Below, one piece after another: positions 1-64,000 of a DNA stretch of 64,000 nucleotides. The stretch spans positions 1,364,001-1,428,000 of the forward strand of contig JACGCM010000510.1 in assembly GCA_014058105.1 (NCBI GenBank). The letters are read 5' to 3'. Source of the stretch: Kingdonia uniflora. Its lineage: Eukaryota > Streptophyta > Magnoliopsida > Ranunculales > Circaeasteraceae. The notes beneath the pieces are model-generated. The model made no database searches, had not been told where the DNA came from, and saw only the letters and a program-made list of their open reading frames with translations. Position 1 is the first letter of the stretch, and each line of letters opens with the position of its first letter. Both the position numbers and the translations under genes were made by a program.

Positions 1-3000
1 GAGGCTGAATTCTATCCATGGACCAAATCCTAGCAGTTCGGTCATGTGAACAGCTAGCAAAATAGTGTCCGACCGGACTAAACTGCAAAAGGCCATATGA
101 ATCAGAAGAATACTTAAAAGCTAAAGTAAAATTTGGACAAGAACATTTAAAACATTACAAAGCCATATCAGAACGGAATCAAAGCAAACAATCCAGAAAG
201 GTTACTAAAGTTATAAACACCTTACACATTCATTTGGAATTATAAACCGACTGTTATAAATTTGTGTATGCGACCCTTAAGAGCAAAGGTGCAAGTTCCT
301 GGCCATATGAATACTGGATCAGTGGGGTCATTCACTGACTTAGTTAGAAGTTTCCTAGCATGTCATATACTTTTGAAGAATGATTATAATTATTGGTACA
401 TAAAAACCATACTCAATTTTAATTGCATCTAGTTAACCGACATGCTGACACAGTAACGGACGTTAAGTGGTTCGGCATGCTTGAATCCACAGGCCTCATC
501 TTTGGATTTATTTGCGAAGTTTAAATAACTTTCCATAAACTTTTGCAGTCTCTATGAATAATCAATCTTTTAAGTACCAAAATTGTCACCTTTAACACTC
601 TTATTATTGGCTTGGTTGGTATAGGCCATGGCTTTTAACTGATTTGGTGCGGGTTCGATTCTTATGCTACACACTTGTATGCATGTTTCTAAATTTTAGC
701 AAATTTTGCCTGAATAATAAAAAAAATTCCTAGTACAAGAATAATCTTCACTACATTTGGTGTACTTTTTCCTAGAATAACATTTGGTACACTTGTATCC
801 TTGAAAAGTTTAAATAGAAATTACAGGGGAGGTACTGTTATCCATCACATGTTCTCATTCTAAGGCCCGTTCGACAATTTTTTAGTGACCACACATGGGA
901 CATGAAAATTTTGCAACGTCTTTAGATACGTGAACGGCAATTATTACATGTCTAGCAGTTGTAGAATGTCATCTCAATACACAAAATAATCACAAGTTTC
1001 CTTCTCGAGGGAGACTGATGACGATAAGATATATTGTGTCAATGCAGCACACAGAAATAGAATCTCTACCTGAACATCCCATACAGGATAATTATGACCT
1101 TTGTAGCAAACAAGATTTGCATTCAGTTTTGTACTCCAAAGTCGAACTGCAGCAGAGCAACCTAATTGTGTTAGAGGGAATCATGGATAGAAAAACAATT
1201 AAGACCCGACAGTAAGGGAAAACATACTGGTGGAGTCTGATGAAGAAGATAGAATAAAATCCCCAAGTGGATTAAATGTAGCTGAATAAATAGGTCCAGA
1301 ATGACCCTGGAATAATGTGTAGGATCTTCTCCCATCCTCTGCACCCAGCACCTGTTCGCTAGAAGTCATTCCATTCTCTCCCTGCAGAGTCGCTGAAGGA
1401 AAAGTGTGTTTATAAACAGGCATATGATGATATTTCTCTTTAATATATCAGAAGGATATTGCTTATGTCCGTTAAGAGAACAGAAGACAGTTAAGTTGTT
1501 ATTGTGTATGTTCATTTCTAGAACGACATTGACTTCATAGAAAGAAAGAAGGAAAACTAAAGTACAAAGCGTGAATAATAACGCTACTACTTTTTATAAG
1601 CATAATATGCTAATGGATCTATAGAGATTAATCGAAAGAACTAGCCTATTATTGGTCGCGTATCGCATACAAGAAAGAGAAAAACAAAAGACTCAAAAGA
1701 AATTCCATGGAAGGACTTCTATAGTTCTTATAAGATTGAGTGTTTTCCATTTTGTCAAATCTCTCTTTGATAGTGAAGAATCGGAGGAAAGTCAATGGAA
1801 TTGGGACTTCAATGCACTTGATTCATACAGTAGGAAGTTCATTATTTTTTTTGTCACAATGTCAGCTCTAGCAGAAAAATAGCATTTCTAAAAGCGAGCG
1901 TGAAGCGCCTACAAAATGGCGGAACATACCAAAGTCCCAACTAAGCATAAATGATGTTTTTACAGAAGTACATGCTGGCATATGAATACTTACAGGTATT
2001 AGCTTGTTGTCCAATCTTCGCCATGTCCCAAACCTGTGTCATAAACACAGATATTAATACAAATGTTGACCTTCCACAGAATCTGACAAATGTGAGCGAT
2101 TGAATAGTAATACAAAATTGAAAAGTTGATTGTGCGAAGTATCCAATCACGAGGTTGGTTCTTAGTTCTTTACTTCTCACAATTTCTAATCAGAATAAGC
2201 AAGAAATAAAACCTTAAGTGAGGAGTCTGAGAATCCTCCAGCAACAAGCGATCCATCATGGGATATTGATGAGCAATTTAAGCTAACAGACATTTAAGCA
2301 TATGTCAGTTCTGGTACATAGCTTATGAAGAAAGATCTGGCGTAGTTAAATCTTAATAGATAAGATAATGTATTACCCATTATGTGTGTTAATAAACGTA
2401 TAAAAGCAAACTGATGGTAATGCCATGCTGCTCAACTGCACACGATTTCTAAGATCCTCGAGAAGAAGTTGTTCATCTTCTGTAGACCTAAAGGAAAGTC
2501 AACCACAAAGATATATAAGTACAAAACTTAATACTATAATTGGCGGCGTTCCTCACAATAGGCTAACTTTTTACCGAATGATGTTATAGTGTGTGACCTG
2601 TACACTAGTCTGTAGCAAATGGCCTTGTTAGAATACTAAATATTCCCACCAATAATTTTCTCAGATAATTGATCTTAAAAAATCTGGCTTCCAGATGATG
2701 ATTTCGGAGTAAAAAGTTTACTAATTCAGTCTCTGACATAACTTTACAGAACTAAAAGAAACCAAAAGCCGAAAGAACGTAAAAGCTATCGAGGGAATTT
2801 TCCTCACTTGTGTAGTATTACCATATTAGTTTAGAAGGGAGTACGTAAATATATTTACGGCCATGAGTGGAACAAGAGGTAACTCAAGAAAAAAAAATCT
2901 CGGCAAAACATACAGAAAAATTAAGTTTGCCAAGATCATCGTTTTTTCAACCAAATCTCCACATAAATAAACAAAACCTATGTCTCCAACTTGCACCTGT

Positions 3001-6000
3001 GTCTGTACCAGTGTTGAAGTGGAGTTTTAAAATATGTAAAGTGACTTCAGAGTGTATGCATTTTCTTGTTGTAACAAAAATCTCGTTAGTTTTATTACGT
3101 TCATGTCTAACACGATAAATTTTAGAACATTTAACTTCTCATGATCACAAAGCTGAAGCTGAGATGAAGAATATGACTAATACACTGTTGGCAAAGCAAG
3201 CTCTGGTTTTACTCGAGGTGCCGTGGACACAGTGTTCGTCTCAGAACGTACGCTTTTCCCAGTAGTACCAACGACCTTGTCCTTTTTCAACTTCTTAACT
3301 GAAGTGCTTTGTTTTCCTCCCTCCACTGATCTCTTCTGAGCAAACAAAAGCAAATAAGAGCATATCTATTCAGAAAACTATTTAGTTTCAGTAAACATTT
3401 GGGCTAGCATAACTTTTAAAATTAAAATAAATTCAAAGGGAAAACTAATGCAAATATCAGATTACCTTGTTATCCTCCAAGTCCCCCTCTTTGGCTTCTC
3501 CTTCAGCCTTCTCCAAATCCGACATCAAACCCCCAGCCTTCTCCAAGCGGTCTTCTAAAGAATCTTCAAGCAACTATGGTTGAGCAAACACAAAAAAATC
3601 CAGTTATTTTGCTTATGAGTAGAATTAGCTAAGAGAAGGCATATATTAGAAAAGTTATTAGATCCCATGAAAAAACAAAGCACTGGGTTGTTCTCAAATT
3701 TTATGTGCTTGTAGGATAAAATATAGAAAAGCGGCATTATCTTTTGCTGAAATGTCAATATCTACAAACATACAAACCGACTTTCTTCATAGCTTGAATA
3801 AAATTAAACAACTCAAGGTTCTTCAAATAAAATCCATAAAGCTAATGTCAACTTCGAGATCTACTAGAACTATAAACAAAATAAAGCAAAAATAAATAAA
3901 AGTTTTTATAGTCATTAGTCATAACATATTACTAACTTATTGTAAAATATTAATACCTTAAATTCATTTCTTTCCTGGTTTTAGTCCTTTCTATATGTAA
4001 CATGTGGCTTGAACACTCCGTACTACAGTGAAAAAAAGTGAGACATATTTTAGTCACAGAAGATTGGCAGCCAAGTTATTGCCTCTGGTAGGGTCAATCC
4101 CATGAAGCGAAGATCAATTCTCAGTCTGTTTGCATATGCTGGGCTGATCCCCAGTTATATAATTAAGTGCGTAATCATGGTCCACCCTAGTTCACATGGA
4201 CCACCCCGTTTTCACTTATTACAAATACAAAATGTGCAGCATATTTGATACCCTCTCACTTTATCCAACATGATCTCTATCCCTACTTTTTTGTCAACTT
4301 CACTCTTCCTCTCTTCTACTGATTTCCTCTTATTATTACAATCTTTTGTTTCTATGCATCTAGCAGTAAAACTATTTAACATGGTAATATAGCCAAAACT
4401 CTAGACGTTGTCACATGTCTGAAGATATGTTACACCCTAAAAAAGAATTTTGTACTTGCCACCTCTAGATTATTTCCATAAAGGATTTTCTGTGGAGACT
4501 TGCTGTCTTTTCTGAGTTCCCTGATTGTTTCAACTATTTCCGTGATTCTCTAGGTGCTGCTCAGCTTTCCGCTTTGAATTTTAGTAATTTGTTTATCTTC
4601 TTCGCCAAGATGGGTGATAAGAATGTTAGGAGTGATGTGACTCGCTTGTTAAGCCTCTGTGGATGTCGATGACCTTCATGAAATTGACCGGACCAACGTG
4701 TACGTTTCTAAGTGCTGAGGACAAAGTGAAGCTTCTCAAATCTGAAAAGCCAGTCACAATTCTGCCAAACTTAGTTGTGATAAAACAACCACTTTGATAA
4801 GCATAAATGTAACTTTTCCATATTCTGCGGCAAGTATTTTGTTGAGAAGAACAATTCTCGCGTCTTTTATGAACATTAGAAGCAAATATTCTCACTTCAG
4901 CTAGGAGGGTAAATCTCAGGTAAAATATTACATTCACCTTCGTGGTTCACAAAAATAACTGAATATCTATCATCTTCTTACCACCACACTTAAGGTGATA
5001 TGACACCAAGGGAGGAATTTTGGGCCACAAAACTCATAAAGTTGAACACCCAAGTATGACCATGTCAGCTCTGAGGCTCCGACCAGTTGTAAACTGCTTT
5101 TTGTTAATAAAGTTTATTCTCGTCTTAAGCGAAATACTATCTTTACTCATTCTTTGGTGAAGAAGATCAGTTTGCTTTTCGTCAAAGAAACTATTTCACA
5201 TGATTGATGTGGCAAGTCTTGTGGAGGTCTTAGTGGTTAGGTGCTATAAAGGTGGCCTGACATACAAGAAAATAGATGCCGAATCACGACAGCCATACTA
5301 ATTGTGTCGGGCCACACTGCAGATTTTTATCTGGATATACATAGAAAGCTTGCATGACTAAACCAGGTAACCAAATCTGATGAGAAGGACCAGAGATCTT
5401 GGTTTCTAAAACTAAGAAAGACCTTGAGAAACTTTATGAAGTGCATGTAGTCAATAAATCTTTTGCTTTCTCCTAAGGTACTTTAGTCAACTCATACAAC
5501 ACTTGTTACTCCGCTCCTTGGTTCATTGACTCCAGAGTGTCTGAGTATTTAACGGATAACTCTTCATTCCAAAGCCTTCACATCTCTAGAAATTGGTTCT
5601 AAATCTAAAGTTTGTTGCTAATACACTCTTTTCTTCTCATTATCTATGTCCTCTCTTATACAAGTACATCACTATCCTTTTATTTTAATGTCACAGTTTC
5701 TCCTAGTTAATCATTCTTGTGATTTTGATAACTATAGAAGTTAATTGATATAGAAGAAAAAAGCATGCACAAGAACGAGCCAAGCAGTGTTAGACAAAAA
5801 TGGAAAAAGTACAACAAATCAAAAGGAAGAACGCCATTAACGAGCCACAAATGTTTGAATTTATGAGTTGTATTCCATGTTTAAATGTTTTTGTGCTGAA
5901 ATTGTAAGTCGGTATGGTTATGAGATGTTTACTAATGCACATGGTTCGAAAAGTCGGATAGGATCAGCCCAACTTGGGATCGGCCTGGTCCGGTTCAGAA

Positions 6001-9000
6001 TGATTTTTTAGAAAATCATGGATCGGTCCAACTCAGCACGGATCGCCCACATTTTTGTCTTTACGAATTGTATTCCACTTTGAAATATTTTTGTTTTGAA
6101 ATCGTAAGTCAATATGGTTGTGAGATATTTACAAGTTGGATCGGACCAACCCGGTATGGTTATGAATTCTCGGAAAATCATGGATCGGTCCAACTCGGCA
6201 GGGATTGCCTAAGTGTTTCCAAGTTGGATCGGAACAGATCGGGAAGGGATTGGTTAGTTATTTAATAATATCTTTCATCCTCATAAAATAATAATAATGA
6301 TAATGATAATAATTATTATTATTATTATTATAATAATGGAAATTATATTTAAGGTACATAAGTTGACTTGGGCCACTCAGACCAACTCGGGATCGGCATT
6401 CGGCGATCCGGCTACCGGTTCCGAGACTTTGAATCATGTAATGCACATATAAAACATTTAGTACATAATTGATTATGAGATTCCATTTCTGAAAGCATAA
6501 GGTTTATGCTCACAGAATCACAACGATCAATGACACATAAAAAAGTAGAATGCTGATTTCAAGACTCACCCCCCACTGTACTTCTTTCTCATTTATCTGC
6601 TTAGCTGTATCCTGACTGCTACCAACTAGAGTTATAACCTCTGGCTCGTCCGAAATTGAGCTGGGCTGTCCAGGAGAAACTGCCAACAAAAGGTATGAGT
6701 AAAAATGTAAATATGTAAACACGACAAAGAATAGCAGTTCTCAAGAAACATGGAGAAAATGAAAACTAAATAGATAAAAAAAAACAAAACACTGAACCCC
6801 ATAACATTGCAGGTCGAGAATTACCTTGGAAATTAATGCGTTCATTGATTATTCCAAGCATTGTAATAGACTGTGTTTTGTGTAGATATAGCAGCAGAAG
6901 TTCATACGAATACTGACAAGGGAAAGAAGAAACAATCAGCATTTTCCATTACTTACAAAAGTAGTGATCCAGTCATGGATTCTATTTGGGGCATTGTTCA
7001 AAAACCTCGAACTCGGGACTGGGATCGCCAAGAGCTGATCCCGATTTGGATCGGGCGATCCGGCCCCAAGTTAGTATTTTTCAGCATAATATATTATGTA
7101 TGTATCTTAAGTTGTTATCTGTTCTTTTTATAGCTCAAATAATTAATCTAAATACAATATTAGAATTGGTCTAGTACAATCCACACCAAAGATACAAAGT
7201 ACACTCTACACGAAAGATACAAATACAAAGATACTTCTGATACTCAAACACAAATGATACAAACACACCAATTTACTAGAAATACAAGCTACATAATAAA
7301 ATTGCTAGATGATTAGATTACCCTCGTAAGCATAAATATAGGGCCGGGCAATAGGACTATAAGGAAATAGGGAATTCTTAAACACTTCAACAACTTAGAT
7401 TAGCCTTCTAAGGAGAATTTACAAATCATTCATGAAGGGCTTCTACAATCAAGAATGTTGACAAATATTGGATAAAATTCAAAAAGGTGATTAAAGCACA
7501 AACTAGAAGATCCAGAGTGATAATCATAGTATCGAATGAAGTTTTAATATGGAGAATACCTGCAAATCATGCCAGTGACACTTCTCGGACTATCTGGGGA
7601 TTGAAGGGGTTTCTGTATTAGATTGAAGAGGTGATTGGATTTTATATATATCGACTACAGAGTGCAGAGTTCTAAGTGATTCTCCATTTTCAGTTCAATG
7701 GGTGAACAGAAAACTGGACCTGATAACTCCACAGTTGTTTTGAAATAAACAGAATGGGGTCACGGTGCTGACCATTTAGCCTTTAACTTCCCGTTATTAC
7801 GTCTACCACTCTATCACCTCATGCTTAACTAAGGCTCTATACAAAAGTTTTCTTAATCATACTTTTAAGCTTCTATTACAAGTTGGGGTTTGATGATGCC
7901 TGTTTTGTGAATTTTGTATTAAGGTCAAAAGAAACTCTGTGCAAGGCATTTATTTCCCTATATTTGGCTGATGGTTATCAATAAATTTTACATTCATCAA
8001 AAAAAAAAAAAAATTGGGTTTGAGATGGTCAATGTTAACACTGATAAAAAAGACAAGTCATAGACTCCTGGTGGCTTTACCAAGAAGTTGTTCTATTATT
8101 CTTTCCCTCTGTTTTTATAATAAAACATGTACTTACTAAAAACTATCCTGATATGTATGTCAAGCACCAAGGGAGACATAATTTTCCAATAGGTTGAAAG
8201 TTCAATTAAGTTAATCACAAGAATAAAAACCCACCTGACATATCTTTATGTTGACTTTTCCCTGCCTAAGAGAACGAGCAAATTCCTTTTCCTGTAAAAT
8301 TCGAAGAAAAAATATTTAACCGGTATCCACAGAGCACCTGTTTAGCAAATTCATGTATATGTTGAAGTCACATAAGTCTCAGAGGAGATTAGTTCCTTCA
8401 CCCATCCTTTGGCAAAATTAAGGATAGTGAATGCTCTACTCTTCATGGAATATAGTCTGAGATAGTTTCAAAAGTGCATTTCCTTTAAGATTCGTGACAA
8501 GATGAGACTATGGAGAACTATATGCTGCATTGTTTTCGTCCCTTCTGGAGTGCACAGCTTGGCTTTTAGGTCATCGATCATGGCCTGGTTCCCTGCTCAG
8601 CTCTTTTTCTAGCTGTTTGGATGTTTTGCTTTTGATGGTTGTTTTCCGGTTTTCATTTCTTTCTCTTTTTTGGCTCATCTTGAACTTCTAATTGATTAAT
8701 ATTATTTAACATATAGAGGATAATGTGGAATAACTTTTAATACCAATACATACCTCAAGATGTGAAGGGGAAATAATGCCTTCCAACTTCTGAAGGTCTC
8801 TTAAGTGCATCAGCTCATGGTCTTCGCGGAAGTTATTGAAGAAAGCCCTCGCTGGGAACTCAAGATACATCCAAGTTAAGCTTATATATGGAGTTGTTAC
8901 ACTGACAAAGTAAATTAAAAGTTTCTGCCCAAAAGTACCTTCCTGGCCATGCTCATTTGCCACGAGATCCATAAAGCAGTGAATAAATACTGGATATAAT

Positions 9001-12000
9001 ACACGTAGTAATTCATGCTGCATAGTATAACGAATAGTTAGCTACATTGAATTGAAAAAAGATGCTTAGGTTACTTAACAAATTATAATAACGTAATTTA
9101 CAATGGGAACAAAATATGGTCCAATATATGTTTTGTCTTCTTCACTGATTTGCTCAGCTATGAAGTAACAATCCTATTAATTGAATTGAAAGTTACATGA
9201 CACGTACCAAACTTGAAAGAAAAATACATAACACTTTGTGATTTTTTCCAAACGCTTTTTGACACCAAAATAGAAAAAGTACATGAAACAAAGCTAGATT
9301 CGATCTTAAAACATGAAATAGAATACTTCAACAGATGAAGCTTGAGCTAGTGGAGCATCGTCGTTGTGCTGATGAGGCTTGAAAATGCCCCGCTCTGTCA
9401 TTCCAAGACATGGAGCGGAGAAACGTCTTTGTACGTAAGGTGGCGTCGAGTTACTCTTTTTGAAGTTTCACCCCGGTTCATCTTAGGAGTTTGGCGATGA
9501 CGACACACCCTATGAAGATGATCCACATTCTATGACGTGTCGCGTAGCCAAAAATTTGTTGAAAATCTTCATCGGATAAGAAAACCAAAGAGTCCGTTCG
9601 GGATCTTCTTGGCTTGTAGGACGGGCTCATTTGGATCCAAACCTTGGTGAGGGTTCCATAATGTTTGAACACATTTATCCAAAGTTGCATTGGCATTTTT
9701 CTTCGTGATGGTTGCCGCTTGAGAGACAGAGAACGGATTGAAGAAGTGGATGAGATAAACCATGGGATTATTCTTTCTCATGTCGGGCTTCGAAATGACA
9801 TCGATAATAGACTCCAAGAGGGTGCGAAGGATGTTGTAGGAAGAGAGACCCTCATGGAGACAATAGATGAGTTGGTAAGCAGCGGTTTTATGGAAAGTCG
9901 GTTAAAAATCATTTAAACACCGCGAATTGGTTGCGGTGGAGAGAGAGCTTTGATGCCGGAATTCTCGTATTTACTGTTGAATGACACGTCTAAAGCGTTG
10001 GCGTAGCCCACGCTTGTTATGAGCGGGGCGTATTTGAAGCTCATACGCTTTTCCTTGATTTTGGTGATTTAAAAGAGAAGCTTGACATTGATTTTGCGTG
10101 ATTCGCTGTTTCACATGAGGCGAATCATGCAATCAACAAGTCACGCAAAATCAACATCGAGCTTCTCTCTCAAATCACCAAAATCAAGTGCAAGCGGCCG
10201 AGCTTCAACAACACCCCGTTCTCCGCAAGCATGAGCTACGCCAATGCTCTAGACGTGCCATTCAACGGTAAGTTCAAAATTTCTGCATCAAATCTTCTTC
10301 TTTTTTTCTCTCTCTCCACCTCTCCACCGCAATCAATTTGCAGTGTTCAAATGGTTTTCAACCAACGTTTACCCCACTCTCTCCACCAAACCGTCGCATA
10401 CCAATCTTGCCTCCACCTTATCTATTTTCTCCAAGAGGGTCTCTCTTCCTACTACATCATTCGTACCCTCTTGGAATCCATTATTAATACAATTCCGAAG
10501 CCAAACATGAGAAAAAATAACCCCATGATTTTTTCCATTCTCATCACCAAGAGGGTCTCTTCCTATAAAATTCTTCACACCCTCTTGGAGTCCATTATCG
10601 ATGTCATTCCGAAGCCTAAGATTAGAAGAAGAAAAAAACATGATTTTTCCCATTCCCACCATTCTCCCACGGCTCAACGACTACACTCCACTAGCTCAAG
10701 CTTCACCCGTAGTTTTCTATGTTTTTGTTTCATGTTTTAGGATCGAGTCTAGCTTTGTTTCATGTATTTTTCTATTTTTGAGTCAAAAAACTTCCAAACA
10801 AAATCATAAAGTGTCGTGTATATTCTTTTCAAGTTTGGTACGTGTCATGTAACTTTAAACTGTTTTTTTAAGAGGGCTCAAGCTTAACTATTTTATTATT
10901 TATTATTATAGAGCATGTTTTACAAGTAAGCCTTGCCTTGCCTTGCTATTACGTGTTAAGAGTGTTGGTGTTGATAAGGACTTAGATGAACAGTTGGTAA
11001 AGTGTGTAGACGATAAGCAGTTGGATAAACCACTTGGGAGTTAGGATAAGCGTGGTTTGAGAAGTTACGTGATGGTTTGATTTAGTGGTTACAAGTAGTT
11101 CTTCATGTAGTCTATATAAAGAGAAGTCTGTACGTTGTAAGTTCGTGTGGGTTAAAAGTTAAAACATAAAACATCTCTCTTCTTTCATTCTACTATTGGT
11201 GAATAACACACTTGAAATAAACATTATTGAGACTAGAGATACACCATTTGCACCAAATATTACCTTGTATAAATCCAGGGAACTATATGTCCACGACCTT
11301 AGCTTGCTATAACCCTCCTGGTACCGTGATGGACCCGTCTCTGATCTGACAAAATGAACACCATTAGATGGAATATCATGTGAATCTTACAACACCATAA
11401 CTACATTGTAATTTTCAGTGGAAAATCTTATAAATAGTGCTCAAATACTGTAAATAAAAATATTAACTCAACCCTGTACATACACTTGAGTCATCAAAAC
11501 ATATTCATAAAATATTAACTCAAGTTTAGATACTAGATATATAAAATATATAACTCAAGTTTGAAATATTTTTGCATTATATTAATAAAGTTCTCCCCAA
11601 CTTAGAAGTTAGAGTTTCTCCTAAGATTGATTTAATTCTCACTCTTGTGTTATCAATAGAAGCTTCCGCCGATTGTTTAACAATAATCATAGCGACGTCC
11701 TAGAATAAGATTTCAGAGATCCTTACAAATTTGGGTAGGGACAAAATCTAGAATTAATCTTTTAATTCTCCTACTTGATTAGAAACCACAAGCATAATCC
11801 AAACTATTGCCGAATTTTACCAGCAACACTTGCAAGGCCCCATAGCCGCGGTTTCCGCCAATTGTTTACCAGCAACACTTTCAATGCCTCTATTCGATTC
11901 TAACTACTGCCACCAAATATTTTCAAGTTCATACCAATGTTAGGCAGCTACATCAGGTAATTAATCATTCCCATTGCCGAGGTTTAACTCTTATAAGTTA

Positions 12001-12347
12001 AAAATAGTCCCCACATGTTCAAATAAACTAGATTGATAAAATGTTCTTTCTTAAACCCTAATTAAACCCATCTCAATTACCCCAAAATATAACATTTCAC
12101 ATGAACTAATTAACCAATACAACACTATTGAATTTGATTTTGACAAATTGGGCAACTAAAGATCAAATTGTAGAGAGAGATTACTCTGCAAATGAGAGGA
12201 TTTGTTTGGCAATTTGAGGATCGGTGGCTGAGGAGGATGAGTTTGAAGATGACTTGTAATCTTCATTGAAAGCGAGCTCGGTTTGCTTGAAACCTTTCTT
12301 CTTCAAATACGCCATTACAGCTCTCTCGATCTTCTCCTCTTCATCCA

Positions 12348-12348
<1 letters not shown>
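1..12348 (-). CDS. TAF5: TAF5, TFIID subunit 5 (3' end beyond window)
   Basis: Subunit of the general transcription factor TFIID in the nucleus: N-terminal LisH, NTD2 dimerisation domain, C-terminal WD40 propeller. I built 15 exons by hand: 12348-12185, 11345-11264, 9017-8939, 8851-8754, 8291-8235, 6912-6825, 6679-6570, 3573-3466, 3335-3184, 2487-2377, 2282-2213, 2033-1994, 1392-1228, 1146-1070, 82-1. All junctions are GT-AG and phases agree, giving about 494 open codons. The start follows a GA-rich leader and begins MDEEEKIERAV. Diagnostic stretches are HELLRVLYPVFIHCFMDLV (NTD2), LEDLRNRVQLSS, RRSYTLFQGHSGPIYSATF and HYFASCSHDRTARIWSMD (WD40). Plant TAF5 is about 670 residues, so the last WD repeats lie left of the window. 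It looks functional despite repeat-filled introns. Family identity is near certain; exon edges are inferred from splice signals and phase. Confidence 0.96.
4490..5610 (+). pseudogene. Decayed Ty1/Copia fragment in TAF5 intron
   Basis: Lies in the long intron between TAF5 exons 7 and 8. The best anchor is 5515-5575, whose plus-strand translation PWFIDSRVSEYLTDNSSF matches the Copia protease signature W-[IF]-[IL]-D-S-G-A. The active-site glycine is replaced by arginine. Upstream sequence to about 4490 is compatible with a degraded gag but is full of stops. No LTRs were found. The protease stretch is reasonably secure; the left boundary is a guess. Confidence 0.5.
5870..6225 (+). repeat. Two diverged direct repeats rich in GGATCGG
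   Basis: Copy 1 (about 5870-6050) and copy 2 (about 6060-6225) share the order TGTATTCCA, TTTTTGT, GTAAGTC, TATGGTT, GAAAATCATGGATCGGTCC. Related GATCGG-rich patches occur at about 6375-6430 and 7010-7070 in neighbouring TAF5 introns. They look like pieces of one dispersed non-coding repeat family. No terminal repeats or target duplication were found. Confidence 0.55.
6287..6338. repeat. (AAT)n-type microsatellite
   Basis: Imperfect ATA/ATT trinucleotide run that switches strand register midway (AATAATAAT then ATTATTATT), so it can form a short hairpin. Intronic in TAF5. Confidence 0.85.
7850..8013 (+). mobile_element. Possible retroposon 3' tail in TAF5 intron
   Basis: An mRNA-like end: TTATCAATAAATTTTAC followed by a 15-base A run (7999-8013). 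This resembles the polyadenylated 3' end of a LINE-type or processed copy inserted on the plus strand, against TAF5. The 5' limit is not visible and no target duplication was identified. Confidence 0.3.
9189..10856. repeat. 1.67 kb foldback (inverted duplication) in TAF5 intron 2
   Basis: Left arm 9189-10105 and right arm about 10120-10856 are reverse complements along nearly their whole length, with a loop of about 14 bp. The outer ends match well (AAGTTACATGACACGTACC against its complement at the right end), as do the inner ends (GATTTTGGTGATTTAAAAG against its complement). The arms differ in length through internal indels: the right arm carries two similar copies of a segment around 10465-10520 and 10570-10625 and a 16-bp insertion near the loop. 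Reading frames inside the arms have no features I recognise. It may be a foldback transposon or an inverted duplication of a lost gene fragment. If transcribed within the TAF5 pre-mRNA it would form a very long hairpin. Confidence 0.85.

Positions 12349-12350
<2 letters not shown>

Positions 12351-12406
<56 letters not shown>
12351..12406. repeat. (CT)17(CA)11 compound microsatellite in TAF5 leader
   Basis: A run of CT dinucleotides (12351-12384) followed directly by CA dinucleotides (12385-12406). On the TAF5 sense strand this reads (TG)n(AG)n and ends 2 bp before the start codon, so it forms the last part of the 5' UTR if transcribed. It is open in frame with the TAF5 start, but the repeat-coded extension is very unlikely to be translated. 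Confidence 0.95.
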
Positions 12407-12407
<1 letters not shown>

Positions 12408-12968
12408 TTCAGAGCTTGATAGGTTCGAAGGTAATAATAAGGCGCGAAGTTGACTCACTGGGTCAGCCTGGATTCCTACGAATTAACACATCTACACTCG
12501 TGAGGATTTTTATCTATGCCATGGTGCTGCAAACGACCGAGGGAGGATGAAATACAGACCGAAATAAAACGTTTCAATAGAAGAAGAAAAAAGCACTCCC
12601 TACGATCCTTTAGTTATGCCATCTCTAGACTCAGTCTAGTAACCTACCATACCACAAGTAATTTGAGATGAAGAACATGATTAGGACTTGAGATGGAGAA
12701 CATGAAGGAAAATGGTTTGTGTTTTACGAGAGATTTGAACAAGTACATTGTGGTGTTGAGAAATGTATTTCTATAGCGTGTTTGGAGAAACGTGTTTTTA
12801 AGGAGGATTGCTCAAGGCGCTCTAATGTGCCATCTGAATCACGTAAACGAAACAGGTCAGACATAAAACTTACATGTACATTGAATTTATACGCTTATTA
12901 AAAAGAGAATTATGTGGCGTAGACAAATTATAGGGAACCCCATGAACCTTATAATCCGGGTATATAAC
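12407..12968. other. Region upstream of TAF5
   Basis: Probable TAF5 promoter and 5' leader (minus strand) plus intergenic sequence up to the Copia target duplication at 12964-12968. I see no convincing TATA box, ORF or RNA gene. Short ORFs here have no family features. Confidence 0.5.
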
Positions 12969-13534
12969 TGTTGAGAAACCGATGGGGTAAATCGCAATGC
13001 GGAAGCACAATACGATTAACAAGAACTCGAAGAACTAACTCTAACCAAATAGAATTCGAACAAAGATAATAAAACACATAAGCAAGGTTTAAATTAGGTG
13101 GAAACCCTAAACAGGATCAAAACCACCCCCGACAAGCACGACGAATATATTATCACACTAAGGGTTAAAAGAAGTTCTAGAGATCACTCAAACCTCACAT
13201 CTACCCTTACAGATAATCCCAACAAGAAACCTTATAAAGAAAACCCAATAATCCTCTCCAGAGCAAAACCCTAGATTTCTTCATTTTCTCTCTCTAACTC
13301 TTTCTCACAGTACAGAGGCCTTTAACATATACTCTCTATTTATAGGTTTTCCATTAGGTCATCTCTGAAATACGCATCACGAGATAATTCATCGTTTTGG
13401 ATCAAATCCCCTTCAAAACGAACTTAGAAACAAACGAATAGAGCCAAAATCGTTCGAACGAGTCATGAGGTCGTTCGAACAACTTTCCCACTCGTTCGAA
13501 CGACTTTTCTAGTTTTTGAGCCGTATTCCTAGCA
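12969..13534 (-). repeat. Copia 3' LTR
   Basis: 566 bp, TG...CA ends. On the minus strand it has a TATA motif (CCTATAAATAG, about 13340-13350). It holds three copies of the TTCGAA palindrome starting at 13450, 13471 and 13492 (exact 21-bp steps; the middle copy has one mutation). It lacks 30 bp present in the other LTR. Confidence 0.92.
13450..13503. promoter_or_regulatory. Phased TTCGAA palindromes, Copia 3' LTR
   Basis: Three copies at 13450, 13471 and 13492, two successive 21-bp steps. Upstream of the LTR TATA motif on the minus strand. Confidence 0.7.
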
Positions 13535-13764
13535 ATCTCCACCTCGGCGATAAAACCATTTCTTATGCTGCATTCGTCGTGTATCCTTGTCGCTTCTCAA
13601 TTAAGAGAATTACACGAGTCTATGTTTTTCCTAGACCCACCAATCGGAACGCACTTTTTGATCATCTTTGTAGACCGTGTTATTGCTTCACCTTGAACTA
13701 AATTCCCCTTTTGAGAAATCTCCATAGCTCCCTTGGTACACGCAACCTTCACATCTCCACCCAT

Positions 13765-14992
13765 TTATTTACCAACCAATGCATACAAGTTCCCGCTTAA
13801 AACTCTATTCATGATCAAAGAAGATTTTTGATAAACTTTCATTACTCCACCTCGCCCGGAGTAATTGTAAGCCTCATTATCTAACTTAGAAAGTGAAATT
13901 AGATTATGAGTCATACTCAGCACATATTGAACATCATAAAGAACTACGATGCATCCATCGAACATTCTCACGCGAATATCACCCACTCCCGAAATCGGCC
14001 TTCGAGAGCCATCGCTCATCAACACAAACTTGCGACCCTTACACCTTGCATAATTGCCAAACCATGCCTTGTGTGCGCATACATGCGTTGTAGCCGCACT
14101 ATCAAACACCCATCTTCTTCTGTGGCGAGAACCATCAGCGACCACCACAAGGAGCGCCTCGTCACCATCATTACTAGTAACCGTTGTCAGTTTGTTAGTG
14201 TCATTTTTGGAGCCTCTTGCCGAACTTGTTCCATTACCTTTCTCCGCTTTGCAATCCGATCTATAATGACCCGATTGACTACAGTTCCAACAAGTTCATT
14301 TTTTAAACTTGTTAAAGCTTTTCTTCCCACTAACCACCATTACAGAGTTTTTCCCAAAGGATTCACTACCTTTAAGACTTCTCTCACCAGAAAGAAGCGT
14401 ACTTGTAACCTCCTCAAAACTCAAGGTTTATTTCCCATACATCAACGTAGGCTGAAGATGCTTGAAGGAAGACGGAAGATACCATATGAGTTGAAGCGCC
14501 TTATCTTCATCCTCAACTTTAACTTCGATCGATTCCAATTCTGAAACGATCCCGTTCAAAGAACATAGGTGATCACCAACGCTCGTGCCATCATTCATCT
14601 TAAGCGTATGAAGTCGTTCCTTGAGGTATAAGCGATTAAAAAAACTCTTCGTTTGGTACAAACTTTCAAGCTTTTCCCAAAGACCCTTGCAGTCTTCTCT
14701 CCAGCCACGTTTGCCAAAACGTTCTTAGTGAGACAAAGGCGTATCCCGCTCGCAGCCCTTAAATCCAAATCTTCTCAATCCTCATCTTTATCGTCGCTCG
14801 CTTTCTGGGCCGCTATACCTTCAACCAGAGTTTTAGGTATAGACTTCCATTTCAGTGTCTTGCGTAACCCGCCTTAAGTCAAGATATCTTGGACTTGAAT
14901 TTGCCACAGTCCAAAATTGATCTTCCCATCGAACTTCTCCACATCAAACTTGATCGCGTTAGAAAACTTAGATCTTCCCATCTTGCTACTCT
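13765..14992 (-). pseudogene. Copia gag and start of protease/pre-integrase (truncated)
   Basis: Minus-strand pieces in order: gag (about 14992-14428, with the UBN2-type stretch LKERLHTLKMNDGTSVGDHL), a CCHC knuckle CWNCSQSGHYRSDC near 14280, the protease signature WVFDSAATTH near 14110, and a gag-pre-integrase segment ending SGNLYALVGK at 13765. The frame is broken between gag and knuckle. The coding stops just before the polypurine tract because the rest of pol is deleted. In Copia elements these make the capsid and mature the polyprotein. Confidence 0.85.
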
Positions 14993-15022
14993 ACTTGCCC
15001 CATACCTCACTCTGACACCAAT

Positions 15023-15618
15023 TGTTGGGAAACCGAAGGGGCAAATCGCAACGCAGAAGCACAATACGATTAATAAGAACTCGAAGAACTAACTCTAACC
15101 AAAGAGAATTCGAACAAAAGCAATAAATCACATACGCAAGGTTTAAATTAGGTAGAAACCCTAAACAGGATCAAAACCACCATCGACAAGCACGACGAAT
15201 ATATTATCGCACTAAGGGTTAAAAGAAGTTCTAGAGATCACTCAAACCTCACCTCTACCCTTACAGATAATCCCAGCAAGAAACCCTATAAAGAAAACCC
15301 AAGAATCCTCTCCAGAACAAAATCTTAGATTTCTCTATTTTCTCTCTCTAACTCTTTCTCATAGTACAGAGGCCTTTAACATATACTCTCTATTTATAGG
15401 TTTTCCATTAGGTCATCTCTGAAATACGCATCATGAGATAATCCATCGCTTTGGATCAAATCCCTTTCAAAACGAACTTAGAAACAAACAAATAGAGCCA
15501 AAGTCGTTCGAACGAGTCATGAGGTCGTTCGAACGACTTCAATAGTCCTCTGGAATTTTGGCCCAAACGCTATTTTCGTTCGAACGACTTTCCTAGTTTT
15601 TGAGCCGTATTCCTAACA
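15023..15618 (-). repeat. Copia 5' LTR
   Basis: 596 bp, TG...CA ends, homologous over its full length to 12969-13534. Palindromes start at 15504, 15525 and 15576. Between the second and third lies a segment reading CTCTGGAATTTTGGCCCA that is also found in the Gypsy LTRs at 38.8 and 44.0 kb. Confidence 0.92.
15504..15587. promoter_or_regulatory. TTCGAA palindromes, Copia 5' LTR
   Basis: Three perfect 12-mers at 15504, 15525 and 15576; the first step is 21 bp and the second is 51 bp because of 30 extra bases absent from the other LTR. Confidence 0.7.
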
Positions 15619-15707
15619 ATAACATTATTTGATAAATAAGTGTCATGACTTTTTAAAAGTTGCATCGTTTCTCTCCCTATAATTCAAAGTTACACTCACG
15701 CGATGTT

Positions 15708-18561
15708 TTTTTATTTATTTGAAAGAGGTAGCTAGGGTTTTGGCATACCCTCACCAGAATTATTGAATATGAACAAAATTACAAACTAGGATACCTATTC
15801 TTTTCAGCATCAGCAATACATATAAATTTACAAGCTGTGAATGAAAGTTGCAGGGAAAAAGAAGAAAATTTGCTAGAGATTTCCAGGCTGGATGCAATGA
15901 ATTCAGCAACTTTATTCCGTTCTCTTGAATTATATAAACATTCACAATATCCATGATGTCCATGATCTGATTGTACTACATATGAGGAGACTGTCACAAT
16001 CAAGTTGCTTCTGATTCCCAACTTTTGTTCCCAGTTTTGCATCCATTCAACCTACTAGATAAATTCTAAGCGGCCTAATTTCAGGATACACACCCCACTT
16101 TCGGAGATAAGAATCATTATTTTGCCCCAACCTGAATTTGAAATTTGAAATGCTACACCTGAAGCTCACTTCATAGAAAATCTTCATATATAGACCCTCT
16201 TTAGATATAGAGACTTGGTTGAACTGTCTTTGATTTCTTTCAAACCAAATATGGTAAACTGTGGTGCAAAAAGCTATCTTAAGAATTTTACCACTTGAGT
16301 TGTCAATGGAAACAATTCTAACTAACCAATCAAACTCAACATCCCAGCCCGAAATCTGCTTAGTGTAGCCCAAATTTTATAAAACAGTTCCTCGAACTTT
16401 CTGAGTATAAGGGCATTTAAAAAACAAATGATCCCTGTTTTCCTCATTTGCATGGCAGAAAGAACAATAAGAAGCAGGTAATTTCCCTATTTTCAGGAGA
16501 AAATTCCTAGTCTTGATTCTATTCTTCACTGCTAGACATGTGATAAAAGAGTGTCTAGGTATAGAGTCCTTATACCATATAACTCTATGCCAATGAGTCT
16601 TTATTTTACACTTCCTTATAGCCTCCCAAGCAGGTTCTATTGTGAACTTCCCATCAATATTTAAAATCCAAACAACTTTATCTTCTTTATTTGATTAAGG
16701 TTTATCTAGCTTAGCAATCTCATTCCAGATTCTCCCCATATCTGAAGATATAGTTTTAGCATTAAGAATAACCCAATCTTCATTTGAGATGATATCAGAT
16801 ACTTTAGCCATTTTAGAAATCCCTGAAAGAATCATGTTTATAGAACCATAACTCAAAGAGAGTGAACCAACTTCTAACCATGGATCTTTCCAAAATAGTG
16901 TTGAATTTCCATTCCCAATTATGTGTTTGCAGTACTGCATAGCTAAAGGTCTTCTTTTTAGCACGACTCTCCACCCCATGAACAGTCCCCATGAATAAAT
17001 ACAGTCCAGAATGACTCTTCTCTTAGATATTTGTTTTTGATCCATTTAGTCCACATGTTGTCCTTCCCATAAACCAAATGCTAGATCACCTTCATTATTA
17101 GGGCATCACTGAATTCTTTTAACTTTCTTTAGTCTCAATCCCCCTTCTTCCTTTGGCAAGCAGATCTCATTCCATGCTACACTAGCAATAACATTTTTTT
17201 TTTTTTTTCAAGACCTGCCCACAAAAATTCCCTGAATAATATTTATATCCTGTTAATTGAACTCTTGGGGATTCCAAAACTACCTGCCTAGTAAACTACA
17301 AAGCTCTGAAGAACACTTTTAATAACCTCCAATCTGCCCCCATATGATAGGAACCTATTCTTCCAATTAGTAATTTTTTTGGAAATCTTAGGCACCAGTG
17401 GATCACAGTCCTTATCAAACAATTTTGAAGCTAACAGTGGGAGTCCCAGATATTTGATTGGCAGGTTCTCTCTTTCAAACATAAGAACATCACAAATGTC
17501 TTTTCTTGGTTCCTCAGGAGTTGGTGCAGAGAAAAAAATAGTGCTCTTTATTGAGTTGATATGTAGACCAGATATGCAAGAAAATTTATGAAGTGCTTCT
17601 TTTGTAGATATAGCAGAGGCAACTGAGGCTTTTAGACATAGTAGAAGGTCATCAACAAATAAAATATGTGAGATATTTGAAGGCTTACAACTAGGAATGG
17701 TTTGCAATCTTCCTTCACAAGTAGCCTTGTTGAGTAACTCTGGTAATGCTTGCATAGAAATAACAAATAGGTAAGGTGATAGATGATCCCCTTTCCGGAT
17801 GCCTTTACTGCTGTTGAACAAACCCAGAATCATCCCATTTATATCAATTTTGAAACTAGGCGTAGTGATACAAGCTTTAACCCAAGTTACGAACACTTCT
17901 GGAAATGCCATACCCCTTAAAGATTGTAGAAGAAAATACCACTTAACATAGTCAAACGCCTTGTGGATGTCAATCTTCAATAACATCTTCTTTCCCCCAT
18001 TCTGTCTTTCAAACCCTCTAGCTAGCTCATGGGCTAGAAGTATATTATCCTGTATACATTTCCCCCTAATAAAAGCTGATTGACTAGGATCAATCAACTC
18101 CTCCATCAAATTTATCATTCTAAGAGCCAAAAGCTTTGTGATGAACTTGTAAATAACATTGCATAGGGAGATTGGTCTATAATATGAGAAAGAGTTTGGG
18201 TTAGGGATCTTTGGCAAAAGTTTAAGAATAGTGATATTTACCTATTTGAGGAGTTGTGAGCTCCTAAAGAAACTCTGAATAGCCTTTATAACATCAACCC
18301 CAACTACTTCCCAACACTTTTTATAGAAGAACACATTATATCCATCCACACCTAGAGCTCTGTCTTCTTTCTCACTGAAGATCATACTTCTAATCTCATC
18401 TGCAATGAAAACCTCTATTAAAGCTGGAGCCTTCACATGTGTTACCTTATTGGAGCAATTGAGATTTTGAGTATATGGAACAAAACTACCCTTAAGAAGA
18501 TTTGTATAAAAGGAAATTGTTTCTCTCAAGAGTGTCTGCTATACTTCCATCTTGGCATGAG
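15708..18561 (-). mobile_element. 5'-truncated LINE (L1-type non-LTR retrotransposon)
   Basis: Flanked by a perfect 15-bp target duplication CACTCACGCGATGTT at 15693-15707 and 18562-18576. The A-rich tail sits next to the left copy (plus-strand TTTTTTATTTATTTG), so the element reads on the minus strand and its 5' end is at 18561. The endonuclease domain and 5' ORF are missing, as is usual for LINEs that stopped during reverse transcription. Removing the element restores an uninterrupted sequence upstream of the zinc-finger gene. Confidence 0.95.
16047..18529 (-). pseudogene. LINE reverse transcriptase and C-terminal zinc-binding region (broken)
   Basis: Pieces in order on the minus strand: 18529-18242 (pre-RT region), 18217-17288 (309 codons of RT), 17045-16695, and 16373-16047 (zf-RVT-like, with VYHIWFERNQRQF). 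RT landmarks are YRPISLCNVIYKFITKLLA, SAFIRGKCIQDNILLAHEL, KIDIHKAFD, GIRKGDHLSPYLF, the catalytic FVDD (V for the usual A) and YLGLPLLASKL. Frameshifts and stops separate the pieces, so no active protein is expected. Confidence 0.93.
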
Positions 18562-18765
18562 CACTCACGCGATGTTGTAGCTCTGTTTGACTTCGTTTAT
18601 ACTCAAATGAACCTACACCCTGCTAGAGATGTTCTAATCTAGTTTGGCACGTCTCACGTGTGAAAACCTCTCATGTGTGACCGGCCACCTTAGGCTTAAA
18701 CCCTGAAAACCTCAAAAGCCCTCACCTCTGCAAAACCATCACCACTCTCCATTTCTGCAACAAAA

Positions 18766-21700
18766 ATGGCGTTTTCTTCAATCCTTCGCAGAGCAACTCC
18801 TCTTGCAATTCATGCCTTCAAAAACCAAAGGAATTACAGTTCTGCCATCTTCAACCCCTTGAAGAACACCACCACCACAAGACCTACTACGACTATCTCT
18901 CGTGAAACTTTTCTTCGATTCTCTTCTCTCCCTCTAGAGGAATCTAGTGAGGAACACGATATTGTCGATGAAGAGATCAAAAGGGGTGATCTAGAATCGG
19001 GGGATAATGATGGGGTGAGTGAAGTTTTCCCCAATTTATTTGATTCTGTATTTGTTGAAATCCATTGTGTTTAGGTTATAATGGTAGAAATTAGGGTTTA
19101 TTAGTGTAACATTGCATGTTCTGAGCTTAAACCCAGAACCCCATTTGTCTACTTTATTTCATTGCTTGCTTTGGTAATTCTAGTGTTTTTTTTTTCTAGG
19201 AATCTAGTGCAACATTAGATCTTGTCGATGCGGAGATCAAAGGGGATGCCCTAGAATTGAAAGATCATGATGGGGTAAGTGAAGTTTTCCCCAATTTATT
19301 TGATTCTGTCTTTTGTTGAAATCCAGTGTGTTTAGCTTATAATGGTAGAAAAAACTTAGGGTTTAACAGTGGAACATTATGTATTTTGAGGTAAACTGAG
19401 AACGATAATTACTCATTTAAATACTCCAAGATGCACACTTTCTAAAACAGATTCTTTAACAAGGCTCTTCTCAAATCGATACTAAAATTCTAAAACAGAT
19501 ACTCGACCTACATCTATTCTAATTTTTACTACTTGCCTCTTAAAAAGCAACTTTAGTATTTAATAATTATACATTCAATCAATGACATAAACTTTCAATA
19601 ATAAACAATGCCATAAAAGTAGGAAAGGTTATTAAACAAATAAAACAATCCAAAAAATCTTTGGTTGGTATTTGTTTAGTTCCCAAACATGCTTAAAAAA
19701 CCCATTAGTTTTGTTTCATTTAGAGTTTTAATGATTGATCACCAATATTTATTTCGGAGCTTAGGATTTGAGAGTGAGTATTGCAACCTTAAATTTATCT
19801 TTAATAAGATATTAGTGGAATGTTCTCTTTAAAGTATCATATATATGCCGAGAGATAGAGAGGTGGAAGAAAGTGTGAAAAAATGCTCTTTTCACCTCCA
19901 ACAACAAAATTTGTCATATGTTATTGAACTTTACGACATTGTTATTTGTCATTTGTTTTTACATAAATTTTCATGTATTCTTCGAAAAATTACCATATGT
20001 TTTGGAAAAGCATATCATTTGTCCTAAGATACAGTTATCATAGGTATTCAATATAAAGTATTTTATGAAATAGTCACAAAAGATATATATGTTGAAGAAA
20101 GTGAGGGGATAAATTTTCTTTTGTTACCTAAAACAACTAGATTTGTCATATGTTATTGAACTTTAAGATATTGTCATTTGTTATTTGTTTTTACAGAAAT
20201 TGTCATGTGTTCTTGGAAAAATTATCATATGTTTTGGTAAAGCATATCATTTGTCTGATATAGTTATCATAGGTATACAATGTAAATTATTTTATGAAAG
20301 TCACGAGAGATAGAGAGGTTAAAAAAATTAAGATGAAAAATCTGTAGAAATAAATAAGAGAGTTTATTTACTCTTAATTGATTAATTATATTACAACCAA
20401 GACATCCCTTATATAGATAGGGAACATTAGACTAGCCTTCTTAGTACCTGATGTGGGATTAATAAAGTATACGGTGACATATAATTCAACATTACCCCTC
20501 ACGTTGATACAGACATAAAATGTTCGTGTCAAGGTGGATTACAATAAGAAAAATAAAATGAATGTTCCCTCATAATGATACAATCACTCCCTTACTGATG
20601 AAGAAATAAAGCTCCCCCTAGAGTTGATAAAACTTCTATAAAACTATTCTTTTGCAGCATAAAACACTTCAATGCTTCACATATATATCCCTTGTGAAAT
20701 CGGTGGCATTCCGACTTGCCATTTCCACCACACATGCTTGTGAAATCGGTGGCACCAACCGACTTGTCATTTTTCTCACTCGAGGGTAATGTAGATAACT
20801 TGAAGAGAAGTTGAGGTAAGAGAATTAGTTGAGGAAGAGGATCACTTGAGGTAATTAATAGGAGAGATAATTAGTTAAGAAAAAAGAAATTCACTGAAGG
20901 AAAAAAACAATTAACTCAAGGAAGAGAGAAAACTCGAGGATAGAGAAGTTCACTCGAGGAAGAGAAAGTCACCCGAGGACTAGAAATCATAACCGTGGAC
21001 CGTAATAGAAGGAATTCAACATCTTTACCCAATTTAAAATAAGGAATCATGCCTTGTAATAGGAATCAATAGAAAAAACCACATCTCTTGACATGAAAAG
21101 ATTGTATTTCAATTTTTGTACTTGTGAATTTGGCGAAAAAGATATAAGATAATCACTAGAGGAAAAGAGAATCCCTCTAAGAAAGAATCACTCGAGGAGA
21201 AGGAAAATCACTCGTAATTTAACAACTTCATCCGATTCAATGCGAGAAAATCGCATCTCACGACGGGAACCAAATAAATTAAAGATTGCCTTTCACGAAA
21301 ATAAGAGAAATCGAGTGCAAAATCGATAGAGAGATGACTTCACATGTAAAAGTAGATTGAGTTAAATGTTGAAACTATTAGAGGTGATATAACAATCAGA
21401 GTATAATGCAGTAAACCAAACGCCAAACACAATAAAAAATATATAGAGAGAAAGATAACTCTATGAAGATGAGAGTCGTATAATAGCACCTCGTATGCAA
21501 GGGCGAAGCTAGGTGGGGGGGGGACCAGTGGGGTCCCCACTGGTTTTGCCAGAAATTACTTACCAGATAGCTAAAAATTATACATATAGGTATAATTTGT
21601 ATATATTTTACACCACTCAGTTTTAATCATATAATTGCTATTGGTCCAATGGACAAGTATGTTGGTTTTGACTACCTAAACAAGGGTTCAAGTCCCCACA

Positions 21701-24700
21701 GCCTCATTTTTACATTTTTTGATTATCAAGTCCTTAACTTTTAGATTGGGGACTATCTTCTAAGACTTTATTTATTTATTTTTATTTTTTTTTAAAACTT
21801 GGCATGAATTCTAATATAAACGATACTAAAATACCCTAATATGCTTCATAATATTTTTTTTCTCGGGGGCGATTCCCCCGAACCCCCTCGTTTTGTTTTT
21901 TGGCCCCTGTGAACTCAAGTCCTGACTTCGCCCCTGCTCGTATGTAATACTAGAAGCAATAAGACTTGCAAAAATTTGGGTAAGATATCACCAACATCGA
22001 TAGCAGAGATTGCTTGCAACTCAGATGTGTATCGAACCACCAAATCTTCTTTCTTGTTACATTGGTGAGAAGTAATGAGTTGTAGAGAACACCGAAGAAC
22101 CCCAACTTCTTATTGGATTTTGTCAAACAATTGTAGATTCCAACACCAAATCACAGCACTAGTTAACACCCATAATGTTACGCTTCTTCTTCACACTACC
22201 TACGGACCAACAAAGCTCATTTGGGAGAAATTAAATTAATCAGATTTGTCGGGAATCACCCTCGATGGAGCTAACTGATTCTTTCTAAATACAACCCATG
22301 CCACAAAGTTCTTTCACCTTCGATGGAAGAATAAGCAAGAGGATTAGGGCTCAAAAGACTGGTTGAATTAAGATTTGCGCAATATATCACACCATACCAG
22401 CAAAATTAGAAATCCACAAGACATTAAAACATCACTTATATAGGTATGGAACATTAGTCTATCCCTCTTAGTACCCGATGTGGGACAAATAGAGACATTA
22501 AAACATCACTTATATAGGTATGGAACATTAGTCTATCCCTCTTAGTACCCGATGTGGGACTAATAGAGTATATGTCATCCAACAAGATCTTTTTTTGTCT
22601 TCTCAAACAACTAGATTTGTCATATGCTATTGAATTTTACGACACTCATTTGTGTTATTAGAAAAATTACTATTTGTTTCGGTAAAATATATCATTTGTT
22701 ACTCGATACAATTATTATGTGTCTACAATGTAAAATATTTTATGAAATAGTCACGAAGATAAAGAAGATGAAGAAAGTGAGTAGATAAATCTTATTTTGT
22801 TACCAAAAATAACTAGATTGTTATATGTTATTGAACTTTACGACATTGTCATTTGTCATTTGTTTTAAATAAATTGTCATGTGTTATTGGAAAAATTATT
22901 ATCTGTTTTGGAAAAATATATTATTTGTCCTAATTTAAGTACATGGTTTCCATGTAAAGTACTTTAAACAACAAAATTTATCATGTGTTTACATTTATGG
23001 CATTTGTTTGTACATAATTTACCATTCCCAAATCCTCACCATTAGTTCAAGCACTTGGTTTTCATGGTTTCAAATAATGCACCCAACATGTAAATATTGA
23101 TTGTGGTTATTAAAGCTGAGAATGATTTTTATCATTTGTACGTTGATTTCCATCATTTGTTTGAATGGTTTTTTATCATTTCTATGACTGAATGAGAGAA
23201 AGATCGAGAGCAAAGTATCAAAATAGTGCCTTAAGAGTAAACTTGAAGAATATCAGATATCTCGACGTCCAGCAAGTAAATAAGGATTAAGGAAGATGAG
23301 TAAAATGAGAGATAGATCGAGAACAAACTCTCAAAGTTGAAACCTTAGATTTCCAAATTGAAATCTAGAAAATTTAAATCAAACCAAATCTCAGGAGAAA
23401 ACTCGGAGAATATCGAATATCACGACGCCTAACAAGTAAATATGAGGAAGAGGAGGGAGAGATCGAGAACACATCTCAAAATTGAAACCCCTAGGTTCCA
23501 AATTGAAATCTATGAGATTTAAATCATATCAAACCTCATGAGAAAAGTTGAAAATTATCGGATATCTCGCTTACGAAGCAAATATCTCACTCAAAGCTTT
23601 AATGGAGAAACATCTCTCTCTTTCTCAATAAGTCACATGAAAAGACGTGTACTTCTGTTGGGGGCCACTATCTTACAAAGTCAAAGTTTTGAGGCTGGTT
23701 AATTGTTGTAAATACCGAACTTTAGTAGGGGTACAAATGTCTTTTCAAATCTCCAGTGTTGGTTTTAGAATATATTGTTCCCTGGGTTCGATTTTGGAAA
23801 TACGGCAAATACAAGTATTTATTTGAGTAATTGCCAAACTGAGAACCCCATTTGTCTAATTTTTGTATAAATCTAGTGAAATTAGGCTCCACAAAAGCAT
23901 TTATGGTGTTTTTTTTTACCGTTGGATTAGCTTAGGTCTCGTCCCTGAAAGGTTTTAGTTTGTCTCATTTCGTGTATGTTGAGTCCCGTGGTTATCTCAG
24001 ACGAAGATGGCGACAAAATCAAAACCGTTAGACAAGTCATCTACAACCAACGGCCGAGAAGGTAAGTTGGTAAGTAGAACTCTGATAAAAGAAAAGCCAA
24101 ATTGTTTTAACTTAGAAAAATTCTTTTGCAAACCACAGGTGGTAGTTTAACCCTGTGGAAACTCTTTACTCGGGAGAAAAACCACAGGTCGTTGTCGATT
24201 TCATCGACAACCAAAATTTCACTAATCAAAAGAGTTGCAATCTGAAAAATACTTATAGACTTAATAAACCCGTTTTGTGATCATTTCTCTTCTGATCTAA
24301 GCTTCATGCCCTATCTCATTCGTTCTCGCAACAACACTCTTTGATCTCACAACAAGGACCACCTTACTCGAATCACTCTAGCAAATTACAACGGAAGTAG
24401 AATTGACTAATTCAATCCAAAATAAAGGTTTCAAGCTTTTTTTATTTTGATTAGTCTCTCTGATAAAGGATAAACAACCTTTAAAATCTTGGTAAAAAAC
24501 TTGGTCAACCAAAAAACAAAACAAGGTTTGTTTAAATAATGAAAACAGTTTTTCCTAACATCTATTCAAACGAGGCTCTCAAAATAGTCTAAAAAACAAA
24601 GCAGATAAAACTCCTTTAAAACCTTTTTTTTTTCTTCCCAGAAGTCGTTCGAACGATCCTAAAAATAAGCCTAAAAACCAAGGCAGTTAAAACTTTTCAA

Positions 24701-26572
24701 AAACTTGTCTTTTCCCAGAAGTCGTTTGAACGACCCTAAAACTTGTTCGAACGAAGTATCAAAGTAAGCCTAAAAACCGAGGTAGTCAAAACTCTTCAAA
24801 AACCTGTCTTTTCCCAGAAGTCGTTTGAACGGGTTGTTCGAATGAGATAATCAATATTGCTTTGAAAACAGAACAGTTAAAAAGTTTGATTTTTCTAGTT
24901 TGCAAAAGAATTTTTCGAAGTTAAAACAATTTGACTTTTCCTTCATCAGAGTTCTACTTACTAACTTACCTTCTCGGCCGTTGGTTGTAGATGGCTTGTC
25001 CAGCGGTCTTGATTCTGTCGCTATCTTCGACTCAGATAACCACGAGACTCAACATACACGAAATGAGACAAACTAAAACCTTTCAATCTCATACACAAAT
25101 ATATTGTGTAGCGTAAGTTAAATCCTCTATAGTGTTTGTGACCACACACATTTCAGGTGTAGTGGTGTACCAAGCGGAGCCTTAGTACGAACATATTGAT
25201 TATTGAGTATGATGCATTTCAATGACCCTTTGTTCCAAAAAAGAAATAAATTAGGAAGCATATATTCGAATCATTGCATTTGAAGTTTACTTATTGTCAA
25301 GCTGACTAGTTCTTTCCTGTCATTTATTAATCATCAATATGTTCTGGTGACTTGATTGCTGAGTTCTTACCATCGTCTTGATCCTGGTTTGAGTTCGTGT
25401 AGTAGTCAGTGTTGGTGGTTTTGGAATCCTTTTATGTGGTTGTGTAAATGTTGGAAGTTATTCACCCAACAACCATGTATTTTTTGGAAACATTCACTGG
25501 ATATTTACCCCAATTATCTCTAATGCAGGCTAAGCCCACAAAGTTTGAAGGTATTGGGAAAAAGAGGCTATCGAAGCAGACAGGAATATGGACTTGCGAT
25601 CTGTGTGAAGTGAATTTGACAACTAAGAAACGTCTGGAAGTCCACCGTGAAGGGAGGAACCACAAAAAGAAAGAGGCAGAGATGAGTCTTGAAAAAGTGG
25701 CAACAGAAGACATTGTCAATAAATCAAATACGCCATTGTTGACTTACAATGTCTGCGGAGTGAGTACAACATCTGAAGAACATCTGCAAAATCATTACCA
25801 AGGGAAGAAGCATAAATACAAAGTGGCAAAGCGGGGATTGATAGGAGAAGCAGCAAATACTGATAGTGGCAGTCCCATTGTGAATGGTGGGGGAGAAGTA
25901 GTGGAGGCTAACAAAAAGGAGAGTTTGGAAGATTTGAAAAAGAAAGCTAAGTTCTGGTGTGATACTTGTAATGTCGGGTGTACTTGCGAAATAAACTTCA
26001 CAGTTCATAAAATGGGGAAGAAGCATAATTACATAGTGGCAAAGCGGGGATTGATAGGAGAAGCAGCATATACTGATAGTGGCAGCCCAATAGTGGAGGC
26101 TAACAAAAAGCGGAGTTTGGAAGATTTGAAAAAGAAAGCTAAGTTCTGGTGTGATACTTGTAATGTCGGGTGTACTTGCGAAACAAACTTCACAGTTCAT
26201 AAAATGGGGAAGAAGCATAAATACATAGTGGCAATACGGGGATTGATAGGAGAAGGAGCAAATACTGATAGTGGCAGCCCAACTGTGAATGGTGGGGGAG
26301 AAGTAGTGGAGGCTAACAAAAAGCAGAGTTTGGAAGATTTGAAAAAGAAAGCTAAGTTCTGGTGTGATACTTGTAATGTCGGGTGTACTTGTGAAACAAA
26401 CTTCACAGTTCATAAAATGGGGAAGAAGCACATCGCCAATGAAAATTTGAAGAATGGGTATAAGTTTTGGTGTGAGGTTTGTAAAAAGGGATGCAACAGT
26501 GAAAAAAATATGATAGATCACAGAGAGGGGAAGATGCACAATGATAGATCACAGAGAGGGGAAGATGCATAA
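18766..26572 (+). CDS. Leader-plus-U1-type zinc-finger protein (three exons)
   Basis: Model: exons 18766-19014, 19200-19274 and 25529-26572. All junctions are phase 0 with GT-AG ends, giving about 455 residues. Exon 1 begins MAFSSILRRATPLAIHAF, arginine-rich and lacking acids, like a mitochondrial presequence; it recalls the start of plant MAM33-type proteins but no MAM33 domain follows. Exons 1 and 2 end in similar acidic 25-residue units. Exon 3 holds six U1/matrin-type fingers (C-x2-C-x12-H-x5-H); finger 2 (VCGVSTTSEEHLQNH) has Tyr for its first Cys. Fingers 3-5 lie in near-identical tandem repeats (FWCDTCNVGC), and the sixth starts FWCEVCKKGC. U1-type fingers commonly bind RNA, often double-stranded; that role is inference. 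The joining of exon 2 to exon 3 over a 6.25 kb intron rests on phase only. A 31-bp duplication changes the C-terminus. Confidence 0.7.
19847..20335. repeat. ~230-bp tandem repeat, copies 1-2
   Basis: Two copies sharing GAGAGATAGAGAGG, TTGTCATATGTTATTGAACT, CATATGTTTTGG and AAAGCATATCATTTGTC. Copies 3 and 4 lie at about 22590-22960, beyond the inserted LTR element, so the array was split by that insertion. No coding potential. Confidence 0.8.
20780..21220 (+). repeat. Degenerate ACTCGAGGAAGAG minisatellite
   Basis: Roughly 25-35 bp units built on CACT(C/T)GAGGAAGAGAAA-ATC repeat many times with variable spacers, forming most of the left interior of the LTR element. No coding potential is apparent. 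Confidence 0.6.
21498..21936. mobile_element. hAT-type MITE
   Basis: 439 bp. An exact 8-bp target duplication CTCGTATG flanks it at 21490-21497 and 21937-21944, the length expected for hAT transposition. Termini are inverted (CAAGGGCGAAG at left, CTTCGCCCCTG at right). No transposase is present. It sits inside the LTR element, which sits inside the Mutator-like element, which sits in a gene intron. Confidence 0.9.
22590..22960. repeat. ~200-bp tandem repeat, copies 3-4
   Basis: Continuation of the array at 19847-20335 with the same landmarks (TTGTCATATG-TATTGAA, CGACATTGTCATTTGTC, ATTTTATGAAATAGTCACGA). Lies right of the LTR element that interrupts the array. Confidence 0.75.
23200..23600. 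repeat. ~130-150-bp tandem repeat, three partial copies
   Basis: Repeated landmarks are GAGAGATCGAGAACA, CAAATTGAAATCTA, AAATCAAACC and ATATC-GATATCTCG, with copies starting near 23205, 23310 and 23455. Non-coding, within the Mutator-like element. Confidence 0.65.
23946..25085. mobile_element. Element with 188-bp inverted arms
   Basis: Arms 23946-24133 and 24898-25085 are equal in length and mostly reverse complementary (both start TGAAAGGTTTTAGTTTGTCT when read inward). Each contains ACAACCAACGGCCGAGAAGG followed by a splice-donor-like GTAAGT. The 764-bp interior has three copies of a ~90-bp unit that carry the TTCGAA palindromes. No exact target duplication was found (flanks TCTCGTCCC and ATCTCATAC). 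It could be a long-TIR DNA element or two inverted retrotransposon leaders. It lies in intron 2 of the zinc-finger gene. Confidence 0.65.
24645..24845. promoter_or_regulatory. TTCGAA palindromes within ~90-bp units of the inverted-arm element
   Basis: Copies at 24645, 24722, 24743, 24821 and 24834. The 24722/24743 pair is 21 bp apart; the 24821/24834 pair is 13 bp apart, as if 8 bp were lost. Each follows a CCCAGAAG stretch. Confidence 0.65.
25816..26430 (+). repeat. Three tandem ~200-bp coding repeats
   Basis: Each unit encodes a linker (RGLIGE-A-TDSGSP, EANKK-SLEDLKKKAK) plus one C2H2 finger (FWCDTCNVGC...HKMGKKH). Units are about 25816-26019, 26020-26219 and 26220-26430. The middle unit lacks the short NGGGEVV segment. 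Near identity points to recent expansion or gene conversion. Open reading on the opposite strand here is a shadow of the repeat. Confidence 0.9.
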
Positions 26573-28944
26573 GGTAAGTTATTACAGTTTAGAGTTAATA
26601 TGACTGTAGCTAACTTTTGTTTTGTACAATCAATTGCCGATGCACAGCATGACTGTGACCTTGGGTGTAATTGTAGAAACCTACGGAGGATTATCATCTG
26701 AAGGGACAGATCAGTTTGTAGAAAGCTTGGGTTTTGTCTCTCGAGTTGCGTCAAAGAGAAGAACAGATTTGTTAGAGATCTGGTCTTGTGTTTGCAAACT
26801 TGATATTATTAGTTTATATATGTTTTACTATATGTGTTTTCTTCTTCCGTACTGGTTTGGTGTTTATCTATTCAATGCTTTGATCTTGTCTCTTACAATA
26901 TTTTTGCTGAAACCAAACTTATGATCATCCCTTGATGATGGTACAGTATAACGAACATTTCCGTTTGACTGCCAAAATTTAGAGTTCATCTAAACCTTGT
27001 GCGCTTGGGAGCAAGAACATGAAAAGAAAAAGAAAAAAAAAGGGTTCAGATTCTCTTCACAACGGAAATTTTCCCGATATAATGTGACTTTCTAATATCC
27101 CTTGGACCTGGTATGCCATTCTGCCTAATTTTGCAATCAGATCCTAGAGTTCTCATATGTTTTTAGTCTCAGAACAATTGCTTCCCCATTTTCCTTTTAT
27201 ATTCCAGATTGTGGTTGTCTCCTGCAGCCTTGCTCATTCCCTTCAGTACTTGAGGTGCGAAAACAGAAAGGCCTTTATAATAAGAAGCAAAACTAGATTC
27301 TAATTTATGTGATTGCATATCTCCAATAATTAACAATAATCATGTGAGATGGACATTTAAGCTTAAACAGTCCTAAATTCGTATAATCAAGATCTTTAAC
27401 AAGGAAACCAAATCGTAGGGGACCCAAGGATCATCTTATATGACATTATTGGGGGTTAATTAATGCCTTAATGGTCATTGTTGTTGCATTTTGGATGAAT
27501 CATTGTTGGCATTGCCCCCACAAGTAATAATGCACAAAAGGACTAATACAGAATATGCCCTTGATAGAATTGATGGTGTCGTAGGTCTCTTCATTTATAA
27601 GTTTTTGTTGATTATTGAATGAGAGGTTCATAAGTTCCGAGTACCACACAGCACAGATCAACTGAGAGAGCTACCTTTCATGAAGATGGCCACCAGAGTG
27701 GACCACTTACCTGAAACACTGAAACACGTCAATGGATGTTTTGAACATGATATTTTCTTTAGAATTCTGTCTTTATCAGATTAGGTAATAGAGGAGTATG
27801 ATACATTTAGTACCTCATAGTTTTGTAAACTACAAGCCGACCCTATTCTCAAGTATTAATTTCAATTAGTACCTGAAACTTTTGTATACCATATTTGCCC
27901 CTGTTTTTTCTAAATCATATTCACTTTATTTACTTGAAGCTTAACCTACTTAACAAGTAAATGTGGAAAAATACATTGGGTTTTGTGTTCCAAGGTCTCC
28001 TTTAGGCAAACTTACCCAACTGATTGACCATCGCTATGGCCGTTAAAATTCATGGGTACTTCTTCGAAGTCTCCATATTATAGTGAAGAGTTCGTCAAAT
28101 TCACTATAGCTATGGCTCGGTGTTATGGGGCATTATGTTTTCTCATTCCTCTCCGGAGTAGATGCATATACTAACATTTTGAGAAAGCTTGTTTTGAATT
28201 CTTAATATTTTTCACATTCCTACTCTTCACGATCCAGGAAATTGCCTACCATGAGTTCCAATGCTAATGATAAAAGATATTAACTATGCCATGATGTCAT
28301 AGATAAAATGCTCTTAAACCTTTCTCAATACAAACTTATGAATATAGTCGCTGCGATTTCTTGAGAAGAGCTATTACGGTACACGATGATGAGGAGCGGC
28401 ACCGCCAACACCTCCAATGCACTCACTACTAGTACCTTCAATGTTAGGTTTTATAAAACTACTACAATTTCCACAAGCATGGCCATACTAATGTCGTTTG
28501 ATTTTGAGATGAATTATATATATTATTGAAATTTGAACAAAAAACTTTAAACATTCACAAAACTTGAGGTCATATGCAAGACATGCTGTAAAGTTAGTTC
28601 CTTAATGCTACCAATTCATTCTTTGCATACACCCCGAAGGAAAGCAATTCTAAACTTGGTTCCTAAATGATATATAGATTATAACTACACTAAGGTATAT
28701 AGTATTTTTCAAAATTGAAATAAAGGGATAGTTTAAGGATTTTTAAATATTAGGGTAGTAATTGAAACTTTAAAATAGTAAATATATTTTGGTAGAACTA
28801 TAAGCTTTGTACACAGATCCCAGAAATTATTGGACACAATCATACATGCAAGTACCAAAATAATCACAATTCACACTCCTTATCTTATTAATTCCCCTAA
28901 TCTTACCTAACTCTAATTACCAAACTATATCCTTAAGCGCCGGT
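26573..28944. other. Intergenic region between zinc-finger gene and CIPK6
   Basis: Begins with probable 3' UTR of the zinc-finger gene. A donor-like AAG|GTAAGT at 26571-26579 and an acceptor-like ...GCACAG near 26648 suggest an intron in or after the tail. The rest is AT-rich, with no ORF, LTR, tRNA or hairpin that I can support. The CIPK6 3' UTR occupies the right end. Confidence 0.5.
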
Positions 28945-30246
28945 CTAAGCGGCCGCTGGGGTATCTGCCGGAGACGTCCAAACGATATCCTTAAGCGCCG
29001 GTCTAAGCTCTTTGCTGCAGAACTGATTGTACTCCAATGTATCCCCACCATCTTTCTTCACCTCCACAAGTAAGAAGGTCGGCGTCACAGCGAATATCTC
29101 CGCCTCGATCGACAACTTTCCTTTTCTCCCCCTCTCTTGGCCTTGTAACCTTACTCTCGAATCGCTCTTTTTCACTAAGAACTTCATAGACTTTGCTACC
29201 TCTTCTAGTTTCGATATCACGCTACTTGCCGGCTCCGTTGTAGCAAATCTTAACTCTTCCTTCTCTTCTCTCTTCTTTTCTTCGAATAACGGTGATAAGT
29301 CGAAACCTTCCGATAACGATATTATGTGGAAGGCGTTAAGGGTTTCCGATTGTTTTCCTTTTAGTCCAGTTTCCTCAAAATCGGCGGCGGCCTCGACATC
29401 TTTTTTAGATACAGATTTCTTGAACCATGATGTTTCCATGAGTTTGGCTATTGTGATTCTCGTGTTGGGGTTTGGGTCGAGGAGTTTTGTGACGAGGCGC
29501 CGCGATTCGGTGGAGAACCAAGGCGGACACTTGAAATCACCTCGGTAGATCTTTTTATACATTGCGACAACGTTATCGTCTTGAAATGGGAGGAACCCGG
29601 CCAAGAGAACATATAAAATGACACCACAAGACCATAGGTCTGCCTTTGCACCGTCGTAGCCCTTCTTTCCAATGACCTCTGGAGCAACATAAGCCGGAGT
29701 ACCGCACGTGGTATGCAACAAGCCATCTTGTTTCAAGTGTTCCGAGAAGGCGCTGAGACCAAAATCGGATACCTTTAAATTACCAAACTCATCGAGAAGG
29801 AGATTCTCTGGCTTCAAGTCGCGGTGGTACACACCGCGACTATGGCAGAAATCGACAGCTGATATTAATTGCTGGAAATAAGTTCGAGCAACATCTTCCC
29901 TAAGGCGGCCTTTGGCCACCTTGGCGAAAAGCTCACCGCCTCGAACAAGATCCATGGCGAAGTAAATCTTGGATTTACTTGCTAAAACTTCGTGGAGCTC
30001 AACGATGTTTGGATGCTTAACCATTTTCATCACCGATATCTCTCGTTTAATTTGCTCCATCATTCCTCCTCTCAAAACTTTTTCTTTCCCAACGACCTTC
30101 ATCGCCACGGATTTCCCAGACTTCAAGTTCCTGGCGTGGTACACCTTTGCAAATGTCCCGTGGCCGAGTAATCGGCCCAGTTCGTATTTCCCATTAAGCA
30201 CGTTTGATCCACCACATTCACCGTTACTCAGACTCTCCGCCATCAC
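28945..30246 (-). CDS. CIPK6: CBL-interacting protein kinase, CIPK6-like
   Basis: 433-residue Ser/Thr kinase (SnRK3) that, in the family, is recruited to membranes by calcium-loaded CBL sensors and acts on ion transport and stress signalling. Single exon, as in the intron-poor CIPK clade. Kinase domain about residues 21-276: glycine loop GHGTFAKV (28-35), ATP lysine K50 (VAMK), catalytic HRDLKPEN (141-148), DFG (161-163), activation loop ending APE (188-190). The CBL-binding NAF motif is [12 protein letters not shown] (304-315), followed by a phosphatase-interaction region (about 335-365). Length and sequence fit CIPK6 closely, and all key residues are present. A start one codon later is equally possible (Met-Met). 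A short duplication overlaps the stop codon. The paralogue number is my best reading, not a tested assignment. Confidence 0.95.
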
Positions 30247-30472
30247 TAGTACTAGTAAATCTTTCTAGGTATCAGTACTACTACCCGTCTTCCACGTGTT
30301 TACGATGGCAATTACGGCCGCCGTTGCTCTTCTTAGACTTTCCAGATAAATCAGTGTTGGTTCGCGAAGCCCACATTTTGCTGCATTCCCCGGCAACACC
30401 AGTCGGAGACTCTGAAACTAATTAGAGAGAGAGAGAGAAAATGGTGGAGTTTATTTGAGGGCACTAGTTGGT

Positions 30473-30480
30473 TTTAAATA
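30473..30480 (-). promoter_or_regulatory. Candidate TATA box of CIPK6
   Basis: Minus-strand TATTTAAA, about 227 bp upstream of the CIPK6 start codon, leaving room for a leader that includes the GA run at 30424-30438. Position and sequence are plausible; no other TATA-like motif stands out nearer the start. Confidence 0.5.
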
Positions 30481-31001
30481 GGGAAGTTTGAAATTACTTT
30501 GGTTGGGAATTGCTGTTTGAATGAGGTCAGCTAATTAGGGAAGATTGGTGAGTCTTAGTAGTTTTATTGGAGTTTTCGTTGTTGTAGATTAGTGTGTTAT
30601 AATTGTTACAGCTGGCACTCAAAAGTTAAACCTAATGCCTCACTCTGTTGACCATTACACTAGTTTTCCGTCTGTTTCTCACATCTAACGGCCGTTTACA
30701 AACCTGGCTTGGGCCCACAGGTGGACCCGGCTAAAAGTAATTGACATGTGTGTTTGAGTACAGGTTTACGAGTTGCCAAGAGAGACTAATCTCACTTATT
30801 ATTGGAGTACCGCGATATTTCGTCCAAGGTATAAGCGTAATTTTACTGACTATATGTTTTAAATCAATGAGATGATGACGTAGCTCTCTCTTTAGGCTCG
30901 GCCGGTGAGGTCATCTTTGATATAAGCGTGCGCTTCATATATTCGATTGTTGATGATAATAATTAAGTTGATAGATCACTTTATCTATATGGTTTAATTA
31001 T
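30481..31001. other. CIPK6 upstream region
   Basis: Distal promoter and intergenic sequence up to the Copia insertion. I see no ORF or further repeat. One ACGT core occurs near 30878, but nothing decisive. Confidence 0.4.
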
Positions 31002-31006
31002 AATTG

Positions 31007-33365
31007 TATTGGATATCATTAGTAGCTGACATAGTTGCATATGGGAAGGTAGTTTCATGAAAAATAACGCCCCTGCTTGTGAAAGTTCTGTCATTATCTA
31101 GATCATAAAGCCGATACGCCTTTTGGCCAAACGGATAACCAAGGAAGACACATCGACGAGAGCGACTATCAAATTTATGTGTGTGTGATGGATATTATGA
31201 GCATTAGCTAGGCAACCGAAGACTCTCAAATGAGTGTATGATGGTTTGACATTAAACAACATTTCATGCGGAGATTTACCATTTAAGACTTTGGTGGGTA
31301 ATCTATTGATTAAGAAAGTGGCACTAAGAATGCAATCACCCCAAATTTTCAAAGGTAAGTTCGCCTGAAAGCGTAAAGCACGAGCAACTTCTAGAAGGTG
31401 ACGATGTTTACGTTCGACAACTCCATTTTGTTGTGGAGTGTCGACACAAGAATGGTGGTGAATCGTGCCATTAGTTCGAAGATAGTCCTTAAAGTCATTT
31501 GAGAAAAATTCGGATCCGTTGTCGGCTCGAAGAATTGAAACTGAAGAATGAAATTGATTTTTGACTAACGCAAAGAATGATTTCAAATGGCTATTTGCTT
31601 CGGATTTATGACGCATTTAGAAAACTCATGGGCATCGGGTGAAGTCGTTAACTAATGTTAGAAAGTAGTAAGCGCCACATAATGATGGAGTTTTATAGCC
31701 TCCCCATATATCACAGTGCAGAATTTCAAAAGGAGAGTGAGTGGATATAGAACTAATGGGAAATGGTAAACGACATTGTTTAGCTCGATGACAAGCATCA
31801 CAAATACATTTATTGAGATAAATTGGATCTAAATTATTTGAAGTTATTTCTCGTTGCCTTGCTTTTGAGGGATGTCCAAGGCGACAATGCCATAAATCAA
31901 GAGTCGAGGTTGTCTGAGTGATGTTTAATGCTAGCGGAGAGTTGGGAATGTCAAGGAGATATAGGCCACCGTGATTTTTACCCACTCCAATCGTCTTCTG
32001 CGTTTCCCGGTCCTAAAAGATACAATAATCATCAAAGAATGTTACCGAGCAATGGAGGGAGCGAGTAAGACTAGGTACTGACAAAAGATTAAAGCCAAAT
32101 GAGGGCACACATAAGACATTATTCAATGAAAAATCAGTAGTAAAGGGGACCGATCCGATGTGAGTGACAGGGGCAGTTGCTCCATTCGGCAACTTGACCG
32201 GAAAGGAAGTGGTGGTTTTAGTGAAGTATTTTAGCATGGAAGTGCTGTAGGTAATGCGATCGGTGGCACCACTGTCGATAATCCAAGAGGTAGATTGATT
32301 AGAAAATGAAGAGGAACAAATAGATGTACCTGCTAGGTTCACTATTGAAAGGTTGTTACCTAGGCGCAGAAGAGAGAGTATTTGATGATGCTGTTCTGCC
32401 GTGAACTGAGTAAGAGGTTGCACTACTGTCGGTGAGTTACCAAGAGAGGGCATTTGTTTATCTAACAACGGATCTGCGTTGTTGCGTGGTCGTGAGGTAC
32501 CCTTGGGATAACCAATGAGACGATAACATTGGGCGCGAGTGTGGCCAACCTTCTTGCAGTTCTAACAAATAATGTTCTTCCTATATGAAGAGAGATGATT
32601 ATCAGCAGTAGCAAGCCGATTGACTGCGAAGGCGGAGATGTTACTGGAGGGAGTAGAAATGTGTATTTCCCGTTGTCGTTCTTCTTGGCAGACCAGAGAG
32701 TATGCTTTAGCTACTGTGGGGAGAGGATCAATAAGAAGAATTTGGCTTCTGATCGGACCATATGATGCATTGAGTCCATGAAGAAATTGCATCAGATATT
32801 GAATTTGTTGATAAGCAACAAGAGAGGCAGACCCACCACAAGAGCATGTGGAGATGGGCATGTGTGAGCATAGTTCATCCCAATATTGTTTGAGCTTGGT
32901 GTAGTATGTAGCAACAAATTGAGTTTCTTGGATATTTAGGGCAATTAGGCGTTGAAGCTGAAAGATGCGCGGAGCATTGCTTTGTGAAAATCGGTCTTTA
33001 AGATCAGTCCAAACTGCAAGAGCCGTAGTAGCATAAGAAACACTATCTGAGATGTCCTTCCGAACGGCGTTGGTGATCCATGAGAGGACCATACTATTAC
33101 ATCGCTCCCATAAGGGATAAGAAGTATCAGAGGATTCAGGTTGTGGAGAGGAGCCATCAACAAAGCAAAGTTTGTTCTTTACAGTAAGAGCAGTGCGCAT
33201 AGCACGAGACCATGTAGGGTAGTTAGTTTCTCCATCGAGTATGTGGGAAACAAGGATGGTGCCCGGGTTGTCGGAATGGTGGAGGTAAAGTGAGTTGTTT
33301 TCAGAAGTGAGCGAGGTGGTTGTTGGTGTAGTATTTGCATATTCTCCAGACATGGTGATCTTCAC
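31007..33365 (-). pseudogene. Copia gag-protease-integrase (broken)
   Basis: Gag 33365-32562 (267 codons, with SWITNAVRKDISDSV and the UBN2-type region). The CCHC knuckle just after carries a stop in place of one residue (C-stop-NCKKVGHTRAQC). Protease/pre-integrase 32468-32013 has WIIDSGATD. Integrase: zinc region WHCRLGHP...CDACHRAKQC in 31985-31626, and after a frame break the core in 31616-31098 (RADNGSEFFSNDF, TPQQNGVVERKHRHLLE, RVFGCLAN). Coding text continues to about 31010 (VIFHETTFPYATMSATND). Otherwise well preserved, so it is not very old. Confidence 0.93.
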
Positions 33366-33418
33366 AGAGTAGGTGAATACAAGAGAAGAAGAGAGGATTC
33401 GATTTTAGTCTGATACCA

Positions 33419-33622
33419 TGTAAATAAATGAGTATTGAGTGAAAACTTGTTATCTCTTATTCATTTACATAGAGCTATATATATTTGACTGTTACAGAGA
33501 TATGGGGAGAGATATGTTGCTTGTTACAGATGAATCAGGGAGGTTGAGAGAGATTAGGGATGTGCTGAGTTGTCCATAGACTTGGTCTTTAATGATCTCC
33601 AATAGCAAGGAGACATTGAACA
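33419..33622 (-). repeat. Copia LTR (inverted half)
   Basis: 204 bp with TG...CA ends. On the minus strand it starts TGTTCAATGTCTCC and ends CATTTATTTACA, directly followed by a Met-tRNA-type primer site. It contains a TATATATAG-like promoter motif. The last 31 bp recur at 34283-34313 in plus orientation. Confidence 0.88.
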
Positions 33623-34282
33623 CTCTACTTCCCAGACCATTAATAACCCTACCCGTCAATCATCTCAAGTTCATCGAGCTCCTACATATCTCCAAGACTA
33701 TCACTGTCCAACCATCCCTCCATCACCACTCCAACGTCTGAAGCGGCTACGGTTCCTAATGGTACTCATTACCCTCTATGCAACTATATATCTTATGATA
33801 AATTGTCATGTTCTCACCGCTCCTTTGTTGCAGCAATTTTATCGACCTGTGAACCCAAAACATTTAAGCAAGCCATACTCAACCCCTTATGGCAGGAGGC
33901 TATGACAAAATAAATTAATGCCTTGGAAGAGAACAATACTTGGATCCTTACAACCCTACCACAAGGCAAACAACCAATTGGTTATAAATGGGTATACAAG
34001 ATCAAGTATAAATCTGATGGATCTATCGAGCGATATAAAGCTCGTCTCGTTGCTAAAGGCTTCACACAACAAGAGGGTCTTGATTACCATGAGACATTTT
34101 CCCCCGTTGCTAAACTTGTAAGTGTTCGATGTCTCCTTGCTATTGCAAACATTAAAGGATGGCCATTACACCAACTCGACGTCAATAACGCCTTTCTTCA
34201 CGGTGATCTTAACGAAGAAGTGTATATGCAAGTCCCACCTGGCTTCTGTAGACAGGGAGAGCCTCGAGTTTGTCGCCTAATA
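33623..34282 (+). pseudogene. Copia integrase-RT linker and RT start (truncated)
   Basis: Reads VHRAPTYLQDYHC (typical linker) and then RT_2: [63 protein letters not shown] stop lies just before the RT ([16 protein letters not shown]). The frame ends abruptly at 34282 where the LTR tail is joined; the YVDD box, RT C-terminus and RNase H are absent. Confidence 0.93.
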
Positions 34283-34318
34283 CAAGTTTTCACTCAATAC
34301 TCATTTATTTACAAATTG

Positions 34319-37300
34319 GATAAGAGTAATAGTATTGATATGTTTAGATTCGAGTCATGCTCATAATTATGGCGACGCACTCCATTATGCAAATACTGCA
34401 ACAAATTGGTGATAGGCCGGGTTCGTAAATACTTATATTGTAAGGGGCACTCTCTACTGTGTAAAATAAATATATAGAGGTTTTACTATAGTCTTAAGAG
34501 AGTCCATGGTATATTTTAACATCAATATATAAGTAAAATGTTACCAATATTTATGTGCTCTTCAAGCTGTGGTCCTTAGTAAATAAAGAGATAGAATCCT
34601 CCAAGGTTTTTTTAATCGAGATTTATGTATTAATCTCCCATTTAAAAAACAGATTAATTGGTAAAGATGGGAGATTATGTTTTTTTTTTCCTCTTCATTT
34701 TTGCTTGAAATAAACGTAAGATTAATCACATTTAGTCGAGTATAATAGTATAATTAATCATATTTAATCGCAATTAATTATAAATTAATTGTAGGTTAAT
34801 GAAAAATAATAAATTGCTAATATGTGGATGATCTTTAAAAGAAAATAATAAAATTAATAGACCTAAAATATCCATATTACGATTAAAATTATTTGTTACA
34901 TAAGTTGAAAATTAAATAATAATTTGAGTGCGTTTCTTATTCTTCAATATCTGCCCTCTTGATCTTCAATATGAGCAACGTATTGAGCCCTATCACGTTT
35001 GTCCCCTCGTATCTATGCCTGTATTGATGTATATATTCCTCGTACACTACGTACGCAACGTACTGAAGAATTCCTAGCGGTGGACAAGCTAATACCGATA
35101 TGTTTCATTGGGACCTCTCAAATCTTATAGGCTCTGAAGTATCATATGCCTGCTTGGTCGGATACACATACCCCTAACGGTGTGCATAACCATAGTAAGA
35201 TGTTTGGGCATATGGGTCTGAATATCCAAATAGAAGGGATATGACCCATAACATATAATATTACAAATTATCTTTATTTTTACTTAAGGCCTTATGATTC
35301 AACAATATATTTAACCTCGATTAATCTAATTTTAATTTCGATTTAATCACTATTAATCGGGATTAAATTGGATTTTTGTAGTATCTAGATGAGATTTGGC
35401 TAAAATATTTTGTGTGGATTAATCTTGAGACTAAAACAAGATTAAACTGGATTAATCCTCAATTGTTTGGAGATTTTTTCATGAAAATTGTGTTTTATTT
35501 AAGTAAAAGTTCGGAGAGATTATACTCAAATTAATCTGGTAGTATTTTTTATTTATTTTTTTGGGATCAATCGGAATTAATCCAAATTAAAAAACCCCTT
35601 GAAATCAGTAGCGGATGCATGTTAACATGATCACATAATCAAAGAACCGCACATTTCGATTACGGTCTATCCAATACAAGTTGGACCAAATAACTCTAAT
35701 TTTATTTCGTTAAACAAAATTAAACAATTAATCAGTTACTTAATCAAATTTGGCTGGCTTGTTCGCTGGCTGCATTATTAATTGTAAAGAAGACGTATGC
35801 GAAATGATTTTTTTTTCTGCCTCAATTGATGCATCATTGGTGGGACTCACACTCTCACTTTCACTTGCACACTTGTTCTTGTTTACAAGTTCTTCGCTCT
35901 TTCTTACGGTGGTTTACTCTCGTCGTAATCTTGTCGCTTTGTGTGTGTTCGAATATGCAACGACACATGTATAATAGACGTGTCCGGCTAGCTTTAGCTC
36001 TAGTTCTCTCGGTCCTTGATACTCAAACCTATTTTTGGTTTTGTTGGAGGTCGTGTTTATCCTCAGAGGTGCTAATCGGCAATGCTTATAATCACTAGCA
36101 GATGCATGTTAACATCCCGTTTCCTCCATTTTTATAAGCCAATATATTTTCATTAGCCACAATACTTCACAAGTAATTGACTAACCTTTTAGTCTTAGAT
36201 ACTATAAGCTAAAGATGTTTACACTAATGAGTACTCGAAACAAAACATTTTATTATAAGATTTGTCTTCTCAACCACTACCATTAATCAACAAAACTATT
36301 TACTTACTAATGATTAATGAAACATACTATGATATGTGCCTCTAAGTATGCTCTTCTTAATCTTTATTTAATTATCTAGTATCAAACGCATTTTGTAATA
36401 AATGTGGTTCTACACATATTATGCGGCTCATTAGTCGCATTTGCGCATATTCTCATACCAGCCATCAGATTGAACGTATTTATATAGTGCGACATTTGTC
36501 TGAGCGTGCATGCATTTAAATTTATAGTAACCCTACCTCGAGTATAGCCTACCTTGAATTACTTTGGGGAATTTCTCTTGGTATTCCTTTATCTTATTAA
36601 CAATTATTAATATTATTGGTAGGGTTTTGAAGACAAATATTGAAGGTCCTTGACTCAATTAATTGGTATATCATATATGTATATATGTATGTATTACACA
36701 ATTTTTTTCATGATATACATGTTTGTTCTCTAGTAAGTTAGCAACAATAGATTTCCTGTTGGCGAGGAGCTTTGAAATCCGAATATAATCGTCCTTTTTG
36801 GTTAATAGAAACGGAGGCAGCACCATTTGAATATCTGTAACCACTTTAGAGATCACGGTATACGCAAGTTATAATGCAGTACTTGAAAACAAAAGAAGAA
36901 CAAGAAAAACAAACTATGACGAAGTATTTTATGAAACCTTGCATCTTAAACTCTTAAAGAGCGATATTAATTTAGATCTGAAATATATTGTTTAATTAGG
37001 GTTGTTAGGTAGAGAGTGGGTGCATGTGAGAGCCAACACCAGCCTCCAATCTTGATTCAATCATTTCTCTCCCACATGTTCAGTAATCTTTTACATTCAA
37101 AATATCAGTTCTGTTGCATGTTTCAGGAGACAGAACTGATGTTTATAGGTTTCACCTTGCATGCTATGTTCGGCCAATTTTTAAGGAAATTTAAGATATT
37201 ATGTTGTGAAATATTGGGCTAGTATTTTCAAGATATTGGCTATGCTTTAAGTGTTTTGTTTTTCTCCAAGGTCAAGCTTCATATTTTGAACCATGTTTCT

Positions 37301-37397
37301 CAAGAGTGAGGGAGATATCAAGCCAGAGAAACAAAATTGATAGGAATCAGAATACTTTTAATCACTGTCAAGTATAATCCAATTAATATTTTCTTTG
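34319..37397. other. AT-rich intergenic stretch
   Basis: No gene that I can support. About 34600-35600 is very AT-rich with scattered GATTAATC/ATTAATCGG motifs. A 26-bp near-identical direct repeat (AGTAGCGGATGCATGTTAAC against ACTAGCAGATGCATGTTAAC) at 35606-35631 and 36091-36116 brackets a 485-bp segment. Short ORFs at 35750-36098 and 36671-36856 show no family features. Confidence 0.5.
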
Positions 37398-37822
37398 AGC
37401 AAATTTGATTTTGGCCACAGTAGAAACTGAAAATTAGTGTTTAGACTCAAGTTCGTCACATATTCATTTATGGACCCTAAATTGCCTTTGAATGCAAGTC
37501 AAACCGAATTGACTCTTTTGCCCTCACGTACAACTCACGTTTTCCCCTTAAAAATAGAAAATCAAATGATTTTTTTTTAATTCCACATTATATGATAAAT
37601 ATCATGAATTAAAAAAATAATTTGATTTTCTGTAAAAAAAAATAAAATAACTTGAGATGCACATAAAGGAAAGAGGGAGGAGGAGAGAGTGACAAAAATC
37701 TGGGTTAACTTGGTTTGACATGCAGTCAAGGCAATTTAAGGTCTAGAAATGAATATGTGACGAACTTAAGGTCTAAAGGCTAATTTTGAGTTTGTTCGGG
37801 GGCTAAAGTCCTAATTTCTCCA
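37398..37822. mobile_element. Long-TIR MITE (foldback)
   Basis: Left arm (about 37398-37530) and right arm (about 37690-37822) are reverse complements over roughly 120 bp, sharing AAGTTCGTCACATATTCATTT and TGACTTGCAT-like blocks. An inner hairpin (AAAATCAAATGATTT against its complement) lies at 37556-37640. No coding. The superfamily is unclear, and the flanking A-rich sequence hides the target duplication. Confidence 0.75.
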
Positions 37823-38252
37823 AAAAAAAAATAAAAAAAAAAAAAAAAAATTAATCCTTTATGTGGCTATTCTATTTTTAGACGAAACGTTTCTTGGGGA
37901 CCGCTTGTTTAGAATAACGTGTTATATAGTCTCATACAATCAATGGTTGTTAAGACTTACTAATTCTATGTCCAACTGGTTGGACCACTGCGTTTTAGGT
38001 ATATAACTAATTTCATGCTACTACTAATAATTAAACTGCGTGCATGGTTCAGTCCGGTGCTTCATCAGTTCGGGGATTTATCTGGTTTTATGTTCTAAAA
38101 TATTTTTGCTTACAAAGTTAACACTAAAACTAGAACTAGAACTAGAACTGGATGAATATAGTATATCTCCCGGGGTGTTCTCCGGATCTCTCGTGTCTGG
38201 TTCTAATAACAACACTAGATTCTCAATAACTTTATGCAACCTTAGATGTCTA

Positions 38253-38489
38253 AGAGCATCTTCAACAGTGCAAAAAAGAGTTTGGGTTGGGTTTGTTATG
38301 TCAGACCAAACCCAAACTCAAACCCAAATGTCTTCCAGCAGTGTAAAAACGAGTTTGGGTTGGCTGAGCTGACGTTGTCAGAATTCAACTGAGTGTGAGT
38401 TCTTCACACAAAAACAAAATTAGTTTGGCGTACTTTTAATTACCGCACGGGTGGTGGTAATCAGAACACCGTGTGGTAATTAAAAGTAC
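38253..38489. mobile_element. MITE-like segment ending at the Gypsy insertion
   Basis: Starts GAGCATCTTCAACAGTG after a TAA, a terminus style common in plant PIF/Harbinger MITEs. It then has inverted and direct copies of a GAGTTTGGGTTGG-type block. At 38430-38489 a hairpin has 21-bp arms (GTACTTTTAATTACCGCACGG, one mismatch). The right part is cut by the Gypsy insertion at 38493, so its continuation should lie after 57333. Confidence 0.45.
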
Positions 38490-38492
38490 TAT

Positions 38493-38797
38493 TGTATAGC
38501 ACGCTCCCGCTAACTACGAGGTGGAAGGTTGTTGGGCGAACTCTCTACTAAAAGCAGGAGCACCCCAGCTAGTGTCGATCGTTCAGGTCGTCAGACGAGC
38601 TCCCTACTAGCAACGAGTACACCCCAAGAGGAAGCTCTCCTAACGACCCCAAAGGCGCGACGAACACAACCGATGGCAACGACCGTTAATCCCTGCCATG
38701 TGGAGATGTAAAACCTAAGACCCCGGAGGGATACCTTAGGAATTGCACACGGCACGTGAGCAGGAGTACTCTTAGGTCAAACCCTCCCTATAAATAG
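38493..38797 (+). repeat. Tat Gypsy 5' LTR, first part
   Basis: U3 of the outer element, beginning TGTATAGCACGCTCCC and matching 56838 onward. It ends in CTATAAATAG, the LTR's TATA box, where the younger Gypsy inserted. Confidence 0.92.
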
Positions 38798-39362
38798 TGA
38801 TCCAGGAGGATCTAGGGTAATTTGGAAATTAGTCAAAGTCGTTCGAACGAGGTTGAGAGTCGTTCGAACGACCAAATTTCACCTCACTGGAATTTGGCCC
38901 AGGAACCCAAAGTCGTTCGAATGACTTATATTTTCGTTCGAATGACCAAAGTTCACTCCACTAGAAATTTGGCCCAGAGACAGATTTCGTTCGAACGAGT
39001 TGAGATTTCGTTCGAACGACTTGACAAGTTTCTAGGGTTTTAGACCAATTGGCGTAAAGTCGTTCGAATGACTCCATATTTTGTTTGAACGACTTTGGCG
39101 GTGTTTATGATTTTTAGGCGTTGTTTTGCCTCGAGATCCATTCTTTTATTATTTCGAGTTCCCTAGTATATAAAGGGAACTTTGGTTATTTCTTTTCTTA
39201 TGTTAGATCTAGAAAGAGTTCTTAGAAAGAAGCTTAGGGTTTTTGGAGTGATTCATTGTAATTACTTCATTTTTAAACAATTAAAACTTTTATTTTTCCC
39301 AATCAATAGGTGTTCTTCGTACTTTTCAGTTAACTAGAGCTTCTCAATCGTATTGTGGATTA
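38798..39362 (+). repeat. Nested Gypsy 5' LTR
   Basis: 565 bp, TGATCCA...TGGATTA (imperfect TG...CA ends). U3 is built of four units of about 74 bp, each with two TTCGAA palindromes. TATA motif TATATAAA at 39167-39174. Confidence 0.93.
38839..39092. promoter_or_regulatory. Phased TTCGAA palindrome array, nested Gypsy 5' LTR
   Basis: Eight copies of TCGTTCGAACGA or one/two-base variants start at 38839, 38860, 38913, 38934, 38987, 39008, 39060 and 39081. Within each pair the step is 21 bp; pair to pair it is 74, 74 and 73 bp. It lies upstream of the LTR TATA box, where enhancer-type sites would be. Function is inferred. Confidence 0.75.
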
Positions 39363-39416
39363 AGTGGTATCAGTTTTCCAGTTACGATTCTTGGGGCATT
39401 GATTGTGGTGTATGGT

Positions 39417-40640
39417 CTCTACCCGTGACCATCTCAAGCAAACAAAGAAGAAGCTAGTGAGTCCGTTGAAGATTCATAGCAAACCTAATTTAAAGAAGAA
39501 GGACGATTTGGAGATGGACAAGGCCAACAATTGAGTCACAATTTTAGAAACGACAGTTTTCGACCTAACTTCTACTGTAGGGGAGTTGGTAGAACAATTC
39601 CGTCTCATGAACCTCGCGAAGGCTTCCAATTTGGTGACACGGCGAGGCCGCTCTCATCGGCGAGGCCGCTCGAGGAGGAAATGGGTTATGGAGGTGGATG
39701 GAGACGTCAATAATGCGGAGATAGATAGTGATTCTAATGATGCCGATTCCGTCAAGGAGCGCCCAAGTTTTGGTAAGCCAATGAATCCTATGCGTAATCT
39801 TCGTATGGGCTTTAAGATTGAGATTCTGGTATTCGATGGTTCCGTTGATGCTGAGAAATTAGATAATTGGTTAGATAGGTTAGAGACCTACTTTTCCGTT
39901 GATGAATATTCTAACGCTTAGAAAATTTGCTTCTCTACTTTGAAATTTACAAGTTACTCACTAACGTGGTAGAAATCCTATCAGAAACGACATGACGTCG
40001 GAAGTCTGAGTTGGAAGGAATTCAAGGTTTTTGTGAGGAAACAATTCTATCCAATTGGGTATGAACAAAAGTGATGGTACAAATGGCACAACTTGTGCCA
40101 AAGGTTTGGGCAATCCGTACAACAATTCACTACGGAGTTTCATAACCAAGCGTTGGTTTTGGATATTGACATGGATGAGTACGAGCTGTTCATGAAGTAT
40201 ACGGGGGGTTTGTCAGAGTCCATTAGAAGAAAATTAAAGCTCTTCAATGTGAAAAATATCGAGAACGCTACAGTTAAAGTAATTGCCATTAAAGGCAAGT
40301 ACTTGAAGAGCGACAAGAAAGACGATAATAACAAGTCGAGGTACAAGGCTAATTGAAAGTTTGATAAGAAAGAGGAGTCCAAAGGAGATGGGTCTTCATT
40401 CAAGGAGACTATCTGTAGTCATTATAAGGCTAATGGGCACAATTCAGATAGATGTTGGAAACTTTGCCCGGAGCTTCGGCCGAAGGAGGATAAGGGCAAG
40501 AAAAAGAAATGTGCACTAGCCACAACGATTGTGGATCTTCCAGATTTAGATAAGCCAAATCCTAAGCTTAGTCTAATGTTCAAGCAATCTCTAACTATCG
40601 ATGAGGCGAGTCAGGAAAAGCTTTTCCATGTCAGTATTTA
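39417..40640 (+). pseudogene. Nested Gypsy gag (broken)
   Basis: Starts MVSTRDHLKQTKKK near 39417. It continues through GFKIEILVFDGSVDAEKLDN (capsid) and FGQSVQQFTTEFHNQALVLD to a nucleocapsid knuckle CSHYKANGHNSDRC, in which the second zinc Cys is Tyr. At least five in-frame stops. In an intact element this forms the capsid. Confidence 0.88.
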
Positions 40641-40641
40641 A

Positions 40642-43600
40642 GTGAAGCAAAGCTTAGTCGAGGCTATCATTGATCTGGGTAGTCAAAAGAATTTAATTTA
40701 TGAGGCAGTGGTGAAGAAGATGGGCTTGGCTACTGTAGTTCATCCTAAGCCGTATGGTTTGGGTTGGATTCAGAAAGACGCGGAGTTGAAGATCACTAAG
40801 CAGTGTACGCTCAAGTTTGCAATTACAGAGAAGTTTATTGACGAAGTGATATGTGAGGTGGTTCTGTTGGACGTGTGTCAAGTCATCTTGGGTAGCTCTT
40901 ATCTTTGAGACCGAGATGCAATCCTCTACCGTCAAGCTCACAAATATTGTCTGGTGAAGGATGGGACAAAGTTTCATATTAATGCGTGTAAGGAACATAT
41001 CACTACCAGTAATTTGGTAACGGTAACTCAGGCGAAGAGGTTGGTTAATGAGAGTGGAAAATTTGTATTATTATTGGTGAGACCGGTTCAAGAGGGTCCG
41101 TCGGCTACGGTATTGTCTACTTTGGCAATGTCTCCTAAGCAACAAACTGATATGGGGGAGTTGCAAGAGGAGTATGAAGACTTGTTTCTGGGCATATAAG
41201 GGATGTCATGCAAGAGGGGTGTGAAGCATGATATCACCTTGGTGAATGGTGAGCCACTACCCAATATTGGGTTATATCGGACTTCTGTTACAGAGTCTAA
41301 TGAGATCAAGAAATAGGTACATGAACTCCTGGGGCAAGGAGTTATTAATCCAAGTTACTCACCTTGTGGTTCGTCGGTATTATTGGTACTGAAGAAGGAT
41401 GGGTCTTGGAGGATGTGTGTGGATTATCGGGTGCTGAACAAGATCATGGTGAATAATCGTTATCCGCTTCCACGGATTGACAAGCCTTTAGATAAGTTGC
41501 AGACGGCTCGGTTTTTCACCAAGTTGGATCTTAAGTCGGGTTACCATCAAGTTTGAATCTGGGAAGAAGATACTTGGAAGACAGCGTTCAAGACCAAACA
41601 AGGCTTATTTCAGTGGTTGGTGATGCCTTTTGGGTTATGCAATACTCCGGCGACTTTTATGCAGCTAATGAATGAGGTACTTCGTGCTTTTATTGATAGT
41701 TTTGTGATTGCGTATTTGGATGAAATCTTGATATATAGTCGTACATGGGAGGAACACCTTGGACATTTACGCAAAGTGTTGGGCATTTTGCGATCATAAC
41801 AACTTTTTCTAAATGGGAAGAAGTACGAGTTTGGGAAGAGGGAGGTGGTCTATTTGGGATTTATTGTTGGCGGCGGCGAGCTTAAGGTCGATCCGGAGAA
41901 GGTCTCGGTCTTTACTAATTGGCCTAGACCCCGCACAGTGACGAAAGTGAGGAGTTTTATGGGTTCTTGTCAGTACTTACGAAAGTTTATTTGGTATTTT
42001 TCACAAATTGTCGTACCGTTACATTCTTTGACGAAGACCAGGTTACAGTTTGTGTGGAAAGAGCACCATGAGAAGACTTTTCTATTACTAAAGCAGAAGA
42101 TTACAGATTCACCAGTGTTAGCATTGTTTAATTTACAACGGCCTTTTGAGGTCGAGACAGATGCGTCAGACTATGCATTGGGGGTAACCCTTTTACAGAA
42201 TGGGAAGCCGGTTGCTTACCATTCTGAGATATTTACAGGAGTAGTACGCAACTATCCTACCTATGATAAGGAGTTACTTATTGGAGAAGGAGGTTGTGGT
42301 ACATTCCGATCACAAACCATTATAGTTTTTATCTACGCAGTCTAAGCTTCAGCAAGCTCGCCATATGAAGTAGATGTCGTACCTTTAACAGTATACCTTA
42401 TTGATCATGTATAAGAAAGAAGTAGACAACAAGATGGTTGATATGTTATCTCGACCCCTATTACCAACTATTTTCGCTTTGTTGATAGCTATGCAGATCC
42501 AACCTATTGTTCCTTCTGAGTACGTTTCAGGGTATGACGACGACAAGGAGCTCAGCGTGATTCACGAGAAGTTGCTGCAAGGCAAGACATGCAAGTATGT
42601 TATGAAGGATGGTTTGATTTATAGGGGCAATCTACTATGTATTCCTAAGGGTAGAGACCGTTTGCAGTAGATTCGAGAGGTACATTGTTCCCGGGTGGCA
42701 GGTCATTTTGGGGTTGAGAAGACTCTTTTGAATTTGCAGTGTTATGTCTATTGGCCGAAGATGCAGTTGGATGTTGCTCGTGTGGTTTGTGGTTGCGTTC
42801 TATGCAACATATCGAAGCCTTCCAATATGATGATAGGATTGTACTTACCATTGCCAGTTTCTAGTCGACCTTGGGAGAGCATTTCGATGGATTTTATGGG
42901 TGGTTTGCCCATGACCAGGTGTAAGAATGACCATTTGTTTGTAGTGGTGGATTGATTCAGCAAGATGATTGTTCTTAATCCATGTTGGAAGACGGTCACA
43001 GGGGAAGGAACAACGCAATTGTTTTTCAGAGACGTCTGGAGGTATTTCGGGCTCTATTCTTCTATTATTTATGATAGGGAGAGCCATTTTTTTGGGCATT
43101 TCTGGAGATAGTTATGGGGGATGATGGACACTAAGTTGAAAATAAGTACCGTTTTTCATCTGCAGACTAATGGGCAAACAGAGGTAGTTAATCGCACGTT
43201 GGTACATTTTTTACGGAGATTCCATTATAAGCATCCTAAGAGTTAGGATGAGAGTTTACCGTATCTTTAGTTTGCGTTTAACCGGGCGATTCATGGTTCC
43301 ACTTTGAAGTCTCCTTTTGAAGTTTGTTTGGGGTACTTGCCGGAAAGTCCTTTTGATTTGGCGTTTAGTCTTGGCGACAAGACGGTGTCAAGGAAAGAGG
43401 AAGAAGAGCAGGTTAAAGCTCAGTGTTTTATTAAGAAGATAAGCAAGGTTTATGAGGCGGTTGAAACATAGTTGAAGAAGACTCAAGCAAAGTATAAGGT
43501 TCGGGAGGACAAGCATTGGGTTGAGTATACTTTTCAAGATGGCGACCTCGTTTGGTTGCATTTGAGTAAGGAACGGCTTAAGGTGGAAGGTAAAAAGCTC

Positions 43601-43916
43601 AAACCTATCCGTTATGGTCCGTTTTTGATTCTCAAGAAGATTGGTGATAATGCATTCCAGTTGGATTTCCCACCTTTCATGAAGATGTATTCGGTGATTA
43701 CTGCCGAGCATTTAAAGCTGTTTGAGCCGTCTCTTTTGGATGAAGACTCTGTAATCGACACTCGCTTACCGTCAGTTGATGACTTATGGATGGAAAGAGA
43801 AGATCCGTTGTAGGAGGATGGTATTCTAGAGAAGAAAGTTCATACTACAAGACGGGGTGGTATTGAGTCATTCCATGCTGGGAAGAAGGGTCAGCTACCT
43901 AGTAAGTCGAAGTGAT
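40642..43916 (+). pseudogene. Nested Gypsy pol (broken)
   Basis: Protease VEAIIDLGSQKNLIYE (Leu for the usual Ser in D-S-G) at 40650. RT 41330-41800 with VLKKDGSWRMCVDYRVLNK, LDLKSGYHQV and the active-site box YLDE instead of YLDD. RNase H 41845-42345 with VETDASDYALG. Integrase 42660-43400 with [30 protein letters not shown]-terminal GPFLILKKIGDNAFQLDFP and a chromodomain-like end near 43810-43916. Multiple stops (for example after YHQV and before the H-H-C-C region). Confidence 0.92.
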
Positions 43917-44001
43917 ACAACAGGGAATTGGGCATGGTCGCATTCCTATATCTCCAGTTCTAGATTGAGCAGGAGCTCAAGGCTCCTAAAGGGGGGAGCC
44001 A

Positions 44002-44566
44002 TGATCCAGGAGGATCTAGGGTAATTTGGAAATTAGTCAAAGTCGTTCGAACGAGGTTGTGAGTCGTTCGAACGACCAAATTCTACCTCTCTGGAATTTA
44101 TCCCAGGATCCCAAAGGCGTTCGAACGACTTATATTTTTGTTCGAACGACCAAAGTTCACTTTACTAGAAATTTGGCTCAGAGACAGATTTCGTTCGAAC
44201 GAGTTGAGATTTTGTTCGAACGACTTGGCACGTTTCTAGGGTTTTAGACTAATTGGCGTAAAGTCGTTCGAATGACTCCCTATTTCGTTCGAACAACCTT
44301 GGCGGTGTTTATGATTTTTAGGCGTTGTTTTACCTCGAGATCCGTTCTTTTATTATTTCATGTTCCCTAGTATATAAAGGGAATTTAGGTTATTTCTTTT
44401 CTTATGTTAGATCTAGAAAGAGTTTTGAGGAAGAAGCCTAGGATTTTTGGAGTGATTCATTGTAATTACTTCATTTTTTAGCAATTGAAGCTTTTATTTT
44501 TCCCAATCAATTTGTGTTCTTTGTACTTTTCAGCTAATTAAAGCTTCTCAATCGTATTGTGGATTA
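44002..44566 (+). repeat. Nested Gypsy 3' LTR
   Basis: Same length and layout as the 5' LTR. All eight palindrome positions are retained (44043/44064, 44117/44138, 44191/44212, 44264/44285) despite point changes between the LTRs. Confidence 0.93.
44043..44296. promoter_or_regulatory. Phased TTCGAA palindrome array, nested Gypsy 3' LTR
   Basis: Same array in the 3' LTR, starts 44043, 44064, 44117, 44138, 44191, 44212, 44264, 44285. The steps are identical to the 5' LTR although individual bases differ (for example TTGTTCGAACGA). Confidence 0.75.
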
Positions 44567-44571
44567 AATAG

Positions 44572-44755
44572 AGATGGGTGGTAACCTAGGAAATGACTTT
44601 CTTTTCGAGTTCTTCCTCTTCCTCCAAAGAAATCAAAAGAGCTTAAGGGGAATAAAACCGGAGAGAGTCGAGTGGTGCCCTCCTCCAGTGGGACGTATCA
44701 AGCCCAAATCAAATACACACTTATTCTCGTCTCTAAAAAGAATCACGGGATTACA
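44572..44755 (+). repeat. Tat Gypsy 5' LTR, second part
   Basis: Resumes the LTR after the nested element (GGTAACCTAGGAAATGAC, then the CCTCCAGTGGGACGTATCAA block also present near 57254). Ends at GGGATTACA just before the primer-binding site. Confidence 0.92.
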
Positions 44756-44809
44756 ATTGGCGTCATCTGCGTTCACACGTCTTTAACCTCTATCCAAATC
44801 GTGCGAAGA

Positions 44810-46680
44810 TGGTGGTTTCTACACATAACCAAACGCAAGAGCAAGCTATGGCTGAAATGTGAACCGCGCTGTTACTGTTATAAGAGCAAATGCCAACAAA
44901 GGAGGACCAAATCCGCCAGCTCCAATTGGCCAACGATGAACTACGCGATACTCTCGTCGCTGGACCTCAACCGCCGCCTGGTGGCCCAGTGGCATCCACA
45001 TCCGTAGGCGAATCTACGCCCCAAGATGCAACAACCAATAACGACACACCCACCCATGGTTGCCCCTAGTCTACGGGCTAGTATACAAATACCAGCCCAC
45101 ACCAGTTCATAACCCGTACTCGCCGCCCCGAGGAACGGCAGCACCCCCGGTCATCCAATGCCCCCCAATACCGCAGCCCCCTGTACACCACGTGGCAGGC
45201 CCACAACCACCTTAACAACGTCCCGTTTACCAGCTCAGCCGCAATGACCTACCACCACCGGGTCGTTACCCCCCACAATACCAAGGTAACTGTCCCCCCA
45301 CGCCTGTAGCGCACTTCGGGGCCTAACACGTTGATGACTATGATAACCCCCTAGTGACAGTAACCATACAGCCCCGACGACCTCTCCTACCCACCCGGGC
45401 ATGGCTACAGGCCTCACCAAGAAAGAAGCCTTACCTACAAGGACCAATTTCATGAGCGTTATCCAGGAACACCTCTATACGAACACCCCTACAAGCATCA
45501 CCACGAGAGTTTTTACGATGAATCATTCACCAGAGGTGGGATCGGCCCACGACGAGATGCCAATATGACTGACCTATTACCACTAATGGCCGCCTCCGTG
45601 GAAGTGTTAATAAAAAACATGTAGAGTAACGACCCCACCAAACGGTTAACCAAGGAGACTCTCCACTGGATCCATAACATGCCTTTCACTGCGGCCATTC
45701 GAAATTACATCTCGGGCCAGAGCTATTCCAGCCGAAGATAGAGGCCTTTACCAGGAGCCAAGACCCAGGCCAACACATCTTAAAAATTCAATACAGTATC
45801 GACTTACAACACCAAACTAGCGAGCACATGTGTCACCTGTTCCCCTCGACCCTGTCCGACGGGGCCCTCACCTGATTCCAAAGCCTTGAACCCAACTCCA
45901 TATCTATGTTTGAGCAACTCTCCTTGGCATTCATCAAAAAGTACCTATACAACCAGTAATCTAATAAGCTGTTAGTAGAGCTATTTTCTTTGATGCAACA
46001 GGACAGAGAAACCATCAACTCTTTCCTGTCAAGGTTTAAGAGTAAACTCACCCTCATCGAGCGGGACGATGCTTCGATTGCCTGTCTAGCTTTTATGGGT
46101 GCCTGCCTACCCAGTTCCAAACTCTGTGAGGCCTTTCACATGAAATGACCCGAAATACTTGAGAACCTCTACGAAAAAGCATAAAAATTATAGAATGTGG
46201 AAGCAGATAACTGAGTATCCGCCTGACAGACAACCGCCCTTCTCAATACCACTTCCGCCCCTTCGGCTATCGCGCATTCAAAAACTTCTAAACACCGAAG
46301 GGACACATGCGATCCCCAGTACAACCCTGACGATGGCAGAAACAAAAGGCGGTTATGGCGGGACCCTCAAGATAAAATTGAGCCCCTACAGGACGGAAGA
46401 CCAAAGGCCTCACACTGGGAACGCTACTCATCCCGCGACCTCACTCTTATACAGACAGAACTCCTCGTCATCATTAAGAATGACCCAGACTACAGAAAAC
46501 CGCGTACAAAGTCCGATCATCCCAAAAGACCATACTGCGCACACCACGATGTCCACGACCATGCGACTGAGGAGTGTTATGATCTGATCAACATGACTAG
46601 GACATAGCTCCGCCAAAGGTGCTATACTCAATACCTCAAACAACCAATCTCACCTGAAGACAAACTTCCTTGAAGAACCC
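44810..46680 (+). pseudogene. Tat Gypsy gag (decayed)
   Basis: Opens MVVSTHNQTQEQAMAEM, then a coiled-coil-like QIRQLQLANDELRDTL and a proline-rich stretch. Further on are the retroviral-type capsid landmarks MPFTAAIRNYISGQSYSS and, in shifted frames, a match to the usual retrotrans_gag core. Many stops and frameshifts; non-functional. Short antisense and out-of-frame ORFs here are shadows. Confidence 0.75.
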
Positions 46681-46859
46681 TCGAATAACCAGTAGTGACC
46701 GTTCAGGCACAGGGACACGTGACAGTATGTGAAATGATCCTGGGAGACCTCAACAAAGCACAATCACATAAGGCGGTCTCCAATTCCACGCGGCAGTGTT
46801 ATCGGCTTAGTGAAAACCAACGGACGACCCACGACATTAAGGCAGGCCAAGAGCCGCAA

Positions 46860-49800
46860 CACGAACATGCCATCTATTTCACGGACAACGATTTGGGTTC
46901 AGTCACCCATCCACATGACGACGCCTTAGTCATTTGGATTGCGATTGGGGGTGTCATCGTTAAATGTATGTTGGTAGACTCTGGCAGCGACGCCAACATC
47001 TTATATTACGATGCCCTCAAGAGCATGAACATGCAAGATTGCCTGGTACCGTCCAAAACAGAGATTTTAGGATTCAACGGGTCCACAAAATGAGCCATGG
47101 GATAACTCGTCACTCAGATATAGGCTGGACCAGTCGTGGTATCTACCACGTTCGTCGTCATCAACAACCCCTCAATCAATTACAATGGCATCCTGGGAAG
47201 CGACTGGATCCACGCTATGCAAGCAGTACCATCTTCCTATCATTAGGTAATATGCTTCCCCATAAAATTTTGCACGTACTAAATATGAGGCTGCCATGTA
47301 GCTACCCGTATTTATTACGCCAACTCTAAAAAAAAATTGGTGGCCCGTGAGGACTTGAGGAGAAAGGGAAAAAATATCATGATTGAGGAATAGCAATGAA
47401 CAAGGAATGAGCCCATGACAGTGGACTCGTCCCTCGTTTCTCGCCTCCCCAACATGCACATAAAAATTGATGAACAACCTTCTGATCAGAATGATGCAGT
47501 TATAAACATGTTCAGCAAAGACTGGACACCGCCTCTCGCAGAGCCAATAAATAAGATTAATCTCGACGGCCCTACGAGAACCACCTATATTGGTTCACTG
47601 TCGACAGGGGAAGAACACTCGGACCTTATCACCCTCCTTCAGCAGTACAAGGATGTCTTCGCCTGGTCGTTCGGCAAAATGTCAGGCATAGATCTTGACG
47701 TAACATGTCACCACTTGCACGTAAACAACAAAGCTGCCCCCGTCAAATAAAAACCACGGTGAACAGCCCTGAAGTTATGGGGAGCCATAAACGATGAGAT
47801 CCAAAAGTAACTCCAGGCAGGATTTATTAGACCGGTGGACTGCCCACGATAGGTAGCAAATGTGGTGGTCGTCCCTAAGAAGAATGGTAAAACACGGGTC
47901 TGTATCGATTTCACCGACCTCAACAGGCACTATCCAAAGGATAACTTCCCTATTCCCCTCATCACCAGACTAGTGAATTCCACGGCCGGACATGAGCGGT
48001 TGTCATTCATAGATGGTTACTCCGGGTACAACCAAATCCTTTTGGCAGCCGAGGACCCAAAGTGTACCTCCTTTACCACCGAGCAAAACTTATATTATTA
48101 TACTGTCGTGCCCTTCGACCTGAAGAACATGGGATCTACTTACCAGCGCCTAGTCACTGCCATGCTCGAAGACCAATTGGGAAAGATAGTGGAAGTCTAC
48201 ATTGATGACATATTCATAAAATCTAGGCTTCACATATACCATCTAACCAACCTCGAGACCGTATTCACAAAGCTGCGACACTACAAAAATGTGATTGAAC
48301 CTCAAAAAGTGTAGCTTCGGTGATTTCTCGGGGAAGTTCCTGGGGCACCTGGTTACTCAACGGGGAATGGAGGCCGACCCTGACCAGATCTGCACCTTCG
48401 CCTGTATGCCCTCACCACGAACGCTGAAGCAAGTTCAAGCACTCGTGGGAAAAATTGCCGCACTTAGAAGCTTTATTTACAAAGCCTTCTACAAATGTCG
48501 TTCATTGTTTCAATGTATCCGGGAGAACAAAAATTGCCAATAGAATGTCGAGTGCGAGGAAGCTTTTCAGGACATGTTGTAATACTTGGCCACCCCCCAA
48601 TCCTCAGTGCACCAAAAGAACACGAGCTGCTGGGCTTATATTTGGGAAACACAGATGAATCCATCAGCGTAATCCTTGTCCAAACGGACAAGAAAATTGA
48701 GAAACTGGTATAATTTATCAGTAAAACCCTCATGGGGGTGGAACTGCAATACTTCACAGAATCAAGGTCTCACCACCCAACCTTTATTTTTCGAAAAAGG
48801 GACAAGCACCCCAGGGAACTAGCTGGATAGCGCGAGTAAATGGGTAATTCACCCTCAGGGAATTGAATAAGCTTCGAGGACAAAATTGCTATCAAGGGAT
48901 TAGGGCCATGGATGATCCCTCCACCGACCTCCCTCCATGACAATGACAATTGGGATAACGAGGAGCGACGACTACCACACTTATCTGGAAGACACAACCC
49001 GCATCCTCATGTTATGGTTATCCATTATGAGTCTGTTAACACGGGCGGCTTGGGACTGGGGATTATCTTGGTTACTCCAATGACAAATCGAGAAGGCCAT
49101 ACGAGTCAGCTTTCCCCTCAGTAACACAAAGCTGAATATGAGGTATTATATGTTGCATGATTCGCGTTGCCCTGAGCGTATAAGAAATTTCCATCTTAAC
49201 CGACTCGCAGATCGTTGTTAACTAGTATAACGTGACGTCCCAGGCCAGCGTGAAAATGTATGACTTTATGGAATCTTGCACAACCGACTCACAGTTCAAG
49301 AAGTTCAACCTCGAGCACATTCACCACGGTGAGAATAGACACTCTGATGCCCTCAGCGCACATTGGCTAGAATTACCGATGACCGGCTCAGAGTTATTCA
49401 GGTCGAGATCCTGACAAACTCAGCATGCTTGAGCGTACTAATCAAGTCATGCCATAGATAATCTAGTCACGCCCTTAGACACACCGATTGGCGATGACCC
49501 TTGCTTAACTTCCTCGGGGAGCACCACATCCTTCCCATAGATCGGTCGGCCGCCGCGAGCCTTTAAAATAGAGAGAGAAGTATAACGGTAATTATAACGA
49601 ACTTTATTGGATAACCTCTACTTATCCATACCTCCATATATTGCAGGGGAACGGGTTAAAACAGCTATTGAAGAATCCATGAGGACATCTTTGGGGCACA
49701 CACGTTGGTAGTCCATGGCTGATCGACTCGTATACAAGGGTTGTACTGGCCAACATGCGACAAGACTTCATGAAATATTTGAAGAATATCCACAAATGTC

Positions 49801-50700
49801 AATTTCTGGTCACCTTATCCACGCCCCTCCATAGACCTACCTCCATACAATCTCTAGCCCTTGGCCATTCGCAAAATAGAGCCGGACATAGTCGGGGCAC
49901 TCCCCATGAAAATGGGAGACATAAATGTTACTAGTTGCGACAGACTACTTTAACCAATGGGTTAAGCTTACCAACCTTGCTCGTATTAGGGAAGAAAGGT
50001 AATTACCTTCTTATAGAAGCACATCTAAACCCGATTTGGCGTCTCTGCCATTTTAAATGATAGATACGGCCACAGTTCGTGGGCAGTAAAGTCGCCGATT
50101 CGTGCAGTCCTACAACATTAAAATACTTACCTCAAGCCCCCGATACCCCTAGGGGAATGGACAGGCCGAGCAACCAACAAGCAATAATTGATGGCATTAG
50201 TAAAGATTGGTCGTCGCCAAAGGCCGATGGGTCGATGAGCTACGCTACGTTTTGTGGTCTTACACACAACGCCACGTAAAGTATGGCCTCACCCATTTAA
50301 TGCCCATATACCGTCCAAAGCATGTTCCTTACCCGAAGTCATTACCAACACTACGAGGTCATTAATTATATGCAGGGAGCTCAATAATCGACTCCATACT
50401 AAGAGTCTCAATCTGATTGACAAACTTAAGAGAAAGCCTCATCCCGCATGCTCAAATATCAGGAGATACTCAAGCAAAACTTTAACATGGTGCGCCCTTA
50501 GAATTCCATGAGGGGGACTATGTCATGAAAAATTTTTTTCCCACAAACTTATAACCATAACAAAGGCAAACTCCAACAAATTGGGAAGGCCCATACCTCA
50601 TCTCCCGAGTGGTTGATGGAAACACCTACTACCTGATAATAGTAATGAGAAGAGCTCAAGTCCCCCTGAACGTAGTGAACCTTCGCACATGGAATTAGTA
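46860..50700 (+). pseudogene. Tat Gypsy pol (protease, RT, RNase H, integrase; decayed)
   Basis: Protease at 46870-47090 with MLVDSGSDANILYYDALK. RT region 47415-48314 with FAWSFGKMSGID, VPKKNGKTRVCIDFTDLN, FPIPLITRLV, FIDGYSGYNQI and the active-site box VYIDDIFIKS. Connection/RNase H about 48300-49480 (AEYEVLYVA-like text near 49135). Integrase about 49640-50700, with WGTHVG, PRGMDRPSNQQAIIDGI and a C-terminal RAQVPLNVVNLRTW. Stops and frameshifts throughout. The sequence style and the YIDD box fit the Tat/Ogre-Retand branch. Confidence 0.88.
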
Positions 50701-50769
50701 GCATAACAATCATATAAAATTCACTGTAATATATGTTTTCCATCCTAGCCTCACATGTCTTACAACAGA

Positions 50770-51085
50770 TTCCCTACGGGGGCATTCTAAAGTAGGACGC
50801 CCCTCGTTATTACGTAAGTTTATTTTTTGAAGTAAAAACACATTCCCCTATTGGGGTGTTCTTGAAGTATAGGACGCCTTTGCCACTACGTGAGTCATTT
50901 TTGACGTAAAATACACTCCTCATACTGGGGAGTTCTTGAAGTAGGACATCCTCACTACTATTGTGAGTCATTTTTTGACGTAAAAATGCACCTCCTAAAT
51001 AAGTACCTCGCCACTACTGTGAGTCTTTTTTTGAAGTAAAAACATACTCTCCATACTGGGGGGCGTTCTTAAGTAGAACGACTTC
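50770..51085 (+). repeat. ~70-bp tandem repeat in Tat 3' region
   Basis: Four to five imperfect units with landmarks GAAGTA(T)AGGACG, CACTACGTGAGTC, TTTTTTGA(A/C)GTAAAA and CATACTGGGG, spaced about 60-75 bp. Starts just after the end of pol. Confidence 0.8.
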
Positions 51086-51099
51086 GACTAGATCAGTCC

Positions 51100-51665
51100 A
51101 GACTATATAAGTCCACGAGGACTACTAAAAATGTTGATGGGAATTCGCCCAATCCTGTCTCAGTATGCACAGTATCGACCATGACAGATCAATTCACGAG
51201 GACTACTAAAAACTTATGGGAACATTCGCCCATATCTCTCACGTTAGGTCACAGTAATGACCAAACTAATCAGTCCAACAGGACTACAAAAAAGTTGATG
51301 AGAACTTCACCCATAACTGTCTCCATAAGTCACAATAACGACTACTACTACATAGTCTAACGAGGACTACTTAAAAAAATGTTGGGAACTTGTCCCATAA
51401 CTGTCCTCCATAAAGTTACAATAATGACTATGACTACATAGTCCAACGCGAACACTAAAAAAGTTATTAAGAATTTCGCCCATAACGTCTCCATAAGGTC
51501 TAATACGCCTACAACTACAGTCTAACGAGGTGCTACGAAAAAAATTGTTGGAATTTAGCCCATAACTGTCTCCCTAGGTCGCAATACGACTTACGACTGC
51601 ATATTTGATGAAAACCCTCGCCCATATACGTCTCTTGGTCTCACTCCACGACCTACTGGCAGGTC
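51100..51665 (+). repeat. ~82-bp tandem repeat in Tat 3' region
   Basis: Six or more units with landmarks AACGAGGACTACTAAAAA, GTTG-TGGGAA-TTCGCCCATA, CTGTCTCCATAAGGTCAC and AATAACGACTAC. GGACTAC-type anchors lie at about 51119, 51200, 51281, 51364, 51449 and 51529. Confidence 0.85.
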
Positions 51666-52389
51666 AAACGGGGCCTAGTACAATATGACTCACCACCATA
51701 CCAAGACAAATGATCCACAATTTTTTTTCATTTCCAAACACAAGTACCAAGGAAATCATAATAAGCAATGAAATGATACATAAAACATCAACAAAATTAA
51801 GGACATGGTCTCTCCTAATTGCCAATAACCGGGATTCTTTCAACCCCGAGTCCCTCACGTCTTCCAGGGCCCTTACCCTAAAGACAACCGCCTGCTCCGA
51901 GAACGAGGTCTTCAACTGGTCACGAAAAAAATAAATCCTAGAGCTAGCGATTTGGATACCCTTTTCTCTCAAACCTTCTGGAATAGCCAAAGATCGATGT
52001 ATGGTGCGCTCTAATGGCTTCTCTCGCCATCTCACGATTGGCCGACGAATACATCTAAGTATAGAAGTCCACCCCACACTGACCAAAAGCTTACAGACTT
52101 CAAGCCGAGCGTCGCGTCGGTTTGCATTTTATTGTAAACAACTGGAAGTAGGATGCATTTTAAAAAATGTTAAACTTCAAACACTTCACAACCTCTCTTA
52201 TAGCCCCAAAAAGGGAGCCCTAGCATTTATTGGGGTGATTACCAAGGACTACTAATTTGTATGGGAAAAACACAGCAAGCCTCTATGATTAATTACCATG
52301 CCATAAGATCACTATCTCACTCCTTCCAGACTGGCCCCTCACAGTTTAAAGTTTTTAGAACTCCCATAGCATTGCTGACAACAACATTA

Positions 52390-52620
52390 GGTGTGTCTGT
52401 ACGTCCAAGCGATGGCTCTTTGCGACCACCGACGCCTAGATCCGCCGAGGACCAACGACACTCCCGGTGGATCTCACATGTCTAAAATATGGGTTATCCT
52501 TTCGACCACGTCGCCTAGTCCACCGAGGACTAGCAACAGCACATTCGTATGGATTTTACTTGTCGCTGAATTATAGGTCGTCCTTACGACCACAAGGGCC
52601 TAGTCCTTCAAGTACCGGCA
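52390..52620 (+). repeat. ~80-bp tandem repeat, three copies, in Tat 3' region
   Basis: Units share CGACCAC, CGCCTAG(T/A)CC and CCGAGGAC with anchors near 52424, 52504 and 52588. A different sequence family from the two arrays upstream. Confidence 0.7.
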
Positions 52621-53321
52621 TACTTTGGTGAGGCATCAATGTTTCAGCATCAACGATGAATATTTGCATAAAAGCAAGATCTATTTTGTACGTAACAAAC
52701 ACCCACGGCTCCATAAAATTCATAGAAAAGCGCTTACTAAATTCACATAAACAGTAAAGATATTATTTTACAACGTAATATACCACGACGGGCTCCACCC
52801 AACTAAGATCACATAACCACCACGAGCTCAATCAATAACATCTTTACCAATCCCCACAATGGGCCTTTACCACATGTTACTACGATTGCCCTACCATTTT
52901 GAGCGTGGCTGGTTCATAGCCGCCACATCCTTCTCAGCTAAAACTCGGCCATCCTTATCGGGGGTGATGTCCCATTCGATTCCCCGGGGCACTGGAACCT
53001 GTTCCATGCTGGACTACACCCATACGCAATACTGATAAGCTTGGGCCACGTTCTGGACTGTCGCCGTGTAAAATTATGACTGTCGGATACGCTTAACAAC
53101 CTACCAGTCTTGTGAGAGAACAAGTCTGTCTCAATTCTACCACACTCTCTATCTACTCTGCCACACAACCATGTAGCTCATCGGACACCTTCCTTTTCCC
53201 CCACGGAGACTGGTTACAGAGACGCCTGCTCGCTCACCTCTTTTCCAGCCCCACGTCTTAAGACGACCATGGTAGCATCATAGGTTCCCCTCGAAACTGC
53301 AGCTTCTCCTCATAAGCGCTC

Positions 53322-55983
53322 TCACCCACTCCACTCTTTGAGCCTTTCAATCACGCTTATAATGTGGGTAGCCAGCTCATGGGACATAACATCTTGAATG
53401 AGCCCCTTATCATGGGCCTGCATATCCTCAAGCTGTAGCTCTAGCTCGGCGTTACGGCTGGCCAGATTCTCGCAGCGTAGCAGAGCGACCTCAAGAAATA
53501 GGATGTACTGCGCGCCATAAACATAACTAGTTAGACAATAGAAAAAAAGGCTACAAGTATAAATGCCAAGCAAATCCTTACCCGCACGGCTACCACGACC
53601 GCTGCACGATGAGTCTGAGGATCCTTGAGTGCCTCAGCCAAAGGTGCCTTTTTTCTATCTTTGTAAGGGGTGCTTTGCACCTCCCCCTATGGCAAGCCAC
53701 CAAAAAATAGTTTTCCACTACCCACCCAGCGGGTTACCTCCTCCATGAAAGACTGGGTGAGGGATTATCTTTATTTTCCTCGAAGAGCGTCCATATCCTT
53801 GTCAATAAGGCCTATGGGCATAGGTTTCTAACGCTTAGCTGTCAGGGCATCCTTTTCCGTATAAACACTGATACCCCTCAGCCCAGAACTTTGCCCAGCC
53901 ACCAGAGGTGCCGCTTGCGATGAGCCGGCCGCATCCCTCCCCCTCAAAGCTAAAAATTGAGGCTTTATCCCCACACTTTTTATTGATTTGTAGCTATGAA
54001 CGCTTTCCACATAAATAGTCTCACATACAACATGTAAATGTGGCTCGCTGTACTTCTTCGGTGACCAGTATGAGTCAAAGGTCCCGTCAAGGATATTCAT
54101 CAACACTTGACAATCCTTATTCTTGTGACCCAACAAACGCAACTATGAATTCTTGTACATAAACTTAGCGAGCGTCACACCTGTACGACAACAGCCACAC
54201 GATTAGACAGCACGTAAAACATAACTGACATAAAGAAGCACTGTATATACACGTAATAAGAGCTATAATATGTAGAAGAGTGATTTCGTAAAGGGGAGAC
54301 TTTGTTCTTACATCTTGAGTGTTTACCTTCGACTAGGGGCTTTGGCTAATATATCAGATAATAATAAACTAGATTATTACACTAACATACTTGTGTGAAG
54401 TCTATGAATTGGGGTCCATGACCTCTAGTGAGGATTTGAATATAAGATTGTATAAATATTAACTTAGATGACAATTCGAGTTGAGAGAAGGTTACAGGAT
54501 ACTCGAAGATAATGTTAAGAGGGTTTTAGGCAGAGTTTTTCTAAGCCCTCCACAGTGTTCCCTTTTTTCTATTTATAGGGGATTGAAATGGGCGAGTCAC
54601 CATCTGAGGTCAAATTACATGTATATCCCTTGGAGCAGCTATTCTGAATGAGAAGTCAGTCCTAATACTGTAGTTGTCTGGCGGCTTCTTTCCACTGTTA
54701 TGTTTGGTGAGCTGGCTATCAGGTGTGTCTGCCTTTGACCATGCATTACTATGGTCAAAGTCATTATGAAATTAATGTTGACCGACTATCTTTGGCTTCG
54801 GCTTCGACTTACTTCGATGTTGCATTCGAGTGCTCGAGTGTTCGATTAATCTCAGAAGGCTTCATGAAATTCGATGTTGCCTTGTTGGGCTTCGAGGTTC
54901 TTGGTAGGCTTTGACGTAGCCTTCGAGTATTCGACTAGTACTGGAAGGCTGCGAGTAGGCTATAACACAATATGCACTTGGTGTTAAACATATTATGACA
55001 GAGGCGACGATTGGGACTGTCATCAAAATTAAAGGCACCGATAATCAAGATTGGATGGTGACACCAGTAGTTACTACTGGTAGGTAACTTAAATATCTTA
55101 TGTTTGCTGGACTTACGAGCTATGAGTGCTTCCACTAAGGTGCACAGGTACGCATCACCTTTTGGCACCTCGGTTCGGTCTCCCCTTCCTTGATAAGGGG
55201 TACCTTGGCTGCCACTGTTCTCGCCTTAGCCGCCACTGTTCTCGCCTTAGCCGCGGTCCGAGTCTGCCGCCCCTCACGACCCGCTCTTAAACTCGAATGC
55301 GTAACGGGTGGCAATATGGGCCCCTCTGATGTCACGGCCTCTACCACCTCATTCTCTGTGTCCTCGGGGACCACATCTCATTGGCGAGGACATCGAACCG
55401 TCTTATAAGCGACCAAGATCTCTGCAAAACCCACATTCCAATGAGGCGGGACAGACTAATTGATCAACCAACATCCCGTCATCACCCTATAAAAGTTACC
55501 ATTCATTTATCCCGGTGCCTGTCCTAACGAATTTAAGCACTTTATTGTCAGGTCATCCAAAGAGAACCTCAAGCTCGTATCGAACTGTTCATAATAAATG
55601 ATTTACTGATTAAGAGCTAGTATTTGACAATCTGGCCAAATCCAGTCATTGCTACCACTGGTCCTCGCTCGCTCATTTACCACATCTGAGTAATTTATCC
55701 TTATCCTATCACTCTCGTACTCGGCTAACGAGACAGGGGGCCTCCATTCGCCGGGGTAAGGCCAAAAGCTCTCAAAGTTACCCCTAATACGACCACTAAT
55801 GATGGTCTCGTGGGCCACATCCCCCGACACTTTTCCACGTGCCATAAACTCCAAATGTGCCTGGGCTTCTAAGTCACGAGGGACTGAGGAGCCTGCCTCG
55901 TGGTCATGACTGCCCCCCCACTCTACGGGTATACTGCAGGGCAGCATGGTAGAAGACCCTTCTATCATCGACTCATTGTCCAA
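53322..55983 (-). pseudogene. Antisense ORF remnants of the Tat element
   Basis: Minus-strand open pieces between pol and the 3' LTR: 55983-55603 (126 codons, starting MDNESMIEGSSTMLP), 55374-55135 (with a duplicated KARTVAA segment), 54142-53828 (104 codons) and 53573-53322, which contains a coiled-coil-like NAELELQLEDMQAHDKGL. Between 54150 and 54960 the frame is lost in AT-rich sequence, perhaps a further insertion. Plant Tat elements often carry an antisense gene here; its function is not established. Assignment rests on position, strand and open reading, not on a recognised domain. Confidence 0.5.
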
Positions 55984-56837
55984 AGACCTCGTCCCTCGCT
56001 TCGGTCACTCTAATGTCAGGGTACACAAACTAGTGCTTGGTGCCTGGATGTCTCTGCATGAGCTATGTACAAATATCAGACTCACCCTAAAATATTAAGG
56101 GCATAATGGTCATAAAGCCAATTAAGGTACCTCAAGGACCTACTGCCCCTAAGCTCTCACTCGGTCTTACGTGGCCGCCACCTCAACTATGACCCCACGA
56201 CGCGCAATACACAATTTGCCCTAGTGTCACAGTTGAGCTACCCAAGGTCACACTTACAACCTCAGAACGACACGCATCTGTAGCATTTCTGGCGTTACTA
56301 CCAGTATACTACAATCCCTACCGATAAAAGATAGTACAGAGTGAGATATCTAACCAAACTTAATAGGCAACTACAATTTATGCTACAAATCAAAAGCATT
56401 GTAAGGGGAACTCACCAGAACTACAACTGCGAGATGATGGACAATTTACGGCCAAGTGGATTGTAGTAATCAACTAAGATTTCCAATAAGAATAGAGTTC
56501 CGAGAACAAAAAAAAAAAAGTTTAAGCGAATACAGAGATCACAGGTAAAAATGCCAATAGTTTTTTTCCAAACAACAGCGGTTCCTCATATATAGGGATA
56601 CATGGAGAGGCAATTGTGATTAATGCGGGTCCCACCATAATGATGGGACACGTCCCCAGTAGTAGCGGTAGTAATGGCACGCCACACATTTTTCAAAACA
56701 TTTATTACTATATTCTCCCTTCCCAAGGCGCTAACAAACATGATGTCACTCAACTCCCTATACAATAACCAAACACTACACGATTATACCACCTCAACTC
56801 TCCCTTACTTCGATCAAGAACTGAGGGGGGGGGGGAT

Positions 56838-57328
56838 TGTAGGAGCACGCTCCCACTAACCACGAAGTGGAAGGTCGTTGGGTAACCTCTCCACTAAAAG
56901 TAGGACAATCCCAGCTAGCGTCGACCGTTCAAGTCGTCAGATGAGCTCCCTGCTAGCGATGAGCATACCCCAGGAGGGAGCTCTCCTAATGACCCTAAAG
57001 GCACGACGAATACAACGGATGGTAACGAGCGTTAACCCCTACCCATATGGAGATGTAAAGCCTACGACCCTGGAGGGATACCTTAGTAATTACCCACGGT
57101 ACTTGCGCAGGAGTACTCTTAGGTCAAACCCTCTCTATAAATAGAGAGGGGAGGTAACCTAGGAAATGACCTTCTTTTCGAGCACTTCCTCTTCCTCCAA
57201 AGAAACCAAAAGATCTTAAGGGGAAGAAACCCGAAGAGAGTCGAGCGGTGCCCTCCTCCAGTGGGACGTATCAAGCCCAAAACTAATGCACACTTATTAT
57301 CATCCTTGAGATGAATCACAGAATTGCA
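56838..57328 (+). repeat. Tat Gypsy 3' LTR
   Basis: 491 bp, intact from TGTAGGAGCACGC to GAATTGCA, with TATA motif CTATAAATAGAG near 57135. It serves as the uninterrupted reference for the split 5' copy. Confidence 0.92.
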
Positions 57329-57442
57329 ACTATTTTCCATTATGGTGGGCTGAGATGACCCTGAGTACTTCTTTTCTCCTCTGACCCAGTTTAAGATAAA
57401 AGAAGATAACTTTTATGTAGTCAAAAAATATCATCGTCTCAA

Positions 57443-58760
57443 ATGGCAGACTCTGGCACCAGCAGTAATAACTCAACACCGTCTACCCATCATCCCAAAA
57501 CCCACCTTCAACACCATTCTCTCAACACCCATCATCACAATTCACTCCATATCTCTACCATAACTAATCTCAATTCCAATCACATACCTCACTTCCATTT
57601 GCCATGTCGCAAGGGGATACCTTCGGAGGATAGTATCAAAATCTCTTTACACTCTCTTAACCACAACCTCAGGCGTTTATCCCATAATATCAATGCTATC
57701 CGGTCACTCAACTTCAAAATTACTTGCAGAACTACCTATTCAATGGTGAATCTACCGAGTTAAATATGGGTTCAATAAATGCTCTAATACCTGTTGGGGT
57801 TATAATGCCCGGGGAAGAAAAAAGAAGAAGAAGAAAAAAAAGAGCACCCATAAAATAAAGAAAAAATGTGTAAGTGCCGGATGATACTGAGTTTTTGGAC
57901 GAGACATATGAACTGGACTTCATTGGACGGACGCGAACTTCACGTATCTCGCAAGGGCGTGGGTAACAGCTTCTGTCCAGACTATGGGGTGCACAAAGGG
58001 TTTCATTTTCTATCAAAAGGTCAACATTGCCTTTAACAGAGACCCCGAGTGCCCCATACGATAATCATGTGGGTCTACCAAATCTCAGTAGTATCCCATT
58101 AATGTATAATGTGTGAACTACAATGTGATAGTTGCTAAAGTATAATTTTAGCATGAGAGTAAAATAATTGAGGATGATCGGGTACATTTTAATTTGCTTT
58201 AACTCAATTTCATTTATATTTCTTGGATATACACGTTATTTATTTATATTTAGTAATTTTAGGAATTGTAAGAAAATGATGCACACAAGATTTATCAAGG
58301 TTTGAATGGCGGCAATGACTTCAAACATCGTCAAGCGTATAAAATTTTAGCAAGAGAACCGCGATGGGCCAACCTAAAGGATGATGGTTTGAACCATTCG
58401 GGGAATCGACCAAGAAAGATGGCGTCAAAAACATCGCGCAATTCTTCTCTGGGGAACTCGATCGGATCAAACAACCTATCGAAGGATCCCGACGACCCAC
58501 CTATACCTTAATTCGTTCCCCAAAATTCTGAATTAGATGGTTCATTGTATGAGGGTGGAGCAAGGCCCATTGGCAATTTTTTTTTAAAAAAAAGCGTTAC
58601 AAGAAATGAGGGCGTGGATGATATAATTGCATCTAGCCAAAATATGAAGATAATGCTTACGGAAATGAGGTTAAAGAAGAGACAAGTGAAGGAAGAAAAA
58701 GAAAGAAGAAAAGCGAAAGAAAATCAACAATAACAAGTAAAAATGGATTTGAAAAGAGAA
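57443..58760 (+). pseudogene. PIF/Harbinger ORF1 (Myb/SANT, NAM-like C-terminus), decayed
   Basis: Begins MADSGTSSNNSTPSTH, His/Asn-rich. SANT-like fragments follow in shifting frames (ARAWVTASVQTMGCTKGFHF near 57950). Then FKHRQAYKILAREPRWANLK at about 58320-58380, and a basic tail with RPIGN and MRLKKRQVKEEKERRKAKEN at 58545-58733. This order is that of the DNA-binding partner protein of plant PIF/Harbinger transposases, which helps bring the transposase to the ends. Several frameshifts. Confidence 0.7.
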
Positions 58761-59159
58761 AGGGGAAGATTGCAAAATCATGGATAAAGACCTGAGTAAT
58801 CTTTCTAGTCATGTATTGTAATACTATTAGCAAAGGCAAGCAGAGGTCATGAAATGTCTCAACAAGAATAGCGGACCAAGTACCGGTTCAGGTAATTAAA
58901 TGTAATTTAACTTTGCTGAATGTTGTTTAATTTCCAAGAATGTAGTTTACTTTCTAATAATGTATTTGTTTGAAGAATGTTCTTTGTTATTGAAGAATAT
59001 AATCTTTTAAAGAAATATTTTTTCTGAGAATATTGCGTTAAAGCAAATACAAGATTAATGCAATATCAAAACTTGTTCAATAAGAAATTAATAATTCATA
59101 ACTCTGTACGACAAAAATCATTAAATTATACAAAGTTCTCAGCTAATATTTGATTATAA

Positions 59160-60295
59160 TACTAGGAATGAAGATTTCCCTTCATGACCCCACAAATGCT
59201 CTATTAGATCATCATTTAGATCATAGTGTATTTCTCGACTTCAAATTTGATTCATTTTAGTTATACAAAAACTTATATTGTTCCGCGTTCGCGTATAATA
59301 GGTTCCCCTTAGATAGTTGGGGGATTCTCTGAATCATAGCCTAAATATGGTAGGAATTGGCCTCATTCTTCTTTGACAATCATATTGTGCATTATCACAC
59401 ACACCTTCATGACATTGTTCAAAATCTCTGGTTTTTACAATTTAACCAGATTTTTAACAATATTAAACCATGATTATAAAATCTGAAATGCCCATTCTAC
59501 GTCTTTTCAACAACTTTCTTGTTGTTGAGCAAATTATTTTTGTTTCACAGTGACCGGATTGGAGATGGTTTGGACAAGTATTCCCTATTTGGGGTATATG
59601 TCATTCGCTAGGTAATAACCCATATCATAAGCTTTCCGGCAATTGTATAATTACAAGGCAGAGCGATATTATCGACGAGGTCGGTGAAAAAATTTGATTG
59701 GTGTAGGACATTGATATCATTATTAGCCCTGGTAACCCTAAAAAAATATGCAAAAACTAAAGGTCGTGTGAGGCTACCGCTACCGTATCAAGAATTATAG
59801 TTGCCTTGGGGTAATTATAGTAAATTGATCGTGCCAAGATAAGGGATAATTTTACCATATCCAATGCATACAAACAAGGTTTCCTAACATGTCGGGAAAC
59901 CCCGTGACTATCCTATCGCTTTTAACCTTTCAATGTCGGATGTGTTTGGTTCTCGAAGATATTCCTCTCCAAAAATTTCTATAATCGCAACACAAAACCT
60001 TTCCATACTTATCAAGGTTGTGCTTTCTCCTATTCTCAAATACTCATAAAAAAGATCTGCCGCAACCCCGTAGCTTAAGAAACGTAGTGCCGTAATTATC
60101 TTTTAGAAAGGTGACAACCCAATAGTATTTGTGCAATTGGATTTTTGGACAAAGTAATCATCATGTGCTACTATTGTATCGAATATTTGTAAAAATATTT
60201 GTTTACTCATACAAAAACGTAGTCAAAACTCTTCCAGAGTATATGTGCAAGGAGTGTTAAAGTAGTCCCGCATAACACTGTTAAGCCCCAATTTG
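59160..60295 (-). pseudogene. PIF/Harbinger transposase (ALP1-like), decayed
   Basis: Minus-strand translation gives, across stops, RDYFNTPCTYTLEEF, a match to the KII/TALRFLSYGVAADLFYEY region, IGESTTLISMERFC, EYLREPNTSDIERLKAIG, RGFPDMLGNLVCMHW, YDMGYYLANDIYPK and EWAFQIL. These are the landmarks of DDE_Tnp4/Plant_tran transposases. It converges with ORF1 on the plus strand, together forming one dead element. The catalytic acids cannot all be confirmed through the frame breaks. Confidence 0.85.
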
Positions 60296-60611
60296 TGGTT
60301 TCACATCTTTCTCTTTTCCTTTCGGCCCATGACACTCACACGGTGAATCAAAGATTCATCATGTACTACAAGGTTTACTACATTTTTGTACATAATGGCC
60401 ATTGCCATAGCACAATCAAGCATAAAATTGCCAGAAGTGGGTGATACAAGTAGATGATCATTAATGGATAAAAAGGAGGATGAGGAAGACATTTGAGGCT
60501 GTAGAGTTGAGATATTGTATAGAAGGGGAAGAAAGAACAAAGAAAGAGAAGTTGAATGGGAAGAAGAAGGAATAAAGGCAAGAAGAGAATAAAGGGAAAA
60601 AGAACTAGCCG

Positions 60612-60691
60612 TTGTGGGAGTTTAGGGAATGCGGCGGTCTTTTGATTACTGCGGTAATCAAAAGACTGCCGCATTCCCTAAACTCCCACAA
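60612..60691. repeat. 80-bp near-perfect palindrome
   Basis: Arms of 38 bp (one mismatch) around a TGCG loop. The left arm starts TTGTGGGAGTTTAGGGAATG and ends CTTTTGATTAC. It lies just outside the Harbinger transposase. It may be a terminal or subterminal structure of that element, or a separate small hairpin. The inner GGTAATCAAAAG resembles the hairpin at 38430-38489. Confidence 0.9.
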
Positions 60692-60749
60692 CAACTAGTT
60701 CTTCTTTTGGTTCCTTTCTAACGGCAATTTTTGGCAACAGTCCCTCCAC

Positions 60750-61100
60750 TTTAACTCAACAATACTGAGTTTTTTAGATCTAATAAATGATTTTTCAGTG
60801 GTATTTGGCTGGAATGAAGTCTGCACCCTCGTTGCGTCCTGGCAGGAGTTTGATGATAATCCACCTCTCCGACAATTCAACTTCAATCAGGTATGTGATC
60901 GAGTTCATGTCTGATTCAGGGAGCACACAAAACTTCGATACCTTCCTGTAGATTTATACAATAGGTAAAATGTACTTAAGGTTAAATGTGATGAGTTTCA
61001 TAAGATACAAAAGAGTATGGATATACGGGTCAGTGGTGTTCTACTAGTCTATATTTTGTACGAAGCTAGAGACGAATGGTACGAGAAATACAACCAGCCG
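60750..61100 (+). pseudogene. Unrecognised coding-like remnant
   Basis: A plus-strand frame with two stops reads WNEVCTLVASWQEFDDNPPL, VKCDEFHKIQKSMDIR and LYEARDEWYEKYNQPFVR, with protein-like composition. I do not recognise the family. It ends where the LTR at 61103 begins, so it may be a host or transposon fragment cut by that insertion. Confidence 0.35.
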
Positions 61101-61102
61101 TT

Positions 61103-61720
61103 TGTTAGGATTATGGCTCAAAATAGGGGAAAGTTATTCGAACGAGTGGGGAAGTCGTTCGAACGATAGAGTTTTTGCTGAGGTCATTCAAACAAAAAAT
61201 GCTATGTTTGTTTATTTCTAAGTTCATTTGGAAGATGATTTAATTCAAAAAGATGGTTTATCTCGTGATGCATACTTCGGAGATGACCTAATAGAGAGTC
61301 TATAAATACTGAGTGTGGGCTCAAAGCCTCCTTATACAGTGTGTGAGTTAAAAGCCTCTATGTGAGAAACTTGAAATCTAGTAGAGATGTAGCCTCTGTG
61401 GTAGACCTTGTAAAGAGTTGGTCTTTACAAGGAAGAAGGTGGAGGGTGTTGTTATCTTGGGATTTAATTAGTAAGAGGAGAAGTACCTCTTGGTTGCTAA
61501 GAAGTGAAATCAAGGTAGAGAGAAAATTGAAGGGTTTCAAGAAGAAGATATGCAACATGGTCTTTGTTGAGGTAATCTTCGATGTTCTTGATGGATCTCT
61601 TATGTTTCTTTTATCTATTGTAAATCTATGTGAAGATTATTGCGGGATTAGGATTTCAATGTTTGTTAGAATCCCTTGAGTGCTTGTAATTGAACTTGGA
61701 TACATAATAAATTTCTAGCT
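61103..61720 (+). mobile_element. Diverged LTR related to the 13-kb Copia (solo or truncated)
   Basis: Starts TGTTAGGATTATGGCTCAAAA, matching the minus-strand start of the LTRs at 12969-15618, then TTCGAA palindromes (61134, 61155, and a weak one at 61184), ATTATCTCGTGATGC-type text, GAGATGACCTAATAGAGAG and TATAAATA near 61301. The 3' part (R/U5) no longer matches. The end is set near the G run. No partner LTR or Copia coding was seen nearby. Confidence 0.65.
61134..61195. promoter_or_regulatory. TTCGAA palindromes in the 61-kb LTR
   Basis: Copies TTATTCGAACGA at 61134 and TCGTTCGAACGA at 61155, again 21 bp apart, plus a decayed copy at 61184. Confidence 0.65.
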
Positions 61721-61721
61721 T

Positions 61722-61759
61722 GGTGGGGGGGGGGGGGGGGGTGGTGGGGTGGTGGGGGG
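61722..61759 (+). other. G-run with G-quadruplex potential
   Basis: A 17-base G run (61725-61741) followed by TGGTGGGGTGGTGGGGGG. Enough G tracts for a quadruplex, or a polypurine-tract-like relic at the LTR edge. Run length in assemblies is often unreliable. Confidence 0.7.
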
Positions 61760-62309
61760 AGTAGCCTTATGGTGACCTCTGGTAAATATTGTGCTTTGTG
61801 TGCATGCTAATTTTGTTTCTAGTTTCTTGGTAGATTATTTGTATGCCATGAGGATAATGGAGAAAACCAAATTGCACGAGGGTGATGTATTCCCCACGTT
61901 CACCCCCAATACCGTTCCCATTCGAGACTCTATACGATATTTTTTACCGGAACTACATCCCGTTTGATCCTCCTGTAAATTATCGAGTTTCCAACTATGG
62001 ACGGGATCTACTCCCCCTTATTGAATGGTTTAAGTTTAATCCCTGAATCAATTGTGAACGATGAATTTGGTTTTTATTATATCTGTTTTTAGTTTAATTT
62101 CCTGCGTAGAACTACTATTTTAAGAATTGTAGTTGCATTTCCATTTAAATTTAGGTTATAGCCAAAATTGATCAAAAATAATTGAATTTAAAGAAATAAG
62201 ATATCAGGTCGTACAAGTACTTATATAGAGAAACAAAAGTTGTATAGTACAATGTATTTAAATAGAAAAACACTGATACACACAATAAATATATCTGGCT
62301 ACAAGAACA
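61760..62309. other. No supported feature
   Basis: Between the G run and the mobile-domain gene. A short open stretch around 61850-62035 contains no recognisable domain; the rest is AT-rich. Confidence 0.4.
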
Positions 62310-64000
62310 CTCATCTCACAAACTATATCTACTTAGACGGATCAATATCATATCCAGTACCCCACCCCCTGCAGATACTACTGGCTCCCCTGGTTCAAAT
62401 GCCAGGTCCACGAGTCCCCTGCATAGTCCTAGAACTAGATCTATCTGGTAGCGGCACCACCTGTAAAATCGGTGTCATCCTTAGCTGTAAGTTCTGAAAG
62501 GGAGAAAGAAAATTTATTTAGATTTGGACAAAATAAATATGACCTTAAAAGATAAAAATAAATAAATTACTTACATACTGTTATAGTTGTTCATTGATAA
62601 TGTCATAACCCTTGTGAGAGTAGCATTTTGATCAATTAACGATGTGATCGTCAGGGCGTCCCGCGCAGACTCTGTAAGGGTGACTTGCCGCATACCCTTA
62701 CTCAGGTTCTACAACTCCTCTGAGCTGTAGAAAGTCAACATGGGCGGCGACTCCCTCAAGCGGTGGACGGGGATCGTCTGATGGCTCTCTGTCCACTCAA
62801 TGTTCTACTTCATGTTATGCCCCATCTCCAAGTCGGACAAGCTGAAGTCCTAGGACAAGCTATGAACCTCTGCTGATGTAGTCTCAATGGGTGTAATACT
62901 AGACTTGACTGCACTGACCCCAAATAGATATATGTTCCCCATCCTCTGTGAATCTGTCAACGAGTGGCCAACCTCATACGTTTGGCTTCTCCAATAGTCG
63001 ACGTAAGTCATTCTCGACTCGTTCATCACAAACTTGTTGCAGCCAACGAAGCCGGTCTCTCTCAAAGCCTGTAAATCAGTTGGACTAGGATGTGGCGACA
63101 TATTGGACAGATGATCCATTGGAATACCTGTATAGCCAATCAACTACCTCCAACATCTATCCCCCCAAGTAATACTTATAGTTTCCATTTGGGACTTGAA
63201 GTAGCATCCTCTTTAAGGACAGCTCTAAAGTGATTTGTATGTCATCTAACTCTAAAGCCGCAGATGTATCCCAAGGAAGCCAGTTGATCAAATCAATAGT
63301 CTGATGGTCAATAAGGTATATGGCTATCGTAAACAAGTTCCCTGCCTAGTCATTTATTTTCTTTCTGCTCCCCTTCTCCCAAGCTCTGAGTCAAGGATAC
63401 GATATCATCTTCAGCGCAGTGCTGACAATGGGGTGACCAACCCCACAATATTTGTAAAACCAATATTACATTTGGGAACAACACAGAAAACAATTACAAA
63501 TTCCATTTATGATGTTTATTGCAAGATATTTGATTTGTATAATTGGAAAAAATGTTAGTGTACCTCAATAAGCTACAAAAATCCAGTGATGGCACCCCCA
63601 ATCATGACTGTGGCATCCAAGCCATGGTACAGAGAAGCAAGAATAGTGAAACCCCAGTTATATGAGGGAGCTTCATCTAAATAAGCTACGACCTCGAGAT
63701 ATCCAAACGGGACGGTGCCGTTAGCCGTTTGTAACCATAAATGTCCTATCATGAAAAGGATAAAAGCATGAGCCACCGTACTGTCATTAGACCGATCATC
63801 TATGACGGTCAAGTACTTCCTTAGATGTGCAATGCTGACGTTCCCACTCTTTGTATTATTGAATATAATGTGGGGGAGCAATTTCATCACTTCGGATATA
63901 ACACTCTATCGATCGTCATACGACAATGGTGTAGGATATTTGCAGATTGGCAATGATGTAAGCATTGTGAATCCAAGCCTGATCCATATCCCCGCACATG
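62310..64000 (-). pseudogene. Plant mobile domain (MAIN-like, PMD) gene, partial and broken
   Basis: Minus strand, entering from the right edge. In order: MCGDMDQAWIHNAY, then 63890-63573 with FILFMIGHLWLQTANGTVPF and NWGFTILASLYHGLDATV. After an apparent intron (donor near 63564, acceptor near 63449) follow YKYCGVGHPIV, RKKINDQAGNLFTIAIYLID and LQVPNGNYKYYLGG. Finally 63143-62850 has IPMDHLSNMSPHPSP and LTDSQRMGNIYLFG, and a tail to about 62310 reads TPILQVVPLPDRSSSRTMQG. This matches the plant mobile domain family found in MAIN-like proteins and in many transposons. Several stops (for example LGG-stop) mark it as a pseudogene or transposon cargo. Confidence 0.8.

Follow-up and report, generated by a model that had tools for sequence, protein, structure and literature searches.

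Mobile elements at the locus

The window, meaning the whole 64-kb stretch of DNA that was analysed, consists of plant DNA with many mobile elements. One open reading frame (ORF; 28948-30243, minus strand) codes for a CIPK6-like kinase with eudicot relatives; its best-scoring named match is from Nelumbo nucifera (85%), and identities reach 86% among the best 120 of 7659 matches. The sequence displayed above is the 5' LTR of a Gypsy element, for which the following features were identified.

38793-38797 and 44567-44571: target duplication AATAG of the Gypsy insertion
38798..39362, plus strand: 5' LTR of Ty3/Gypsy type, TG...TA (566-bp match to 44002-44567, 92.2%)
38839..39092, unstranded: U3 array of eight sites like TCGTTCGAACGA in four pairs
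38888..38901, unstranded: TGGAATTTGGCCCA, the segment of a long spacer common to the Gypsy and Copia 5' LTRs
39094..39101, plus strand: TTTGGCGG, adjoining the last palindrome
39167..39173, plus strand: TATA box TATATAA, 75 bp downstream of the array
39365..39373, plus strand: primer-binding-site-like TGGTATCAG
41803..42342, plus strand: Gypsy pol piece, RT/RNase H (Pfam RT_RNaseH_2, E 9e-22)
42671..42952, plus strand: Gypsy pol piece, integrase zinc-binding domain (Pfam Integrase_H2C2, E 3e-15)
43988..43998, plus strand: polypurine tract directly before the 3' LTR
44002..44566, plus strand: 3' LTR of Gypsy type
44043..44296, unstranded: eight-site array of the 3' LTR

The AATAG target duplication is confirmed by an uninterrupted paralogue of the insertion site at 57 kb (57048-57329). 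Within pol, RT/RNase H (41.8 kb) precedes the integrase zinc-binding domain (42.7 kb), which is the Gypsy order. Five of the eight Gypsy pieces searched matched no Pfam family, the RT, integrase, and SH3 pieces being the exceptions. TGGTATCAG may be a primer-binding site of the initiator-Met tRNA type, and TTTGGCGG resembles an E2F site; the 3' LTR has CTTGGCGG where the 5' LTR has TTTGGCGG. The eight sites lie 75-328 bp upstream of the TATA box in each Gypsy LTR.

Similar sites occur in a Copia element, in a further LTR at 61 kb, and in an element with inverted arms.

12964-12968 and 15619-15623: target duplication ATAAC of the Copia insertion
12969..13534, minus strand: Copia 3' LTR with a short-type array (sites 13450, 13471, 13492)
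13768..14724, minus strand: Copia internal region, with copia-type gag (14431-14724) and Pol_BBD plus zinc knuckle (13768-14295; Pfam)
15023..15618, minus strand: Copia 5' LTR with a long-type array (sites 15504, 15525, 15576) and a Gypsy-like spacer
15551..15565, unstranded: TGGAATTTTGGCCCA, the spacer segment common to the Copia 5' LTR and the Gypsy array (38888-38901)
23946..25085, unstranded: 1.14-kb element with 188-bp inverted arms (93%) and internal repeats of ~77 bp
24645, 24722, 24743, 24821, 24834: the five sites of the inverted-arm element
61103..61330, plus strand: Copia LTR, diverged first part, with sites 61134, 61155, and decayed 61184 (TATA at 61301)

A Pfam search of two Copia internal pieces found no later pol domains. 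A target duplication was looked for around the inverted-arm element and none was clear. About 360 bp past this element is an ORF (25448-26572, plus strand) with five zf-met zinc-finger stretches and 192-bp internal repeats. The 61-kb LTR is 73-78% alike to the Copia LTRs, in reverse orientation, and by this likeness it is a member of the same Copia family as the LTRs at 13 and 15 kb.

Distribution of the palindrome

The sequence TCGTTCGAACGA is a 12-bp self-complementary palindrome. It has 29 sites at ≤2 mismatches in the 64-kb window, against a mean of 1.52 and a maximum of 6 in 100 dinucleotide-preserving shuffles. All 29 sites are inside four mobile elements (16 in the Gypsy LTRs, six in the Copia LTRs, five in the inverted-arm element, and two in the 61-kb LTR), with none elsewhere in the window. 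The four pairs in the 5' Gypsy LTR start at 38839/38860, 38913/38934, 38987/39008, and 39060/39081, exactly where the initial annotation had placed them, with 21 bp within each pair and pair-to-pair steps of 74, 74, and 73 bp. The annotation had described eight copies of one sequence; their positions hold but not their exact letters, as four are exact, three have one mismatch, and one has two. It had also reported, correctly, that all positions are kept in the 3' LTR, where the eight sites recur at +5204 (three exact, five with one mismatch).

Outside the Gypsy element, the 21-bp steps previously listed were recovered at 13450/13471/13492, 15504/15525, 24722/24743, and 61134/61155, with one mismatch each at 13471, 24722, and 24743 and two at 61134. 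The intervals beyond those first noted are 51 bp (15525-15576), 77 bp (24645-24722), 78 bp (24743-24821), and 13 bp (24821-24834), and 29 bp separates 61155 from the three-mismatch site 61184. At this last site (61184-61195) all three CpGs have become CpA, and site and spacing were lost together.

Across 30 sites of one listing the center is always TTYRAA (26 TTCGAA, three TTTGAA, and one TTCAAA), and palindrome positions 4, 5, 8, and 9 are invariant. These sites were gathered by similarity, but for the 16 in the Gypsy LTRs the set is complete by register.

Array position and pair spacing

All five LTR copies (two Gypsy, two Copia, and the one at 61 kb) have a TATA box downstream of the array. 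The two are 106 bp apart in each Copia LTR, and at 61 kb the TATA box is 135 bp away from site 61155. This position in every LTR copy makes the palindromes features of U3, the part in which LTR promoters carry their enhancers. As in a U3 enhancer array, they lie inside the LTR and occur in both LTRs of the Gypsy and Copia elements; the inverted-arm element is not an LTR element.

Among sites with ≤2 mismatches, 21 bp accounts for 13 of the 14 neighboring-site intervals shorter than 40 bp (13 of 15 when decayed 61184 is counted) and for 13 of the 23 intervals shorter than 120 bp. Grouped by spacer type, these 13 intervals are seven cases and not 13 independent ones. A length of 9 bp is found in seven of nine spacer types from three kinds of element (intervals <40 bp, decayed 61184 counted). 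Two intervals go against the 21-bp rule, 13 bp at 24821/24834 and 29 bp at 61155/61184, and both involve decayed sites.

Copying between units and elements

Part of this regularity is shared descent. Tandem Repeats Finder reported a period-74 tandem repeat at 38835-39020 with 2.5 copies, and the fourth pair falls outside it. The recurrence of 21 bp in several elements had been presented as if the cases were independent, which does not survive the comparison: the 74-bp step comes from tandem repetition, and the LTR at 61 kb is of the Copia family. An independent origin of the pairing in the 61-kb LTR was rejected on the latter ground. For the Copia long-type array it was rejected less firmly, on its Gypsy-like spacer.

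The Copia 5' LTR holds CTGGAATTTTGGCCCA between its second and third sites, and the Gypsy array has it in the same place. With motifs masked, the sequence CTGGAATTT(T)GGCCCA common to the Copia long-type and Gypsy arrays scored 25 against 15.3 ± 2.2 in shuffles (2 of 1000), and the other seven of the eight Gypsy-to-array comparisons gave none below 5%. Two Copia-to-inverted-arm comparisons were not significant, and the inverted-arm element had no flank similarity to either LTR after the same masking. When each of the three Gypsy long spacers was aligned globally with the Copia long spacer, 1, 0, and 0 of 1000 shuffles scored as well. The shared Gypsy-like module in Copia runs opposite to transcription, relative to Gypsy. 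A spacer-like match at 5013-5027 (two mismatches) was set aside as being at chance level.

Within the Gypsy array, long spacers 1 and 3 are weakly alike (18 of 1000 shuffles) and spacers 2 and 3 have no detectable likeness (456 of 1000 shuffles). Shared descent of the fourth unit is therefore weaker than that of the first units.

The arrays in the two LTRs of the single Copia insertion differ by 30 bp (13450-13503 versus 15504-15587), one with a short and the other with a long spacer. The short 9-bp spacer is CTTTCCCAC / CTTCCCCAC in the Copia 3' LTR and the 61-kb LTR. Both LTRs of an insertion are identical at the start, so this difference dates from after the insertion; exchange with another copy is its probable source.

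Constraint on palindrome and spacing

These patterns of copying raise the explanation that chance produced a palindrome pair, which was then duplicated in tandem within an LTR and spread between elements by recombination, with neither site nor spacing having a function. The 74-bp tandem repeat, the spacer common to the Copia long-type and Gypsy arrays, and the single family of the Copia and 61-kb LTRs all agree with it. However, unselected drift would affect palindromes and spacers equally, and the four Gypsy units differ very unequally. Their 9-bp inner spacers have 37 of 54 (5' LTR) and 38 of 54 (3' LTR) pairwise differences, close to random, whereas non-CpG palindrome positions have 0 of 72 and 3 of 72. 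By column, 12 of 12 (5' LTR) and 11 of 12 (3' LTR) non-CpG motif positions are invariant among the units, as are 8 of 12 and 9 of 12 CpG motif positions and 0 of 9 spacer positions in either LTR. Non-CpG motif and spacer columns differ at Fisher P values of 3e-6 and 3e-5, for rows that are related by descent. The inverted-arm element is also at odds with pure inheritance, as it has a 9-bp spacer at 24722/24743 despite its lack of flank similarity to the LTRs. Spacers a and c have GTTGAGA in common at positions one base apart, yet both remain 9 bp long (shuffle P = 0.0037, uncorrected for 21 pairs), and spacers b and d have ATATT in common, also shifted by one base (P = 0.08, uncorrected, among 21 spacer pairs).

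Changes since insertion give a different picture, and one that the inheritance explanation would accommodate. Between the two Gypsy LTRs, motif change is not significantly slowed: 1 of 50 non-CpG motif positions differs, compared with 14 of 161 in array spacers (P = 0.13) and 18 of 291 in the rest of the LTR (P = 0.33). The stronger conservation of the motif than of the spacers, as would suit a U3 enhancer array, is thus seen between Gypsy units and is unseen in the post-insertion comparison. Such a lack of slowing is expected of dead copies, but with it the argument for constraint rests only on the older divergence between units. From these comparisons, the 21-bp pairing is more than copying, with the palindrome and its spacing held while the letters between drifted. 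Both palindrome and pairing distance appear to have been under selection while the elements were active, the strongest evidence being the Gypsy units and the recurring 9-bp spacers. We consider inheritance without function unlikely.

Helical phase

The initial annotation proposed a cooperative binding array with all sites facing one side of the helix. Pair spacing is a whole number of turns regardless of spacer sequence, and the spacers differ. For the eight Gypsy sites, R at 10.5 bp is 0.978, a value reached in 0.12% of draws when both pair and unit distances are random. With d fixed at 21, 3.5% of randomly drawn unit periods phase equally well. Whole-array phasing does not extend to all carriers, since repeats in the inverted-arm element step by 77/78 bp, which are not whole turns, and are out of phase. 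The proposal stands as far as spacing-constrained U3 palindromes upstream of a TATA box are concerned, which fit one helix face. The two-turn pair is well supported; the case for phasing of the whole array is weak.

CpG change and methylation

Of the eight motif differences that separate the two Gypsy LTRs, seven are transitions at CpGs. Motif CpGs differ at 7 of 46 positions, CpGs of the array spacers at 1 of 4, and those outside the array at 3 of 14; at these small numbers no difference is detectable between motif CpGs and those outside the array (7/46 versus 3/14, Fisher P = 0.69). The array had also been suggested to be a dense, symmetrical methylation target. Since CpG loss in the palindromes is not detectably different from that elsewhere in the LTR, no special methylation role shows, and these few positions give the suggestion no support.

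The same counts bear on a role in anti-silencing, in which a VANC-like, transposon-encoded protein would remove DNA methylation and other elements would borrow its site. VANDAL motifs in non-coding tandem repeats in Arabidopsis, and VANC6 motifs in the unrelated element AT9TSD1, have been described (PMC5735166). The arrays described here are likewise in tandem repeats of non-coding element DNA and common to unrelated elements, and one carrier is the inverted-arm element. The VANC motifs (YAGTATTAY, AGTTGTCC/AGTTGTAC) differ from the palindrome, however, and most arrays here are in LTRs (PMC5735166). Change at motif CpGs is not detectably different from that at other LTR CpGs, which does not indicate lasting protection in these copies, and we regard this explanation as very improbable.

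Folding of U3 RNA

A palindrome pair could also act in RNA, folding as a hairpin of ~12 bp with a 9-nt loop that would serve RNA stability, packaging, or siRNA production. U3 is the 3' end of the genomic RNA, and 44030-44310 folds at -108.2 kcal/mol (z -7.3). Such a z is nonetheless expected from any set of palindromes, and the predicted fold pairs sites across units. A hairpin does not need a loop of exactly 9 nt, and in three of the four 5' units the flanks outside a pair agree at no more than their first base. The fold is strong but uninformative, and an RNA-level element is highly unlikely.

A putative transcriptional enhancer

The explanation that we favor (probability about 0.6) is that the array is a U3 transcriptional enhancer whose palindromes, in pairs separated by two helical turns, would serve a protein that is dimeric and probably encoded by the host. 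This reading is drawn from one 64-kb window. A DNA-binding protein is predicted to occupy each 12-bp palindrome as a dimer. The dimers of a pair would sit side by side on the same DNA face at a distance of 21 bp, or two helical turns, where they may bind cooperatively and activate transcription of the element. One host-encoded protein would serve the Gypsy, Copia, and inverted-arm elements; a host source is proposed because these three unrelated element types have the same site. Alternatively, the protein may be one element's own, exploited by the other elements. The outer GTCGTT presumably resembles an IDD zinc-finger site.

Each site is self-complementary, so that any two copies are at once direct and inverted repeats of each other. 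Such repeats could let the segments between sites duplicate, delete, or flip, and the Gypsy-like Copia module does run opposite to transcription. A wider and doubtful reading would make the paired, helix-phased palindrome a common "landing code" for three unrelated element classes, with one trans-acting reader and an orientation-free promoter module spreading between families. The reader may be a host activator or an element-borne anti-silencer. If the enhancer sites work as proposed, one DNA-binding protein would control several unrelated element families at once, and the strict spacing would be a simple handle for finding that protein and for testing promoter-module movement between element families.

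As a special case of the enhancer, a host protein with a CXC domain could bind the central TTCGAA and tie transcription to dividing cells. The plant candidates would be TSO1/TCX of the CPP family. The E2F-like TTTGGCGG adjoins the array, and the TTYRAA found at the center of all 30 sites is the LIN54 consensus, bound in the CHR element (PMC4974476). That center was partly guaranteed by collecting sites by similarity, and CpG decay alone would yield TTTGAA and TTCAAA. Unlike the CHR element, where LIN54 contacts are mostly within 8 bp (PMC4974476), the sites here are conserved over 12 bp and paired 21 bp apart. We regard a CXC-domain protein as a candidate lead, though a distinctly unlikely one.

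Known systems and occurrences elsewhere

Enhancer repeats in U3 are known from plant LTR retrotransposons, where the BII boxes of Tnt1 and the 13-bp motif of Tto1 are sites for host factors. These systems have a short repeated motif upstream of the TATA box in U3, as here; unlike the present sites, their motifs are not known to be perfect palindromes in fixed 21-bp pairs that are common to Copia, Gypsy, and another type of element. The heat shock element has the consensus nTTCnnGAAn, and a cluster of such elements was rejected since the sites have no gap between TTC and GAA. In ONSEN/ATCOPIA78, LTR motifs (heat-responsive elements bound by HSFA2) recruit a host factor, as is proposed here; the motif here is unlike that of ONSEN in having TTCGAA without the two-base gap, in a CpG-rich palindrome. 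The strong HRE of ONSEN is reportedly conserved over millions of years (PMC12786077, PMC9780303).

Our literature search, which may miss other wordings, tied the motif to no plant protein and found no description of it in plant elements. Among the matches listed for the 12-mer, titles and the starts of abstracts were on immunology or CpG oligonucleotides. A search for mis-annotated plant proteins with a 75-aa frame across the array gave no candidate, and no relative of the Gypsy pol piece was found in viral contigs. One viral contig, IMGVR_UViG_3300005583_000044, has four exact copies of TCGTTCGAACGA at 11542-11820 between two ORFs of >180 aa, two of them 21 bp apart. The contig was judged to be phage-type from its ORFs, and its array is probably an unrelated, operator-like one. 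Five stretches of prokaryote genomes hold two exact sites at a distance of 3-33 bases, with steps from start to start of 42, 34, 21, 29, and 29; we regard these as unrelated or due to chance. In a Phycisphaerales contig, two exact palindromes lie at a 21-bp spacing (144-176) among similar short repeats bounded by CGAT.
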